Positions 1 to 64,000 of a DNA stretch of 64,000 nucleotides are shown piece by piece. The position numbers and the translations under genes were made by a program. The notes beneath the pieces are model-generated. The model did no database searches. It was not told where the DNA came from and was given only the letters and a program-made list of their open reading frames with translations. The DNA comes from Bolinopsis microptera (Eukaryota; Ctenophora; Tentaculata; Lobata; Bolinopsidae). The stretch covers positions 8,758,675 to 8,822,674 of the forward strand of contig NC_087078.1 of assembly GCF_026151205.1 (NCBI RefSeq), given 5' to 3'. Numbering within the stretch: the stretch's first letter is position 1; each line of letters begins with the position of its first letter.

Positions 1-116
1 TCATATCAGCTATCAACCTTACCCAACATTCGTATCTTATCACAACTCTAGTGCTCCCATGCCTTTCCTCAGGCGGTCACATGTACCAAGACTCAGGAGA
101 GCGTGTGTGGCGTGAT

Positions 117-166
117 CACGTGGGGTCACGTGATGCAGCACGTGGGCACACGAGATACTGCACGTG
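117..166. promoter_or_regulatory. Cluster of four CACGTG E-boxes
   Basis: Four perfect CACGTG palindromes lie at 117-122, 127-132, 139-144 and 161-166. CACGTG is the canonical binding site of bHLH-zip factors of the MYC/MAX, USF and TFE families. Many further single CACGTG sites are scattered through the first 6 kb. No adjacent gene is recognised, so a regulatory role is inference from motif density only. Confidence 0.35.
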
Positions 167-1832
167 GGCGAATAAAAGATGCGGATTGGAAATAAGGCGG
201 GAACCATGTGACGAGAGGGAACGCTAGTCTCGTCCTGGGACAGGATATAACAAAACATCTTGAGAGATATTATTAGCAGAGTTATTATACTTAAGTAAGT
301 TAAATCATGACTCTGAGCCACGTTCATCATTACCCAAGTGAGAATAATACCTGGCAATTAAACAGAATGTAGAATGTTGCCATCAGATGAGGTCACTGTT
401 CAGTCCGAGCTACGGAACTGCGCGGATAAGCTTACCAACACTGATATCCGGATTTAGGACAGAGTGGACACGATGGAGAGTTTGATGGGCTCAACGACTC
501 GTCTACATTTTTATTTTGATGATTTCTATTCCAAATGAGCCAGTTAGTATAAATTTAAATCTCTCAGAGTCCACAAATTTTGTGCATTTCCTGTTTAATG
601 TATGGGAATGAACAAGTAAAAACTGAACTTTCTGTTGTCTTGATAATAATATAAACTAAGTGAAAAAGGTCCAGATTTGACATAAAATGTTAAACTGATG
701 AAAAGCGACGGTTGAAATTGAGGGGCAGAAGCTGGACTTCAGAACTAGACCAGAACTAGACCCACAACCTGTTGAAGGTTGGGTTCACAGCCAATCTGCT
801 GAAACGGCAAACACCAAACTGTAATCAACCTCAGGTTTACGGGCACAAGCCGCAATTCCCCCTACATTTGCACGTCGACAGCAGAGGCAGAACATAGAGC
901 CAATAGCGAGAGAGAACTGAGAGCACGTGTTTAGATGAGGACCAATGAGGAGCCAGATACAAGCACACGTGGGCAGTTTAGAGTTCTATTCTTCAGTTTC
1001 TATTAGAGGATTAATTAGGGCAAACGTGTCAAATTGAGCGTCAATAAGTGTGCTATGTAGAAAGAGAGAGAGAGTACAGCCACCCAATCAATACTAATTG
1101 ACTTCCAATCAAACTAACAACACTCTGCAAAACCACCAGTTAATTTGAGTATATATTATAGAGTTCGAGTTAGTTGTCAAATCTAGATAAAAGAGGTGAG
1201 TTGTCGGCAAAAATTAGGGAAAAATATTATCGGAGAAGACATACAAAACCGACTGGCTGGGATATTAGAGTGGCTGGAATAGAGCACAGTGTAGAGTATT
1301 ATAGAGTGGGATACTGTTGACAATAATGGTCACGTGGGTAACAAGTACAGGTAAACGGAGTGTAAAGTGTGTGTAAGTGTGTGTGGAGAAAGAGGAGGAG
1401 GAGTATATAGATACACTAACTGTGTGATAACTCTGTTGTCATGGTAACAGATCTGTCATAACAGGATCACCTAGTCTGACTTTGTCAAGCTTCTCTTCTC
1501 ACCCGGCTAGTTCAATGAGTGAAGTCCCTTAATTAAAAGAGAGTCTGACTCTAATTTTGGTACGGGACGTCTAGGTTCCTTTTGTTATAGATGATGTCAG
1601 AGTGGTTTCAGACCATATGTACTACAAATTGTAAAGCCCCCATTGTACACAATATGTGAGGGTGGTTATCTCCGACAGGTCTGTCTCACCCTGTGAATAT
1701 TTACAGATATGAGAGGGAAAAGGAACTTTATTGTTCTAGCTCTCACATTTCTAGATCAGCTGTTCAGTGTTCAGATCTACCGGGAAAAAGAAGTTTACCT
1801 TTTACCAGCTTTCTTGGGAGGTCTACACAAAG

Positions 1833-1999
1833 GACCAGTAACCAGTAACCAGTAACCAGTAACCAGTAACCAGTAACCAGTAACCAGTAACCAGTAACCA
1901 GTAACCAGTAACCAGTAACCAGTAACCAGTTACAGTTACAGTTACCAGTTACAGTAACCAGTTACAGTTACCAGTTACAGTTACCAGTTACCAGTTACC
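1833..1999. repeat. Heptamer minisatellite (ACCAGTA)n
   Basis: About thirteen direct copies of ACCAGTA run from 1833, then grade into CAGTTA and ACCAGTT variants to about 1999. There is no coding potential. Confidence 0.9.
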
Positions 2000-4822
2000 A
2001 CCCAATAAATAGCACTAACAAGGATTTACAAACCCTCAAACTAACAAACTTCCTCCCTCATTTACTGCGACTAGTTGACCTACTTGAATATCACGTGACC
2101 TACAGATGTGAGATCATTAGCTGATCTCTCCCTCCCGTAATCCCTCTAAATCGCTAATTTTTTCAGGGTCCTTTGTACTAAGCATAACTTGCTATATTTG
2201 ACACTTGACACGTATGTTTATATAATGCCGACTGGATTGAAAACTCCCGATTATAAAGGTCTAGATTTATACTTATTATTTTATCCTCGATCATTAGGCT
2301 GAAAAAAGAATATGGAAAAGGAGATACACTGTTCAGGTTTGGGCATTAGTCATAATGTAAGGGAAAAATGAAAATATAATTGAAATTTTTTACCGGATTT
2401 GTATCAACCAGCTCTATAGCTATAATACGTTTACATGTTTTGAAATAGCGAGGAACTGTCTCGATAATGATAAACCAGTATCCGCTAAAATTCAAGAAGA
2501 TCCTTTAGAGACACACCAAATGACCGAATCAAACCACGACCAGTTGCAGTACCATATTAAATATTTACAAGGAATACCTTAAACTCAATCAAATAGCAAA
2601 TTACAACTCCTCTTTGAAGACCAGTCAATTCGCAACCGTTTAATTACATCTTAATACTTGAATATTTCTCCGTAACGTATTCTTTGACAGGTCTGAATGA
2701 TTTAAAATTAAAGGTATTGCCAACTTCTAATGAGACTGCCTGTAAAGCTCTAAAATCACCTAAACAGGGTACTCTAATATTCTCTGCTCTAGTCACTACT
2801 GTGTCACGGGGGTACGTTTAAAATAACCCAATCTTCAAGTTCTTTATGAGACAAGAGAAAGGCCATCTTCGGAGTTATAACCTACTTTCTAACTGTATAA
2901 AGATTAAAGAGCTGCTTGATATGAACGATGCAAGGAAAGTGGAAACAACCAAAGCACAATGTACTGCAATTTGTCACCCTGCCCGTAGCAAATACCTGTT
3001 ACAGTATGTTATGTGGTTACTACGACAGAAAAGTTCGTTAAGTTTCCAGATCAGGATAGCTGATGAGATCTCGGTACTAGACGGGGGTAGGTACTTCCAG
3101 GCACCTGGAGATACCAGGGTACTGATCAGTATCTTATATAAACTGAACTCCAGAAATCTTCCGGACTAAGGACTAGAACCGTATCCGGGAGGGGCTGCTT
3201 ATTGGGGGGGGGGACTGAAACTCTGATCTAGTTGCTGTAGGGTATTAATGTCTCACTTGACTGGAGCCCGTGTAACTGTTCACAGATCAGTGATCTGCAG
3301 TTTCCACCTGAGTTCACTGATCTGCATCAGAGCATGAAAAGTACACAAATCAGTGTTTACACCCAGATACCCTTTTGTCTGAGAGAGCTATAATTGGGAG
3401 ATACGGTATCAATTACACTCAAGATATCATCATAACAAACGTTAATTAGGGCACGTATTAGATAAAGTTTGGGTGTATTAGATTAGGAGGGCAATCAGGC
3501 TAGATCAGGTTTAATAAGGGTCACTAATAATATCTGACATTCAGGCACGTGGTGAGGTCAAGTATTGAAGTTTAGTTATCATACCCCCTTTAGGTTTTAT
3601 CGAGTATCTCGAGGAAAGCAAAGTTATAAACTTCCTGATTCGAATTCTTGTGGCTACATTAACTAGGTTAGGGCGAGTATTTGAATCCAAAACTGGCACG
3701 AATTGTAACAATCCTCGACATCCCCTTCCCCTTCAGATTAACGAAACTACAATTTTATATAAGGCGTTGCTATGGTGACATCATTTAAATGTGACACAAA
3801 ATGACAGCTGCCACCTTTTCAATGACGCAGTATGCACACAATACAACCCGAAAATACCTGCTCAAATTTCAACGTCTACCTCACAATACCAGCAGCAGCA
3901 GACAGGCCCAGACAAACTACACTGCAGAACTAGACACAGTACACTGCAGAACTAGACGCAGTACACTAGGCACACTGCAAAACTACAAGGGGCAGCAGAC
4001 AGAGCACACACCAAACTAGACAAGTTTCAAGACATTAACCAGCTGAGGAACATCAAGTGTACACTTTACATGTAGACAACATTAATAGCTCCTTCTCCTT
4101 TACAACTCCTTACCTCCAATTATACCTTATTTGGTAGTGATGCGTTGCGCCTGCACGTGTATGGAGTTGGTTGCGGTAATGTGATAGCCAAATAGAGTCC
4201 TTTGTTTTCCGTGATGAGTCTCAACTACCTGGTGACACGTGATGCCCTTATAAGGTCATCTTACAAGGTAATCTGACTGTGTCATTGGTATGAGCCTTGG
4301 TTGTAAGGGGCAGGTATGTAATGATGTTTGTTGTGTTTAGTAACGAATATTAGCTCACATTGTTTAGACAAAGAGGAGGTGACAAACTGATTAGCTTAAA
4401 TCAGGTGACTTTTCAGCTCGGGGTCTTGTCATAATGCTCATAATATTCACTTAGCCTGGGTTCACTAATAACTCTCTTATTTGAGGAGTTGTCTAACCTT
4501 GTTTGAGGGTGTCTTTTCTCAGACTGTAGTCTTCATCCGCAGCAGTGACCAGAAAATGACGGATGTGGGACATTTGATCCTCTTACTATTTGGGGCATTA
4601 AACCCCAATACTGAGACTTAGTCGTGACTTTACACAAACGCCACAACTCTTCTCATAACCTAACGGTTACATAACCCTTTACTAATCCTAACCCAATAAC
4701 CATGTATCAATGGTAAAACCCCCGTGCGAGTGACCAGTTAGAGGAGTATTAAAGTTGGGAGGGCCCCATCAATTAAGAAATTAAGTTATAAGTAATTGAC
4801 AATAGCCCGGAGCCGGGTGGTA

Positions 4823-4887
4823 CACACCCAATTAGTGTACACACCCAATTAGTGTACAATTACACAGCTAATTACAGTGTACACCTC
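4823..4887. repeat. Short palindromic direct repeats
   Basis: Two adjacent copies of a unit containing ACACCCAATTAGTGTAC are followed by related GTGTAC-bounded sequence. It may be a chance tandem duplication. Confidence 0.5.
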
Positions 4888-5830
4888 CTCTTGTTACAGG
4901 GTACTAGTACTACTAACAGGATGTGAGGTGGTTTCTATGGTAACACGTGTGTCAGTACAGTAGTACATTACCAGGATACCACACCTGTACACACTGTTGG
5001 GATACGAGCTGCCCTGATACGGGGGGTTAAAAAGGAGGAGGTACAGGAAACTACTGGGGAGGAGATACAAGTAGTAAGAGAGGAGTTAGTAATAGTACCT
5101 AACACTTGTACCTAACACACAGAGGAGATATAACAGAGGAGGAGGGGTTGTTACCCTGGAGTTACTGTTAAACAGAACATTAGTAAGATTACCTTGACAG
5201 ACAGTTAGTTCTACGGTAATTAGCTCACCGAACATCTGGTATCACACTAGTTACCTCTAACCTCTACTGGATTACTAGCCTGTAACGAGTAACGACCCCG
5301 TATTATTAACTTAAACAGTTTAACTCCCGCTAATCCTTGTCCTTTTTAAATATTTGAGTGTTCGTTTCCGTGGTTTTTAGCTCCTTTTTCTTTAGGCATA
5401 TTTAAAAAGGAACTTCAACCCTCCGAATAAAAGCTTGACTTATAAAATTGTATTTACATTTACATAAGTTCTGTTTCTTATCCGTCACGTAATATAAGCC
5501 ACGTAGTGTGGGTAACGAGCCAATCAGAGGTCTATATTAATAGCTAAACACAGTGCTTCTCAATCTACTAATCTCGTAACCTGGTCCTGACAGATACTTT
5601 AACTAGAACTGTAGTGATGTAGAACTGTAATACTACAGTGTATCTAATATACTCTAACTCAAACACCGACACTCCAAATATTCGCAGTAAATCTCCAACA
5701 AAAGATTAATGAGATCAGCTGATCGCTTCACCAAGATATCTATTTCCACAGATACACAGCATCTCCCCTTTCTTGCTCTTCAAACTAATGACAGTGTAAA
5801 ACACACGCAGAGGCACGTGAGGCGGGAGAA

Positions 5831-5880
5831 GGCGGGGATTGGTGGAGCCTAGAGCAGGGAACACGTGATACCTATATAAG
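5831..5880 (+). promoter_or_regulatory. Promoter-like motif group (GC box, CCAAT, E-box, TATA)
   Basis: A GGCGGGGATTGG segment (GC box plus inverted CCAAT) at about 5831 is followed by CACGTG at 5862-5867 and TATATAAG at 5873-5880. Spacing and order resemble a TATA promoter firing rightwards. No substantial open reading frame follows, so the target is unknown and the call is tentative. Confidence 0.25.
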
Positions 5881-7837
5881 GAAGTTTCACCGCAATAACA
5901 TGACCATATAAGGACATCACGTGTTAATAGATAGTGGAGTCAGGAGCAGGGACCATGGTGATTGGTGGGAAATTAGATGAGGGAGTTGGAGCTGAAGAAG
6001 AGTGGGGAGAAGGGACCACAGATTAGATCAGGATGTGGAGCAATTTCTAGACGCGTGTAATCTGTCGAGTTGTTAATCTCGCTAGCTATTCTTCGACAAA
6101 TTCTCAAGATTTGCCGATAGAAAGGAGAATTAAAGGTGGGGTGTGTAATCTAGAGATTCAGTCTGAGAAACGTTACAGCATTCTAAAGTTCTAAATATAC
6201 TCCCAGAGTGAGAAATAAAGTTGAGTTGCTTCCCGAAAGTTACCCGGAACTTGACAATACGGCACTAAATTCACGTCAGTGTCCAAATGATCTTTACACG
6301 GGGACCAAGTTTAAAACATCCAACTTGCAAAGCCTTGCAATCGAAAATATTCCAGTATGTGTACAAACGTGGGAGATTTATTATACTGGACGCCTCATCA
6401 GAGAACGGTAACGTGAAACATGGGGAATAATAACGCCATGTAAAAATTAAAGATGACCAGGTAAACAACAAGTTTAAATCTTGTAAATATTAAATGTGAG
6501 ACTAAGTTAATATTACAAGATTGTCATGGTATGAATCACAAGATAATGAGGACATTGTAACCCGCAATGTAACAAAGTTGTAAAACTGTAAAAGCGAGAA
6601 AATACGTGAAGACGAGAGGCAGAGCTGCAAAACACAGACAGGCTCAATTAGTACTAATCCCATTAATTGAATCAAGACCAATTATACAACCCAATGGGTG
6701 ATTCCGGTGCTATCTTAAAATAGAACCTTCCACCAGCAAGCAGGAAGCTCACCTGTTTTAATTGCATTTATCAGGCGATGATTTCTATTTTTATTTTTCA
6801 GGGGGGCGAAATTCCGCAAGATGTTAACGCAATACGGCTGGACAATCAACGTTGTAAAGTTATCTAAGACATGTCAAAATACAGTGCCAGTGTAAAGTCA
6901 TAACTCCAGCACGGTGCTGTCGTTACATTGCAGCCGTGACAGTTGATAAGGAATCAATTAATATTACATGCAGTCAATCAGACCGTGCAGACAGTGCGGC
7001 ACAAGGAAATAGCAGGCATTGTGATTGGTTTTTATCGGAGTGTCATTATATTATGAAGCAATGACGCAACTGTATTATTAGCTGTGTTACAGTTGTACAA
7101 TAGGCTGATACTGTCCATAAGATTCTTGGAATTATTTAGTGTCTTCTGGAACATACGTTATAATACCAATTAATATTGGTCGCATTATTCTTGAAAAATT
7201 TTACTCAAATCCCGTACAGCCAAGCGTGAGTTGTTAAAATTGCTCTATTTAGGTAGAAAGCATCACGGCTCGGCTCTCAACAAAAATACTTTAAGTGCAA
7301 AAATGAAACAAGGCAAATAACTGGTATGAACGAGTAAATGAAAAGTCAAAAGAACGGTGGATGTTTCAGCACCTATTGGCCTTTTGCTTAGAAAGTACTA
7401 AGAAAGTAGTAAAAGGACACTAAGTGCTGAAAAGTCGAATACCTTGTTTCATTTTCTCCACTTCAACTGGTTTTGACAAAAGCCATGATGCTCTCAACTA
7501 AAAAGTTCAAGAATTTTAATGGTATAAATCTGGACTTACCAGTTAAAAGTTCGAATGTCGACTAAAGATTTCCTAACATTTGTGTGAATATAATATTATT
7601 GAGATCATCCAAGAAAATCAGATCATAAGCTTAGCTCTACTGCTTACCTTAGTATCACTAATAATATAAGTTAATAACCACAATATTAACTTACGATAAG
7701 AATTAAACATATTTAAAGTCATAATGTCCAAATTTAGTATCCTTTACTTGCGATAAACCACATTCTACATCACGGAATACCAGATAACCAGATCATACAC
7801 GCGCAACACATAAACCTTCCCAGCTTTTAGTAACCTT

Positions 7838-7925
7838 AGTAACCACACACAGTAACCTTAGTAATCACACACAGTAACTTAGTAACCACACACGGTAACT
7901 TAGTAACCACACACGGTAACTTACA
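7838..7925. repeat. Short tandem repeat of AGTAAC(C)-ACACAC units
   Basis: Five to six imperfect direct repeats of a 16-21 bp unit made of CTTAGTAACCACACACGG and close variants. Confidence 0.7.
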
Positions 7926-8514
7926 AGCTCCCTCCCAACTGAAGGTAACAGATCAACATATTGATGCACTAGACTCAACGAACCTTGACAACAGACGCAA
8001 CCCTCTAGACACCACCACTAGTTGAGGAATAGACACACAGCCTGGTTCCATACAGAGAGACCTCATCTAACTGGCTTACTGACTAAGCAGCGTCTGTAAC
8101 CCGTATTATTATAATGTACTTGTTCTATTGGAGGGAGGGAGAGATGTTACATCGGCTATTATCTATGTGCCGAGTTATTAAGAGGATCTATAAAAGGAGA
8201 GAGAGGGAGAAAGTCTCCTATTGGCCGGACTATAACCAACTATTCAGTTATAGTTTACGTAATGCGTACATTAGACAGATTAACGTTGCACATTGTTAAA
8301 GTAGCGACGTCTTGAGCAGGGGAGAAGTAAGATACAGTTTGTCCGGGTCTGGCTAATGGTAGTTTTGTAAAGCTACAGATTTGTGAAACTAGCCTATCTG
8401 TTGGGGGTAGAGGTAGATAGTGCGATGTTGTTAGAGGTGAATAGTGCGGTTATACAGGGTTATAGCCCGGAAATATTGGATATTAGACGAACTTACAGGC
8501 TTACACTATGATAA

Positions 8515-8610
8515 TACACTTTATAGTGTAATGTGTATAATAATGTAGTGTTTATTACAGGACAATAATACACTGTATAGTGTATGATAATGTAGTGTTT
8601 AATGTTTATC
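8515..8610. repeat. Two-copy direct repeat, AT-rich
   Basis: Two diverged copies of a roughly 60-bp segment with AATACACT-TATAGTGTA half-palindromes and a TAATGTAGTGTTTA tail. Confidence 0.6.
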
Positions 8611-8698
8611 ACAGGATACTGAGTACAAAATATGTCTATTCAGTAAAATGCAGATCGGTATGTCATGGTAAGATAATATATATCATCAGTATAAAACG

Positions 8699-8886
8699 CT
8701 GGTGTTCACTTAAAGTAATTGTAAGATATGACATATATTAGAATACTGGTGTTCACTTAAAGTAATTGTAAGATATGACATATATTAGAATACTGGTGTT
8801 CACTTAAAGTAATTGTAAGATATGACATATATTAGAATACTGGTGTTCACTTAAAGTAATTGTAAGATATGACGTATATTAGAATA
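8699..8886. repeat. 47-bp tandem repeat, four copies
   Basis: Four near-identical 47-bp units beginning CTGGTGTTCACTTAAAGTAA run head to tail. The last unit has one A-to-G change. No open frame runs through. Confidence 0.95.
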
Positions 8887-9798
8887 TTGTATCATCTCAT
8901 TACTACTGGCTTCATGACCTACAGTACAGATTACAGCGCAAGTATTTGCTTATACTCTACACAACTTCATACTTGTCAAAAAGCTTGGAATATCATGCAC
9001 ACTATATATATATATCACTTGATATATCTTAGTACACGGGACGAGTAGCAAATCTGCTTAGGAATCAGTGAATAAGATGTTGGCATCTTAATCTTCTCTT
9101 CAGACTGATCATGCCCCCGGAGACTTTTTAAGTTGTTCGTCAACAACAACAAGGTGTGAATATTCAAAACTTTTAACAACTAATATTTATGTTGTTGAAT
9201 ATTATGCTATGAGATGTAGTTGACAAGCACCTACAAATAGGCAGGGTCCTAAAATCGAACGAAAAAAAATTCCAGGGTGAAATGGACTTAACGTCTGAAA
9301 AAAAAAAACTGCCAGTCATTACAACAAACCTGTGCAACAAACACAAAAACACATTAAGTAGTCACATTGATTGCGCACAGCGAGGTGCTGGTGTATTTAT
9401 AGACTGTTCACACCGACAAAGCTAAAGGTAACTCTGACGGACAATTGTAGTCTCATTTATTATTATTTTATTATTAAATAAACAACACATTATCTTTATT
9501 TTTACAGAATAGTATTTATAATTCATGTTATTTTTCTATTGTGTAGATTTTAAGTTTTCATCTTCTTTCACCTTAAATTTACGAGAATCACAGTTTCAAC
9601 GAGGAAATACTGTCAATTACCAGGTGACTATAATATAAAAATTGTTTGGACGAGGCGCGCAGAAAATGGCAAAATTTGCTCATGTTTTCATGTTGCATCG
9701 GGGCATGTAAAAAGTTCGGCGTTAGATGCTATATAATCCAATTAAGCTTGATTTGGATATAATATTGTACAAGAAATAAAATGTTGAAAGAAACTCAC

Positions 9799-10345
9799 TG
9801 TTAGAATTGTCCACCACGACAGTGTCTGTTTTCTCTTGTTTCTGAACAGGCTCATCAGTAGGTTGCTTTGTGGTTGGTTTGGGCTCGTGCTCCGTTGAAA
9901 AAACTACCGGTGGTTCCGTCACCGGACCCTCAATCCCCTCGACACACATCCCCTTCTCATAGGGAAACCTCCCACATTTCCACGAGTTGGGCCAGTCATG
10001 GTCTTTTTCTTGCATGGTTGCTAAACATCTGTCCCTCACATTGATACATAGGTCTCTGCAAGGCATGATTTGGTAGCCCATTGCTGTGGCATTGCAGTAC
10101 GGGGCATATAAGGAACAGAGGAATAGTTTTAGATCCTTGCTACACTCAGTGTCAATGAATCTTTGCAGTAACTGAAGATCGTTAGCAGCAGCTTCCTGGG
10201 TGTTTTGACCTATTTCGTTGGGAAACCGGACAGTTGAATAACCAAACTCAGCACATGTTCCAATTGTAAGGGGTTCACATCTTGCATCATCTTGAGCTCC
10301 AACAAAACCCAAGCATATACAAAGCAGGAAGGCGAGATACAACAT
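9799..10345 (-). CDS. Frizzled-type cysteine-rich domain (CRD) secreted protein, first coding exon
   Basis: The ATG at 10345 opens a signal peptide (residues 1-17, MLYLAFLLCICLGFVGA). A Frizzled CRD follows at about residues 20-138, with the family's ten cysteines at 23, 31, 68, 77, 84, 96, 100, 107, 124 and 134. CRDs of this kind bind Wnt-type lipidated ligands in Frizzled receptors and secreted Frizzled-related proteins. After the CRD comes a Thr/Pro/Lys linker (about 140-182) typical of an extracellular stalk. The exon ends at a good donor (GTGAGT at 9793-9798) after residue 182, so the protein continues. A CCTTAG acceptor ten bases before the ATG implies an upstream non-coding exon. I find no seven-transmembrane exon to the left, so Frizzled, sFRP or another CRD protein cannot be told apart. 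The domain call is firm; the gene identity is open. Confidence 0.85.
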
Positions 10346-12565
10346 TTTAGCTTTCTAAGGAAAAAGTTAATCAGTATTCAGAGGGTGAAATTGGAGAAAA
10401 CTTAATTTAAATATTGTAGAGAATGTGACACAACATTAGATAATAGATACTTATGTTCTACTTGTTTCCTGGAACAGAATGATAAGATGTAATGTAATGT
10501 CCTGCCTGTGAAAATTGTATGGTCCAAATGCTTCTCCACCAAGACAAGGTTGGTATACATATACGTATATCCCTCAGTTAGGGAAAAATTCAATTTCCAT
10601 CCCCAAAACATTACTGACCTAGTCGGTTTGCTCTCCAACAAAACTCTAGATCCTACCACACTCACTGCCACAGCAAGAGCAATCCATTCAATTCTCTCGG
10701 TGAACAAAAAATATACAGCCTATTATAAGAGCCTAGATTTCCACTCAAATACTGGCAAGTGCATAATGCTATAGGACCTTATAATAAAATTGAACCATAC
10801 AAACTCGATTTATTTATTTTTCTAAAACTAGCATTATATAACATTTCTAAATTATCCCTACACACTTGTAAATAATTAGAATAGTATAACTTAAATTATT
10901 TCAGAATTACAGTTACTATTGTGTACTCAAGAAAGTAATTATCACTTTTGTATCCTTGTATCCTTGTTGTATCCTTGTATCCTATGGGACCAATCATCAT
11001 TAGCTTCCATACAAGAGGTACCAGTGACTATTATAACTTCGAATGTAATTGTAAAAGCATGTATTGTAGTGGAAGAAAATGGTCATGATATGCTACAATA
11101 CAATATGAAAGGACACTTCACTGGAGCCAAACAGATCTATTGGTCTGTGGGCTAAATCCACTTTAACTGGGTGGGTAGGAAGATGTGGTGCAGTGGAAAC
11201 GTCCCAACCAGCTTACAAGAAAACAAAATACATGAAATAATCTGCAGTCAAACAAAAATTTCAATTTTAAGTCATTTATAACAATCAAAATTAGGGTATT
11301 TAAACAGTTCAATGCAATATTTAAAGGAACTTAAAAGCCTTATATGCATACTAGTAGTGGTTCAAGACACTCTTAAGTAGTGTAGATATAGTTTGAAGGG
11401 GCAAAGGGGTGTGTGTGCTGTTACATTCATACCAAACGGCAACCAAGTAAATATTGAATGTCCATAGACACTGGTCTAGATACGACAGAGTTGCGATTAA
11501 GATAGTGTTACACGGAATAGAACTAGCAGAGTGGGGCGTTTTTTGACGATTTTTCAAGGTCCAAGATTTTCAAAATCTAATAAAAAATTGTATAAGACCT
11601 ATTTCAAAATTCTGGCCCAACATTTTCTTTTAAATGGTCCTTAGAAACATATCCTGAAAGTTTCAGGGTGATCGCTCAAAAAATGTTGGAGAAGTGCTGA
11701 CCTTTGACTGGCGATAACTTCGGCTAGCAACAATATTTTTATATAGGACCAAAAGCAGCTGATACATATCACTCCCCTCTATCAGAAACAACTATAAAAT
11801 CAATTTCGAGATAATTTTGATGGAGACCCCGGCCCCCTCTGGCCCCCTCAATAGAGTGACAGCCTACAATAAATCTAAAATTTTATTTAAATGAATCTTG
11901 TAATGGACCTAATTCTTCTACAATATTTAACAAAACATAAAGTTTCAATGAAACATTAAGTATTATTTTACATTCCTTTAATCCTAAATAAAATAAGAGC
12001 TTAAACCACGAATTAGTTATCTAGAAGTAAACTCAAGGAAATATTCTTTGGTGATTGTATTATTCATTAAACTTTATTTGGTTGTTAGTATTTTTATTAT
12101 GGCAAGTGGTTGAATTTAGTGAGACAGGGTCAGTTTAGTGAGACAGGGTCAGTTTCTCTATTGTCTTAGAAAAATGTCTACTTTACAGTAGGCAATGCTG
12201 AGTGGCAGGAATGAGGGACCAAAAACGCTTGGGACTAACAATGGCCCATTAACAAACCACTTCAGGCATGGCAATGATGTTAGTTATGCTTTATTTGTCT
12301 AAAACTGATCCTACTGCACTTCTGATGTTCTATAAAAATAACTTGGATAAAATATTTTCATCTTTATTAGGTATAAAGAATCCATAACACAAAACACACA
12401 AACAAAATGTTTCTAATATCATGTATATAAATTACTATAAAACTTGTAAATTTTATAAATCAAAATTTTTGTTTAACTGAGTATAATTTTGTTCTATGAA
12501 ATGGCATGGGGCTGCTGCAAGTTATATTGTGTTAAGATACTACAGCTTTTGCAAGCTTAAGTAAT
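10346..12565. other. Intergenic DNA
   Basis: No supported gene. The stretch includes a small (TATCCTTG)n run near 10950 and AT-rich sequence. The block from about 11530 to 11900 has the look of decayed repeat but is not assigned to a family. Confidence 0.4.
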
Positions 12566-13030
12566 CTATGCTGGATCGAGAGTTTGAGAATTCAAGTGCA
12601 AGGTAACAGCTCTTGCCAAGCCAGTGTAGATGTGAAGTTTATTGGTAAGCATGTAGCAATGTACTGAACTTGGGACTTCATCAGCTTTTTTGTATGCTAC
12701 GTTTTTATTATTTGCAGCGACGAAGATATTTGTGTCATCAGCAAAATAATAGAACAAATTTAGAGTTCTTTTCAGAGTTTGTAAGGTCGTTTTTGGAAAT
12801 TAAGAACAGAAGGGGCCTTAGGTAGCACACTTGTGGCACTCCGAAGAGCACAGGTAGATCGAGTATCAGATGTTTCATTGTTCACACACCGACATATTGT
12901 TTGCGGTTGGAAAGATAACTTTCCAGGAGTTTGTGTGTCTGTCCTCCGATCCCGTATGTTGAGAAGTATTGAGTAACAGAAAAATTGAACAAACTGGCTA
13001 TTGTGCAGTATTCCCTGACTTGAGAGAAAC
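12566..13030 (-). pseudogene. Decayed non-LTR retrotransposon reverse transcriptase
   Basis: Minus-strand reading frames carry reverse-transcriptase (RVT_1) landmarks in the correct order but in different frames. First is a YGIGGQTHKLLESYLSNRKQ block (about 12965-12905). Next is a degraded GVPQ-LRPLLFLI block followed by NDLTNS (about 12845-12775). Last is the catalytic FADDTNIF motif, the YADD box, in the open frame 12566-12757. At least two frameshifts separate these blocks and neither endonuclease nor 3' end is present. It is a 5'- and 3'-truncated remnant of a LINE-type element (Jockey/CR1-like in style), not a functional gene. Confidence 0.85.
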
Positions 13031-13339
13031 CATAAAGCCAGCCATATTGAAATTTACAAATTAGTTTCCTTTAATCTTTATAAATAATAATTGATGAAAT
13101 ATCAGTTTCAAGTTTAAAAATATAAATCTTGAATATGTAAACAAATTTACACTTAAACTGTAAACCATTTCAATACAAGAAAACAACAATTTCAAGAAAA
13201 CAATAAATTATTAGTTTAACACCTTCATAAATAAAATTGTCAAATATTTCATAAAAACTTCCTGTTCAGGAAGCTTGAAAAAGCGCCGCGCACAGGGATT
13301 GGCGAGCCAATTACATTATTAGTTTTTACTATACAGCAA

Positions 13340-13431
13340 ATTCATTTTTGGTCTTTGTAGGTTTATAACCTACCAAGACGCGCGCCGAGTTGAACTTAAA
13401 TGTTTTACAAGTATCACCCGTTAAGTTTGAC
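13340..13431. repeat. Dispersed repeat, left part (interrupted by the tRNA-like array)
   Basis: The segment with GGTTTATAACCTACCAAGAC-GCGCGCC and TATCACCCGTTAA recurs at about 19625-19690 and, inverted, at about 60330-60412. The tRNA-like array interrupts this copy; the flank resumes at 17189. Confidence 0.7.
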
Positions 13432-13607
13432 AGTTATTTAGAATATATATTCGCGTACAACGTGATATCTTTATCAGTGCAGTGTGTACAACACCAACTA
13501 CACCGATCAATTGCCAATCTGCGAAACATTTCATTATTATTATCACTTCGAGATGGCCAGGCCTACTCTCATGCTGTCTATATGTGATGATTAATTCTGA
13601 AAAACTA

Positions 13608-13679
13608 GGGACAACTGGGGAATGATCCCAGAACCTCGAGATTTCGCGTCTCTTGCTCTACCAATTGAGCTACTGACCC
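13608..13679 (-). tRNA. tRNA-like gene, inverted copy
   Basis: This is the single minus-strand copy in the left arm, sequence-identical to the direct copies in the tRNA-like core. The A box, T-stem and T5 terminator (running leftwards from 13607) are preserved. Confidence 0.6.
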
Positions 13680-13938
13680 TGATTCTCAGAGCGAAATCAC
13701 CACTCATATACAGCACAATTTCATGCTTTGTGTGGAATATCATTTATCAGTTATTTAGAATATATATTCGCATTTATCCACACTATATTTACATTACACG
13801 TACAACGTGATATCGTTATCAGTGCAGTGTGTACAACACCAACTACACCGATCAATTGCCAATCTGCGAAACATTTAATTATTATTATCACTTCGAGATG
13901 GCCAGGCCTACTCTCATGCTGTTTCGCTCTGAGAATCA

Positions 13939-14011
13939 GGGTCAGTAGCTCAATTGGTAGAGCAAGAGACGCGAAATCTCGAGGTTCTGGGATCATTCCC
14001 CAGTTGTCCCT
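13939..14011 (+). tRNA. tRNA-like gene, representative unit (anticodon position CGA)
   Basis: A 73-nt cloverleaf can be drawn: 7-bp acceptor stem (GGGTCAG with TTGTCCC, one T-T mismatch), perfect D stem GCTC/GAGC with an AATTGGTA loop, anticodon stem with four pairs, five-base variable loop, and perfect T stem CTGGG/CCCAG. The A box TAGCTCAATTGG is canonical, and TAGTTTTTC just downstream supplies a pol III terminator. Three normally invariant positions are wrong: position 33 is G instead of T (loop CGCGAAA), T54 is A and A58 is T. The nominal anticodon CGA would read serine UCG, yet eukaryotic tRNA-Ser has a long variable arm, absent here. It is therefore more likely a tRNA-derived pol III unit (SINE-like head) or pseudo-tRNA than a decoding tRNA. 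Confidence 0.6.
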
Positions 14012-17000
14012 AGTTTTTCAGAATTAATCATCACATATAGACAGCATGAGAGTAGGCCTGGCCATCTCGAAGTGATAACAATAATTAAATGTTTCGCAGA
14101 TTGGCAATTGATCGGTGTAGTTGGTGTTGTACACACTGCACTGATAACAATATCACGTTGTACGTGTAATGTAAATATAGTGTGGATAAATGCGAATATA
14201 TATTCTAAATAACTGATAAATGATATTCCACACAAAGCATGAAATTGTGCTGTATATGAGTGGTGATTTCGCTCTGAGAATCAGGGTCAGTAGCTCAATT
14301 GGTAGAGCAAGAGACGCGAAATCTCGAGGTTCTGGGATCATTCCCCAGTTGTCCCTAGTTTTTCAGAATTAATCATCACATATAGACAGCATGAGAGTAG
14401 GCCTGGCCATCTCGAAGTGATAATAATAATTAAATGTTTCGCAGATTGGCAATTGATCGGTGTAGTTGGTGTTGTACACACTGCACTGATAACGATATCA
14501 CGTTGTACGTGTAATGTAAATATAGTGTGGATAAATGCGAATATATATTCTAAATAACTGATAAATGATATTCCATACAAAGCATGAAATTGTGCTGTAT
14601 ATGAGTGGTGATTTCGCTCTGAGAATCAGGGTCAGTAGCTCAATTGGTAGAGCAAGAGACGCGAAATCTCGAGGTTCTGGGATCATTCCCCAGTTGTCCC
14701 TAGTTTTTCAGAATTAATCATCACATATAGACAGCATGAGAGTAGGCCTGGCCATCTCGAAGTGATAATAATAATTAAATGTTTCGCAGATTGGCAATTG
14801 ATCGGTGTAGTTGGTGTTGTACACACTGCACTGATAACGATATCACGTTGTACGTGTAATGTAAATATAGTGTGGATAAATGCGAATATATATTCTAAAT
14901 AACTGATAAATGATATTCCACACAAAGCATGAAATTGTGCTGTATATGAGTGGTGATTTCGCTCTGAGAATCAGGGTCAGTAGCTCAATTGGTAGAGCAA
15001 GAGACGCGAAATCTCGAGGTTCTGGGATCATTCCCCAGTTGTCCCTAGTTTTTCAGAATTAATCATCACATATAGACAGCATGAGAGTAGGCCTGGCCAT
15101 CTCGAAGTGATAATAATAATTAAATGTTTCGCAGATTGGCAATTGATCGGTGTAGTTGGTGTTGTACACACTGCACTGATAACGATATCACGTTGTACGT
15201 GTAATGTAAATATAGTGTGGATAAATGCGAATATATATTCTAAATAACTGATAAATGATATTCCACACAAAGCATGAAATTGTGCTGTATATGAGTGGTG
15301 ATTTCGCTCTGAGAATCAGGGTCAGTAGCTCAATTGGTAGAGCAAGAGACGCGAAATCTCGAGGTTCTGGGATCATTCCCCAGTTGTCCCTAGTTTTTCA
15401 GAATTAATCATCACATATAGACAGCATGAGAGTAGGCCTGGCCATCTCGAAGTGATAATAATAATTAAATGTTTCGCAGATTGGCAATTGATCGGTGTAG
15501 TTGGTGTTGTACACACTGCACTGATAACGATATCACGTTGTACGTGTAATGTAAATATAGTGTGGATAAATGCGAATATATATTCTAAATAACTGATAAA
15601 TGATATTCCACACAAAGCATGAAATTGTGCTGTATATGAGTGGTGATTTCGCTCTGAGAATCAGGGTCAGTAGCTCAATTGGTAGAGCAAGAGACGCGAA
15701 ATCTCGAGGTTCTGGGATCATTCCCCAGTTGTCCCTAGTTTTTCAGAATTAATCATCACATATAGACAGCATGAGAGTAGGCCTGGCCATCTCGAAGTGA
15801 TAATAATAATTAAATGTTTCGCAGATTGGCAATTGATCGGTGTAGTTGGTGTTGTACACACTGCACTGATAACGATATCACGTTGTACGTGTAATGTAAA
15901 TATAGTGTGGATAAATGCGAATATATATTCTAAATAACTGATAAATGATATTCCACACAAAGCATGAAATTGTGCTGTATATGAGTGGTGATTTCGCTCT
16001 GAGAATCAGGGTCAGTAGCTCAATTGGTAGAGCAAGAGACGCGAAATCTCGAGGTTCTGGGATCATTCCCCAGTTGTCCCTAGTTTTTCAGAATTAATCA
16101 TCACATATAGACAGCATGAGAGTAGGCCTGGCCATCTCGAAGTGATAATAATAATTAAATGTTTCGCAGATTGGCAATTGATCGGTGTAGTTGGTGTTGT
16201 ACACACTGCACTGATAACGATATCACGTTGTACGTGTAATGTAAATATAGTGTGGATAAATGCGAATATATATTCTAAATAACTGATAAATGATATTCCA
16301 CACAAAGCATGAAATTGTGCTGTATATGAGTGGTGATTTCGCTCTGAGAATCAGGGTCAGTAGCTCAATTGGTAGAGCAAGAGACGCGAAATCTCGAGGT
16401 TCTGGGATCATTCCCCAGTTGTCCCTAGTTTTTCAGAATTAATCATCACATATAGACAGCATGAGAGTAGGCCTGGCCATCTCGAAGTGATAATAATAAT
16501 TAAATGTTTCGCAGATTGGCAATTGATCGGTGTAGTTGGTGTTGTACACACTGCACTGATAACGATATCACGTTGTACGTGTAATGTAAATATAGTGTGG
16601 ATAAATGCGAATATATATTCTAAATAACTGATAAATGATATTCCACACAAAGCATGAAATTGTGCTGTATATGAGTGGTGATTTCGCTCTGAGAATCAGG
16701 GTCAGTAGCTCAATTGGTAGAGCAAGAGACGCGAAATCTCGAGGTTCTGGGATCATTCCCCAGTTGTCCCTAGTTTTTCAGAATTAATCATCACATATAG
16801 ACAGCATGAGAGTAGGCCTGGCCATCTCGAAGTGATAATAATAATTAAATGTTTCGCAGATTGGCAATTGATCGGTGTAGTTGGTGTTGTACACACTGCA
16901 CTGATAACGATATCACGTTGTACGTGTAATGTAAATATAGTGTGGATAAATGCGAATATATATTCTAAATAACTGATAAATGATATTCCACACAAAGCAT

Positions 17001-18780
17001 GAAATTGTGCTGTATATGAGTGGTGATTTCGCTCTGAGAATCAGGGTCAGTAGCTCAATTGGTAGAGCAAGAGACGCGAAATCTCGAGGTTCTGGGATCA
17101 TTCCCCAGTTGTCCCTAGTTTTTCAGAATTAATCATCACATATAGACAGCATGAGAGTAGGCCTGGCCATCTCGAAGTGATAATAATAGTTAAGTTTGAC
17201 GTTCACGCTTGAGTTTAAGGGGATGATAATTAATCACTCTACACTCGACTGTCACGTGACTTTTTTAACCCGTTCTCTAGCTGGTTCTGAACGACTTTTC
17301 GAAACCCTAACCCTCTAATCTGGGCTCTCTCTGGCGGGACATAGATCTATATAGGGGGTACCCGGGGTACGAGTTAACAAACAGTGTTCGTGTCCTTCCA
17401 CAACCCCCTATTACCTGTGTTTCTGTCGGGGGAGCCTAATTCATCCGTTAGAATCGCAGAGTTAGCGGAGCTCAGGATATCTCGCGACGTATGCTGCATG
17501 AACGGTGCAAGACTTGCGCCGTTTGTTTCAGCATCCAGTTGCGAGTGCTTGCCCATCGAAAACATGATTAGTGATTGTGGATTTTATTGATATTACTGAT
17601 TATCCATCATATTCAGTATTAATATTATCCATTATTTATTTATTGACATCCTTCAGTCTCCAAAACGAGGTGTGAAGGTAAATTAACTTTGAGCCTTGTT
17701 TTGGCGACAGCTTCATCGATGGGCAAGTAGGTATTTGTTTTTTAGCAGTGTTGAACATTGAAACAATTATAAAATGTTTATTTTTATCTTATATAACGTA
17801 CAATATGAATGATATATGCTATAGTGACGTAACATATATAGTGCAAAGAATTAGTAACTTGCTAGATGTGATTTAAGTGCAATTGTAAATTGCAAAATGT
17901 TAACGTCGATTATTACTAACATTTATCTGAATTTAATACAAGTACATGTCACATATAAATTGGGTAGCTGAATGAAACTCGTGCCTCAGAATTTTCCGTT
18001 ATTAGCATTGCAGTGTCCACAACCTGTACTGCGTTAACAACCGAAATTTTCCCAATATGCAATAATTATTTTGCTTCTAAAATTCTTTGATAATTAATAA
18101 TATATCGTGACATGTAATTGTAAGATAACAAACCTCGCGCGCGCGGCGCTTCCATCTGCACCTGAGAATCCCTCAGCAATGTGTGGCTGTCTGCGCGGCG
18201 GGCTGTGTATTGTGTATATAGCTGAATTTAAATTTAGATTTATTTGTAAATGTATAATAATATTAAATATGTATTGATTGTTTTGTGGTAAATAAAAATT
18301 TTGTTTTACTAAAAAATTTTGTTTTACTAATCCTAACCCTAACCCAATCCTTAACAAAAACATTGCTTTAACCAGAGCCCTCTCGCTTGCAGTAGCGCGC
18401 GACCGCCGGAACAAGCGCGTCACGCAGTACGCGTAGGCATATGGCTATGTGAAACAAAAATATATACTGAAACTCTAACCATAACGAGAAATTTGGCTAA
18501 CTTCCTTACACGGCCGGTCATATCACGTGATCGATACAGTTTTTCGCCGATATCTCGTCAGGAGAGCATTTTAACCATATGTTATGGGGGTGATTCGGAA
18601 TCAGCGTCCGAAAATACATCGATTGAAGTTGGTTACAACCATCGGGGGCCGGCCATTTTAGAATAATCTTGAAGATCGACTGTAGAGTGATTAAGCACGC
18701 TCGAGTTTAAGGGTGAAGGGGTGATACTTTTAAAATAATTGTTTCAAATTAATATTAGTATAGGGCCGTACGTCAAACAC

Positions 18781-18965
18781 AAAAGAACTATTGTGCAAAG
18801 AAACAGCTGCTAACTGCTGCTAACTTATAACTGCTCTTCACTGCTGCTATGGGCGCGAGCGCAGTAAGCAGAAGTTTTAGTTATGAGTTAGCAGCAGTTA
18901 ACAGTAGTCACTAGTCAGCAGCAGTCAGCAGCAGTCAGCAGCAGTTCTTTGCACTATTATAGTCC
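18781..18965. repeat. Imperfect inverted repeat with (AGCAGCAGTC)n
   Basis: Left arm motifs AACTATTGTGCAAAGAA and GCTGCTAACTGCTGCTAACT are mirrored on the right by TTAGCAGCAGTTAACAGTAG and TTCTTTGCACTATTATAGT. A short GTCAGCAGCA tandem run lies in the right arm. Confidence 0.7.
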
Positions 18966-20194
18966 TCTTGTGCAAAGATGAAAGACTAAAGTCCAGCTCG
19001 ACGCGGACGCATGTTTTGATATAAATCTTGTAAACCTTATCATCTCTAATATAATGGCGACCCCAGGCCATATAATTAATAAAATGTTCATGAACTATAA
19101 ACACAATAAATAAAAATTTGCATATTATATTCGGTACGGCGGAATAACAAGCTCAAAATTTTGGTGAGCTTTTTCGTTTTACCACATTTACCACATTTAC
19201 CACATTTAATGTTTACAACATTAAATTTTTATATATTGGTAAGTTTTTAATTGACGATGTCAATTCATGGCAGCTCGGCGCGGCACAGTAGCGCATTTCG
19301 CCGATCTAGCCAGTGCAGAGAAGCCTCATTGAGAAGCCTCATTGAGTGCGCGGCGCGGCACAGTAACGCATCGCACTACAAGTAAGTTTCGCCTTGGATT
19401 TATATATATTATATTTAACGACGCGCGGATTTTTGTTTTGGAGCTTCAGTAAGTGTAAACTGTAAAAATTGCGTTGGGGCCACGGGTGATTTAAAATCAG
19501 TGTTCAAAAATACATTGATTCAAGTTGCTTCAACACTAAAACACGCAAAATTGCTCTAGCCAGAGCAGCCCTTGCAGTGGCGCGCGCGGCCCGCCTTGTG
19601 AAACAAGTGCACCCAAAGTATTAAAGGTTTACAACCTACCAGGACGCGCGCCGAGTTGGAACAGATATTTTACGAGTATCACCCGTTAACCAAAGTAGCG
19701 CGAAAGCACATGGTTAGATGAACACTTGATTGACGATGTCAATCCTTCGCATCTCGCCGATCTGTGGTTGCGAGAAGCATTATTTGATGCGCGCGCGACC
19801 CAGTAGTGCATCGCGCTACAAGATGAACACGTACGCAACAGTCTGGCGCCGGTCTTTATATTAAAAAAATCTCGAAGATTGACTGGACTGTAAAGTAATT
19901 TAGCACGCTTGACATTATGAAATGAAATGAAATTGAGGCCAGTGCAAGGTCAGAACGTGAAACAAAGTTCATATAATGGTGATGAAAATTGAGCAAAGCG
20001 GTTGCTTTGAGCTGAGTAACATAATGTTTGATAATTGGATATGCTCAAACTTTTTCATAAAGCGGTTTTGTTAATCCATAAGTACAGTAAGTTGCTCTAA
20101 CCAGAGCCCTCTCGCTTGCAGTAGCGCGCCACCGTCGAAGGCGGCACATATTCTATTTTTGAAACAAGTGCAAAGTGCGGCACGCAGTACGCGT

Positions 20195-20392
20195 ATACTT
20201 GACCATTGTTAATGGTCTGGCCTTGACGGATGTTACTCGTCTAAATTTCTTCGAAGTAGCGCGCGCCGCTTTCTTCTCGAAGTAGCGCGCGCCGGGCCAG
20301 ATCATTAACAATGGTCAAGGTCTTCGTAGCACGTGCCATCGGGCTACTTCGAAGAAATTTAGACGAGTAACATCCATCAAGCGTATACACAT
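20195..20392. repeat. Compound inverted repeat
   Basis: TTGACCATTGTTAATGGTCTGGCC at about 20199 is answered by GGCCAGATCATTAACAATGGTCAA at about 20294. GATGTTACTCGTCTAAATTTCTTCGAAGTAGC at about 20229 is answered by GCTACTTCGAAGAAATTTAGACGAGTAACATC at about 20342. The two interleaved inverted pairs suggest a rearranged foldback element. Confidence 0.75.
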
Positions 20393-20844
20393 GGCTATGC
20401 CTATGTGAAATTAGTAAGCTACTCATTTTTGTTAAGATTGGATTGAGGAAAGGTTGCCGCAAATATGTAGTTGTTTCATCAATTTTATGTGCAATGTGGG
20501 CCGAAATTAGCGTTAAAAACCATGCTATATTATATTGTATATGTTATAGTCGGCACGCACGGCTAACTATGGCTTTTACTAATTCGCTCGCCCAAAAATC
20601 TTACGTGACTTATTACTACATAGTAGGAGCGGGTAGTTATAGGCCAAAAACTATAAAAACTGCAAATAAAGTCTGGCCACGCACTCAATTCACAATTGTG
20701 CTTCTCGCTAGATCGGCGAGATGCGCTACTGCCACTGTGTACTGGGCCTCGCCGAGCTGCGATGAATTGACATCGTCAATCAATTTATAAGTTGTAGAAT
20801 CTTCTCCTGAAAATTTTGGTACCAATATCTTAAAATTTCGAAAA

Positions 20845-23800
20845 GGGCCGGAGGTGATCCTTTAAAAGCATTATTTGTAAAGGTTCAAATTCGGTGTTAC
20901 TGCTACTGCTAGTGTTATAACCTTTACAGTTACAGCTACTGGGCCGCGTTCAGCCTGTCATTCCGCCTATAATCTCTATAATGATTAATTATGAACATAA
21001 ATATATTGTATCACGTGGTGACCCCCACGGTCGCTGTAGAGTTTCGACGATACAGGGGGAGCCGCGCACTCGTGCGCGGCGGGTCATACAACGTATGACA
21101 ATAAATATAATAGCCGAAGTCCCCAGGTAAGTGTTACCCTTGACCCTCAAGACTTGCAATTACCGGGAATTTTGGCTTTTACTACATACTAATCCGCTCG
21201 CCAAAAATTAGAAATTATCACGTGACTTTGGTTTTTATGATTTTGCAGCCGAACGAATTAATCGTTTTAAAAAACCCAAATCCCATGACCCTAACCATAA
21301 CCCCGAAGCTTTCCATAACCCTTACCACAACCCTATCGTTGCTTTGCTTCGCAAAGCAACGATTTCGATGGGTTGACATCGTCAATCAACACTAACCTGA
21401 GCCCTAAACAATCGAATTCATGTTTTACTTACTCATTACTGGGCGGCGCTCAGCCTGTCATTCCGCCGAATCTTTATTCTATTATGTTTATGAACATAAT
21501 AGCCTGGGGTCCCCACTCCCCAGGTAATGTTTTACTAGACTGTCACGTGACCAAAACGGTTTTTGCACATAACGATCTCCAGGGAAGCATTTTTACCCTG
21601 TCCCTACGTCATGGGGGGTGATTTTACTTGGGGACCCCAGGCTATTATGTTCATAAACATATAAATAAAGATTCGGCGGAATGACAGGCTGAGCACCGCT
21701 AGTAAGGGGTGATCCGGAATCAGCGTCCAAAAATACACCAATTTAGATAAATTTCACAACCAAAGGGACTTTTCACAAGAATTTTCTTAAAATTTGGGCG
21801 AGCGATTTAGTAGGAGCGCTGAAATTTTGGTGCAATTTGGAGACGAATTACGTTAGTTAGACGAATTACGGTTAGTTATTAAGAGGTTGCGTGTGGGTAG
21901 TCACTTTTGGGCCACCCTGTAATTTCAAAATTTTTGAACCTGAACACAAAAATGTTGTACTTTAAATATTGTAATTTGTATGTTCAAATTTTTTTCCAAA
22001 TTAATGTTTCTGACCAAGCTGAATACTAGGCAGTGCGCCATCGACAATAAGACGCGCGCGCTGACCATTGAATGGTTTTTTAGCTCTTATTTCGGCCAGC
22101 ACATTATTTTGGAAACAATCGAAAAGTTATAATACTTCCCATATAACAATTTTGTTGAAATTTGGTCAGCTTACGTAAACACTTATGTTCTACTAAACCT
22201 AATTTAGTTTGAGCAATTTCGATGCTCAGAATTTGAGTTATCAACGAATTTATACCTATTTTGTCATTTTTAGACCTCTTAATCAAGGCCAATCTCTCCC
22301 AACTAAATTAGGTTCGGTAATTAGGTATGATTGGAAGGTTCTGACAAATTTTCAGCATGATTCATGTTAAGGAACCGAAGATATGACAGAATAATACGAC
22401 AAAAATCAACGAATTTCGTCAAATTACGCGACTTTTACACCTAATTTTGCTCCAAAAGCCGCGCACCATCAAATATGGCACATAGGCGAAACTCAATGAT
22501 CATTCCAAAAAGGTATGATAAATTTGGTACTGTGAAAATTCTCACAGTCTCTAGATAGTAGAGGCTCTTACGGGCATTGTCTGCTCGATACGTTAGGGAC
22601 CCCAGATACACCTTACTAAACGTATTTTTGACCGTAGAATCGATTGAAAGTGGTTTCAAGATGATTGGACTGATTGTTCTGGGGTAAAATCGCAAAAAAC
22701 CGATTTTTGGGCCAAAAATAGGCCAAAAAACCATGTTTTTTGATATTTTGAGCAAGTTAATTTTGTTGGCATGTCGGCAAAACTTGCATAAAGATAGCTA
22801 AAAGACAGCCGCACAAGATTGTATAAAAATAAAACAAATCCCTCTATTTGTTCTGAGGTAAAAATCCAAAAAAGTGGTAAAAATTTTGACTTTTTTGCTT
22901 GAAGTTTGAATAATTTTTTGCAGTTGTATTAAATCAACCCAAAAATAGTCACATCGTGTTTGCCTAAATTTTTCCTTTCCGAGAAGTACCCACTTCATAT
23001 ACTTTATCGAAGTTTGAATATTTTCACTCCGCAAGCGTTTTTGCCAAATTTTCGACGCGCACTACGCGCAAAAGCATTTAGTTGTTATCAATTGGCACCC
23101 GCGCGTTCATCATAAATTTCAAACAGCTATAACTCAGCGAGATTATGTCCGTTCTAGCTCATATTTTCACATTAAATAGAAAATAATGTGATCTTATTGC
23201 TGACAAAATATGAATATAATTACTCTATTTGCCTTAGAGTAATAGACTGTCAAAGTTTAAAACGCGCATTGGTATAGCACGTGACTAATAAGGCCAAATT
23301 TATACTTCTTAACATATCATCGATCCTTAGACATCATACTATTGTGTCCAATTAGCGGTTAGGTCTCTAAACTCGTAGCAGAAAACACGTCTTTTTGCCC
23401 GTAAGAGCCTCTACTAAGAAAACGATGGTACAAAAATTTTGAAAATCCGAGCAAGCTTATTTTTATCGTGCACCGCCTATGAATACGATGCTGTGAAAAT
23501 TTTTCCAAAATATTCGATATTTAAGAAGTTATACTTATAGGCATTTTGATCGAGAAATTATCCATTTTTCGTCAATATTACACACTTGTAATGCACAGGA
23601 GGCCCACATAATTATATTGCAAGGATATGATCAAAAATATAGAAATTTTGTATTTTTTGTGTATGGCTTTATCTGAGGAAAAATGGACTTACTGCCATGC
23701 CTAATTTCTAGGTTGAAATCGATCCTGATAAAAGGCAGTGAGTCCGCAATTCCCTCAGAAAAGGATGTAAATTCAATGGGGATGGGAAAATAGTTTAGTT

Positions 23801-24322
23801 ATTCTGGAGAAAAATGGTTTTTATAGATCAGTGTTGCCGTTGGTAAATTTATGCTTTTAAGCATGTTTAGGACATACGACAATAATTTATTTACGCACAA
23901 ATGTCAAAATTAACCACTTTTATGCGAGTAAAATTACCTAAAAAACAACAAACACGTTCGCGTTTGTCCTATTTTCTCAAAATGACATCGATGTGACTTA
24001 CTGCCTTTTCTCAGGGAACGGCAGTCTCATCCACTGTTCCAGGATTTAAGTCTGAGCTGGGGTTACTTTATGCATGGTTAGGGTTAGGGCCGATTGGGAT
24101 TAGGGTTTATGTAAAACCGTTTTTTCGGCTGCAAAAGCATAAAAACCAAAAACAAAGTCACGTGATAATTTTTGGGCGAGCGGATTAGTAAGACTAAGAG
24201 CCAAAATTTCCGGTAATTGTAAGTCTTGAGGGTCTAACGGTAACACTAGCAGTAACACCGAATTTGCAGTTTGCACCACTACAAAGCAAATAATATTGCT
24301 TTTAAAGAATCACCTCCGGCCC
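20845..24322. mobile_element. Foldback-type element with long terminal inverted repeats
   Basis: The left end GGGCCGGAGGTGATCCTTTA (20845 onward) is the reverse complement of the right end at 24322. Matching continues through blocks with TTCGGTGTTACTGCTA, with GCTCGCCAAAAATTA...TCACGTGA, and with a CCTAACC segment. The left arm reaches about 21300 and the right arm starts at about 24050; they differ in length because other repeats sit in the left arm. The interior has no open frame with transposase similarity. A target duplication is not clear. It is a non-autonomous foldback element or very large MITE. Confidence 0.65.
21441..21712. mobile_element. MITE with about 75-bp terminal inverted repeats
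   Basis: The left arm GCTCAGCCTGTCATTCCGCC, continuing through TTATGAACATAATAGCCTGGGG, is repeated inverted at 21625-21705. Related ends occur at about 20945 and, inverted, near 19060-19150, so this is a multicopy family. It is nested in the larger foldback element. Confidence 0.75.
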
Positions 24323-25417
24323 TTAATTATCCACTGTCATGTTGCAGGATTTAAGCCTGAGCTGCAAAAAGTTGGTTATTATATTATAAATGACTTAACT
24401 TTAAGTGTGGCTAATAAATTTCTTTAGAAAAGATTAGTCAATTGTGTTACGGTTTGTCTTTGTATTGAAGAACCTCTAGTTCACAAGAAAACCACTTTAA
24501 TTTATCATTACAGTGTAATACAACGGCGAAAATTTAACTGCGTCAATACTGCAGGATTTTCCACCAGCAGCTGCAATTAGCATGACGTTATTAAAACTAA
24601 TTAAAACTAAATATACTTATTATACTAATTATACTAATTATACTAATTATACTAATTATAATTAATTCTAACTAATCAAAACTAATTACAACTTATTAAA
24701 ACTAATTATACTGGACTCAAAATTACTCCACAATTAATAGAAGATTCGGCAGAAGGAGTGGAAATTGTTGACGCACAGTTTATTGTTTAGTAATGAGTAA
24801 ACAAACATTTTATGTTCGATCGTGGACTGTAACTTGAAAAACCGACAGGACCGAATCTTTAGACAATGCAGCCAGCTCTTTGAATAAAAGCTTCGATGGA
24901 AATTTGATAGCTGTAAGAGTTTAAATAGAGCTGAAGTGTGAAGAATGGATAGTAAGTATCGTCACGTTAAAGTTAAACTGAAAAAAAACACAACTCATTT
25001 GTAAGAAATCATTTAGTTTCTGAGTTTCGAGGATTGCCACCCGTAAATCTTTATAATTTTATTTATTGATTTGGACATATTTAAATTTGTTACCAAAAAT
25101 ATTTCGAGATAATCGAAAGATTTTTGGTAATTTGCATCCACTTTTCTGCGTAAAAACTGACGTAGTTACATAAATAGTTCGTTTCGTCTAATTGGGAAGT
25201 ACTGCAATTATAATTATATTAAACACTTTTGTGAATACGAGTAAAGTAGAATCTCACTACCGATATTGGAAATAAAAGCTGCTATAAAATGTAAAAACCA
25301 ATTAATTTCTATTGATATTGTGCGCTGTTCTTGTGGTAGGATTATATCATTAGGATATATTCTAACAAATCCAAATATTACATATTATATAGGTAATAAT
25401 GCCTTTCTACTTTATCG
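24323..25417. other. AT-rich intergenic DNA
   Basis: No gene is seen. A (TAATTATAC)n-type low-complexity run lies at about 24595-24720. Confidence 0.5.
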
Positions 25418-26226
25418 GACCTTATTTGGACGGACATTAAATGAACGGACATAATTATGAACGGACATTAATATGAACGCTAGAAGGCATTCAGAACCAT
25501 CAAAAATCCGTTGCTGTTTTTGTTTCAGCAAATGATTTTTAAAGCCATTTTTATACAGTAATTAGTAAGAAAATCAGTCGTTAAGCAGTAAAAATGTAAA
25601 AAAATATGTGTACATGATCAGTGTCTAATATCACATATCATCTTCATCAAATGGGTTTCCGTGCATGAAATAGTCTATGCTTAAAGCATCAGTGATTTTT
25701 AGCTTTATGGAAACTTTTTTTATCAAACTATAACCCCGGTCCTGCATTTCAGTGTTAACTATCAATCCATTCGGCGTGAAGTGGTTTTATCTTAGACAAC
25801 TTTAGGTTAACCTTAACATCACGTGGAGCTTTCCTGGTACTGTTCCATTACCTCCCCTCATGAGTAATATGAACTGTAACAACGTCGGACAATGTCCTTG
25901 GTAACACGATTTACCGTCATATCTAGAGGCTGGAACAAGTTTGTCATGTTGGCGGGGACTAGCTCATGAACTGTGTTGTTGAGTGCCATAATTTCGTTGA
26001 CTTTTTCCGCCAAGTGATCCTTGAAAACATCACAATAATAGTAAAGTTTTCTGTGCCTCCGGCAGACCAAGGAGAACCTTTCCGTCGTGAACTTACGGCA
26101 CGAAAAAATTCAATGGACTGTAACTTCAACTTGGACGCAACTTAAATGAACGGACTTTATTTGAACGGAAATCAAGATGAACGTTAGGGCCTCCAGCGTT
26201 CAATTAATGTCCGTCCAAATAAGGTC
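25418..26226 (-). mobile_element. Decayed pogo/Tigger-like DNA transposon (DDE remnant)
   Basis: Terminal inverted repeats match over about 26 bp: GACCTTATTTGGACGGACAT at 25418 and its complement ending at 26226. GAACGGAC motifs repeat subterminally. Inside, the minus-strand frame 25858-26070 (70 residues) reads like the C-terminal part of a DDE superfamily endonuclease. Its signature is VPANMTNLFQPLDMTVNR, close to the VPANCTDKLQPLD block of pogo/Tigger/Jerky transposases. The N-terminal DNA-binding domain and the earlier catalytic acids are missing. It is a non-autonomous, inactive copy. Confidence 0.7.
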
Positions 26227-26890
26227 ATAAGGTAAGGTTATAATCATTCTAAGTATTGTTTGAATGTTTGGCTAGCAAAAGTAGACGGAGTTTCGTAGCA
26301 GGGTTTCGGCGGAACTATACCCCAGTTTTAATTATAGTTTCAGTTATGACACGGGGAACCGGACGGTTGACGTTTAACGTTTAACAAGTTATGACAGAGT
26401 CCACTTCAAATTTTTGCGTGTATTATATCTTTGAAAAAAATCGATTTGTACTTGAGTTTTTATATTGCAGCAGCTAATTATACAATTCAACATTGGACAT
26501 TTCATCTTGTACAACATTTTAACCTGGCCTCAGATTATGATTTCAGTCTGGAACATACGCATATACCCAGCACTAACCGGTAACCGCAACATTACATTAG
26601 TCACTAATAAACCATAGTCACCTTCAAGTTAAAGTTAAGTTTTGCCTACATTCCTAACTTCCTGTTTCATTTGTCCTTGTCTCTTCCAACCGGATATTAT
26701 CCAACTATCAGTATTTCAATCATGAGACTAAGAAACAGCGAACTACTCCATCATTTGATATTCCTTAAAGTTAAGACTTTGACTAAAACTGCAAAAGGTA
26801 AGATATGGAGGGATAAAATTTCCGTTCCTAAAATTATTTCTTCAGCTATAGGAATTATTGGAATGTGACATCAAGGTAGGCGGTAGCCAA
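26227..26890. other. Upstream region / 5' UTR of the LamG-TSP1-Ig gene
   Basis: No coding similarity. A TTATTTCTTCAG acceptor-like site ends at 26845, so the first coding exon probably starts there with a short 5' UTR. Confidence 0.4.
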
Positions 26891-29800
26891 ATGGTTGTGC
26901 AGCAATTACTGAATAAAGTTCTGCTACTTCATTTCATTAGTGGGCACTTGGCTGCTGCAGATGAAGCACGTAGTTACAACGTATTGAAATTTGGAACTTC
27001 GGAATATGATTACATAATATACAAACCTGACATGCGGCCCTTTGAGAATGCGTTCACTGTGTGTGCTTGGATAAGGAAGTTGAGCAATAGTGGTGTTCCA
27101 ACATGGTTCTCATACGCAGTGGAGTATGAAGCATATGAAATCGGGATAGCGGATATGGGTGATCGCTCCCGTATATTCGGTTACGGACGCTCTATGAGCC
27201 AGTACTACACCGTGCGGAGTGGTACCTGGTTTCATAACTGTGTAAGCTGGAGCCTAGCAGAGCGTATGAGGGATCTCTACATCAATGGAAACTTGGTAAA
27301 CAGACAGGAAACACCAGCTGGGAGGACGCTAGGATTAGACGGATATCTGGTTTTTGGCAACGAACAGCAAAGCTACGGTGCAGGAATGGATTCAGTGAAC
27401 CCTTTAGCGGGCGAGTTGTTTAAGTTGAATATGTTCAGCAAGAAGCTTACAGACGCTCAGATCCAGGAGATGTCTAATACCATGTGCAGTGTCATAGAGG
27501 ATAAGTACGGCGAAGAAAGGAGTATCAAGTGGGAGGACGTTCTTCTGGAGACTAGACATGGGAATGTTTGGGAGATTGCAAGCGGTTGTCCTGCTGGTAT
27601 GTCTACTTAAACGTTTTAAAGCCAAATGGTTGATATGTATATATCTATATATTATATTACACAAGTTTATTATACAAACATATTTGTTTGACAGTGTTTT
27701 TTAGGTCAGACACACTTTAGGCTGGGCAAAATTTGATCATATATGTCAATTTATAAAATAAGTTGCAATTTTTTTTTCAAATCCTTGCTCACTCTTTTTC
27801 ACTTTTCTAACGTTTATAAATTTTATTTTTAATTTTATAAATTGATGCATATTCATTTCTTATTTGAAATAAGCGCGGAGCCTGTCCTATCTTGTCCACA
27901 ACCATTCCATTTAAAGTCAACCGTGATATTGCATTAACGGTTTGTTTCTATCAAAAGTACAGTTCATTAATTCACAATCGTTTAGCTGATCCTGTTAACG
28001 GAGGTTGGAGTTCGTACTCTTCTTGGTCTTCCTGCTCAAAATCTTGCGGAACAGGAACACAGACAAAAAGCAGAACTTGTACAAACCCTTCGCCAGCTTA
28101 TGGAGGAAGCAGCTGTTCTGGATCATCTTCTGAGAATCAGAACTGCAACACCAAAAATTGTCCAGGTATGGAAGACATGAAAGCCAAATGTAACATTCAA
28201 TGTTAAACCCATAGTTTAAATTAATTTCCATCTGTTGACAAACACTATGAAAGGCTATTGTTTTGTTAGCCTCAATATTAGACTTATTCTTAAGGATTTT
28301 TGAACATTTTATTTCTAAAACTGTTCAGTAAACGGAGAATGGAGCTTCTACTCGTCATGGCAAACCTGCTCAAAAGCCTGTGGAGGTGGAACACGAACCA
28401 GATCGAGATCATGTTCGAATCCTGTCCCGGCTTACGGTGGAGTAAATTGTCCAGGGCCATCTACCGATACACAGTCCTGTAACAACCATCAGTGTTTAGG
28501 TTAACCTGTGAATGAATAATGAATGTAAAAACTGCATTTCAGCTGGCGAATTATGTTTGATAAGTAAATGTTGAAAGGCTGAAAATGCATTTTTATGGCA
28601 GAAATAACAAATAGATTTATTAATTCAGGGATAACTGCAGTCAATAAAGAACAACTTGCTGGTACAAAAGCTTCAATTTCTTGCACTGCAACTGGTTTGA
28701 CAAGGAAACTTGATGATGTGAAATGGACGACCTCCAACAACTTGGCTATTGCTTCTGGTCAAGATGGCTATACCTTTGATGTCGGTGACTTTATCAGTAC
28801 AGATGGTTCTCAAACTACGATACTGACTGTTGATGGTGCTCGAAACAATCTGGATACGACCTACAATTGTCTGATTACATCCACTGAACATAGCGAAAAA
28901 GATAAAAATACAGTTGTCATCTTGAAAACATTTAGTAATCTTGCCTTCTTGATACGTTTTTTATTGTCTTAGTGTTTCGTATAAGGATACAAAATTGTAA
29001 TCGACACAAGTACGTTGCTTCCAACTTGGTTAAAAACATAAGTTACAGTTTAAATCTAATCTTAAATTACAATACAATATTTTCAGCGATCAGTTCTGAA
29101 GCCAAGTTGGTCACTACTGCTGTTGATCAGACGTTCACCTGTACTATCGGAGAACTAGACGTAGGTGAAACCCCTGTTAATGTGGTCTGGAAGGATCCTG
29201 TTGGTTTGACAGTTTCAGTCTTGGATACCACCAACTACGTTGTCAGCCAAGGAAGAGTTGATGGTACTGGCATTCAGTTGGCAGAACTCACCATCAAGGC
29301 TGCTAAACTGGCTGATTTTGCTGCTGAATCATCCTTCACGTACAAGTGCTCGGTAACATCGTCTCAGTACACAGACTCACCTGCATCTACCGACGTAAAT
29401 GTTGTAGCCAAAGTCCTGAAACTAGGTAAGATCCAAACAAATATCTGCAGTACCTGTACATTTTACCCAGATCAAAGGTCAAATGCAGGATATTTTTCCA
29501 CAGGAACAGATTATTGACGTTCAATTTGATTTTTTAAATGTAATTTATTCATAGTTTTACTATTTTTAATTCAGGGATAACTGCGGTTAACAAAGAACAG
29601 CTCGCTGGTACAGAAGCATTCATTTCTTGCACTATCACCGGTCTGACGAAAAAACTTGATAACGTTAAATGGACAACTTCTGACGATGCAGCTATTTCCT
29701 CTGGTCAGAGTGGATTCACCTTTGTAGATGGTGAATTTGATAACACCGCTGACGGTTCTCAAACTACGATATTGACTATTTCTGGTGCTCAAAACAACGG

Positions 29801-32800
29801 TGATACGACTTACAACTGTTTGATCACATCTGCTGAACATGTCGAAACAAACAAGAAGACAGTCGTCAAGTTGAAAACGTTCAGTAAGTTTTACATCTTA
29901 AAAGTAGACTAGGTTGTCTGATGTATTATTAAGAATCACTAAATAACCATCCTTTTTCGAAAGTTTGAAGGGATCTAATGATAAAGTGTAATAGTTTCGT
30001 AATAGTTTCTATATCGCACGTAATAGTTTCTATATCGCACATGGCAGTTACGAAACTCGAGAGACTGTGGGATACTGAAGGGAAAGGAAGCAGTTCTAAC
30101 GAGCTCTTCTCAAACACAAGGATATAACTTGTGAACTCGGCTAGTATATATGAAACATTTGTCATGGAGTTGTAGAGGGAGTTATGTGCCTCGCCGGGCT
30201 AAAGTAGTGGATGACCTTGCTGTACGGCAAGTTAAACAAGGATCTGAAACTACTAGGTTCCGTACAGACTCAACTCTGCACCCGTGTCAATATGTTCATT
30301 ATGTGCAAGCCTCTTGATTTATAATCACCGAGTCTAGTAATTGTTTAAGAGAGTTCTCTGGCAGTTACGAAACTCGAGAGACTGTGGGATACTGAAGGGA
30401 AAGGAAGCAGTTCTAACGAGCTCTTCTCAAACACAAGGATATAACTTGTGAACTCGGCTAGTATATATGAAACATTTGTCATGGAGTTGTAGAGGGAGTT
30501 ATGTGCCTCGCCGGGCTAAAGTAGTGGATGACCTTGCTGTACGGCAAGTTAAACAAGGATCTGAAACTACTAGGTTCCGTACAGACTCAACTCTGCACCC
30601 GTGTCAATATGTTCATTATATGCAAGCCTCTTGATTTATAATCACCGAGTCTAGTAATTGTTTAAGAGAGTTCTCTGGCAGTTACGAAACTCGAGAGACT
30701 GTGGGATACTGAAGGGAAAGGAAGCAGTTCTAACGAGCTCTTCTCAAACACAAGGATATAACTTGTGAACTCGGCTAGTATATATGAAACATTTGTCATG
30801 GAGTTGTAGAGGGAGTTATGTGCCTCGCCGGGCTAAAGTAGTGGATGACCTTGCTGTACGGCAAGTTAAACAAGGATCTGAAACTACTAGGTTCCGTACA
30901 GACTCAACTCTGCACCCGTGTCAATATGTTCATTATGTGCAAGCCTCTTGATTTATAATCACCGAGTCTAGTAATTGTTTAAGAGAGTTCTCTGGCAGTT
31001 ACGAAACTCGAGAGACTGTGGGATACTGAAGGGAAAGGAAGCAGTTCTAACGAGCTCTTCTCAAACACAAGGATATAACTTGTGAACTCGGCTAGTATAT
31101 ATGAAACATTTGTCATGGAGTTGTAGAGGGAGTTATGTGCCTCGCCGGGCTAAAGTAGTGGATGACCTTGCTGTACGGCAAGTTAAACAAGGATCTGAAA
31201 CTACTAGGTTCCGTACAGACTCAACTCTGCACCCGTGTCAATATGTTCATTATATGCAAGCCTCTTGATTTATACTTAGTAAGTTATTAACATTTCAACT
31301 CTCTCAGCGGTCAGTTCAGATCCTAAATTGGTCACTGCTGCTGTTGATCAGACGTTGACCTGTACTATCGGAGAACTAGACGTATGTGGAACCCCTGTTA
31401 ATGTGGTCTGGAAGGATCCTGATGGTACACCAGTTTCAGTCTCGGATACCACAAACTACGTTGTCAGCCAAGGAAGAGTTGATGGTACCGGCATTCAGTT
31501 GGCAAAACTCACCATCAAGGCTGCCAAACTGGCTGATTTTGCTGCTGAATCATCCTTCACGTACAAGTGCTCGGTAACTTCGACTCAGTACACAGACTCA
31601 CCTGCATCTTCTGACGTAAATGTTGAAGCCAAAGTCTTGGAACTAGGTAAGATCCAAACAAATATATCTGCAGTACCTATACATTTTGCCCAGATTAAAG
31701 GTCAAATGAAGGATCTTTTTCTATAGGAACTGATAATTGACGAGCAATTTATTAACCAAATTTAATGTATTCATAGTTTTACTATTTTCTATTCAGAGAT
31801 AACTGCGGTTAACAAAGAACAGCTCGCTGGTACAGAAGCATTCATTTCTTGCACTATCACCGGTCTGACGAAGAAACTTGATAACGTTAAATGGACAACT
31901 TCTGACGATGCAGCTATTTCTTCTGGTCAGAGTGGATTCACCTTTGTAGATAGTGAATTTGATAACACCGCTGACGGTTCTCAAACTACGATATTGACTA
32001 TTTCTGGTGCTCAAAACAACGGTGATACGACTTACAACTGTCTGATCACATCTGTCGAACATGTTGAAACAAACAAGAAGACAGTCGTCAAGTTGAAAAC
32101 GTTCAGTAAGTTTTACATCTTAAAAGTAGACTAGGTTGTCTGTTCTATTAACTATTATTAAGAATCACTGAATAACCATCCTTTTTCAAAAGGTTGAAAG
32201 AATCTAATGATGAAATGTAATTGTTTATGTAATAGATTCTGTATCACATAATTAGTAAGTTATTAACATTTCAACTCTCTCAGCGGTCAGTTCAGATCCA
32301 AAGTTGGTCACCACTGCCGTTGATCAGACGATGACCTGTACTATCAGAGAACTAGACGTAGGTGGAACCCCTGTTAATGTGGTCTGGAAGGATCCTGATG
32401 GTACACCAGTTTCAGTCTCGGATACCACCAACTACGTTGTCAGCCAAGGAAGAGTTGATGTTACCGGCATTCAGTTGGCAGAACTCACCATCAAGGCTGC
32501 CAAACTGGCTGATTTTACTGCTGAATCATCCTTCACGTACAAGTGCTCGGTAACATCGTCTCAGTACGCAGACTCTCCTGCATCTTCCGACGTAAATGTT
32601 GTAGCTAAAGTTCTGGAACTAGGTAAGATCCAAAACTTCATATTTACCTGGTAAACGTGTTATTGGTTAAAATTTTGAACAGTACGCTTTCTCTAGTACA
32701 AACTAAGTTCATTGATTTGCAGGTGTCAATATGATCAACACGCCACAACTATTCGGTGCAGAAGCAACGATATCTTGTACTGTTACTGGTTTGACGAAGG

Positions 32801-35800
32801 AACTAGACTCGATTGAATGGACCACTTCTAGCGGTATTTCAGTAACAACTAAACACGGTGGCTATACTGTTACTGATGGCGGGTTTGTCACCCCAAACGG
32901 TTCTCATACCATCACTTTAACTATTCCTGCGACTCTCAATATCTTTAACGAGACTTATGTGTGTCTCTTTACATCCAACGAACATAAAGTTACAAACCAG
33001 ACTGCTGCTGTCAAATCTCAAGTCTACAGTGAGTATAATGACATTAATTATTATACGTTCTAGCAGGAACCCATCTAACCTTAAAGTGGTGTCAAGAGTC
33101 AAGACTCAAGAGACTAAAATAATTATTACCCATTTAATTCGCTTTTGACACTACTTTGGGGTCCACATTTTGGGCTCTAAAATTCTTATTCCTTGGCAAA
33201 TGTTTAATTTAACATGCTGATTTGAAGGCCATTGAAATATTGGAACCAGTCATAAATGGTACGGATATATATCGTCTCGTTTTATATATAGTTAGATAGC
33301 CTTTTTGCGTATTAATAAGGGTCACAAAATTAAAGAATGTGGAGTTTATTTATTTTAGGTGAGTCATGGAACTAGAAGATAAATAGATTTTCTATGTCGA
33401 GTTTGAAAAATCTTAATTTTTAATTGTTTCAAGCCCATCCAAATTTCCATAGATTTATATTTACAACCAAATGGAGGATGTCGTGTTTTTACCGGAACGG
33501 ATCTTACTTTGACCTGTCGATATTTTTCTACTGTCTTTAGCGAAGGAGTCTTCTTTTGGAATATTGACGGGAAGAAATGTGAAACTCGTGCCTGCAGGTA
33601 TGAAATAAAACAATAATGATACAATAAAATTTAAAAAGGAAACATTGGAAAATGAAAACAGTCTACACTTTTGTAATTTTGTTAGTTTCAATGTGAAATA
33701 GAGAGCATTTTTAAACGAATAATATTTCAGGAACCCAGTGAACACAGGCTTAACGTCGATGTTGACACTGACCATTGATAATTCTACTGATGGCGTCTGG
33801 GGTTGTTCATTCTCCAAAAAAAGCGGTGGTTGGTTCATTTTATTGGATATTTAAAATTTAAAGCATAGAAGATGATAAGCGGAATGTTTTATATTTGATA
33901 AATTTTATCACATTTTATTAAGAAATCTGGATGCATAAGTAAGTGGGAATTTAATTTGTTGATTATCATCAGACGGAACAATGCAGAGCTATGACAAGTT
34001 GACTGTTGAGGGGGTCAGTGCAAGTGGCACACAGACTCCTAACTCTGTTTGGGGAACCGCTGGGACTACGTCTGCAGTTACTTGTACAGTCTCAAACGGT
34101 CTTACATATTCTAACCTCTCCTACATACAGTACGTTTTCTTTATGTCAGCCTAAATATATTGTAACTATTGACTACACTCCATAGTGTTGAATATAAATA
34201 CACAAGGTCATCTAAGTGGACCTTACTAACCTCATCTTATCAAGGTGGCAGCTAGACGGTAAGACTATCAGTGAGGAAGGAGTGACACTCAACAAGGACA
34301 ACGAGATAGTGAAATTCTCTCTGGCGGAGAAAGTCAGGACAGCAACGAATGTAACGTCGATAATCTCCTTCACTCATTCCCAGGCTGCCGTAGGAAACCT
34401 TCAGTGCAAAGCTATGTACAGTACAGGTTTGCTCATATTTTTGGTTTAATTTTTAGTAACTGTGTGTTTTTGCTCTCTTGAGTGGGGCGATCGCACGATT
34501 TATGTACGAAACATGGAAAATTGGGTGTTTAAGGAATCAGTTTATTTAAAAAACTCATTAATTCGGATTTATATCTCCAGGACATGCAATAAAGACACCT
34601 AGTAGCAACCTGAATTTGATAACACTAACCTTGGACGTTGAGTGGGTTATGATAACACCTTCTGACGGGGCTGTGGTTACTTTCTCTACTTGGTCAGAGT
34701 ACAAACCTTCCACTACCAACGTGGAGTTTGCATCTGTACGTATCCTCTGTCATAGATTCATCTTTACTTATCCGTCTGTAGATAAGGATTGTCATATTCG
34801 ACAAAGTGACTGACTTAAATATTTTAGATAGATGACGATGAAAGCTATGTTTGAAGATTCAAAATTTTGCTTACTAAGGTTCGTACTATTATGAATGTTG
34901 GTACATAGCATTGATTAATTGTTATATTATTAATATTATTATTAACTAGTGATTTTTCCAGGGTATTAGCGAGATTCAGACAAAAGTGGAAAATACGACT
35001 GTCAATAGTGATGGGATATTGTTCAAAGAAGTTGTTACATTTTTTAGGTAACTTACGAATAGTTTCTAGTTTCCGTGCAACATAGATTGTATAAAAAGAT
35101 TAATTTTTAAAAAGATCTCCATTTTGCACATTTATCGACTTAATTGACCTAATTGCAGGATATCGTCTGTAAAATAACAAGTTCTAAATATTAAAAATAG
35201 CTATTTTATAAGCTCCAAGTACGTATACTAATCCCCTCCTGTACTAATACTTTAATTGTGGGTACGTAGATGTTCTTTAAACCACACGCTGGTCACTAAT
35301 GAACACCTGCTCTCAGATCAGGTTCAGCGACTGCAACAGTAAACGGCAAGGAGGACCTCTCAAAAAAGGAGTATTTGTACAAATACACTATCAATTCGAG
35401 GTTGCCTTCAGAAATTTCAATTACCGGAAAAATCTTTCTAATAGGTAATCAGTTGGTAACTTACTTTTCTGTATTATACATGAGTTTTAATTGCAAATGG
35501 GAAATTAATTATCAAACGGTTGTTGGGAGGGGGAGAATTGAACTTGCATGTTGATATGTTTTAACTTTGAGCAGAGGCACATATTAGGTGCGGTAAAATA
35601 ATCGAAATTATGCGGTACCGCACCCGACTATAAAGGTAAAATGTGCGGTAAGGTGCGGTAAATTTTTACCAATTATGCGGCAAATGTGCGACGATTTTTT
35701 CGAAATTTGTGCGGGAATTGTGCGGTTTTCTTTTGCATTTTCTGAAGGACTTTGGAAATTCTAAACGTATAACCGCCGCTCTTATCAAAAATAGGTCTGT

Positions 35801-38800
35801 CTATGTGTTACTGAGGGTGTAGTTCTTTACTAAGACCATGATTGAACCTATATTGAGATTCAGTTATCTGAGAACAGTGACTTGATCTGGTAGAGATCAG
35901 GAGACAGTTATTTGAAGACGCCTCTTGATAGAGTCGATCAGATCCCATGCGTGATCGCAAATATGTGACACGCTTGTTGGCATTGATCGTCAGTACTTGT
36001 AAACCATTTGATCCAAGATCCATTAAGCCCACTATAAAAAAGCCAACGCTACAACGAATAGAGCTCATTACCCGATAAAAAGGGCTGCAGGTATGATCGA
36101 AGTACGGTAACAACGAGGGTTCCATAACGGCCTGGGTCACAGTCCCGAAAGGGCCTGGGTCACGGTCCCGAAAGGGCCTGGGTAACGGTCCCGAAAGGGC
36201 CTGGGTCATGGTCCCGAAAGGGCCTGGGTCACGTGGTAACCGGGTCACGTGGCCTAGGCATGAGTTCCAAAAGGGCCTGGGTCAGGGTCCCGAAAGGGCC
36301 TGGGTCAGGGTCCCGAAAGGGCCTGGGTCACGGTCCCGAAAGGGCCTGGGTCAGGGTCCCGAAAGGGCCTGGGTCACGTGGTAACTGGGTCACGTGGCCT
36401 GGGTATGAGTTCCAAAAGGGCCTGGGTCACGGTCCCGAAAGGGCCTGAGTCACGGTCCTAAAAGGGCCTGAGTCACGGTCCTAAAAGGGCCCGACTTTTA
36501 ACATATTTTGGTTTTTACACTCGAAAATCTTAACGCGAAAATTTCCAAATTATGCGAAATTACGCGGAAAATGCTAGATTATGCGGAAATATGCAGAAAA
36601 TGACAAAATGTGCGGAAGTGTGCAGAAAACTATAAATTATGCGGAAATGTGCGGAAAACGGTAAATTGTGCGATCCCGCACCCATCGCACCTAATATGTG
36701 CCTCTGACTTTGAGTTTAATAAATTAAAACTATCTATATCTTGGTATTAGCTTACTCGATCTTATCTCAACAGGACAGACATTTGTTGACACCTCACCAA
36801 AGTGGGCAATCTCCGGAGCAAGGCTCAAGCTCACTGCTTACTTCACAGCTTTCAGCACATCAAGCGTAACTGTGACCTGGCTGCAGCTAAAGGGTAAGAT
36901 TAGAACTTTATTTCACGTTAACGTTTTAGCTCTGTTAAATAATATTATGTTACTTACTTTACTTTAAATATTTACCGCAAACCCCGTTTTACCGCGGTAT
37001 TTTCCTTCCCCCAAACTCAGGGTTTTACTGCACTTTGCTTTATCACATCGATTCCCAAATGTTATATATATATATATGATATATATATCATCATCAAAAA
37101 TTCTACACATGCAGGCGTGAACAGCAACTGGAAAGATCTCGGAACAGGAGCCGGCTACCATAACCTCCTCTCAAAGTTAGACGATCGCAGTGTCATGTCT
37201 GCAACCCTGGTCATTGATAAGATAAAGAAATTCGATATTACAGGTGAATGATTAAGCACTCAGTCAAGCAACTAAACCTGTTATTTTGTATTTGTTTTAC
37301 TCTATCTACTTTTCTAAGAATTATTCGGATCGCATCGTTAACATATATTCAACACGTCTGTCCTCAATAATTTAATATTAGTTTAACATTGTGAAACATT
37401 TGTATTTCAGCACACAAGGCTCGGATTGAAATGTCTGGTTTCGAAGTGACAACAGGTCTGATCACTTTGAAAGCTGTCTCAGCCAATGTGCCAGTGGTCG
37501 ATTCTGACTTTGAGGGCAAATCTGCATTCTTTCATGTAGCGTTGATATTTGGACCCGAACCATTAAGTGTAATGTTAGTTCATGAACGTAAGTTAATCAC
37601 AATGCTGGCAAGCATTACCGTCGCCCTTATATTCACAATACTATTTACCCCCTATCAGTGGCGTAACGAAGGGCCCTGCTGACCCTGCTGTGCAGGGGGG
37701 CGCCGTCTTAGGGGGGCGCCAAATCGTCGTTTGAATGTGGGACAATTTCGAAAACTTAACTAAAGTACTAGCAAAACTGCGCGTTTTGCTCTAGATACAC
37801 ACTTTTTTAGAGATTTTATCTGCGTATCCTCTAAAATTACCTAATTTGTTCAATTTTAGGGAGGGGCACCAAAAGGGGAGGGGCGCCAACAGGGGGGCGC
37901 CTTTTCGGCAGGGGGGCGCCAACAGGCAACGTTACGCCACTGCCCCCTATACTATTATATCCCCTTTATTGATTTCCAGGCATTAAGACTCATCGAAAGT
38001 AGATCAGCAGGTACATTTAAGTTCAAAACATTCTAATTCAATGTTAAAGATGACAGGAATAAGAAATAGTTATATGGAGGTTTTTAAGAAATTTGCGCAA
38101 AATACGCGCCATGAGCATGTTATACGAAATTAGGTAAAAAACCCAAAATCGCCATATTCAGGTGCCTTAAAAACCATGTTAAAATTGAGTTAGAGATCTG
38201 AAACTTTGCAGGGCGTCTAGACCTTGTCCAAATCGACTGTAAAAAAAATTTCATGTTTCAGGAGTATCGTGAAGTGGGTTTTCTGGAACCCCTGTTTTAC
38301 AACAGATTGTCGTGAAGATATATAATATATAATATAGACGCTTTTTGCAGTCAATTGTAGCCTACATTTAAGTGTCCGTAGATTCGAAAGTATAAACGAT
38401 ACAGTCATCTCGAACCACAGGTTTTAAAGATAATCGTTTAAGCTTTAGTTTACATTGTATTGAAAAATAATTTAACGTCATCATCATCACTTGATGACGT
38501 CATCAAATTAAGTGTTTTAAAAACTTGATTTTTGACAAAGTAACAACTTTTCATATCGATTTTACGCTATTAAGGAGTAATTTTATTCAAAATCTGAGGA
38601 CATTTTCATCTTAGATAATTGTTCAAGCATTCCGAAAATCTACCGGAATAGTTTTCTACCTTGCTCCTTCATAAAGATATTTGCTATTGAAGTTAGTGCT
38701 TTTTTGAAGAATAATTTTATAAAAACACAAAAGTTGTGAATTAGTATTCTCTGGTGTTGGGTCATCCCTTGGATTGTGGAGCTCAATTTTGCTTCTTAAA

Positions 38801-40647
38801 GGTGTAAATTGTGTTATAGGCTAGTTTTAAAGTTAAAAATCGAAAAGTTGCACACGTGGGGACACGCCCAAATTTATTTAAAATAGCTAAAATCACTAAA
38901 AATTTTGATTTTCACGATTTTTATCAACTTTGGAGTCCCATTGTGATCCAAGTTCTTTTTGAAATCTTCTGAAACTTTGCATGCTTATCAAACTATATAT
39001 TAAATACCACTATGAAAAAATTTACGGTGATTCAATATTGTATGCGCACGCAACGTCCGCTCAAAGTTTGCACGTGCGAAAGGTGAGAATTTTGCTCATT
39101 CGTGAATTTAATGCCAACTTGAATGAGTAAAAAGTGCCATATTCAGTCGGTTATCGACAGATATACCTAACTAAACACAAGGAAACGTTTTCAAAGGCAG
39201 AATTTCGAAATCGTCGGAATTACCTCCTTGTTAATGAAGTTTCGATTGTGTAAATTATCCTGACATTATAATCAAAAAGAGATGATATTTGACCAAAACC
39301 CATAATCATGGGTAGAGTGTACCGCTGCCAGTGTCTCTCTTTTCCAAACAAAAGGAAATGATATTAATTTGAGGAACCGTCCGCTAATGCAAATTGATAC
39401 CGAGAATGAAATCGGTCGCTCGCTTTTCCCATTCATTCACGGCTTACGAATTGTAATAAAGCTTATTAAATGGGAAAAGCGAGCGACCGATTTCATTCTC
39501 GGTATCAATTTGCATTAGCGGACGGTTCCTCAAATTAATATCATTTCCTTTTGTTTGGAAAAGAGAGACACTGGCAGCGGTACACTCTACCCATGATTAT
39601 GGGTTTTGGTCAAATTTAAGTATCTAGAAAAAAGAGAAAATAGTTTCAATTCAACTACTTGTGAGAAAGTCTTATCAAAGAAATGGTCTAACTCGACTAC
39701 ATGTACAACTGCAATGTAATCAACACTTTTTTCTTAATATTTTAGTTTTGGTAGTACTAGTGGTAATATTTGATGTCAAGATTCATATTCGGTGGTTCAG
39801 GTCGAAGGAGCAATCCCTTAGCATTTCAAAGGATGAAATGTCCACATTTTATTATAATAGTTTCAATCTTCAGAGAGTGGTAAAGAAGTGTCGGTGAATT
39901 TACCGAGTATGTCCTCAAGTCCTCTTGAAGTGAACCATGAGATGAAGAAAGCATTTTCCTGTGATGATGGGTCTTACTACTTCAAGTAATAACAAAATTA
40001 AAGTTTCGTAAAATATGTCTTGCAAACTTAAAGCTGCTAAGGTTCCAATGGAAGGATGTAATTAATTTGTTAGAAATTAGTTTTTATGTATGGTGCAGTA
40101 TGATTGATCAACTATATAATGAGCACGATTCTTCATGAAATTGAATAACTTTTTTTCAGATTTACGTTCGAGAATGGCCAACAATACACAACAAGCAAAG
40201 TGAAACTTGCGATGAAGAGGAGGTGTAGACCCCTCACTAAGCCACCAAACACAGTACTTACAAAGGTGAATTATTCTAGAGAGGAAATAACTTAATTTAT
40301 AATTATTTTTTATCAGCAGCAAAGATGTCTTATCTTTCGGTTTTTCCGATCTTATTTATATGGACTGATATAATAATCTGGGAGCGGAATACAAGAGAAA
40401 TTAAGTTCGTGTAATTTAAATTCAATTAATTCGTTTCTGTCTTCTGTTTAAAATATTTGTTCAATTCTAGGAGAAAGTGGCCGGCTCAAGCGACTACAAG
40501 TTGAAAGTTACCTGTGCTGATGATGATCCTACCTATGTGATAATGAACGAGGATAGAACTGAGGCCAGGTGCAATACCACAACGGGAAGATGGGATCACA
40601 CTACTCTTACTCCCTGTTGCAGAACCATCGACCCGACGGATGACTAG
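26891..40647 (+). CDS. Secreted LamG-TSP1-Ig-CCP multidomain protein, 23 exons, about 1690 aa
   Basis: Coding exons: 26891-27596, 27986-28165, 28329-28499, 28629-28934, 29087-29425, 29575-29883, 31308-31646, 31797-32105, 32284-32622, 32723-33028, 33453-33597, 33731-33825, 33973-34129, 34245-34426, 34581-34735, 34962-35047, 35317-35444, 36774-36893, 37115-37243, 37411-37587, 39874-39985, 40160-40265, 40471-40647. They join without a frame break (5073 nt). Order: signal peptide (about 1-24); LamG/pentraxin-like domain (about 30-235); TSP1 repeats (236-295, 296-352) with [15 protein letters not shown] and [15 protein letters not shown]; seven Ig-like exons (353-1101); two further Ig domains; Ig-like modules lacking cysteines; a cysteine-rich CCP-like tail (about 1597-1690). 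No membrane segment was seen. Most domain exons are phase 1-1, as in shuffled modules. It is probably an extracellular adhesion or recognition protein; no specific orthologue is recognised. I started at the ATG at 26891 because it opens the signal peptide. Confidence 0.8.
28629..33028 (+). other. Tandemly duplicated Ig-like exons of two alternating types
   Basis: Type A exons (28629-28934, 29575-29883, 31797-32105, 32723-33028) share [16 protein letters not shown], the VKWTTS tryptophan and TTYNCLITS. Type B exons (29087-29425, 31308-31646, 32284-32622) share [21 protein letters not shown] and FTYKCSVTS. Each has the Cys-Trp-Cys core of an Ig fold. The second and third A exons, all three B exons and parts of the introns are nearly identical, showing recent duplication of an A-B pair. 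One B copy (31308-31646) has CGT instead of GGT or GET after ELDV, giving an extra cysteine. Confidence 0.9.
30043..31276. repeat. 317-bp intronic tandem repeat, about four copies
   Basis: Copies start at 30043, 30360, 30677 and 30994 (GGCAGTTACGAAACTCGAGA) with only one or two differences. The array sits in the intron before the second B-type Ig exon. The homologous intron at 32106-32283 lacks it, so the insertion came after, or in only one copy of, the Ig-pair duplication. No open frame. Confidence 0.95.
35572..36706. mobile_element. hAT-type MITE (1135 bp) with internal minisatellite
   Basis: The terminal inverted repeat CAGAGGCACATATTAGGTGC at 35572 is matched inverted at 36686-36706. 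It is flanked by an exact 8-bp target duplication ACTTTGAG (35564-35571 and 36707-36714). Termini beginning CAG and an 8-bp duplication are hallmarks of the hAT superfamily. The subterminal regions carry repeated TGCGGAAA/GTGCGGTA motifs, which may be transposase-binding repeats. No transposase is encoded. It lies in an intron of the Ig gene. Confidence 0.85.
36120..36492. repeat. GGGCCTGGGTCACGGTCCCG minisatellite inside the hAT MITE
   Basis: About fifteen direct copies of a 21-24 bp unit (AAAGGGCCTGGGTCACGGTC variants) run here, with an internal higher-order duplication that includes a CACGTGGTAAC segment. Open frames through it are repeat artefacts. Confidence 0.9.
37656..37942. mobile_element. 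Short hAT MITE (287 bp)
   Basis: The ends CAGTGGCGTAACG and CGTTACGCCACTG form a 13-bp inverted repeat, flanked by an exact 8-bp duplication CCCCCTAT (37648-37655 and 37943-37950). The interior is rich in GGGGGGCGCC. It sits in the intron after the 37411-37587 exon. A diverged partial relative lies in PCCA at about 55517-55656. Confidence 0.9.
39287..39615. mobile_element. Perfect long-hairpin MITE
   Basis: Two exactly complementary arms of 147 nt (39287-39433 and 39469-39615) flank a 35-nt loop. Ends read ATTTGACCAAAACCC and its complement. There is no clear target duplication and no coding capacity. The perfect arms imply a recent insertion or gene conversion between arms. A transcript through this intron would form a 147-bp duplex. 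Confidence 0.85.
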
Positions 40648-40706
40648 ATCGAAACAAATTGGAAAATGATTATTCATTTATATTTTAATTATGAGCGATT
40701 GTTAAG

Positions 40707-40712
40707 AATAAA
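40707..40712 (+). terminator. AATAAA polyadenylation signal of the Ig gene
   Basis: The hexamer AATAAA lies 60 nt after the TAG stop at 40645-40647, a normal distance for a short 3' UTR. Confidence 0.5.
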
Positions 40713-41730
40713 ACTAAAATATGAATAGTCTATCGAGGTTCCTAAATCATGACTGCTGCTTTAACAATGTTGAATGTCTGATTTTATTTAATGATAGCTA
40801 CATTTTCTTTACTATTATTTCATTTTTTCTGTTTTGTTAACTGTATTCTGACTACAGTTTTTTTTTCCTTTTCAGTTACCTGTCCCTTCTGAAGTTCTGT
40901 TTTTTGTAGATATAAGTTTTCCCTGTGAAGATGTAAAAATATTATAATTTGCGAATAAATTCTTGAATAAAGCAATATATTGTTTAAATTTTCGTTTCCT
41001 ATAGACTGTAAGGCAAAATTTAAATTAATATGTTGGTTCAAGCAAAACTAAAATACAATATTATTTAATTTTTATGTTCAATGTAAAGAAAAAAGCATTT
41101 CTATAAAAAAGATGATAATGAATGACAATAGATGACAATTATCTAAAATTGCACGTTTATCATTCATTCTACGGTCTCAGCTTCAATATTCATTCACGCC
41201 GAATCTTATATCAAACTTTATTTTGTTGTAGAACTGAAAGCTATTAAATTGTATAGTTATCCATTATCTACGTTTCCAGTATCCAAACATCCTTCCTATA
41301 GCATTCAAATTAAAAATATTGAAATAGCTTAAACGACAGCCATCATCTTTTAACATGCCTCCGTAAACTTTAATTTACTTTAAATTCAAATAAAAGTTAA
41401 AATAAATTTGAGTATATTTACATTCAAATAAAAATAACCGGGATCTACGACTAGTGAAATAATTGTGAAATAAATTGTGAACATACTTTAAATAGCTTGT
41501 CCATAAAACAGATTCAGATTAATAATGCCAAATGCTATCACTTGATTTTCTGATCTCATGATTTGTGACATTTACAGCAATTTGTACTGCCAATCATACT
41601 CCTAGTCCTTCTGGCGCAGTGCCAATTTGTACTGCCAATGACCCGTGGGAAGATTCAGATTGTTTGAACTGTTTCAAGATGTGACAATGAGTTGGAAATG
41701 TCTCAACCTATTGTTGTGTCTCAACCTGTC
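40713..41730. other. Convergent intergenic spacer
   Basis: About 1 kb of AT-rich DNA lies between the 3' ends of the plus-strand Ig gene and the minus-strand cysteine-rich gene. No further gene is seen. Confidence 0.6.
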
Positions 41731-42315
41731 TCAATAATCGTAAATATGTCTCATCTGGTTGGCCCACAACAACTCCTTCTCCAGCTCACAGTAACAGTCT
41801 GTCTCGTCTATAATACAGGTATCATCGGACTGGTACAACATGTCCTCCCGAGCAGCCTCGTAACTAATACCTGAACACCAGCACGCACACTCAGCAGGTT
41901 TAGGTTTCCATTCTACAAAGAGGGGCTGGTTACCATGGTTACCAAAGTGAGGGGTTTCTGAAGCAGCTTTGTGGAGGGGAGGGGTTGTTGTTATAAAATC
42001 GTAGTTATCAGTAACAACATCATCATCACCACCATCATCCTCCTCAAGTTCAGCAAGCTGGTTAAACTGTGTCCTGTGTTGTGGGGGGAGGGTGGGGTTG
42101 AGGTGCTGGTTAGAAACGGATACCTGGCAGTAACAGAGCCGGTAGTTGAGACACACGTGAGTGTGGAGCAGCTGGAAGGTGTAGCCCTGGTATTTACAGG
42201 TCTCAGGAGGGGTCCCTGAGAAACTGACCGTGTTCAGCGGGAGGAGAGCGAGGGTGGCTACTTGGAGGAGCAGGGCTGCTGACATTAGCATGGTTACCTG
42301 AAATACTTTCAGCAT
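41731..42315 (-). CDS. Secreted acidic cysteine-rich protein, 194 aa, unknown family
   Basis: A single uninterrupted frame starts at ATG 42313-42315. Residues 1 to about 33 form a long hydrophobic signal sequence; an in-frame ATG at residue 10 would give a tighter signal peptide. Ten cysteines follow: an N-terminal group (40, 55, 61, 63 with a CYC pair) and a C-terminal group (143, 145, 147, 167, 174, 176, with CACWC and CYC). Between them lies a proline/glutamine segment and an acidic run LAELEEDDGGDDD (about 88-99). A TATA box lies 93 nt upstream. The even cysteine count and clustered C-x-C pairs fit a disulfide-bonded extracellular protein. I do not recognise a family and assign no function. 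Coding is supported by length, signal peptide, cysteine pattern and promoter. Confidence 0.65.
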   Translation of the reverse strand: MLKVFQVTMLMSAALLLQVATLALLPLNTVSFSGTPPETCKYQGYTFQLLHTHVCLNYRLCYCQVSVSNQHLNPTLPPQHRTQFNQLAELEEDDGGDDDVVTDNYDFITTTPPLHKAASETPHFGNHGNQPLFVEWKPKPAECACWCSGISYEAAREDMLYQSDDTCIIDETDCYCELEKELLWANQMRHIYDY

Positions 42316-42407
42316 CTTAGGAAACTTCTACGAGTACGAGTACAGAGCACAGAGTACAAGCACGAATCGGAATACAGACAGACTGAGTTAAAAGTAAAGA
42401 GCCGTAA

Positions 42408-42415
42408 TATTTATA
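42408..42415 (-). promoter_or_regulatory. TATA box of the cysteine-rich gene
   Basis: On the minus strand the sequence reads TATAAATA, 93 nt before the ATG at 42315. This is consistent with a 5' UTR of about 60-65 nt. Confidence 0.5.
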
Positions 42416-45400
42416 GTACTGTGTCAGGTGACGCAACAGTAACACGCACTAGCGCAGCATAATTGTCCTTATATTATATTATGGTTATACTTATATTATA
42501 TTATTAAATCACTGTAACACCTAGATGACAGATAACATGCTAATTATAACGGCGCCACAATAAATATTTGTCTGATCGAATTTGTTTAAGTTTACCAATA
42601 ATCCATTCCGACTTATCATTATATTTATACCTTGCACAGTTATATAATCAGAATATGTATAATCTTCACTTTTGACAATGGCCTACGAACTGTCATGTAA
42701 TGATGATGAAATATTATTCTGGTCTAAATCTATAAGTTAGAATGCGTTGTCAATATCATTACTGATAAAATTACCAGTATAACTATAATTCGAATAACTA
42801 TAGTATTTAAAAAAATCTGTCGATTAAAAGTAAAAGTTGCAATGAAGCATAGCCTCTAACTCAGACTGTAAATATTATCAACAATTTACAATTTAGTGAC
42901 ATTTAATTATCGAATGTTCCCAACTACTGCATACTTTTAAAGAATAAGATACTAGGTACTTAAAGAATGAGATTGATAATCGAAGACACGCAAGCAAAGC
43001 AATTTAAGACGTAGTATTTAAAGAAATATGCGACAAGATGGGTAGATGTAATACTCCAACAAATTAAATACAGTCTCTCCACGATGAAGCCAAGGAAACT
43101 AAAATCTAAGAGTGTGAATAAGGTGAAACGTGAACGTGGTTACCATTACCTGGGGACCAGTAAGGTTACCACTGCTGTTTAATCTTATTTAACGGAGGGA
43201 CTCATTCAAATTCAACAAGTCATTGTGTAGCTAGGATCAAGATTAAAAGCCCGACTTGCCATATAACATATTATTAACTTCAGCTCCAGTAAATTAACGT
43301 CATTTTACTGACGACAGACTGAAAATTACAGTACTTGAGCATCACTTTTGCTAAATCTCGAATATAATGGGATGAAACATCTCATTATGCTGTAGTGACA
43401 GGAACTGCAAAGCAGAGTATTAGTATGTACTAAAGTAAAATTCCCTGGTGCAAATTATTGCAGGTAATTACTTGAAAAGCATGAGAGAGAATTTCTGCAC
43501 GCCTATCAGTGACAGTAACGATTGTAACAATGTAACTGTTAAAGAAAATAGAAATTCACCTAGATTAGTCTGACTCTAAGTTGCAACCCATTCATCGGTC
43601 TAAGATAAGATTGTAGACGATATTTTAAAATTAAATGTTAGTGCGGTTTATTCGGACAAAGGCTCTAGAGCTCTGCAACTTCAAGCAATATCTTTATGTA
43701 GGAGCTTCAAGCAATTTAAGTCCCCTCCCTATTTCAAAGGACTAATCCTAAGTTCTAATTTTATCACGTCAACAAACTTTCAGTGTCAAGAACAACAATT
43801 ATCATCGTGCACTGATTATAGGTGTTGGCTGTTGGGTTTTACTCGTGGGAATAAGTTTAAATAATGTTTGCAACGATTACAACACGTAATTTAAAATACC
43901 GATGATCTAATCCACCTATTGTCAGTGATGATTGATCTCCTGAATAAGTTGACGGGAGCTTCACAGGTTCACGACTGATCCACGTCACGTGTTAACTGTA
44001 GGTCAGTCACTCTAAATACACGGCACGATGACTGATATATGGTGACGAGACTAACTTTCAGGCAGAACTTGAGATGAAGAACAATACGAATAGCATTGTA
44101 GAAGGATCGTTTTGTTGCCGTGCAAAACTGGGAGAACAAGCATAATTCAGTCAACCATTTCAAAGATTCTGCCAGGGAACAACGAAATCCAAAAATATCA
44201 TTTACACAATTCTGCTTCGTGAGGTGGAAGAAGGCTTCTGACTGACGTGCTGAGTGCTGGCTGACGTTCGACAAAGGGAGCGGCATGTCAGCTCTGCAAA
44301 CATACCTCACTGAGTCTGCAATGTCAAGGCATTTCTTACGCAAGTGCGTGTGGCCGTTATGATTTATGTCGGGAACTGAGAATTGAAAGATTTAGAATAC
44401 TACGACAACTCTGGTGTAGCCCTATTGGCCGAAGTAAGGGTTCCTGAACCATATTGGAAAACTTTTCATATTTACAATATCAGTATCACTATCAAACACC
44501 TGTGTGTTCTCAATTTGGGTCTGGGGTGTTCCGAAGTTAGGGCTCATCGAATAATTTGCCCTCTAAAAAACTGACTTTGGCCAAAACAAAAAAACGACCG
44601 GCAAACATCAAGCTAGATGCACACTCATGGCTTCATGGAAAATCATAAAAACAAATCACAACCGCCTTGCTACACGTTGCAAGCCTCTTGGTTACAACGT
44701 GTATCAACAACCGCCTGCAGAAGTGTCCACCTCAAAAAAAATGATTTTGCAAAAAATATGCAATTTTTGCAGAATCAGAAAATGCCCGTTTTTGGCATGT
44801 TGCCCGAAAATGTTTTGTGAGTGGCCCATAAAATACGATAATCCGTTGAGAAATCCGAACAAAACGTACAAGAGTAAAAAATTATTAACTTAAAATTATG
44901 TTCGCACATAAACTTCAAGAATGTGAGAGCAGGGTGGGAGGGTATAGCTGACGTTAGTAGAGGGTGGAAGGGCTTGTTGTTGTTGATGATGACCAGGTGA
45001 CAATAACTAAGAAGCCGCAGGTGATCTTATCTGTTTAGAACGATTCAAAATACCAAACGATACAGATGCGTTTTTGCGGTCGACTAAACACGCGGAAAAA
45101 TGAAGTCATAAATTAATAATAGTTGACGACTTGCACTTGTTTTAACGCAATAATTATGTTTATTAGATTTGATAAATTCCAGTAGATATTAATATCTCTT
45201 CATTTGCAACAAAGGTCCAAGAGATGATTGTTCCGATCGGATGATCGTGAGTTTACCAAGAAACTTTTGGTGATACCAAGAAACACCACTGATCATGTGG
45301 TGAAATGAACTGCAATTATGTGGCAGACTATGCTCCATCATAACTCATTTAGAGGGAACTAATATGACTACAAAATGTAGAAACTGGTGACAATAAATCC

Positions 45401-46702
45401 CATTATTCGACTTAAAATGTAACAAAAATGACGAATGACTGGGTCAGTCAACCTGGTCAGCACAAAGCACAGCTGGTGTTCGTTAGTTAACACTGTTACA
45501 TCACCACAATCACAGACGTAACATAAGCCACTAAGGTAGCCTTGAACCGGACACGAGGCCGGAGGACACTCCGCAAGCAACCGAGGTTGCCATGATGTGA
45601 GAGATTAAATTCACAGGATATTTATACCTGGCGTTGGTAATATTCACGTACTGTCATAATGACCATGGTACGGTCTGTCCAGGCGTAATCAACTTACTGA
45701 TTACCGGACCTTCTCATTTCATTACTTTTACAGGTGGGGGTCATGAGTATATACAGGTCTCCAGGTGCCAACTGAAGTCAGTACGCGAGTTTTCACCCAT
45801 CCCTATCGATGTCAGTGACGATTACTCACAATCGCTCAGTGACGATTACTCATAAATCGGTGCATGACAAATTTAAAATCATTTTAAATTTAGAGAGCCC
45901 ATTAAACTAGAGAAATGTGGACCCAAATTTATTAAAATCCTTGCTCTATGATCATAACTCATACATGTGTTGAGGATGAGAATTGGAGAGACGTTTATAG
46001 CAATTAAATTCAGGTTGGTAAAATTCCAAATTTCTCTGGTAAATGGCGGAATTCACTCACACTCCCGTGATAAGATAACAAATAAATCACGTCCATTATT
46101 ATAATCTATAAATTATGGAAAAAACTAGAGATCAATATTATTCTTTCACAACAACAGGAAAAGTCATAACAAGATACTTAAAAAGCAACCACATAAGATA
46201 ATATCTAACAACCCTAACATGTAAAGAACAAAATCTATCAAACACATTTAAATATCCTAAATCTGGTCCACAAAGAACTTGGTTAATTGGTAGCGGTATT
46301 TCAATTTTTACCAAAAGACAGCCATAACTTTAACATATTTTCATGGCAGGAACATAATATCTCGTACGAGAAAGATTTGCTGCTAAAAGCTCAGAATTAC
46401 ACTAGAAATAGTCTAATAGCTCGATATTTAGCGGCCAGTGTTTCTCGGCTCCTGTAAAGTTTTAAATTTGGATGTTTCGGTTACCACTCGCAATGACCAA
46501 GTCTCACCACAAAAACATGAAATACTACTAAAGATAATAACTTAGCTAATATACAAATCATCCTATCCTATGCACTCTACAATCGGTCTCAGTATGAAAC
46601 AAGTCTAAAGACCGTAGGTACGGCGAGTGTAAGATTACCTTATATGGAAGTGGTACTTCGGCAACACTACCATATAAGGTAACGTACAATAATGCCTCAG
46701 TA
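42416..46702. other. Intergenic DNA
   Basis: About 4.3 kb with no supported exon. Composition is AT-rich with scattered short open frames that lack splice context, signal peptides or known motifs. Confidence 0.5.
46635..46683 (-). other. Stem-loop in the PCCA 3' UTR
   Basis: TTACCTTATATGG pairs with CCATATAAGGTAA (13 bp), then one mismatch, then four more pairs around a 12-nt loop, starting 19 nt after the PCCA stop. It could be an RNA regulatory element or the terminal hairpin of a small MITE. Confidence 0.5.
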
Positions 46703-49700
46703 TCAATAGAATTCCAGAATCTTCTGATCCCCCTCTACAACTTCTCCGACGCTAGCCCAAATCTTCTTAATCTTACCGCTTTTCGGAGCCTGCAAAGATT
46801 AAAGAAATCAGATTATTCTATCCAAATCTAGACGAACAGTAAACCGAGTTGTTATTGTCCACTACTTTGGTGCCAGGTTTGTGCCAGCAAGTCATGACTC
46901 TAGTCAGTGACCTTTGGCGAGATCTGCAGACATTTGTTAGTCCTCTTGCAGAAAACGAAATCGCCATGTAGTAAACATTTGGTGGGTTATCTGTGCCGAA
47001 AATAATCGGAAACCAGTAAATAGTAATTTACTATGATAACCGACAACCAGTAAGTGACTGTAATCAATACTGTAATAGTTAATAATTGTATTACATACTG
47101 GACCACGTACTGGAAAAACGGGCAAATAACAGATTCAGAATTGAACAATTCAGAGGATGAATGGGGGTGGGGGGATTTGTAAGTTAATCAATCTAACAAT
47201 GAAGTTATTAACCTTGAGAGAGTTGTTCATCTTCATAGCCACCACTACAGCTACCTCAGTTCCCTCCAGTACCTCATCACCCTCCTCTACGCTAATGGAG
47301 GAGAGACTACCTGATAAAGGAGGTGTGGTTAGAATCACTATAAAGGTGGGATTATTGTTACGTGCCTCAAAATCCCCCTCATAGTATGATACAAAACAGT
47401 AATTGAGGGGAGGGTTTATCGCCGTTTACTTTTTTAAACTTCTCACAATTCTTGCCATTCTTGTCATTAATCTATGTTGACAGTTCCAGAAATAGATGAC
47501 TCATTGTGATGACCCCTATAATTGTTACAGAGTAAACAGTAACGACCCTGGTAACCCAGGTTACTTACCAGGTTACCCTGGTTACTTTCCAGGTTACCCT
47601 GGTTACTTACCAGGTTACCCTGGTTACTTACCAGGTAACCCTGGTTACTTACCAGGTAACCCTGGTTACTTACCAGGTTACCCTGGTTACTTACCAGGTT
47701 ACCCTGGTTACTTACCAGGCATGGGTGAGATGAGGAGGTTGGAAGTGTCCTCCTTTACCTTGACAGGCATTGAATCCATGAAGCGTTGTTGAAGAGGTGT
47801 TAGTACTGTGATCTGGCGCTTACAACACCGGTATCTTAGTGTGTGTGTTACTCCTAGTTGGAAGTAGTGTTATTACGGGCAACATTTTATGATCTAATAA
47901 TATCTCAATAGGCTAATCTAGGGTCTAAGAATGTCTCGATAAGGTGATCTAAGGATGAGATTATAGGTAGGTGACCTAAGAATACCGTGAAGCTTCAGCA
48001 AGTACGAGCGTGACTTGAAGAACCCCGAATCGATGATTACTGACAAATTAAATCTGATTTCATACTCAACAATAATTCCTATAAGATTAACAAATATATT
48101 AATATGGTTCATCACTTCCGGACGTTCCGATCTGTAACAAAAATACTTGGCGTGTCTGAATTAACTATTATATGCGTTGGATGTTTATAATTGCAATGGA
48201 AACGGAATCGAGCTCAAAAAGCCTCAAATGGCGGATTACAGCATAAAAGTAAAAGCAATGTTCAAATCGTTACCAGAAAGTTCATCTTATCAGCAAAGCG
48301 GCAGATAAGGATTAAACGATTATTGTTAAATATTGTTACAAACCGTCAAATTGAAGATGTTGCAGGGCAACAGTGTTGGCAGAGTTCAGCTTGAATTCTT
48401 GTAGAGCACCAAATACTCCGCCTAACGAGGGTTTAGTAATTAGAACCATCAAGATCGATATTTCCCCAATCAAACAACGAATGAGTTTCAAAAATTCCAA
48501 CAAGGTCTTTATAACATTGGTAGAATTATTTAGAACCTCCGGATTCTAATTATTCAGCTTATTATACACTTTTCGATAAGTTTCTTATTTAGTGCTCGCC
48601 TCGCTTGTTACACGAGAACACTGCTTACTGGGTAACTTTGTGTGTAATTTTACAAGATTTCCCGGGTTCTAGAAGCAACAGAGAAAAGGTTAGTTTGTGG
48701 AAATAAGACACGTACAATTGTACGTGTCTTACTTAAGAGCTTAAGTAATCGGAGACATTGATTGGTGGATAGAAAAACTGCTGAAGTGACTGATTTAGTC
48801 AAGTAGGCAGTTACTTGCTAGTTATTTCATAGTGAAGGAACTTAAATAGATTTAATTGAAAACGTAAGCCGATTTTGAGGATGTAGTGCCGATCTGAATA
48901 TCCCCTCACTATGAATATTATTTTTGGTAAAACTAACCGGAGGGGTTAACAGTGACAGTTGTGTCCTCAAAGGTAACAGTGTAATCTCCTTTCTGTACAT
49001 TAACAGTAACAGGAACTTTATCTTCGTCACAACTTATTATGTACTCAAACCTACCCTGATAAAAAGAGAGTAAGACAAGAGTTACCATGGTTACTACAGT
49101 TACCATGGTTACCATGGTTACTACAGTTACCATGGTTGCCATGGTTACTACAGTATACTACTCGGACTACTGTTGTAAGTAAAGAGTTAATATCCGCACA
49201 AAAACTTGATATTGACGGAAAAAGCGTTTATATGGTTTGTTTTACGTCAACATGATGCATTAAAGACGTGATTCAATAGGAAAATTCTCGTGAGGAGTTG
49301 AGGAACATTTGTTTACTTTAATAGTAAGTACCCGCTCAGCAGAGGAGAGAGGTGATGCACATTTGTTTATTTTTAAGGGTAAGTACCCGCTCAGCAGAGA
49401 AATGCACATTTTGTATTATGGAACGCTTGTAACAAGGTCAAAAGGAAATCGCAGCACGTGCAGAATCGCGATTTTTCCAGTTCTCCGTGACAAATTGCGC
49501 ATTTTTCTTTAAATCCGAGGACCAAATTTACGCATTCTTCTTTAAATCTGAGGGCCAAATATCACGTTCTTTACAACTATAAAGGCCCCTTCCGGCCATT
49601 GCCACTGCGAATTTAACCTAAAGTCCTGAAATCGAAAAAAAAAAACATAATACAAAATGTGCATCACCTCTCTCCTCTGCTGAGCGGGTACTTACTATTA

Positions 49701-52700
49701 AAATAAACAATTAATGTACCTCACCTCCCCACGAGAATCCACATATATACAATCTTTCAAAATAAACTCACATCAGTGACAGTGCGGTTCATCTTCATGT
49801 GGTGTAGGACAGAAAGAGAGGGAATCAGTTCACTCTTCTGCTCAGGAGTGAGGTCCCCTCCACTGTAGCCCTGGGGGTACTCCTCGTCCAGAAACTTGGT
49901 GGAGATGTTGCCTGATTTGAACCTTGCGGGAGATGCTATAAGTTAGATACAGTTGACAGTCAGCGGTGGGATAAATAGACTGTAGTTGGCAAAGATATTT
50001 AGAAACAGAAAAACGTAGACGTTTGTTTACATTTACTAAAAGAACTTTTAGTAAGCTGTAGTAAGAAATGATGGAGGTCGGACAGAATGGACTGTCTCCG
50101 ACCTGTTGAAATAGTATCTTGTGTGGTACATACACATTATTGACATGAACATGTAACTAGTATAGGTAGAACCTAGTGTATTTGGAAAACGAAGGTATAT
50201 TATTATAAGACATAAGGAATTTTCTTGTGTTTGACACTAAATACACATGAAATGAAAAAGTCTAGAACTTCCTAAACTAACCTCTCATTTCCCAGTATCT
50301 CCCGTAAAAGTGGAGTATTATGAGTGATGCCGTCAATAACAAACTAAACTAACCTCTCATTTCCCAGTATCTCCCGTAAAAGTGGAGTATTATGAGTGAT
50401 GCCGTCAATAACAAACTAAACTAACCTCTCATTTCCCAGTATCTCCCGTAAAAGTGGAGTGTTATGAGTGATGCCGTCAATAACAAACTAAACTAACCTC
50501 TCATTTCCCAGTATCTCCCGTAAAAGAGGAGTGTTATGAGTGTTGCCGTCAATAACAAACTAAACTAACCTCTCATTTCCCAGTATCTCCCGTAAAAGTG
50601 GAGTATTATGAGTGATGCCGTCAATAACAAACTAAACTAACCTCTCATTTCCCAGTATCTCCCGTAAAAGTGGAGTATTATGAGTGATGCCGTCAATAAC
50701 AAACTAAACTAACCTCTCATTTCCCAGTATCTCCCGTAAAAGTGGAGTATTATGAGTGATGCCGTCAATAACATACTAAACTAACCTCTCATTTCCCAGT
50801 ATCTCCCGTAAAAGTGGAGTATTATGAGTGATGCCGTCAATAACAAACTAAACTAACCTCTCATTTCCCAGTATCTCCCGTAAAAGTGGAGTATTATGAG
50901 TGATGCCGTCAATAACAAACTAAACTAACCTCTCATTTCCCAGTATCTCCCGTAAAAGAGGAGTGTTATGAGTGATGCCGTCAATAACAAACTAAACTAA
51001 CCTCTCATTTCCCAGTATCTCCCGTAAAAGTGGAGTATTATGAGTGATGCCGTCAATAACAAACAAAACTAACCTCTCATTTCCCAGTATCTCCCGTAAA
51101 AGTGGAGTATTATGAGTGATGCCGTCAATAACAAACTAAACTAACCTCTCATTTCCCAGTATCTCCCGTAAAAGTGGAGTATTATGAGTGATGCCGTCAA
51201 TAACAAACTAAACTAACCTCTCATTTCCCAGTATCTCCCGTAAAAGTGGAGTGTTATGAGTGATGCCGTCAATAACAAACTAAACTAACCTCTCATTTCC
51301 CAGTATCTCCCGTAAAAGTGGAGTATTATGAGTGATGCTGTCAATAACATACTAAACTAACCTCTCATTTCCCAGTATCTCCCGTAAAAGTGGAGTATTA
51401 TGAGTGATGCCGTCAATAACAAACTAAACTAACCTCTCATTTCCCAGTATCTCCCGTAAAAGAGGAGTGTTATGAGTGATGCCGTCAATAACAAACTAAA
51501 CTAACCTCTCATTTCCCAGTATCTCCCGTAAAAGAGGAGTGTTATGAGTGATGCCGTCAATAACAAACTAAACTAACCTCTCATTTCCCAGTATCTCCCG
51601 TAAAAGAGGAGTGTTATGAGTGATGCCGTCAATAACAAACTAAACTAACCTCTCATTTCCCAGTATCTCCCGTAAAAGTGGAGTGTTATGAGTGTTGCCG
51701 TCAATAACAAACTAAACTAACCTCTCATTTCCCAGTATCTCCCGTAAAAGAGGAGTGTTATGAGTGATGCCGTCAATAACAAACTAAACTAACCTCTCAT
51801 TTCCCAGTATCTCCCGTAAAAGAGGAGTGTTATGAGTGATGCCGTCAATAACAAACTAAACTAACCTCTCATTTCCCAGTATCTCCCGTAAAAGAGGAGT
51901 GTTATGAGTGATGCCGTCAATAACAAACTAAACTAACCTCTCATTTCCCAGTATCTCACGTAAAAGTGGAGTGTTATGAGTGATGCCGTCAATAACAAAC
52001 TAAACTAACCTCTCATTTCCCAGTATCTCCCGTAAAAGAGGAGTGTTATGAGTGATGCCGTCAATAACAAACTAAACTAACCTCTCATTTCCCAGTATCT
52101 CCCGTAAAAGTGGAGTGTTATGAGTGATGCCGTCAATAACAAACTAAACTAACCTCTCATTTCCCAGTATCTCCCGTAAAAGTGGAGTATTATGAGTGAT
52201 GCCGTCAATAACAAACTAAACTAACCTCTCATTTCCCAGTATCTCCCGTAAAAGTGGAGTGTTATGAGTGATGCCGTCAATAACAAACTAAACTAACCTC
52301 TCATTTCCCAGTATCTCCCGTAAAAGTGGAGTATTATGAGTGATGCCGTCAATAACAAACTAAACTAACCTCTCATTTCCCAGTATCTCCCGTAAAAGTG
52401 GAGTGTTATGAGTGATGCCGTCAATAACAAACTAAACTAACCTCTCATTTCCCAGTATCTCCCGTAAAAGTGGAGTATTATGAGTGATGCCGTCAATAAC
52501 AAACTAAACTAACCTCTCATTTCCCAGTATCTCCCGTAAAAGTGGAGTGTTATGAGTGATTCCGTCAATAACAAACTAAACTAACCTCTCATTTCCCAGT
52601 ATCTCCCGTAAAAGTGGAGTATTATGAGTGATGCCGTCAATAACATACTAAACTAACCTCTCATTTCCCAGTATCTCCCGTAAAAGTGGAGTGTTATGAG

Positions 52701-55700
52701 TGATGCCGTCAATAACAAACTAAACTAACCTCTCATTTCCCAGTATCTCCCGTAAAAGTGGAGTGTTATGAGTGATGCCGTCAATAACAAACTAAACTAA
52801 CCTCTCATTTCCCAGTATCTCCCGTAAAAGTGGAGTATTATGAGTGATGCCGTCAATAACATACTAAACTAACCTCTCATTTCCCAGTATCTCCCGTAAA
52901 AGTGGAGTATTATGAGTGATGCCGTCAATAACAAACTAAACTAACCTCTCATTTCCCAGTATCTCCCGTAAAAGTGAAGTGTTATGAGTGATGCCGTCAA
53001 TAACAAACTAAACTAACCTCTCATTTCCCAGTATCTCCCGTAAAAGTGGAGTATTATGAGTGATGCCGTCAATAACAAACTAAACTAACCTCTCATTTCC
53101 CAGTATCTCACGTAAAAGTGGAGTGTTATGAGTGATGCCGTCAATAACAAACTAAACTAACCTCTCATTTCCCAGTATCTCACGTAAAAGTGGAGTGTTA
53201 TGAGTGATGCCGTCAATAACAAACTAAACTAACCTCTCATTTCCCAGTATCTCCCGTAAAAGAGGAGTGTTATGAGTGATGCCGTCAATAACAAACTAAA
53301 CTAACCTCTCATTTCCCAGTATCTCCCGTAAAAGTGGAGTATTATGAGTGATGCCGTCAATAACAAACTAAACTAACCTCTCATTTCCCAGTATCTCCCG
53401 TAAAAGAGGAGTGTTATGAGTGATGCCGTCAATAACAAACTAAACTAACCTCTCATTTCCCAGTATCTCCCGTAAAAGTGGAGTATTATGAGTGATGCCG
53501 TCAATAACATACTAAACTAACCTCTCATTTCCCAGTATCTCCCGTAAAAGTGGAGTATTATGAGTGATGCCGTCAATAACATACTAAACTAACCTCTCAT
53601 TTCCCAGTATCTCCCGTAAAAGTGGAGTATTATGAGTGATGCCGTCAATAACAAACTAAACTAACCTCTCATTTCCCAGTATCTCACGTAAAAGTGGAGT
53701 ATTATGAGTGATGCTGTCAATAACATACTAAACTAACCTCTCATTTCCCAGTATCTCCCGTAAAAGTGGAGTATTATGAGTGATGCCGTCAATAACAAAC
53801 TAAACTAACCTCTCATTTCCCAGTATCTCACGTAAAAGTGGAGTATTATGAGTGATGCTGTCAATAACATACTAAACTAACCTCTCATTTCCCAGTATCT
53901 CCCGTAAAAGTGGAGTATTATGAGTGTTGCCGTCAATAACAAACTAAACTAACCTCTCATTTCCCAGTATCTCCCGTAAAAGTGGAGTGTTATGAGTGAT
54001 GCCGTCAATAACATACTCATCCAGAGCTTTCTCCATGTGATCTATAGCTTCCTGCCTTGTTGGAGCGTATGTTACTAGTTTAGATATCATGGGATCGTAG
54101 TGGATACTAATGCTGCTACCCTCTACTATACCACTATCACATCGTACTCCTGGAGAATGGAGGGAATCAGGAATCAATTATCTTCAATCTGACAATCATC
54201 ATCATCTTCGCTGTAAAACTAACACTTGTAGTTGTTGAACAACTGCTAAATTCGCGGAGAACTAAACCTGAAATACACTAACCTAGTTGGGAGTAACCTA
54301 GTAACCAGTAATACACTAACCTAGTAACCTAGTAACCAGTAATACACTAACCTAGTAACCTAGTAACCTAGTAACCAGTAATACACTAACCTAGTAACCT
54401 AGTAACCTAGTAACCAGTAATACACTAACCTAGTAACCTAGTAATCTAGTAACCAGTAATACACTAACCTAGTAACCTAGTAACCTAGTAACCTAGTAAC
54501 CAGTAATACACTAACCTAGTAACCTAGTAACCTAGTAACCTAGTAACCTAGTAACCTAGTAACCTAGTAACCTAGTAACCTAGTAACCAGTAATACACTA
54601 ACCTAGTAACCTAGTAACCTAGTAACCAGTATACACTAACCTAGTAACCTAGTAACCTAGTAATCTAGTAACCAGTAATACACTAACCTAGTTCTGCAGT
54701 GTTGTGAGAGACGCCTGGTTCTGTGTACTTGGTGAGTAGACCTACACTGGGCAGATATCTGACTGGGTCCTCTGCGTACACTCTACACTCCATAGCCCAT
54801 CCTGAAATTAGCAGTTAGCAGGAATACTCTCAAATAGCTCCTTAGTAACCTAGTAACCTAGTCACCTAGTAACCTAGTAACCTAGTAACCTAGTAACCAG
54901 TAATACACTCTACACTTCATGGCCCATCCTGAAATTAACAGTTAGCATGCATACTGTGCAGTACTTGGGAGCAGGTCTCGAGCAGGTCTTCGGCGTATTT
55001 TCACGTTTATTGGACGATTTGGACGTTTCAGGAAAATTTTCGGGCTTCAGTAGTAAGCTGATAGTGACTGATTTGCGCCAAACACAGCAGGGGTGATAAG
55101 TGTAAGACACGTACCTTTGATTCCGATATCAGATTGGGTATAGCTGAGAGGGTAGCCGGCCGCTACGCGTAACATCTCATCCACTATATCCACCTGAAAT
55201 AATATGTGTTAGTATCAAGTATTTAGCATATCCCCCGCTATTTCATTTCACTTTTCCCTACTGCACACATAGACTAGAACTACAAATGTAAGATAAAGGA
55301 ATGAAGCAAGCAATGGCACTAGGTTACTAGGTTACAGGTTACTACCATTAGTAACCAGTGCTGAAGGTACTTACCCCAGTTATACACTCCGTGATAGGGT
55401 GCTCAACTTGCAGTCTCGTGTTCATCTCCAGGAAGTAGAAGTTCATTTGGGTGTCCACTAGGAACTCTACCGTGCCCGCACTCTGGTAATAAACAGTGTT
55501 TAAAGGAACATGAAGAAATTCCCAAAAAAAGTGTGTTTCTAGAGTAAAACGCGCAGTTTTGCTAGTACCTCAGTTAAGTTTTTCAAAATTGTCCCACATT
55601 CAAACGACGATTTCGCGCCCTCCTAAGATGGCGCGGGGCCCTTCGTTACGCCACTGTGAACTACATTGAAATCTATCAAAGAGTATCCTGAATATACAAA

Positions 55701-58700
55701 TTTGCTGACTGCAGTGGGTCAGGGTAAACAATTATAAAAGTTTGGTTAAAATACTAAACTAACCTGATAATTTACAGCTTGAGACAGCAGCACCGCTTGT
55801 TCTCCCATAGCTTTTCTCACTTCAGGAGTGATGAAGGGACTTGGCGCTTCCTCAACTACCTGGATAAGATGGTCAGTAAGATACCGGACTGAGGTCATAA
55901 CTGCAAGAGCAGTCGATAAACTGATTGATTGATATGAATATAATAATAACTAAGGAACTATAGTAACTATAGTAACTATCGTAACTATAGTAACTATAGT
56001 AACTATAGAGCTATAGTAACTATAGTAATTATAGTAACTATAGTAATTATAGTAACTTCTAAGGAACGTACTAACCTTCTGATTCCTCCTCTGAATACTA
56101 CACTCCCTTTCATTCAAGTATATACAGTTTCCCTGGCTATCTGCCAAGATTTGTATCTCTACGTGACGAGGGTTATCGATAAACCTGTACGTCATCAATC
56201 AACAAACTCAAGAACTTATAAAACTAATACAGAATATTTATCCGATGAAAATTATTAAGTTATAAGAATTATTAAATCTGAAGCCTAGCGAGTAAGATAA
56301 TACACCATTGGCATTAAGTTATCATAAAATTAATGAACACACACCGTTCAATGAGAAGTCTATCATCTCCAAAACTAGCTGCGGCCTCCTCTGAGCTCAG
56401 TTTAAATCCCTCCCTCACTTCAGCGTCATTCCACGCTACTCTCATACCTGGTGGTGAGAATGTAACTGTTATTTACTGTTGGGGTGTCCAACCCTAAAAA
56501 ACCCATCCTCGAAATGGAAATTTCAGGTAAAGTTGGGTTTTTTTGGGTATTTTTGGGTTTTTAAAAGAAAAAAGGTTAGAATTGAGGGGCCAGTATAGGT
56601 CAGTGAACTCTTACTTGATTAGAAAACATTGAAAAGAGTACCTAGGGGTTTTGTTTTCAAAGTAGTCGAATTAGACAAAAAGCTCAAAAAAAGGAGAGAG
56701 AAAAAAAAAACCCATTCCCAAAATGGAAATTTAAGGTAAAATGGGTTTTTTGGGGTTGGACACCGCCCACACTTTCTTGGTAGCCAAGGTGTGAAATAGT
56801 GAAAGGGTCGAGTGTAAAGTTTAAATGGACCCGTCTATATTTGCTTAATTAGTCGTACATGAATAGTATAATTTATCAAATTTATGCAGATATAATATTT
56901 AATTTATATCCCCGAAAAAGATTTGGACCGCCCTATGGATCACCTTATCTTATTCCGATAAGATTATATAGTTTTATTCGAGAAATAATTATATAACAGC
57001 CCGGAAGCCCCCAGGGTCGGACGCCTGCCGGCACTACTTGACTCGCCCACTCTCGTGATGTGACACGTGGGCTTGCCCGCGAGACTGCGTGAACAGGGTA
57101 AAGGGGTCCCCTTTCCCGCCTAAAACTGTTCTTTAAATCAAAACGGTATAAGACTAAAAGTACTATATACTTCTGAGGGTTTTTTGGGGATATATTTATA
57201 AATTACGCTGTAAACTGTGCTTACCTTTTCCACCACCTCCGGCCGATGCCTTTATCATTACAGGATATCTGAAATGTTATGATATTACCTAGGGCATGTC
57301 GCGTCGTGATATCGTGGATCAAAGTAGTTCAAATACTGTATTACCGTAGATGGTTTTCTGCCCAGTAGAGTTTACTGCTAGTACAGTAGTCAGCGCAGTC
57401 CAGATAAAAATAAACTATGGTCAACCACAGCGCCAGATAATTGTGAATTAACAGGTAACTATGGTAACTAGCTGCTCCAATAACAGGAAACTGTAAACTA
57501 ACTAACCCGACTTGATTAGCAATAGTGACCGCAGCCACATCGTCCTCCACAACACCATCATAACCAGGTATACAGTTCACACCTGCAGCACGCGCTATTA
57601 TCTTGGACTCTATCTTATCACCCATAGCCTGACAGGGTAGTTTTATCAGAGAAACTCATGGGGGGGGGGGGGGGGGGGGCCGGGGGGCCGGGGGGGGGGG
57701 GGTTAATATAACAAATTGAGTAGTACTAGGTCATTGTTACTTGTTAGTTAACAGTTAACAGTTAAATATTCTATCAATATTCCAACTATTTTAGTTAATG
57801 AAAGTCTCCTAAACTACTGTACCTGTATAGCCTTTTCTTTAGGCCCAATGAAGGCTATACCCCTCTCCTCAAGGAGTTGAGCGAACTTACAGTTCTCACT
57901 GAGGAACCCGTACCCTGGGTGTACTGCTTGAGATCCTGTACTTACTGCCGCGTTCACTATCGCCTGATAGTATACAGTTTAGATAACAGTCACCACTTCA
58001 GTGATTATATACATTATAGGGGGAGGGCTGGATCATGATTCCCCCGTAATATGGTTAAGTAAAATGAATATACTAAACGATAAGTTTTGGAGAACTTCAT
58101 TTTAAGTGATCTATCTTCTGCAAAATAATGAATTATAATGACTTTGTTGCAGCTAAAAGATCCCAATAAAATAAATTATGTTGAGCCATCATCTTACCTC
58201 CATGTCCAGGTAACTCTGGTTGCTAGGAGCCGGTCCCACACAAATAGCCTCATCAGCCATCCGCACGTGCAGCGCGCGGTCGTCCACGTCACTGTGCACC
58301 GCGACTGTCTTGATGCCGAGCGAGCGGCACGTCTTCATTACACGGCATGCTATCTCCCCTCTGTTCGCTATCAGTACCTGCCAGGAGACCACTCGTGTTA
58401 ATTGTAGACCAGGATACTGGTTGGGGTGAGCTTTATTTGGTTTGACACGTGGTACTGATGTATGGAGTTGGGTGGTCCCTGCTGGAAACTGACTGATCAA
58501 TGGTTGTTTCCCTTCAGAAAGCTCACCTCCCCCAGTATCTTTGTCTGTAGAAATACGTTCCGAAGAATGTGCTATTTTCAGCATTTTTTTAATTAATGGA
58601 ATAGAGTTTTAAAATACTATCTCACTTTATCAAAAGGTTTGGTGACGGTGGCAGTTTGAAGAGTTCTTTTAAACTGTGCGAGGAGACCGGTGCGTGACAT
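46703..58700 (-). CDS. PCCA: Propionyl-CoA carboxylase alpha subunit, mitochondrial
   Basis: PCCA carboxylates biotin with ATP and bicarbonate; with the beta subunit it makes methylmalonyl-CoA from propionyl-CoA in the mitochondrial matrix. Exons (complement): 58626-58700, 58198-58377, 57823-57963, 57507-57628, 57225-57268, 56345-56447, 56076-56184, 55764-55859, 55375-55482, 55115-55193, 54688-54801, 53954-54149, 49772-49922, 48938-49055, one unresolved exon, 47716-47812, 47213-47310, 46703-46789. Exon 1 encodes a basic mitochondrial presequence. Landmarks: [35 protein letters not shown]-grasp loop; [29 protein letters not shown], as in PCCA rather than MCCC1; SPMPG; biotinyl-lysine in AMKM (codon 47231-47233). 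All other junctions keep phase. The phase gap between 48938 and 47812 requires one exon of length 3n+2, corresponding to the middle of the BT domain. Its introns are laden with repeats. Confidence 0.93.
47231..47233 (-). other. PCCA: Biotin attachment lysine codon (AMKM)
   Basis: In the penultimate exon, AMKMNNS follows [20 protein letters not shown]. The lysine of AMKM is the residue biotinylated by holocarboxylase synthetase across biotin carboxyl carrier domains. Confidence 0.95.
47545..47716. repeat. 21-bp repeat of the PCCA intron-16 splice donor
   Basis: On the minus strand the authentic border CCTG/GTAAGTAACC (47716/47715) is followed by about seven more 21-bp units, each ending CCTGGTAAGTAACC. 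One, near 47580, is mutated to GGAAAG and loses its GT. The plus-strand frame with GYPGYLP repeats is an artefact of this array. Confidence 0.9.
47813..48937 (-). other. PCCA intronic segment that should contain the unresolved exon
   Basis: Phase requires an exon of length 3n+2 here. Two weak candidates were seen: one after a TTAATCTTATAG acceptor (about 48077, reading FNLSVIIDS) and one after a TTGCTTCTAG acceptor (about 48672, reading [11 protein letters not shown]). Neither is convincing. The segment also contains the palindromes at 48704-48748. Confidence 0.4.
48704..48748. repeat. Two adjacent perfect palindromes
   Basis: TAAGACACGTACAA/TTGTACGTGTCTTA (28 bp, 48704-48731) abuts TTACTTAAGAGCTTAAGTAA. 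They lie in a PCCA intron. Confidence 0.8.
49078..49150. repeat. ACCATGGTTACTACAGTT minisatellite
   Basis: Imperfect 9/18-bp units directly precede the acceptor of PCCA exon 48938-49055, on its upstream (intron) side. Confidence 0.85.
49306..49712. mobile_element. Inverted-repeat element (MITE-like) in PCCA intron 13
   Basis: The left arm contains TAGTAAGTACCCGCTCAGCA and GAGAGAGGTGATGCACAT. It is found inverted at 49650-49705, and a partial direct copy of the arm occurs at 49345-49410. The interior has no open frame. Confidence 0.75.
50281..53952. repeat. 72-bp tandem array: 51 extra copies of PCCA exon-12 tail plus splice donor
   Basis: Units start every 72 bp from 50281 (CCTCTCATTTCCCAGTATCT) and run seamlessly into the authentic exon end at 53954. 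Read on the minus strand, each unit holds the last 59 nt of exon 12 (coding VIDGITHN and [11 protein letters not shown]), the donor GAGAG/GTTAGT and seven further intronic bases. Units differ at a few recurring positions (A/T, A/G, C/A), arranged in mixed order, so the array evolved by repeated amplification. The period is 24 codons and each unit has an in-frame TAG just after the donor. Confidence 0.97.
54264..54688. repeat. CTAGTAAC minisatellite carrying copies of the PCCA intron-11 donor
   Basis: The authentic border CTAG/GTTAGTGTATTACTGG (54688/54687, minus strand) is repeated about nine more times down to 54264, each copy separated by one to ten 8-bp TTACTAGG units. Confidence 0.92.
54840..54945. 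repeat. Duplicated PCCA exon-11 acceptor fused to the CTAGTAAC repeat
   Basis: TTAATTTCAG/GATGGGCCATGAAGTG (minus strand, about 54938-54910) copies the acceptor and first bases of exon 11 (54801). After about 30 exonic bases it passes into the CTAGTAAC minisatellite. It is a truncated exon duplicate. Confidence 0.85.
55517..55656 (-). mobile_element. Partial copy of the CAGTGGCGTAACG hAT MITE
   Basis: On the minus strand the sequence from 55656 reads CAGTGGCGTAACGAAGGGCC. It follows the left part of the 37656-37942 element for about 140 bp with scattered differences, then stops; the other end is missing. It lies in a PCCA intron. Confidence 0.8.
55958..56056. repeat. (TATAGTAAC)n 9-bp repeat
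   Basis: About ten imperfect 9-bp units lie 20 bp downstream of the donor of PCCA exon 56076-56184. Confidence 0.85.
56483..56764. mobile_element. MITE with GGTGTCCAACCC termini
   Basis: GGTGTCCAACCCTAAAAAAC at the left is matched by the inverted end finishing at 56764 (TTTTTTGGGGTTGGACACC). A related half copy occurs at about 61868-62012 in an uL2m intron, sharing GGTTTTGTTTTCAA and GTAGTCGAATTAGA. No transposase. Confidence 0.75.
57657..57703. repeat. Poly-G tract with CC interruptions
   Basis: About 40 bases of almost pure G in a PCCA intron; length is likely unreliable in the assembly. Confidence 0.8.
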
Positions 58701-59350
58701 GGCTGACTAAAGAGCTAGAGAAGAAGTTTAGTTATTTACTAAAGAATTTGTTAATTATTTACTAAAGAATATGTTAAGTTATTTACTAAAGAATTTGTTC
58801 AGTTATTAAGCTGTCTCCGATTTGTTTAAACACAAGTCTTTTTAATTTAATTTAAATTCTTGTATAAATACCTAGTTTAGTTAGTGGATTTGTCAATTTA
58901 GTTAGTTGTTGCAATAATAATTTGTCACTCTAACGGTTAACCCAGGATTTTAGTAATTTGTAAAGGTAGCTATGGGCTACATCAGGCTGAAATTAGAATT
59001 CAGACTCTAGGAAATGAAATTAACTTCTCGATCAAGTAAAATATTTGGAAAATATTAGAAAATTACAAAACTTTATCATTTTATGGGTTGTTGGAAAAGG
59101 GGTTTCTTGGCAAACTAAAGAACATTAGCAGATTTTATAACATGAATAATAATTTAAGTCTAAAATAAATAGGTCCCTCTCGCAGTAATTTGCAATAAAA
59201 GTCAACACACAATATCCAGGCCACGGCTAAAATACACACAATATTCACCTTTAAACAATCAAATTAACTTAATATTATAGGAACAGTAGGGACTAGGGAG
59301 GTTCATACATGAACAGGTACTACTAATTAAACTAAGTTAATACTGCAGTT

Positions 59351-62300
59351 TTATCTCTTGTTAGCAATACCCTTTCTTACTTTCCAGTATCTCCACCTCT
59401 GTCTCTCAGCCCACATTACTTCAGTCTTCTGCCCGGAGAAGTCCTCGTAGGAACACTGGTATAACTTCTCTCTGTAGGGAGGTTCATAGTAAAACTAAAG
59501 GTTTAAACTAATTACAACACTACAAATCTATTACATTAATTGAGCTATGTAAGAAGTAACTGTAATTGTAACGTATTGTCCATGACAAGGGCATGAGCCG
59601 AAACGTCGACAACTATTTGTTTGAAAAACTGAATGGAGACTCACTTTGTCCCACAAAATCAATTAAAACTAAAGGTTGATAAAAATTGGTGAAAAATATG
59701 GGCGTGGCCGGAGAGAATGTTTCCGGTTTCAGTTGAAGCTTTAAAATTTGTTATTTAGTGGTATTTTCTCCAGCTCCTCAAGGGGATCCAACCCAAAACT
59801 CAGTGCTTGTTTGGCCTTATAAGTTTACCATTACTTAGAAAATGTAGGTTATTATTTAGAAACATAATATCATATTTTGGGAATATGTTATATTAGATCA
59901 TTTATTTTGGAGTAGATAATCCCGAATATATTGATTCCACCGAATTAACGTTTCGGGAACAAAATGTCATTGTCCTGCCTGATTGTATTTGTAAACATGA
60001 ATTTATTGTACTGGTGTTATGTACGTGGGGGGAAAAGTAACGTTCATTTTATAGCAACAATTGGTTTATTTATACCATCGTTATTATCATTTATTAAACT
60101 CTAGATTTATAAACTTACTCTCTCGGTTCAAACTTGCGCTTATCAATGTGCTTCAGAATCTCCGGATCTTTTTGCTTTAGTTTCCGGATGAAATACTCCG
60201 GTTTCCGGTCTCCGAAGTGGTACCTGAACCTCTCAAACGTTTCAGGTACAAAGTGTTCTTGTCCCGCCTGATAGAGGAATTTGTTATCAGAACAAACTTA
60301 ACGGGTGATAATCGTAAAATATTCGTTTTAAATATACAAGACCGTCGACGAGTCCAACGGCGCGCGTCTTGGTAGGTTATAAACCTACAAGAACAAACGT
60401 GATAAACGAGGATTAAAGTAGCGTTAATTATAGAAAAATTGGTTTATTTGAACCATCGTTATTATTATATATTTTTTATTAAGTTAGGCGGCAACATGAT
60501 AATGACCTCCGCAAATAAGTATTCTATGAAATGCTGAAATGCCGGAAATATGTGGCTAATTAGCGGTTTTATCTGTCAACAAATCAAATAAAAACACAAA
60601 AAATAAAACCGCGCATATTTTAATAAAAACATCACCCAAGGTCTGTGGTCTAACTCTAAGTAGCGTAAACACTGCTAAGTAATATTAGAAATACTAGTAA
60701 TATTAGTGGTATTATTACCCAAGGTCTGTCGTCTAAGTAGCGTAAACACCGCTTAGCCCACTTCTGATCCATTCTATGTCGCAATCTCCTCTTCCTCCAG
60801 TTCCAACATCTCTGACGGTCCGCTCTTGGTTTTATACCCTTCGCTCTTGAAGCCTGTAAACGTGAACACGTGAGCTGGTTCCAAACTCTTGCCAGACAAG
60901 ATTTCACAAAAAAATTCAGCAGCGATAAATGTGCGATCATTTCTAATTTAGACTACTTCAAAATTTCGTAATTTCCGACTTGAACAAAGTATTCAGTTAG
61001 TTTGTTAACTCCAGACAAACCTTCCATGATCCCAGTATCTCAACAGCTCTGGCAGTCTGCTTCACTCTGCCTAGAGTCGCGACACAATCACTGTCAACCC
61101 ACTGTGATACACCTGTAAAACTTTAAAGCTTAACTGAATGATAACTTAATCTGGATTTTCGCCAACCACTTTTCCGAGACATCCGGCACAAATGCGAAAA
61201 TTTGCACAAGATGAGAGGGGGGAGGCTAGCCGCATAACCTCCCTCCGCATAACCTCCCTCCCCATAACATCCCTCCGCATAACCTCCCTCCGCTAACACA
61301 TGTAATAGTCGTCTACACTAAGATACGGGCCAACTTATTGTTTCCTTTCAGCTGATAATAATAATATTTCAGGCCACGTCTAATTGCAAACCTGAGGGAT
61401 GTTGGATAAGGGTCTTGTCTCGAGCTAGAGTGTGTTTCATTATTTCACAGAATGTCCCAGAGTTCATGGCAAAGCTGGAGCCTTTTCCAGGCTCTGGCTC
61501 CACTGAGTTGACTTTTATTCCTGCAACCATTACATTTACTAGATTAACGGGATTGAGAAATAATAACAACAACCAAGCGATAGTCTTGCTTAAACCCGGG
61601 GGGATCAGGCACCAAGTGCCGTACGTGACGTCGACTAAGTGCAATTTTGGAATTTTTCAAAAGACCCACCCACCCCCTTCGCGGTACTAACTGTTTTTTC
61701 GGATAATAATTAAGACACCCACCCTTTTTGCTGGCTTTTGCGGTACTAACTGTTGAGAAATCACGGTACTAACCGTGTCTTGGTATATAAAATAAGATAC
61801 CCACCCGTAAATTGTTTTAAACAGTTCATTAAACATTGGTAAATGGGCAAATTATACCCACTATTTAGTAGGGGTTTTGTTTTCAATGTAGTCGAATTAG
61901 ATAAAAAGCTACAACAAAATAAAAAAAAACCCAAAAAAAAACTTTAAAAAACCTCAAAACCCATTCCCAAAATTGAAATTTAAGGTTAAATGGTTTTTTG
62001 GGGTTGGACACCCCCTTTAGTACCATGTACTAACTGTTTTTCTGGGAAATGAGCAGCAGACCCACCACCTAGCAGACCCACCACCTAGTACAAAAGTAAT
62101 AACTGCGTTTTGGAAGAAAATATGACCCACCCCCCAACGTCACGTACGATTCTGACCTTAAGATCCCCCCCCCCGCTTAAACTTGAACAGACGAAAACTT
62201 CGTGTTCGTCAGAAATGTTATTTACAATAATAGCTTTGCCATGAATAATAGCTTTGCCATGAACAAATATCTTACGTTTCATTTATAAATGAAACGTAAA

Positions 62301-63594
62301 ATATTTGTTCCGAATGAGTGGTTTTACAAATAATTTTCTAAAAGGTACACGACCTATACGCGAGGCAACACGTGACATATTGAGAAAATCATCACTTAGT
62401 ACTTCCCCCAGGTAACTAAACACAATCTAATGTTTCTAAAACCTACCGACTGGAAGGAGTTTTAAAGGGTAAGCACAGCCTGGATTCAAACTACCGAGCT
62501 TAGTTCTGCTAGCTTCAATCACGTCCCCAACATTTAGCCCTTCAGGCTGGGTTATGTACCTGGGTAAAATAAATAGTTAATAAAAGTAATAAGTTAATAA
62601 AAGTAAATAGTTGATTAAAGTAATTAGTTAATTAAAGTAAGGCAGAATGGAACAATCCCGACCCACCTTAAGTGGGAAGCTTAGGTGGGAAGTTTAGGTG
62701 GGAAGTTTAGGTGGGAAGTTTAGGTGGGACTTTGGATCACATCACTCTTAACTTAGAAGTTCACCTTATGGCTGAGTTCAGTGTCAGAGCGTTTAGGTGG
62801 GAAGTTTAAGTGGGACTCTTAGAGGATCGTGTGATTGGTCCGTGAATATTGTCAAGGACAGATTGTGGTGATAATCACTTCACTTCGCACGTCATTAAAT
62901 CACACTATGGTATAAATACCGTTAAGATCATCATTTTCATCCTACCCCGCAACCACAATCTATCAACATGCCTTTCCAACCAGCTAGACTTGGACTTCAC
63001 TTTGAGATAATGACCCTAGCAGCAACCGAAGACAGTTCCAGATCGTTCCTGATGACCAAACAGATTCTAAAACCCACCCAGAACTGCGATGCTTGCAACA
63101 GTCCCATGGTTCTCTCACTTCTAAGTTAAGAGTGATGTGATCCAAAGTCCCACCTAAGCTTCCCACCTAAACTTCCCACCTAAACTTCCCACCTAAGCTT
63201 CCCACCTAAGCTTCCCACTTAAGGTGGGTCGGGATTGTTCCATTCTGCCTAAAGTAATTAGTTAATTACAGCTAGTTGGATTGCGTCAATTTGATGGAAA
63301 GTTATTCTGGCGTACTGAATTGAAAATGGTATTAATTCCGAAATCTTTTCGCTGTTTCTGACATTCTATTGACGGCCTAAATGACGAAAATTTCTGTAAT
63401 CTTCCGGAATTTTTACCATCTTCCATTATAGAGGGGATGTGTTAAGATGGAGGGGTAAAAGGGGGGGGGGGGGGGGGGGGGGGGGGAACTCACGTGATAT
63501 GAGGACCAGCTACCAAAGCTAAATCAGCGTTGTTAACCTCACACTCCTGTATTTGTAGCACTCTGTACTTTATAGTACCGCTACCTGCGTCTTC
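59351..63594 (-). CDS. MRPL2: Mitochondrial large-subunit ribosomal protein uL2m, 5' incomplete
   Basis: Exons (complement): 63494-63594, 62447-62559, 61392-61520, 61021-61112, 60719-60853, 60119-60267, 59351-59471; all join in frame and end at TAA 59351-59353. uL2m is a core protein of the mitochondrial 39S subunit, near the peptidyl-transferase centre. Landmarks of the uL2 fold: VNNADLALVAGPHIT (cf. ALV.G), YITQPEGLNVGDVIE, LNPGCAYPLKLLPVG (cf. GNALPL..IPVGT), VNSVEPEPGKGSSFAMNSGT (cf. VE..PGKGGQ..RAAGT), and DCVATLGRV (cf. C.ATIGEV). The region after RAKGIKPR is basic but lacks the usual HPHGGG block. It is followed by about 85 residues (AGQEHFVPETFERF to GIANKR) that I cannot match to other uL2 proteins. 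N-terminal exons lie upstream of 63594 or beyond the window. It is codirectional with PCCA, whose start is 650 bp away. Confidence 0.85.
60637..60719. repeat. Duplicated uL2m exon tail with splice donor
   Basis: The exon end GTTTACGCTACTTAGA..ACAGACCTTGG/GTAATA (60719/60718, minus strand) recurs about 75 bp downstream, followed by GTGATG at the junction. Confidence 0.8.
61225..61296. repeat. CATAACCTCCCTCCG 15-bp tandem repeat
   Basis: About four to five imperfect copies in an uL2m intron. Confidence 0.85.
62908..62915 (+). promoter_or_regulatory. TATA box of the Merlin remnant
   Basis: TATAAATA at about 62910, 55-60 bp before the ATG at 62968. It is a plausible relic of the transposase promoter. 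Confidence 0.4.
62968..63129 (+). pseudogene. Truncated ISXO2-like (Merlin) transposase N-terminus
   Basis: The 53-residue frame starts MPFQPARLGLHFEIMTLAAT and continues with a TED..RSFLMTKQILKP segment and a C-D-A-C zinc-knuckle-like pair. This pattern matches the N-terminal region typical of Merlin/IS1016-type transposases: a short helical segment, then a CxxC motif and MxLS. The frame stops where it meets the right inverted repeat, so the whole catalytic DDE domain is deleted. Family recognition is by pattern only. Confidence 0.6.
63461..63486. repeat. Poly-G tract
   Basis: A run of 26 or so G bases next to the donor of uL2m exon 63494-63594. Confidence 0.85.
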
Positions 63595-63632
63595 CTGAAA
63601 CATAACAACACATATTATCCAATATGGTGCGA

Positions 63633-63985
63633 TCAGTGGCGTGACGTTACCATACTTGCGTCACTGTACGATTTTAACTGAATCTCAACCGTGTCTTTTA
63701 CAGAGGTCTCCACTGACTGCAACTGTTCCCCGTTGCAGTTATTTATTGTTTCCTGAAATCTGATGACCCATATCTGATTCTCAATCAACTGATTCTTGGT
63801 TGATCTTAGAGTGTTTTTCAGCTGCTTTAACTTGCCATCCAAGCCTCATCTTTAAATATAATACCGTCGATTCTTTGGCGTCCACAGCTGTCATGATGTA
63901 AGGTGAGAGGCACAATATCTCGCCGTTAAACAAGGCGAGATAAGAAAGCAGATAAGAGACCAAATTAAACAAACATATAATGCAA
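63633..63985 (-). pseudogene. Possible frameshifted retroelement fragment
   Basis: Two overlapping minus-strand frames (63781-63972 and 63633-63842) together look like one protein broken by a frameshift. The first contains MTAVDAKESTVLYLKMRLGW; the second is a helical, glutamine-rich coiled-coil-like stretch ending VETSVKDTVEIQLKSYSDA. This is reminiscent of ORF1/gag-like proteins of animal retroelements, but I cannot name a family. It might alternatively belong to the missing 5' part of the uL2m gene, though it shows no mitochondrial-presequence character. Confidence 0.3.
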
Positions 63986-64000
63986 TAGGCGTAGGGCTGA

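Follow-up and report, generated by a model that had tools for sequence, protein, structure and literature searches.

To our knowledge, tandem arrays of the CBS and ABCA7 type are known from human genes only. In CBS, a length-variable minisatellite (VNTR) with a unit of 31 bp lies where exon 13 meets intron 13, and enzyme activity is reported to fall as the repeats increase in number (PMC5188458, PMC1395315). Its name, c.1444_1467+7(16_21), implies that the last 24 nt of the exon and 7 intronic nt are present 16-21 times (PMC2630376), so that every CBS unit would carry the donor of the exon. For ABCA7, a VNTR of 25-bp units in intron 18 is described, which starts with the GT of the exon 18 donor and comprises 12 to about 427 units; a transcript that retains one unit exists, has a stop and is subject to nonsense-mediated decay (NMD), and the skipping of exon 19 grows with VNTR length, whereas unit retention does not (all according to PMC5954066). 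Tandem duplication of exonic sequence with a splice signal has also been described as a route of intron gain in which the extra copies are spliced out, and in fission yeasts a 24-bp exonic segment with AGGT was reportedly multiply duplicated (PMC4974935, PMC2891723).

Here, a 64,000-nt stretch of the genome of the ctenophore Bolinopsis microptera (contig NC_087078.1, positions 8,758,675 to 8,822,674; referred to as the window) was analysed, in which intron 12 of the PCCA gene holds a tandem array beside an exon, with a unit containing this exon's own donor. By anatomy, as far as it can be judged from the letters, this is a VNTR of the known CBS/ABCA7 kind. An earlier note on this DNA had stated that no system like this was described, a claim that falls with the CBS 31-bp and ABCA7 25-bp VNTRs, both arrays of the exon's own donor according to these sources. 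A literature search confined to ctenophore terms gave no report of such an array.

Like the CBS VNTR as described, the PCCA array is a tandem array of an exon tail plus donor in a gene for a metabolic enzyme, and it is probably length-variable. The two differ in unit size (31 bp in CBS versus 72 bp) and exonic part (24 versus 62 nt), and the copies reported for CBS are fewer; lower activity with more repeats is reported for CBS only. With the ABCA7 VNTR, the array shares the exon's own donor within the unit and the stop brought by an extra unit. In contrast, the ABCA7 unit is described as starting at the intron, without a repeated exon tail, whereas the PCCA unit includes 62 exonic nt, and splicing effects were measured in ABCA7, whereas the PCCA array is described here from its sequence. 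Compared to intron gain, the donor and exon tail of PCCA were copied beside a seemingly existing intron with its own acceptor. Intron gain with both splice sites inside the duplication was considered and rejected: the exon 13 acceptor lies about 360 nt beyond the end of the array, and its sequence has no copy within intron 12.

The PCCA gene and the array in intron 12

The assignment to PCCA, already made in the earlier note, was borne out by a solved-structure match and by alignment to human PCCA, on which it is based. The best solved-structure match of the frame was 7ybu (E 3.5e-211), an entry for propionyl-CoA carboxylase alpha chain, mitochondrial, which we take to be the human PCCA. Exons 1-14 have GT-AG borders and form a single open frame of 545 codons, which opens with a leader-like N-terminus (25 residues quoted), and the biotin motif AMKM is found on an exon downstream; the settled part of the model excludes exon 15 and the 5' border of the exon that ends at 47717. 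A search of the genome with the Pfam profile PCC_BT gave 0 matches. The features needed here are the following (window positions).

47213 to 58700, minus strand: PCCA gene, with the start codon at 58700 and, at the other end, the exon that encodes the biotin motif AMKM (47213-47310)
53954 to 54149, minus strand: exon 12, 196 nt, with its tail as the first array unit and the donor GAGAG/GTTAGT
49923 to 53953, minus strand: intron 12, 4031 nt, of which the array makes up 3672 nt
50282 to 53953, minus strand: 51 intronic 72-bp copies, each measured between successive donors; 52 units once the tail of exon 12 is included
49772 to 49922, minus strand: exon 13, with the acceptor CCCGCAAG/GTTC and a junction aligned to human PCCA

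The protein encoded across the exon 12/13 junction was aligned without gaps to human PCCA (...INSRFVKGDISTKFL). Protein homology thus supports the end of exon 12 at GAGAG/GTTAGT, as the earlier note had placed it, and from this gap-free junction, functional mRNA is predicted to be spliced at the first donor.

Tandem Repeats Finder (TRF) reported a period of 72, 52.0 copies, 97% matches and 0% indels for positions 50272-54017, confirming the tandem 72-bp copies that had been noted. The sequence GAGAG/GTTAGT was intact in 52 of 52 units, so the 52 near-identical donors claimed before were also found; with up to two mismatches allowed, the donor 14-mer occurred 51 times in intron 12 and 0 times elsewhere in the PCCA gene.

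The sequence of the exon ahead of the first unit is GATGAGTATG, and past the last copy the intron runs on as GTTAGTTTAGGAAG. At these array ends, the seed unit consists of 62 nt of exon (from TATG) and 10 nt of intron (GTTAGTTTAG); the array-end sequences therefore indicate that seeding joined GTTAGTTTAG to TATGTTATTG, with AG common to both ends. The earlier description of the unit was correct as to its period and its make-up of exon tail and donor, but not as to its division into 59 exonic nt plus 13. That apparent 59 + 13 split arises because column 71 is T in 42 of the first 50 intronic units, the TAT of the exon being retained in the other 8.

Variation among the first 50 intronic units was limited to nine of the 72 columns, and the donor was free of it. 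As chance alone keeps all nine variable columns off the donor in 20-28% of cases, this invariance does not argue for selection. Pairs of units two and four positions apart resembled each other more than after shuffling (p 0.001 and 0.005, respectively), as expected if short blocks slip, whereas for eight of the ten lags tested the likeness did not differ significantly from that in shuffles; within the array there was no surplus of long repeated blocks (p 0.89).

A second copy of the gene carries a shorter array

The published Bolinopsis microptera assembly is described as having 13 chromosome-scale scaffolds and a haploid size of about 254 Mb, with PacBio data and wtdbg, and Iso-Seq is mentioned for Bolinopsis as well (PMC10232365). 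In the genome analysed here, nearly all of the matches listed in the searches lie on C1-C13. Its glutamate-receptor reading frame L060 had ML032222a iGluR (4yki), of the ctenophore Mnemiopsis leidyi, as the best solved-structure match (407 bits, versus 243 for the next family), with aligned residues that resemble each other clearly but are not the same throughout; for a further receptor frame (L057), vertebrate-type kainate receptors matched best, so that one gene speaks for a ctenophore here. A search of the genome (264.65 Mb in 232 contigs) revealed two further array-bearing places on the contig of the window. One of them is a second PCCA copy on the plus strand (C7), with 13 units in all and the donor intact in each. 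Its exons 1-14 are free of stops, and it differs from the PCCA of the window at 17 of 1636 coding nt and in 6 amino acids. Homology with the window is confined to about 48087 to 59852, at 93-97% identity over the aligned stretches, and intron 11 measures 241 nt in this copy versus 538 nt in the window copy. Array lengths of 52 and 13 units are thus present within one assembly, and the second copy would be either an allele or a recent duplicate.

The third place was evaluated as a gene with a diverged array (84%), a candidate that was rejected because the place mirrors the second copy and is full of errors. It lies beside that copy in mirror orientation, in a palindromic arrangement; over 10 kb, the two share 89% identity, and their alignment has 494 gap openings. 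All 13 units (13/13) agree with those of the second copy at three variable columns, in conserved order. In our reading it is not a gene but the unpolished sequence of a read that the assembler put there; as such, it would act like one long read through the 13-unit array.

That most of the 51 copies are an assembly error is highly unlikely. Errors do occur in this assembly, as the unpolished palindromic stretch with its mirrored PCCA copy makes clear, and wtdbg is the assembler reported for Bolinopsis (PMC10232365). However, the second copy has 13 units whose order is repeated by the noisy third one, and the array in the window is without indels and has variants of its own. The shorter array of the second copy and its repetition in the third place therefore indicate that the array is real and differs in length between gene copies; the uncertainty is confined to the exact number of 51, which is based on one assembled gene copy.

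Consequences of the use of later donors

Splicing from any later donor would extend exon 12 by whole 72-nt units, in which a TAG is reached at once. When the frames were computed for an exon 12 extended by 1, 2, 5 or 51 extra units, all of them ran into this in-frame stop, after ...LGNERLV, as the earlier note had claimed for any donor beyond the first. A transcript with such a premature TAG is a substrate of NMD, and later-donor isoforms are expected to be removed by this pathway. The array may perhaps leak some NMD isoforms; a splice burden is possible, and with long arrays, correct PCCA mRNA or the enzyme itself may be produced in slightly smaller amounts.

A stronger, length-dependent burden, in which the use of later donors or the skipping of exon 13 measurably lowers PCCA and the long version would act as a weak allele, appears improbable. 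The stop in every extended isoform tested speaks for it, as do the reported fall of CBS activity with more repeats (PMC5188458) and the increase of ABCA7 exon 19 skipping with VNTR length (PMC5954066). On the other hand, the array is present in both gene copies with the frame of exons 1-14 intact in both, and the retention of one ABCA7 unit is described as independent of VNTR size (PMC5954066).

Other donor-derived arrays in the same genome

Two more arrays of donors were found in the PCCA gene itself.

54292 to 54678, minus strand: array of the exon 11 donor in intron 11 (exon 11 ends at 54688)
47550 to 47719, minus strand: 21-bp array of the donor CCTG/GTAAGT, of the exon ending at 47717

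The intron 11 array contains CTAG/GTTAGT 10 times, the real donor counted, and CTAG/GTTACT 22 times; in the second gene copy these are present 4 and 3 times, respectively. In the 21-bp array, seven donors are intact, including the real one, and one is broken. Three of ten arrays in PCCA hold a donor or lie at most 10 nt from one, versus 0.26 expected (p 0.0018; p 0.021 leaving out the intron 12 array). As this test covers one gene with hand-merged arrays and a 10-nt limit set after reading the gene, with one array exactly at that limit and a fourth at 19 nt, the placement of PCCA arrays at donors is suggestive only.

An LMF1-like gene on C1 (Pfam LMF1_C, E 1.7e-28), met by chance beside a different motif, has an exon-tail array of 31 units, 30 of them extra. 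Its unit consists of a 61-nt exon tail and 4 intronic nt, joined at a repeated GTAA, the exon end being judged by frame and donor without a full gene model. The 31 donors read GTAAGT (26), ATAAGT (3), TTAAGT (1) and GTAAGG (1), so that the GT is lost in four of 31 units. That such an array was encountered by chance hints that they are not rare.

These decayed donors bear on the suggestion of the earlier note that the array could be a regulatory device, in which tissue- or state-specific use of later donors would give poison isoforms that tune PCCA. The in-frame stop immediately past the first donor and the intact donors in 52/52 units are in keeping with such a device. However, one extra donor would suffice, the invariance of the donors is not significant by the chance calculation above, the unit number is unequal between the gene copies (52 versus 13) and, in the same genome, the LMF1-like array has lost donors. 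No evidence for regulation was thus obtained, and this role seems very improbable.

Are donors special genome-wide?

Searched in the genome as three copies separated by 5-35 nt, the motif GGTAAGT had 4229 matches versus 26 for the reversed pattern; the non-donor control GGTCAGT, in the same pattern, gave 1632 versus 1498, and GGTTAGT at 45-75 nt gave 7748 versus 1461. All such counts of repeated motifs are inflated by long arrays. By hand count, 15 separate arrays of GGTCAGT and 6 of GGTAAGT were distinguished among the matches listed, and scaled to all matches the numbers of arrays for both motifs are about equal. In 30 kinase loci (112,971 bases), GGTAAGT was found 13 times and GGTCAGT 12 times.

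When the six GGTAAGT clusters among the matches listed were inspected on their upstream side, none was proven to begin directly at an exon end. Two of them (L021 and L022) are near-copies in which the array begins after a possible exon end (61 nt in L021); their reading frame, which presumably resembles ABHD17, had no significant match in Pfam or NCBIfam. The fifth cluster (L023) is adjoined by the LMF1-like exon, on the opposite strand.

Donor scores were compared for 64 merged arrays with a period of at least 12 in the window plus the 30 kinase loci (176,971 bases). A score of at least 9 was reached by seven of 64 array units, where random segments would give 1.8 and reversed units gave 2, and the paired Wilcoxon test on donor scores of array units was not significant (p 0.15). 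Three of the seven high-scoring units belong to the PCCA arrays, on whose donors the matrix had been trained; the excess that is left without them (4/61) is weak. Direct repeats that reach the end of an open reading frame of at least 150 codons were found in two of 31 loci (L046 and L049, one pair each; 30 kinase loci and one carboxylase locus). In 27 of the 30 kinase loci, the kinase match covers at least 250 of 263 model positions in one frame, and these loci are therefore a poor sample of donors.

A genome-wide rule of donor-seeded arrays is thus not established. That donors in this ctenophore repeatedly seed minisatellites in their own introns, several in one gene and others in unrelated genes, is a tentative proposal, and a rather unlikely one.

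Discussion

The array is best read as a VNTR that straddles an exon-intron boundary, originated by tandem duplication and is near-neutral, with the first donor in use (probability about 0.75); it would have little or no function. The neutral minisatellite that the earlier note had listed as an option is thus the reading best supported. A tandem duplication of 62 nt from the end of exon 12 plus 10 nt from the start of intron 12, with the joint at the common AG, would have placed a second donor inside intron 12. Slippage or unequal exchange may then have multiplied the unit, to 13 in one gene copy and 52 in the other. The first, exon-proximal donor would still yield normal PCCA, and the occasional use of a later one would add a multiple of 72 nt that starts with the in-frame TAG and lead to NMD.

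This near-neutral origin is favoured because the 52 gap-free units are 97% alike and the array ends reveal the seeding joint, because array and intron 11 lengths differ between the gene copies and LMF1-like donors decay, and because of the likeness of units two and four apart, the protein conserved across the first donor and the CBS and ABCA7 precedents. Against it stands the absence of donor decay (0/52), as selection would give, although chance also gives it in 20-28% of cases. The eight insignificant lags and the lack of an excess of long blocks also count against it, as do the two additional donor arrays in PCCA, which are more than random placement predicts.

If wholly neutral, the array would be an ordinary minisatellite in an unusual place. 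What sets it apart is how many donors it has, how much of the exon its unit includes and that arrays of this sort recur in a single genome. The VNTR type of CBS and ABCA7 is hereby extended to an early-branching animal, in which it has seemingly arisen more than once. If donors do seed arrays repeatedly in this ctenophore, donor-derived arrays would be a lineage-wide source of intron growth, and a first donor would have to outcompete dozens of identical ones, a test of position versus sequence in donor choice. In PCCA, the 52 donors share a near-identical context (59 exonic and at least 10 intronic nt, with nine variable columns) and differ mainly in their distance from the exon 12 acceptor, which makes them a natural experiment on the choice of 5' splice sites. 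If the first donor is almost always used, position (exon length or order of transcription), and not sequence, would decide.

Repeats within the window

In PCCA, intron 10 was found to contain a partial duplicate of the exon 11 acceptor together with the first bases of that exon:

Window 54890-54935, minus strand: partial copy of the exon 11 acceptor

One acceptor copy was counted, and the partial copy is followed by intron-11-like GTTACTAG repeats.

ARAGORN, run on the window under bacterial settings, called one tRNA in each copy of a separate tandem array and a further one on the opposite strand:

Window 13922-17193: tandem array, 345-bp unit, 9.5 copies, 10 plus-strand tRNAs
Window 13606-13680, minus strand: further tRNA

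The tRNAs of the array were called as Ser(CGA), an amino acid identity that may be wrong because the length is only 75 nt.

Repeats elsewhere in the genome

The candidate third PCCA gene was rejected as an assembly fault, being one error-laden arm, a mirror of the second PCCA copy, in a palindromic stretch (contig C7:9344500-9383042, loci L003-L008).

On contig C1, the following arrays were recorded, the last among the matches listed:

L023 (C1:1289300-1291500): 14-bp array (CAGTCTGAACTTAC) immediately 5' of the LMF1-like exon's acceptor
L021 (C1:7500-9700) and L022 (C1:912300-914400): arrays with GGTAAGT, 39-40-bp unit
C1:934855-935516: array, unit of ~31 bp, GTTAGT at its start, TTTATCAG at its end

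The LMF1-like exon is flanked on both sides, with the donor array downstream. In L021, the array begins 61 nt downstream of a candidate exon end; the reading frame preceding the GGTAAGT arrays presumably resembles ABHD17, and a family search with it gave no match. Judging by its two ends, the ~31-bp unit resembles a very small intron in head-to-tail copies, in which an acceptor-like end would abut a donor-like end.
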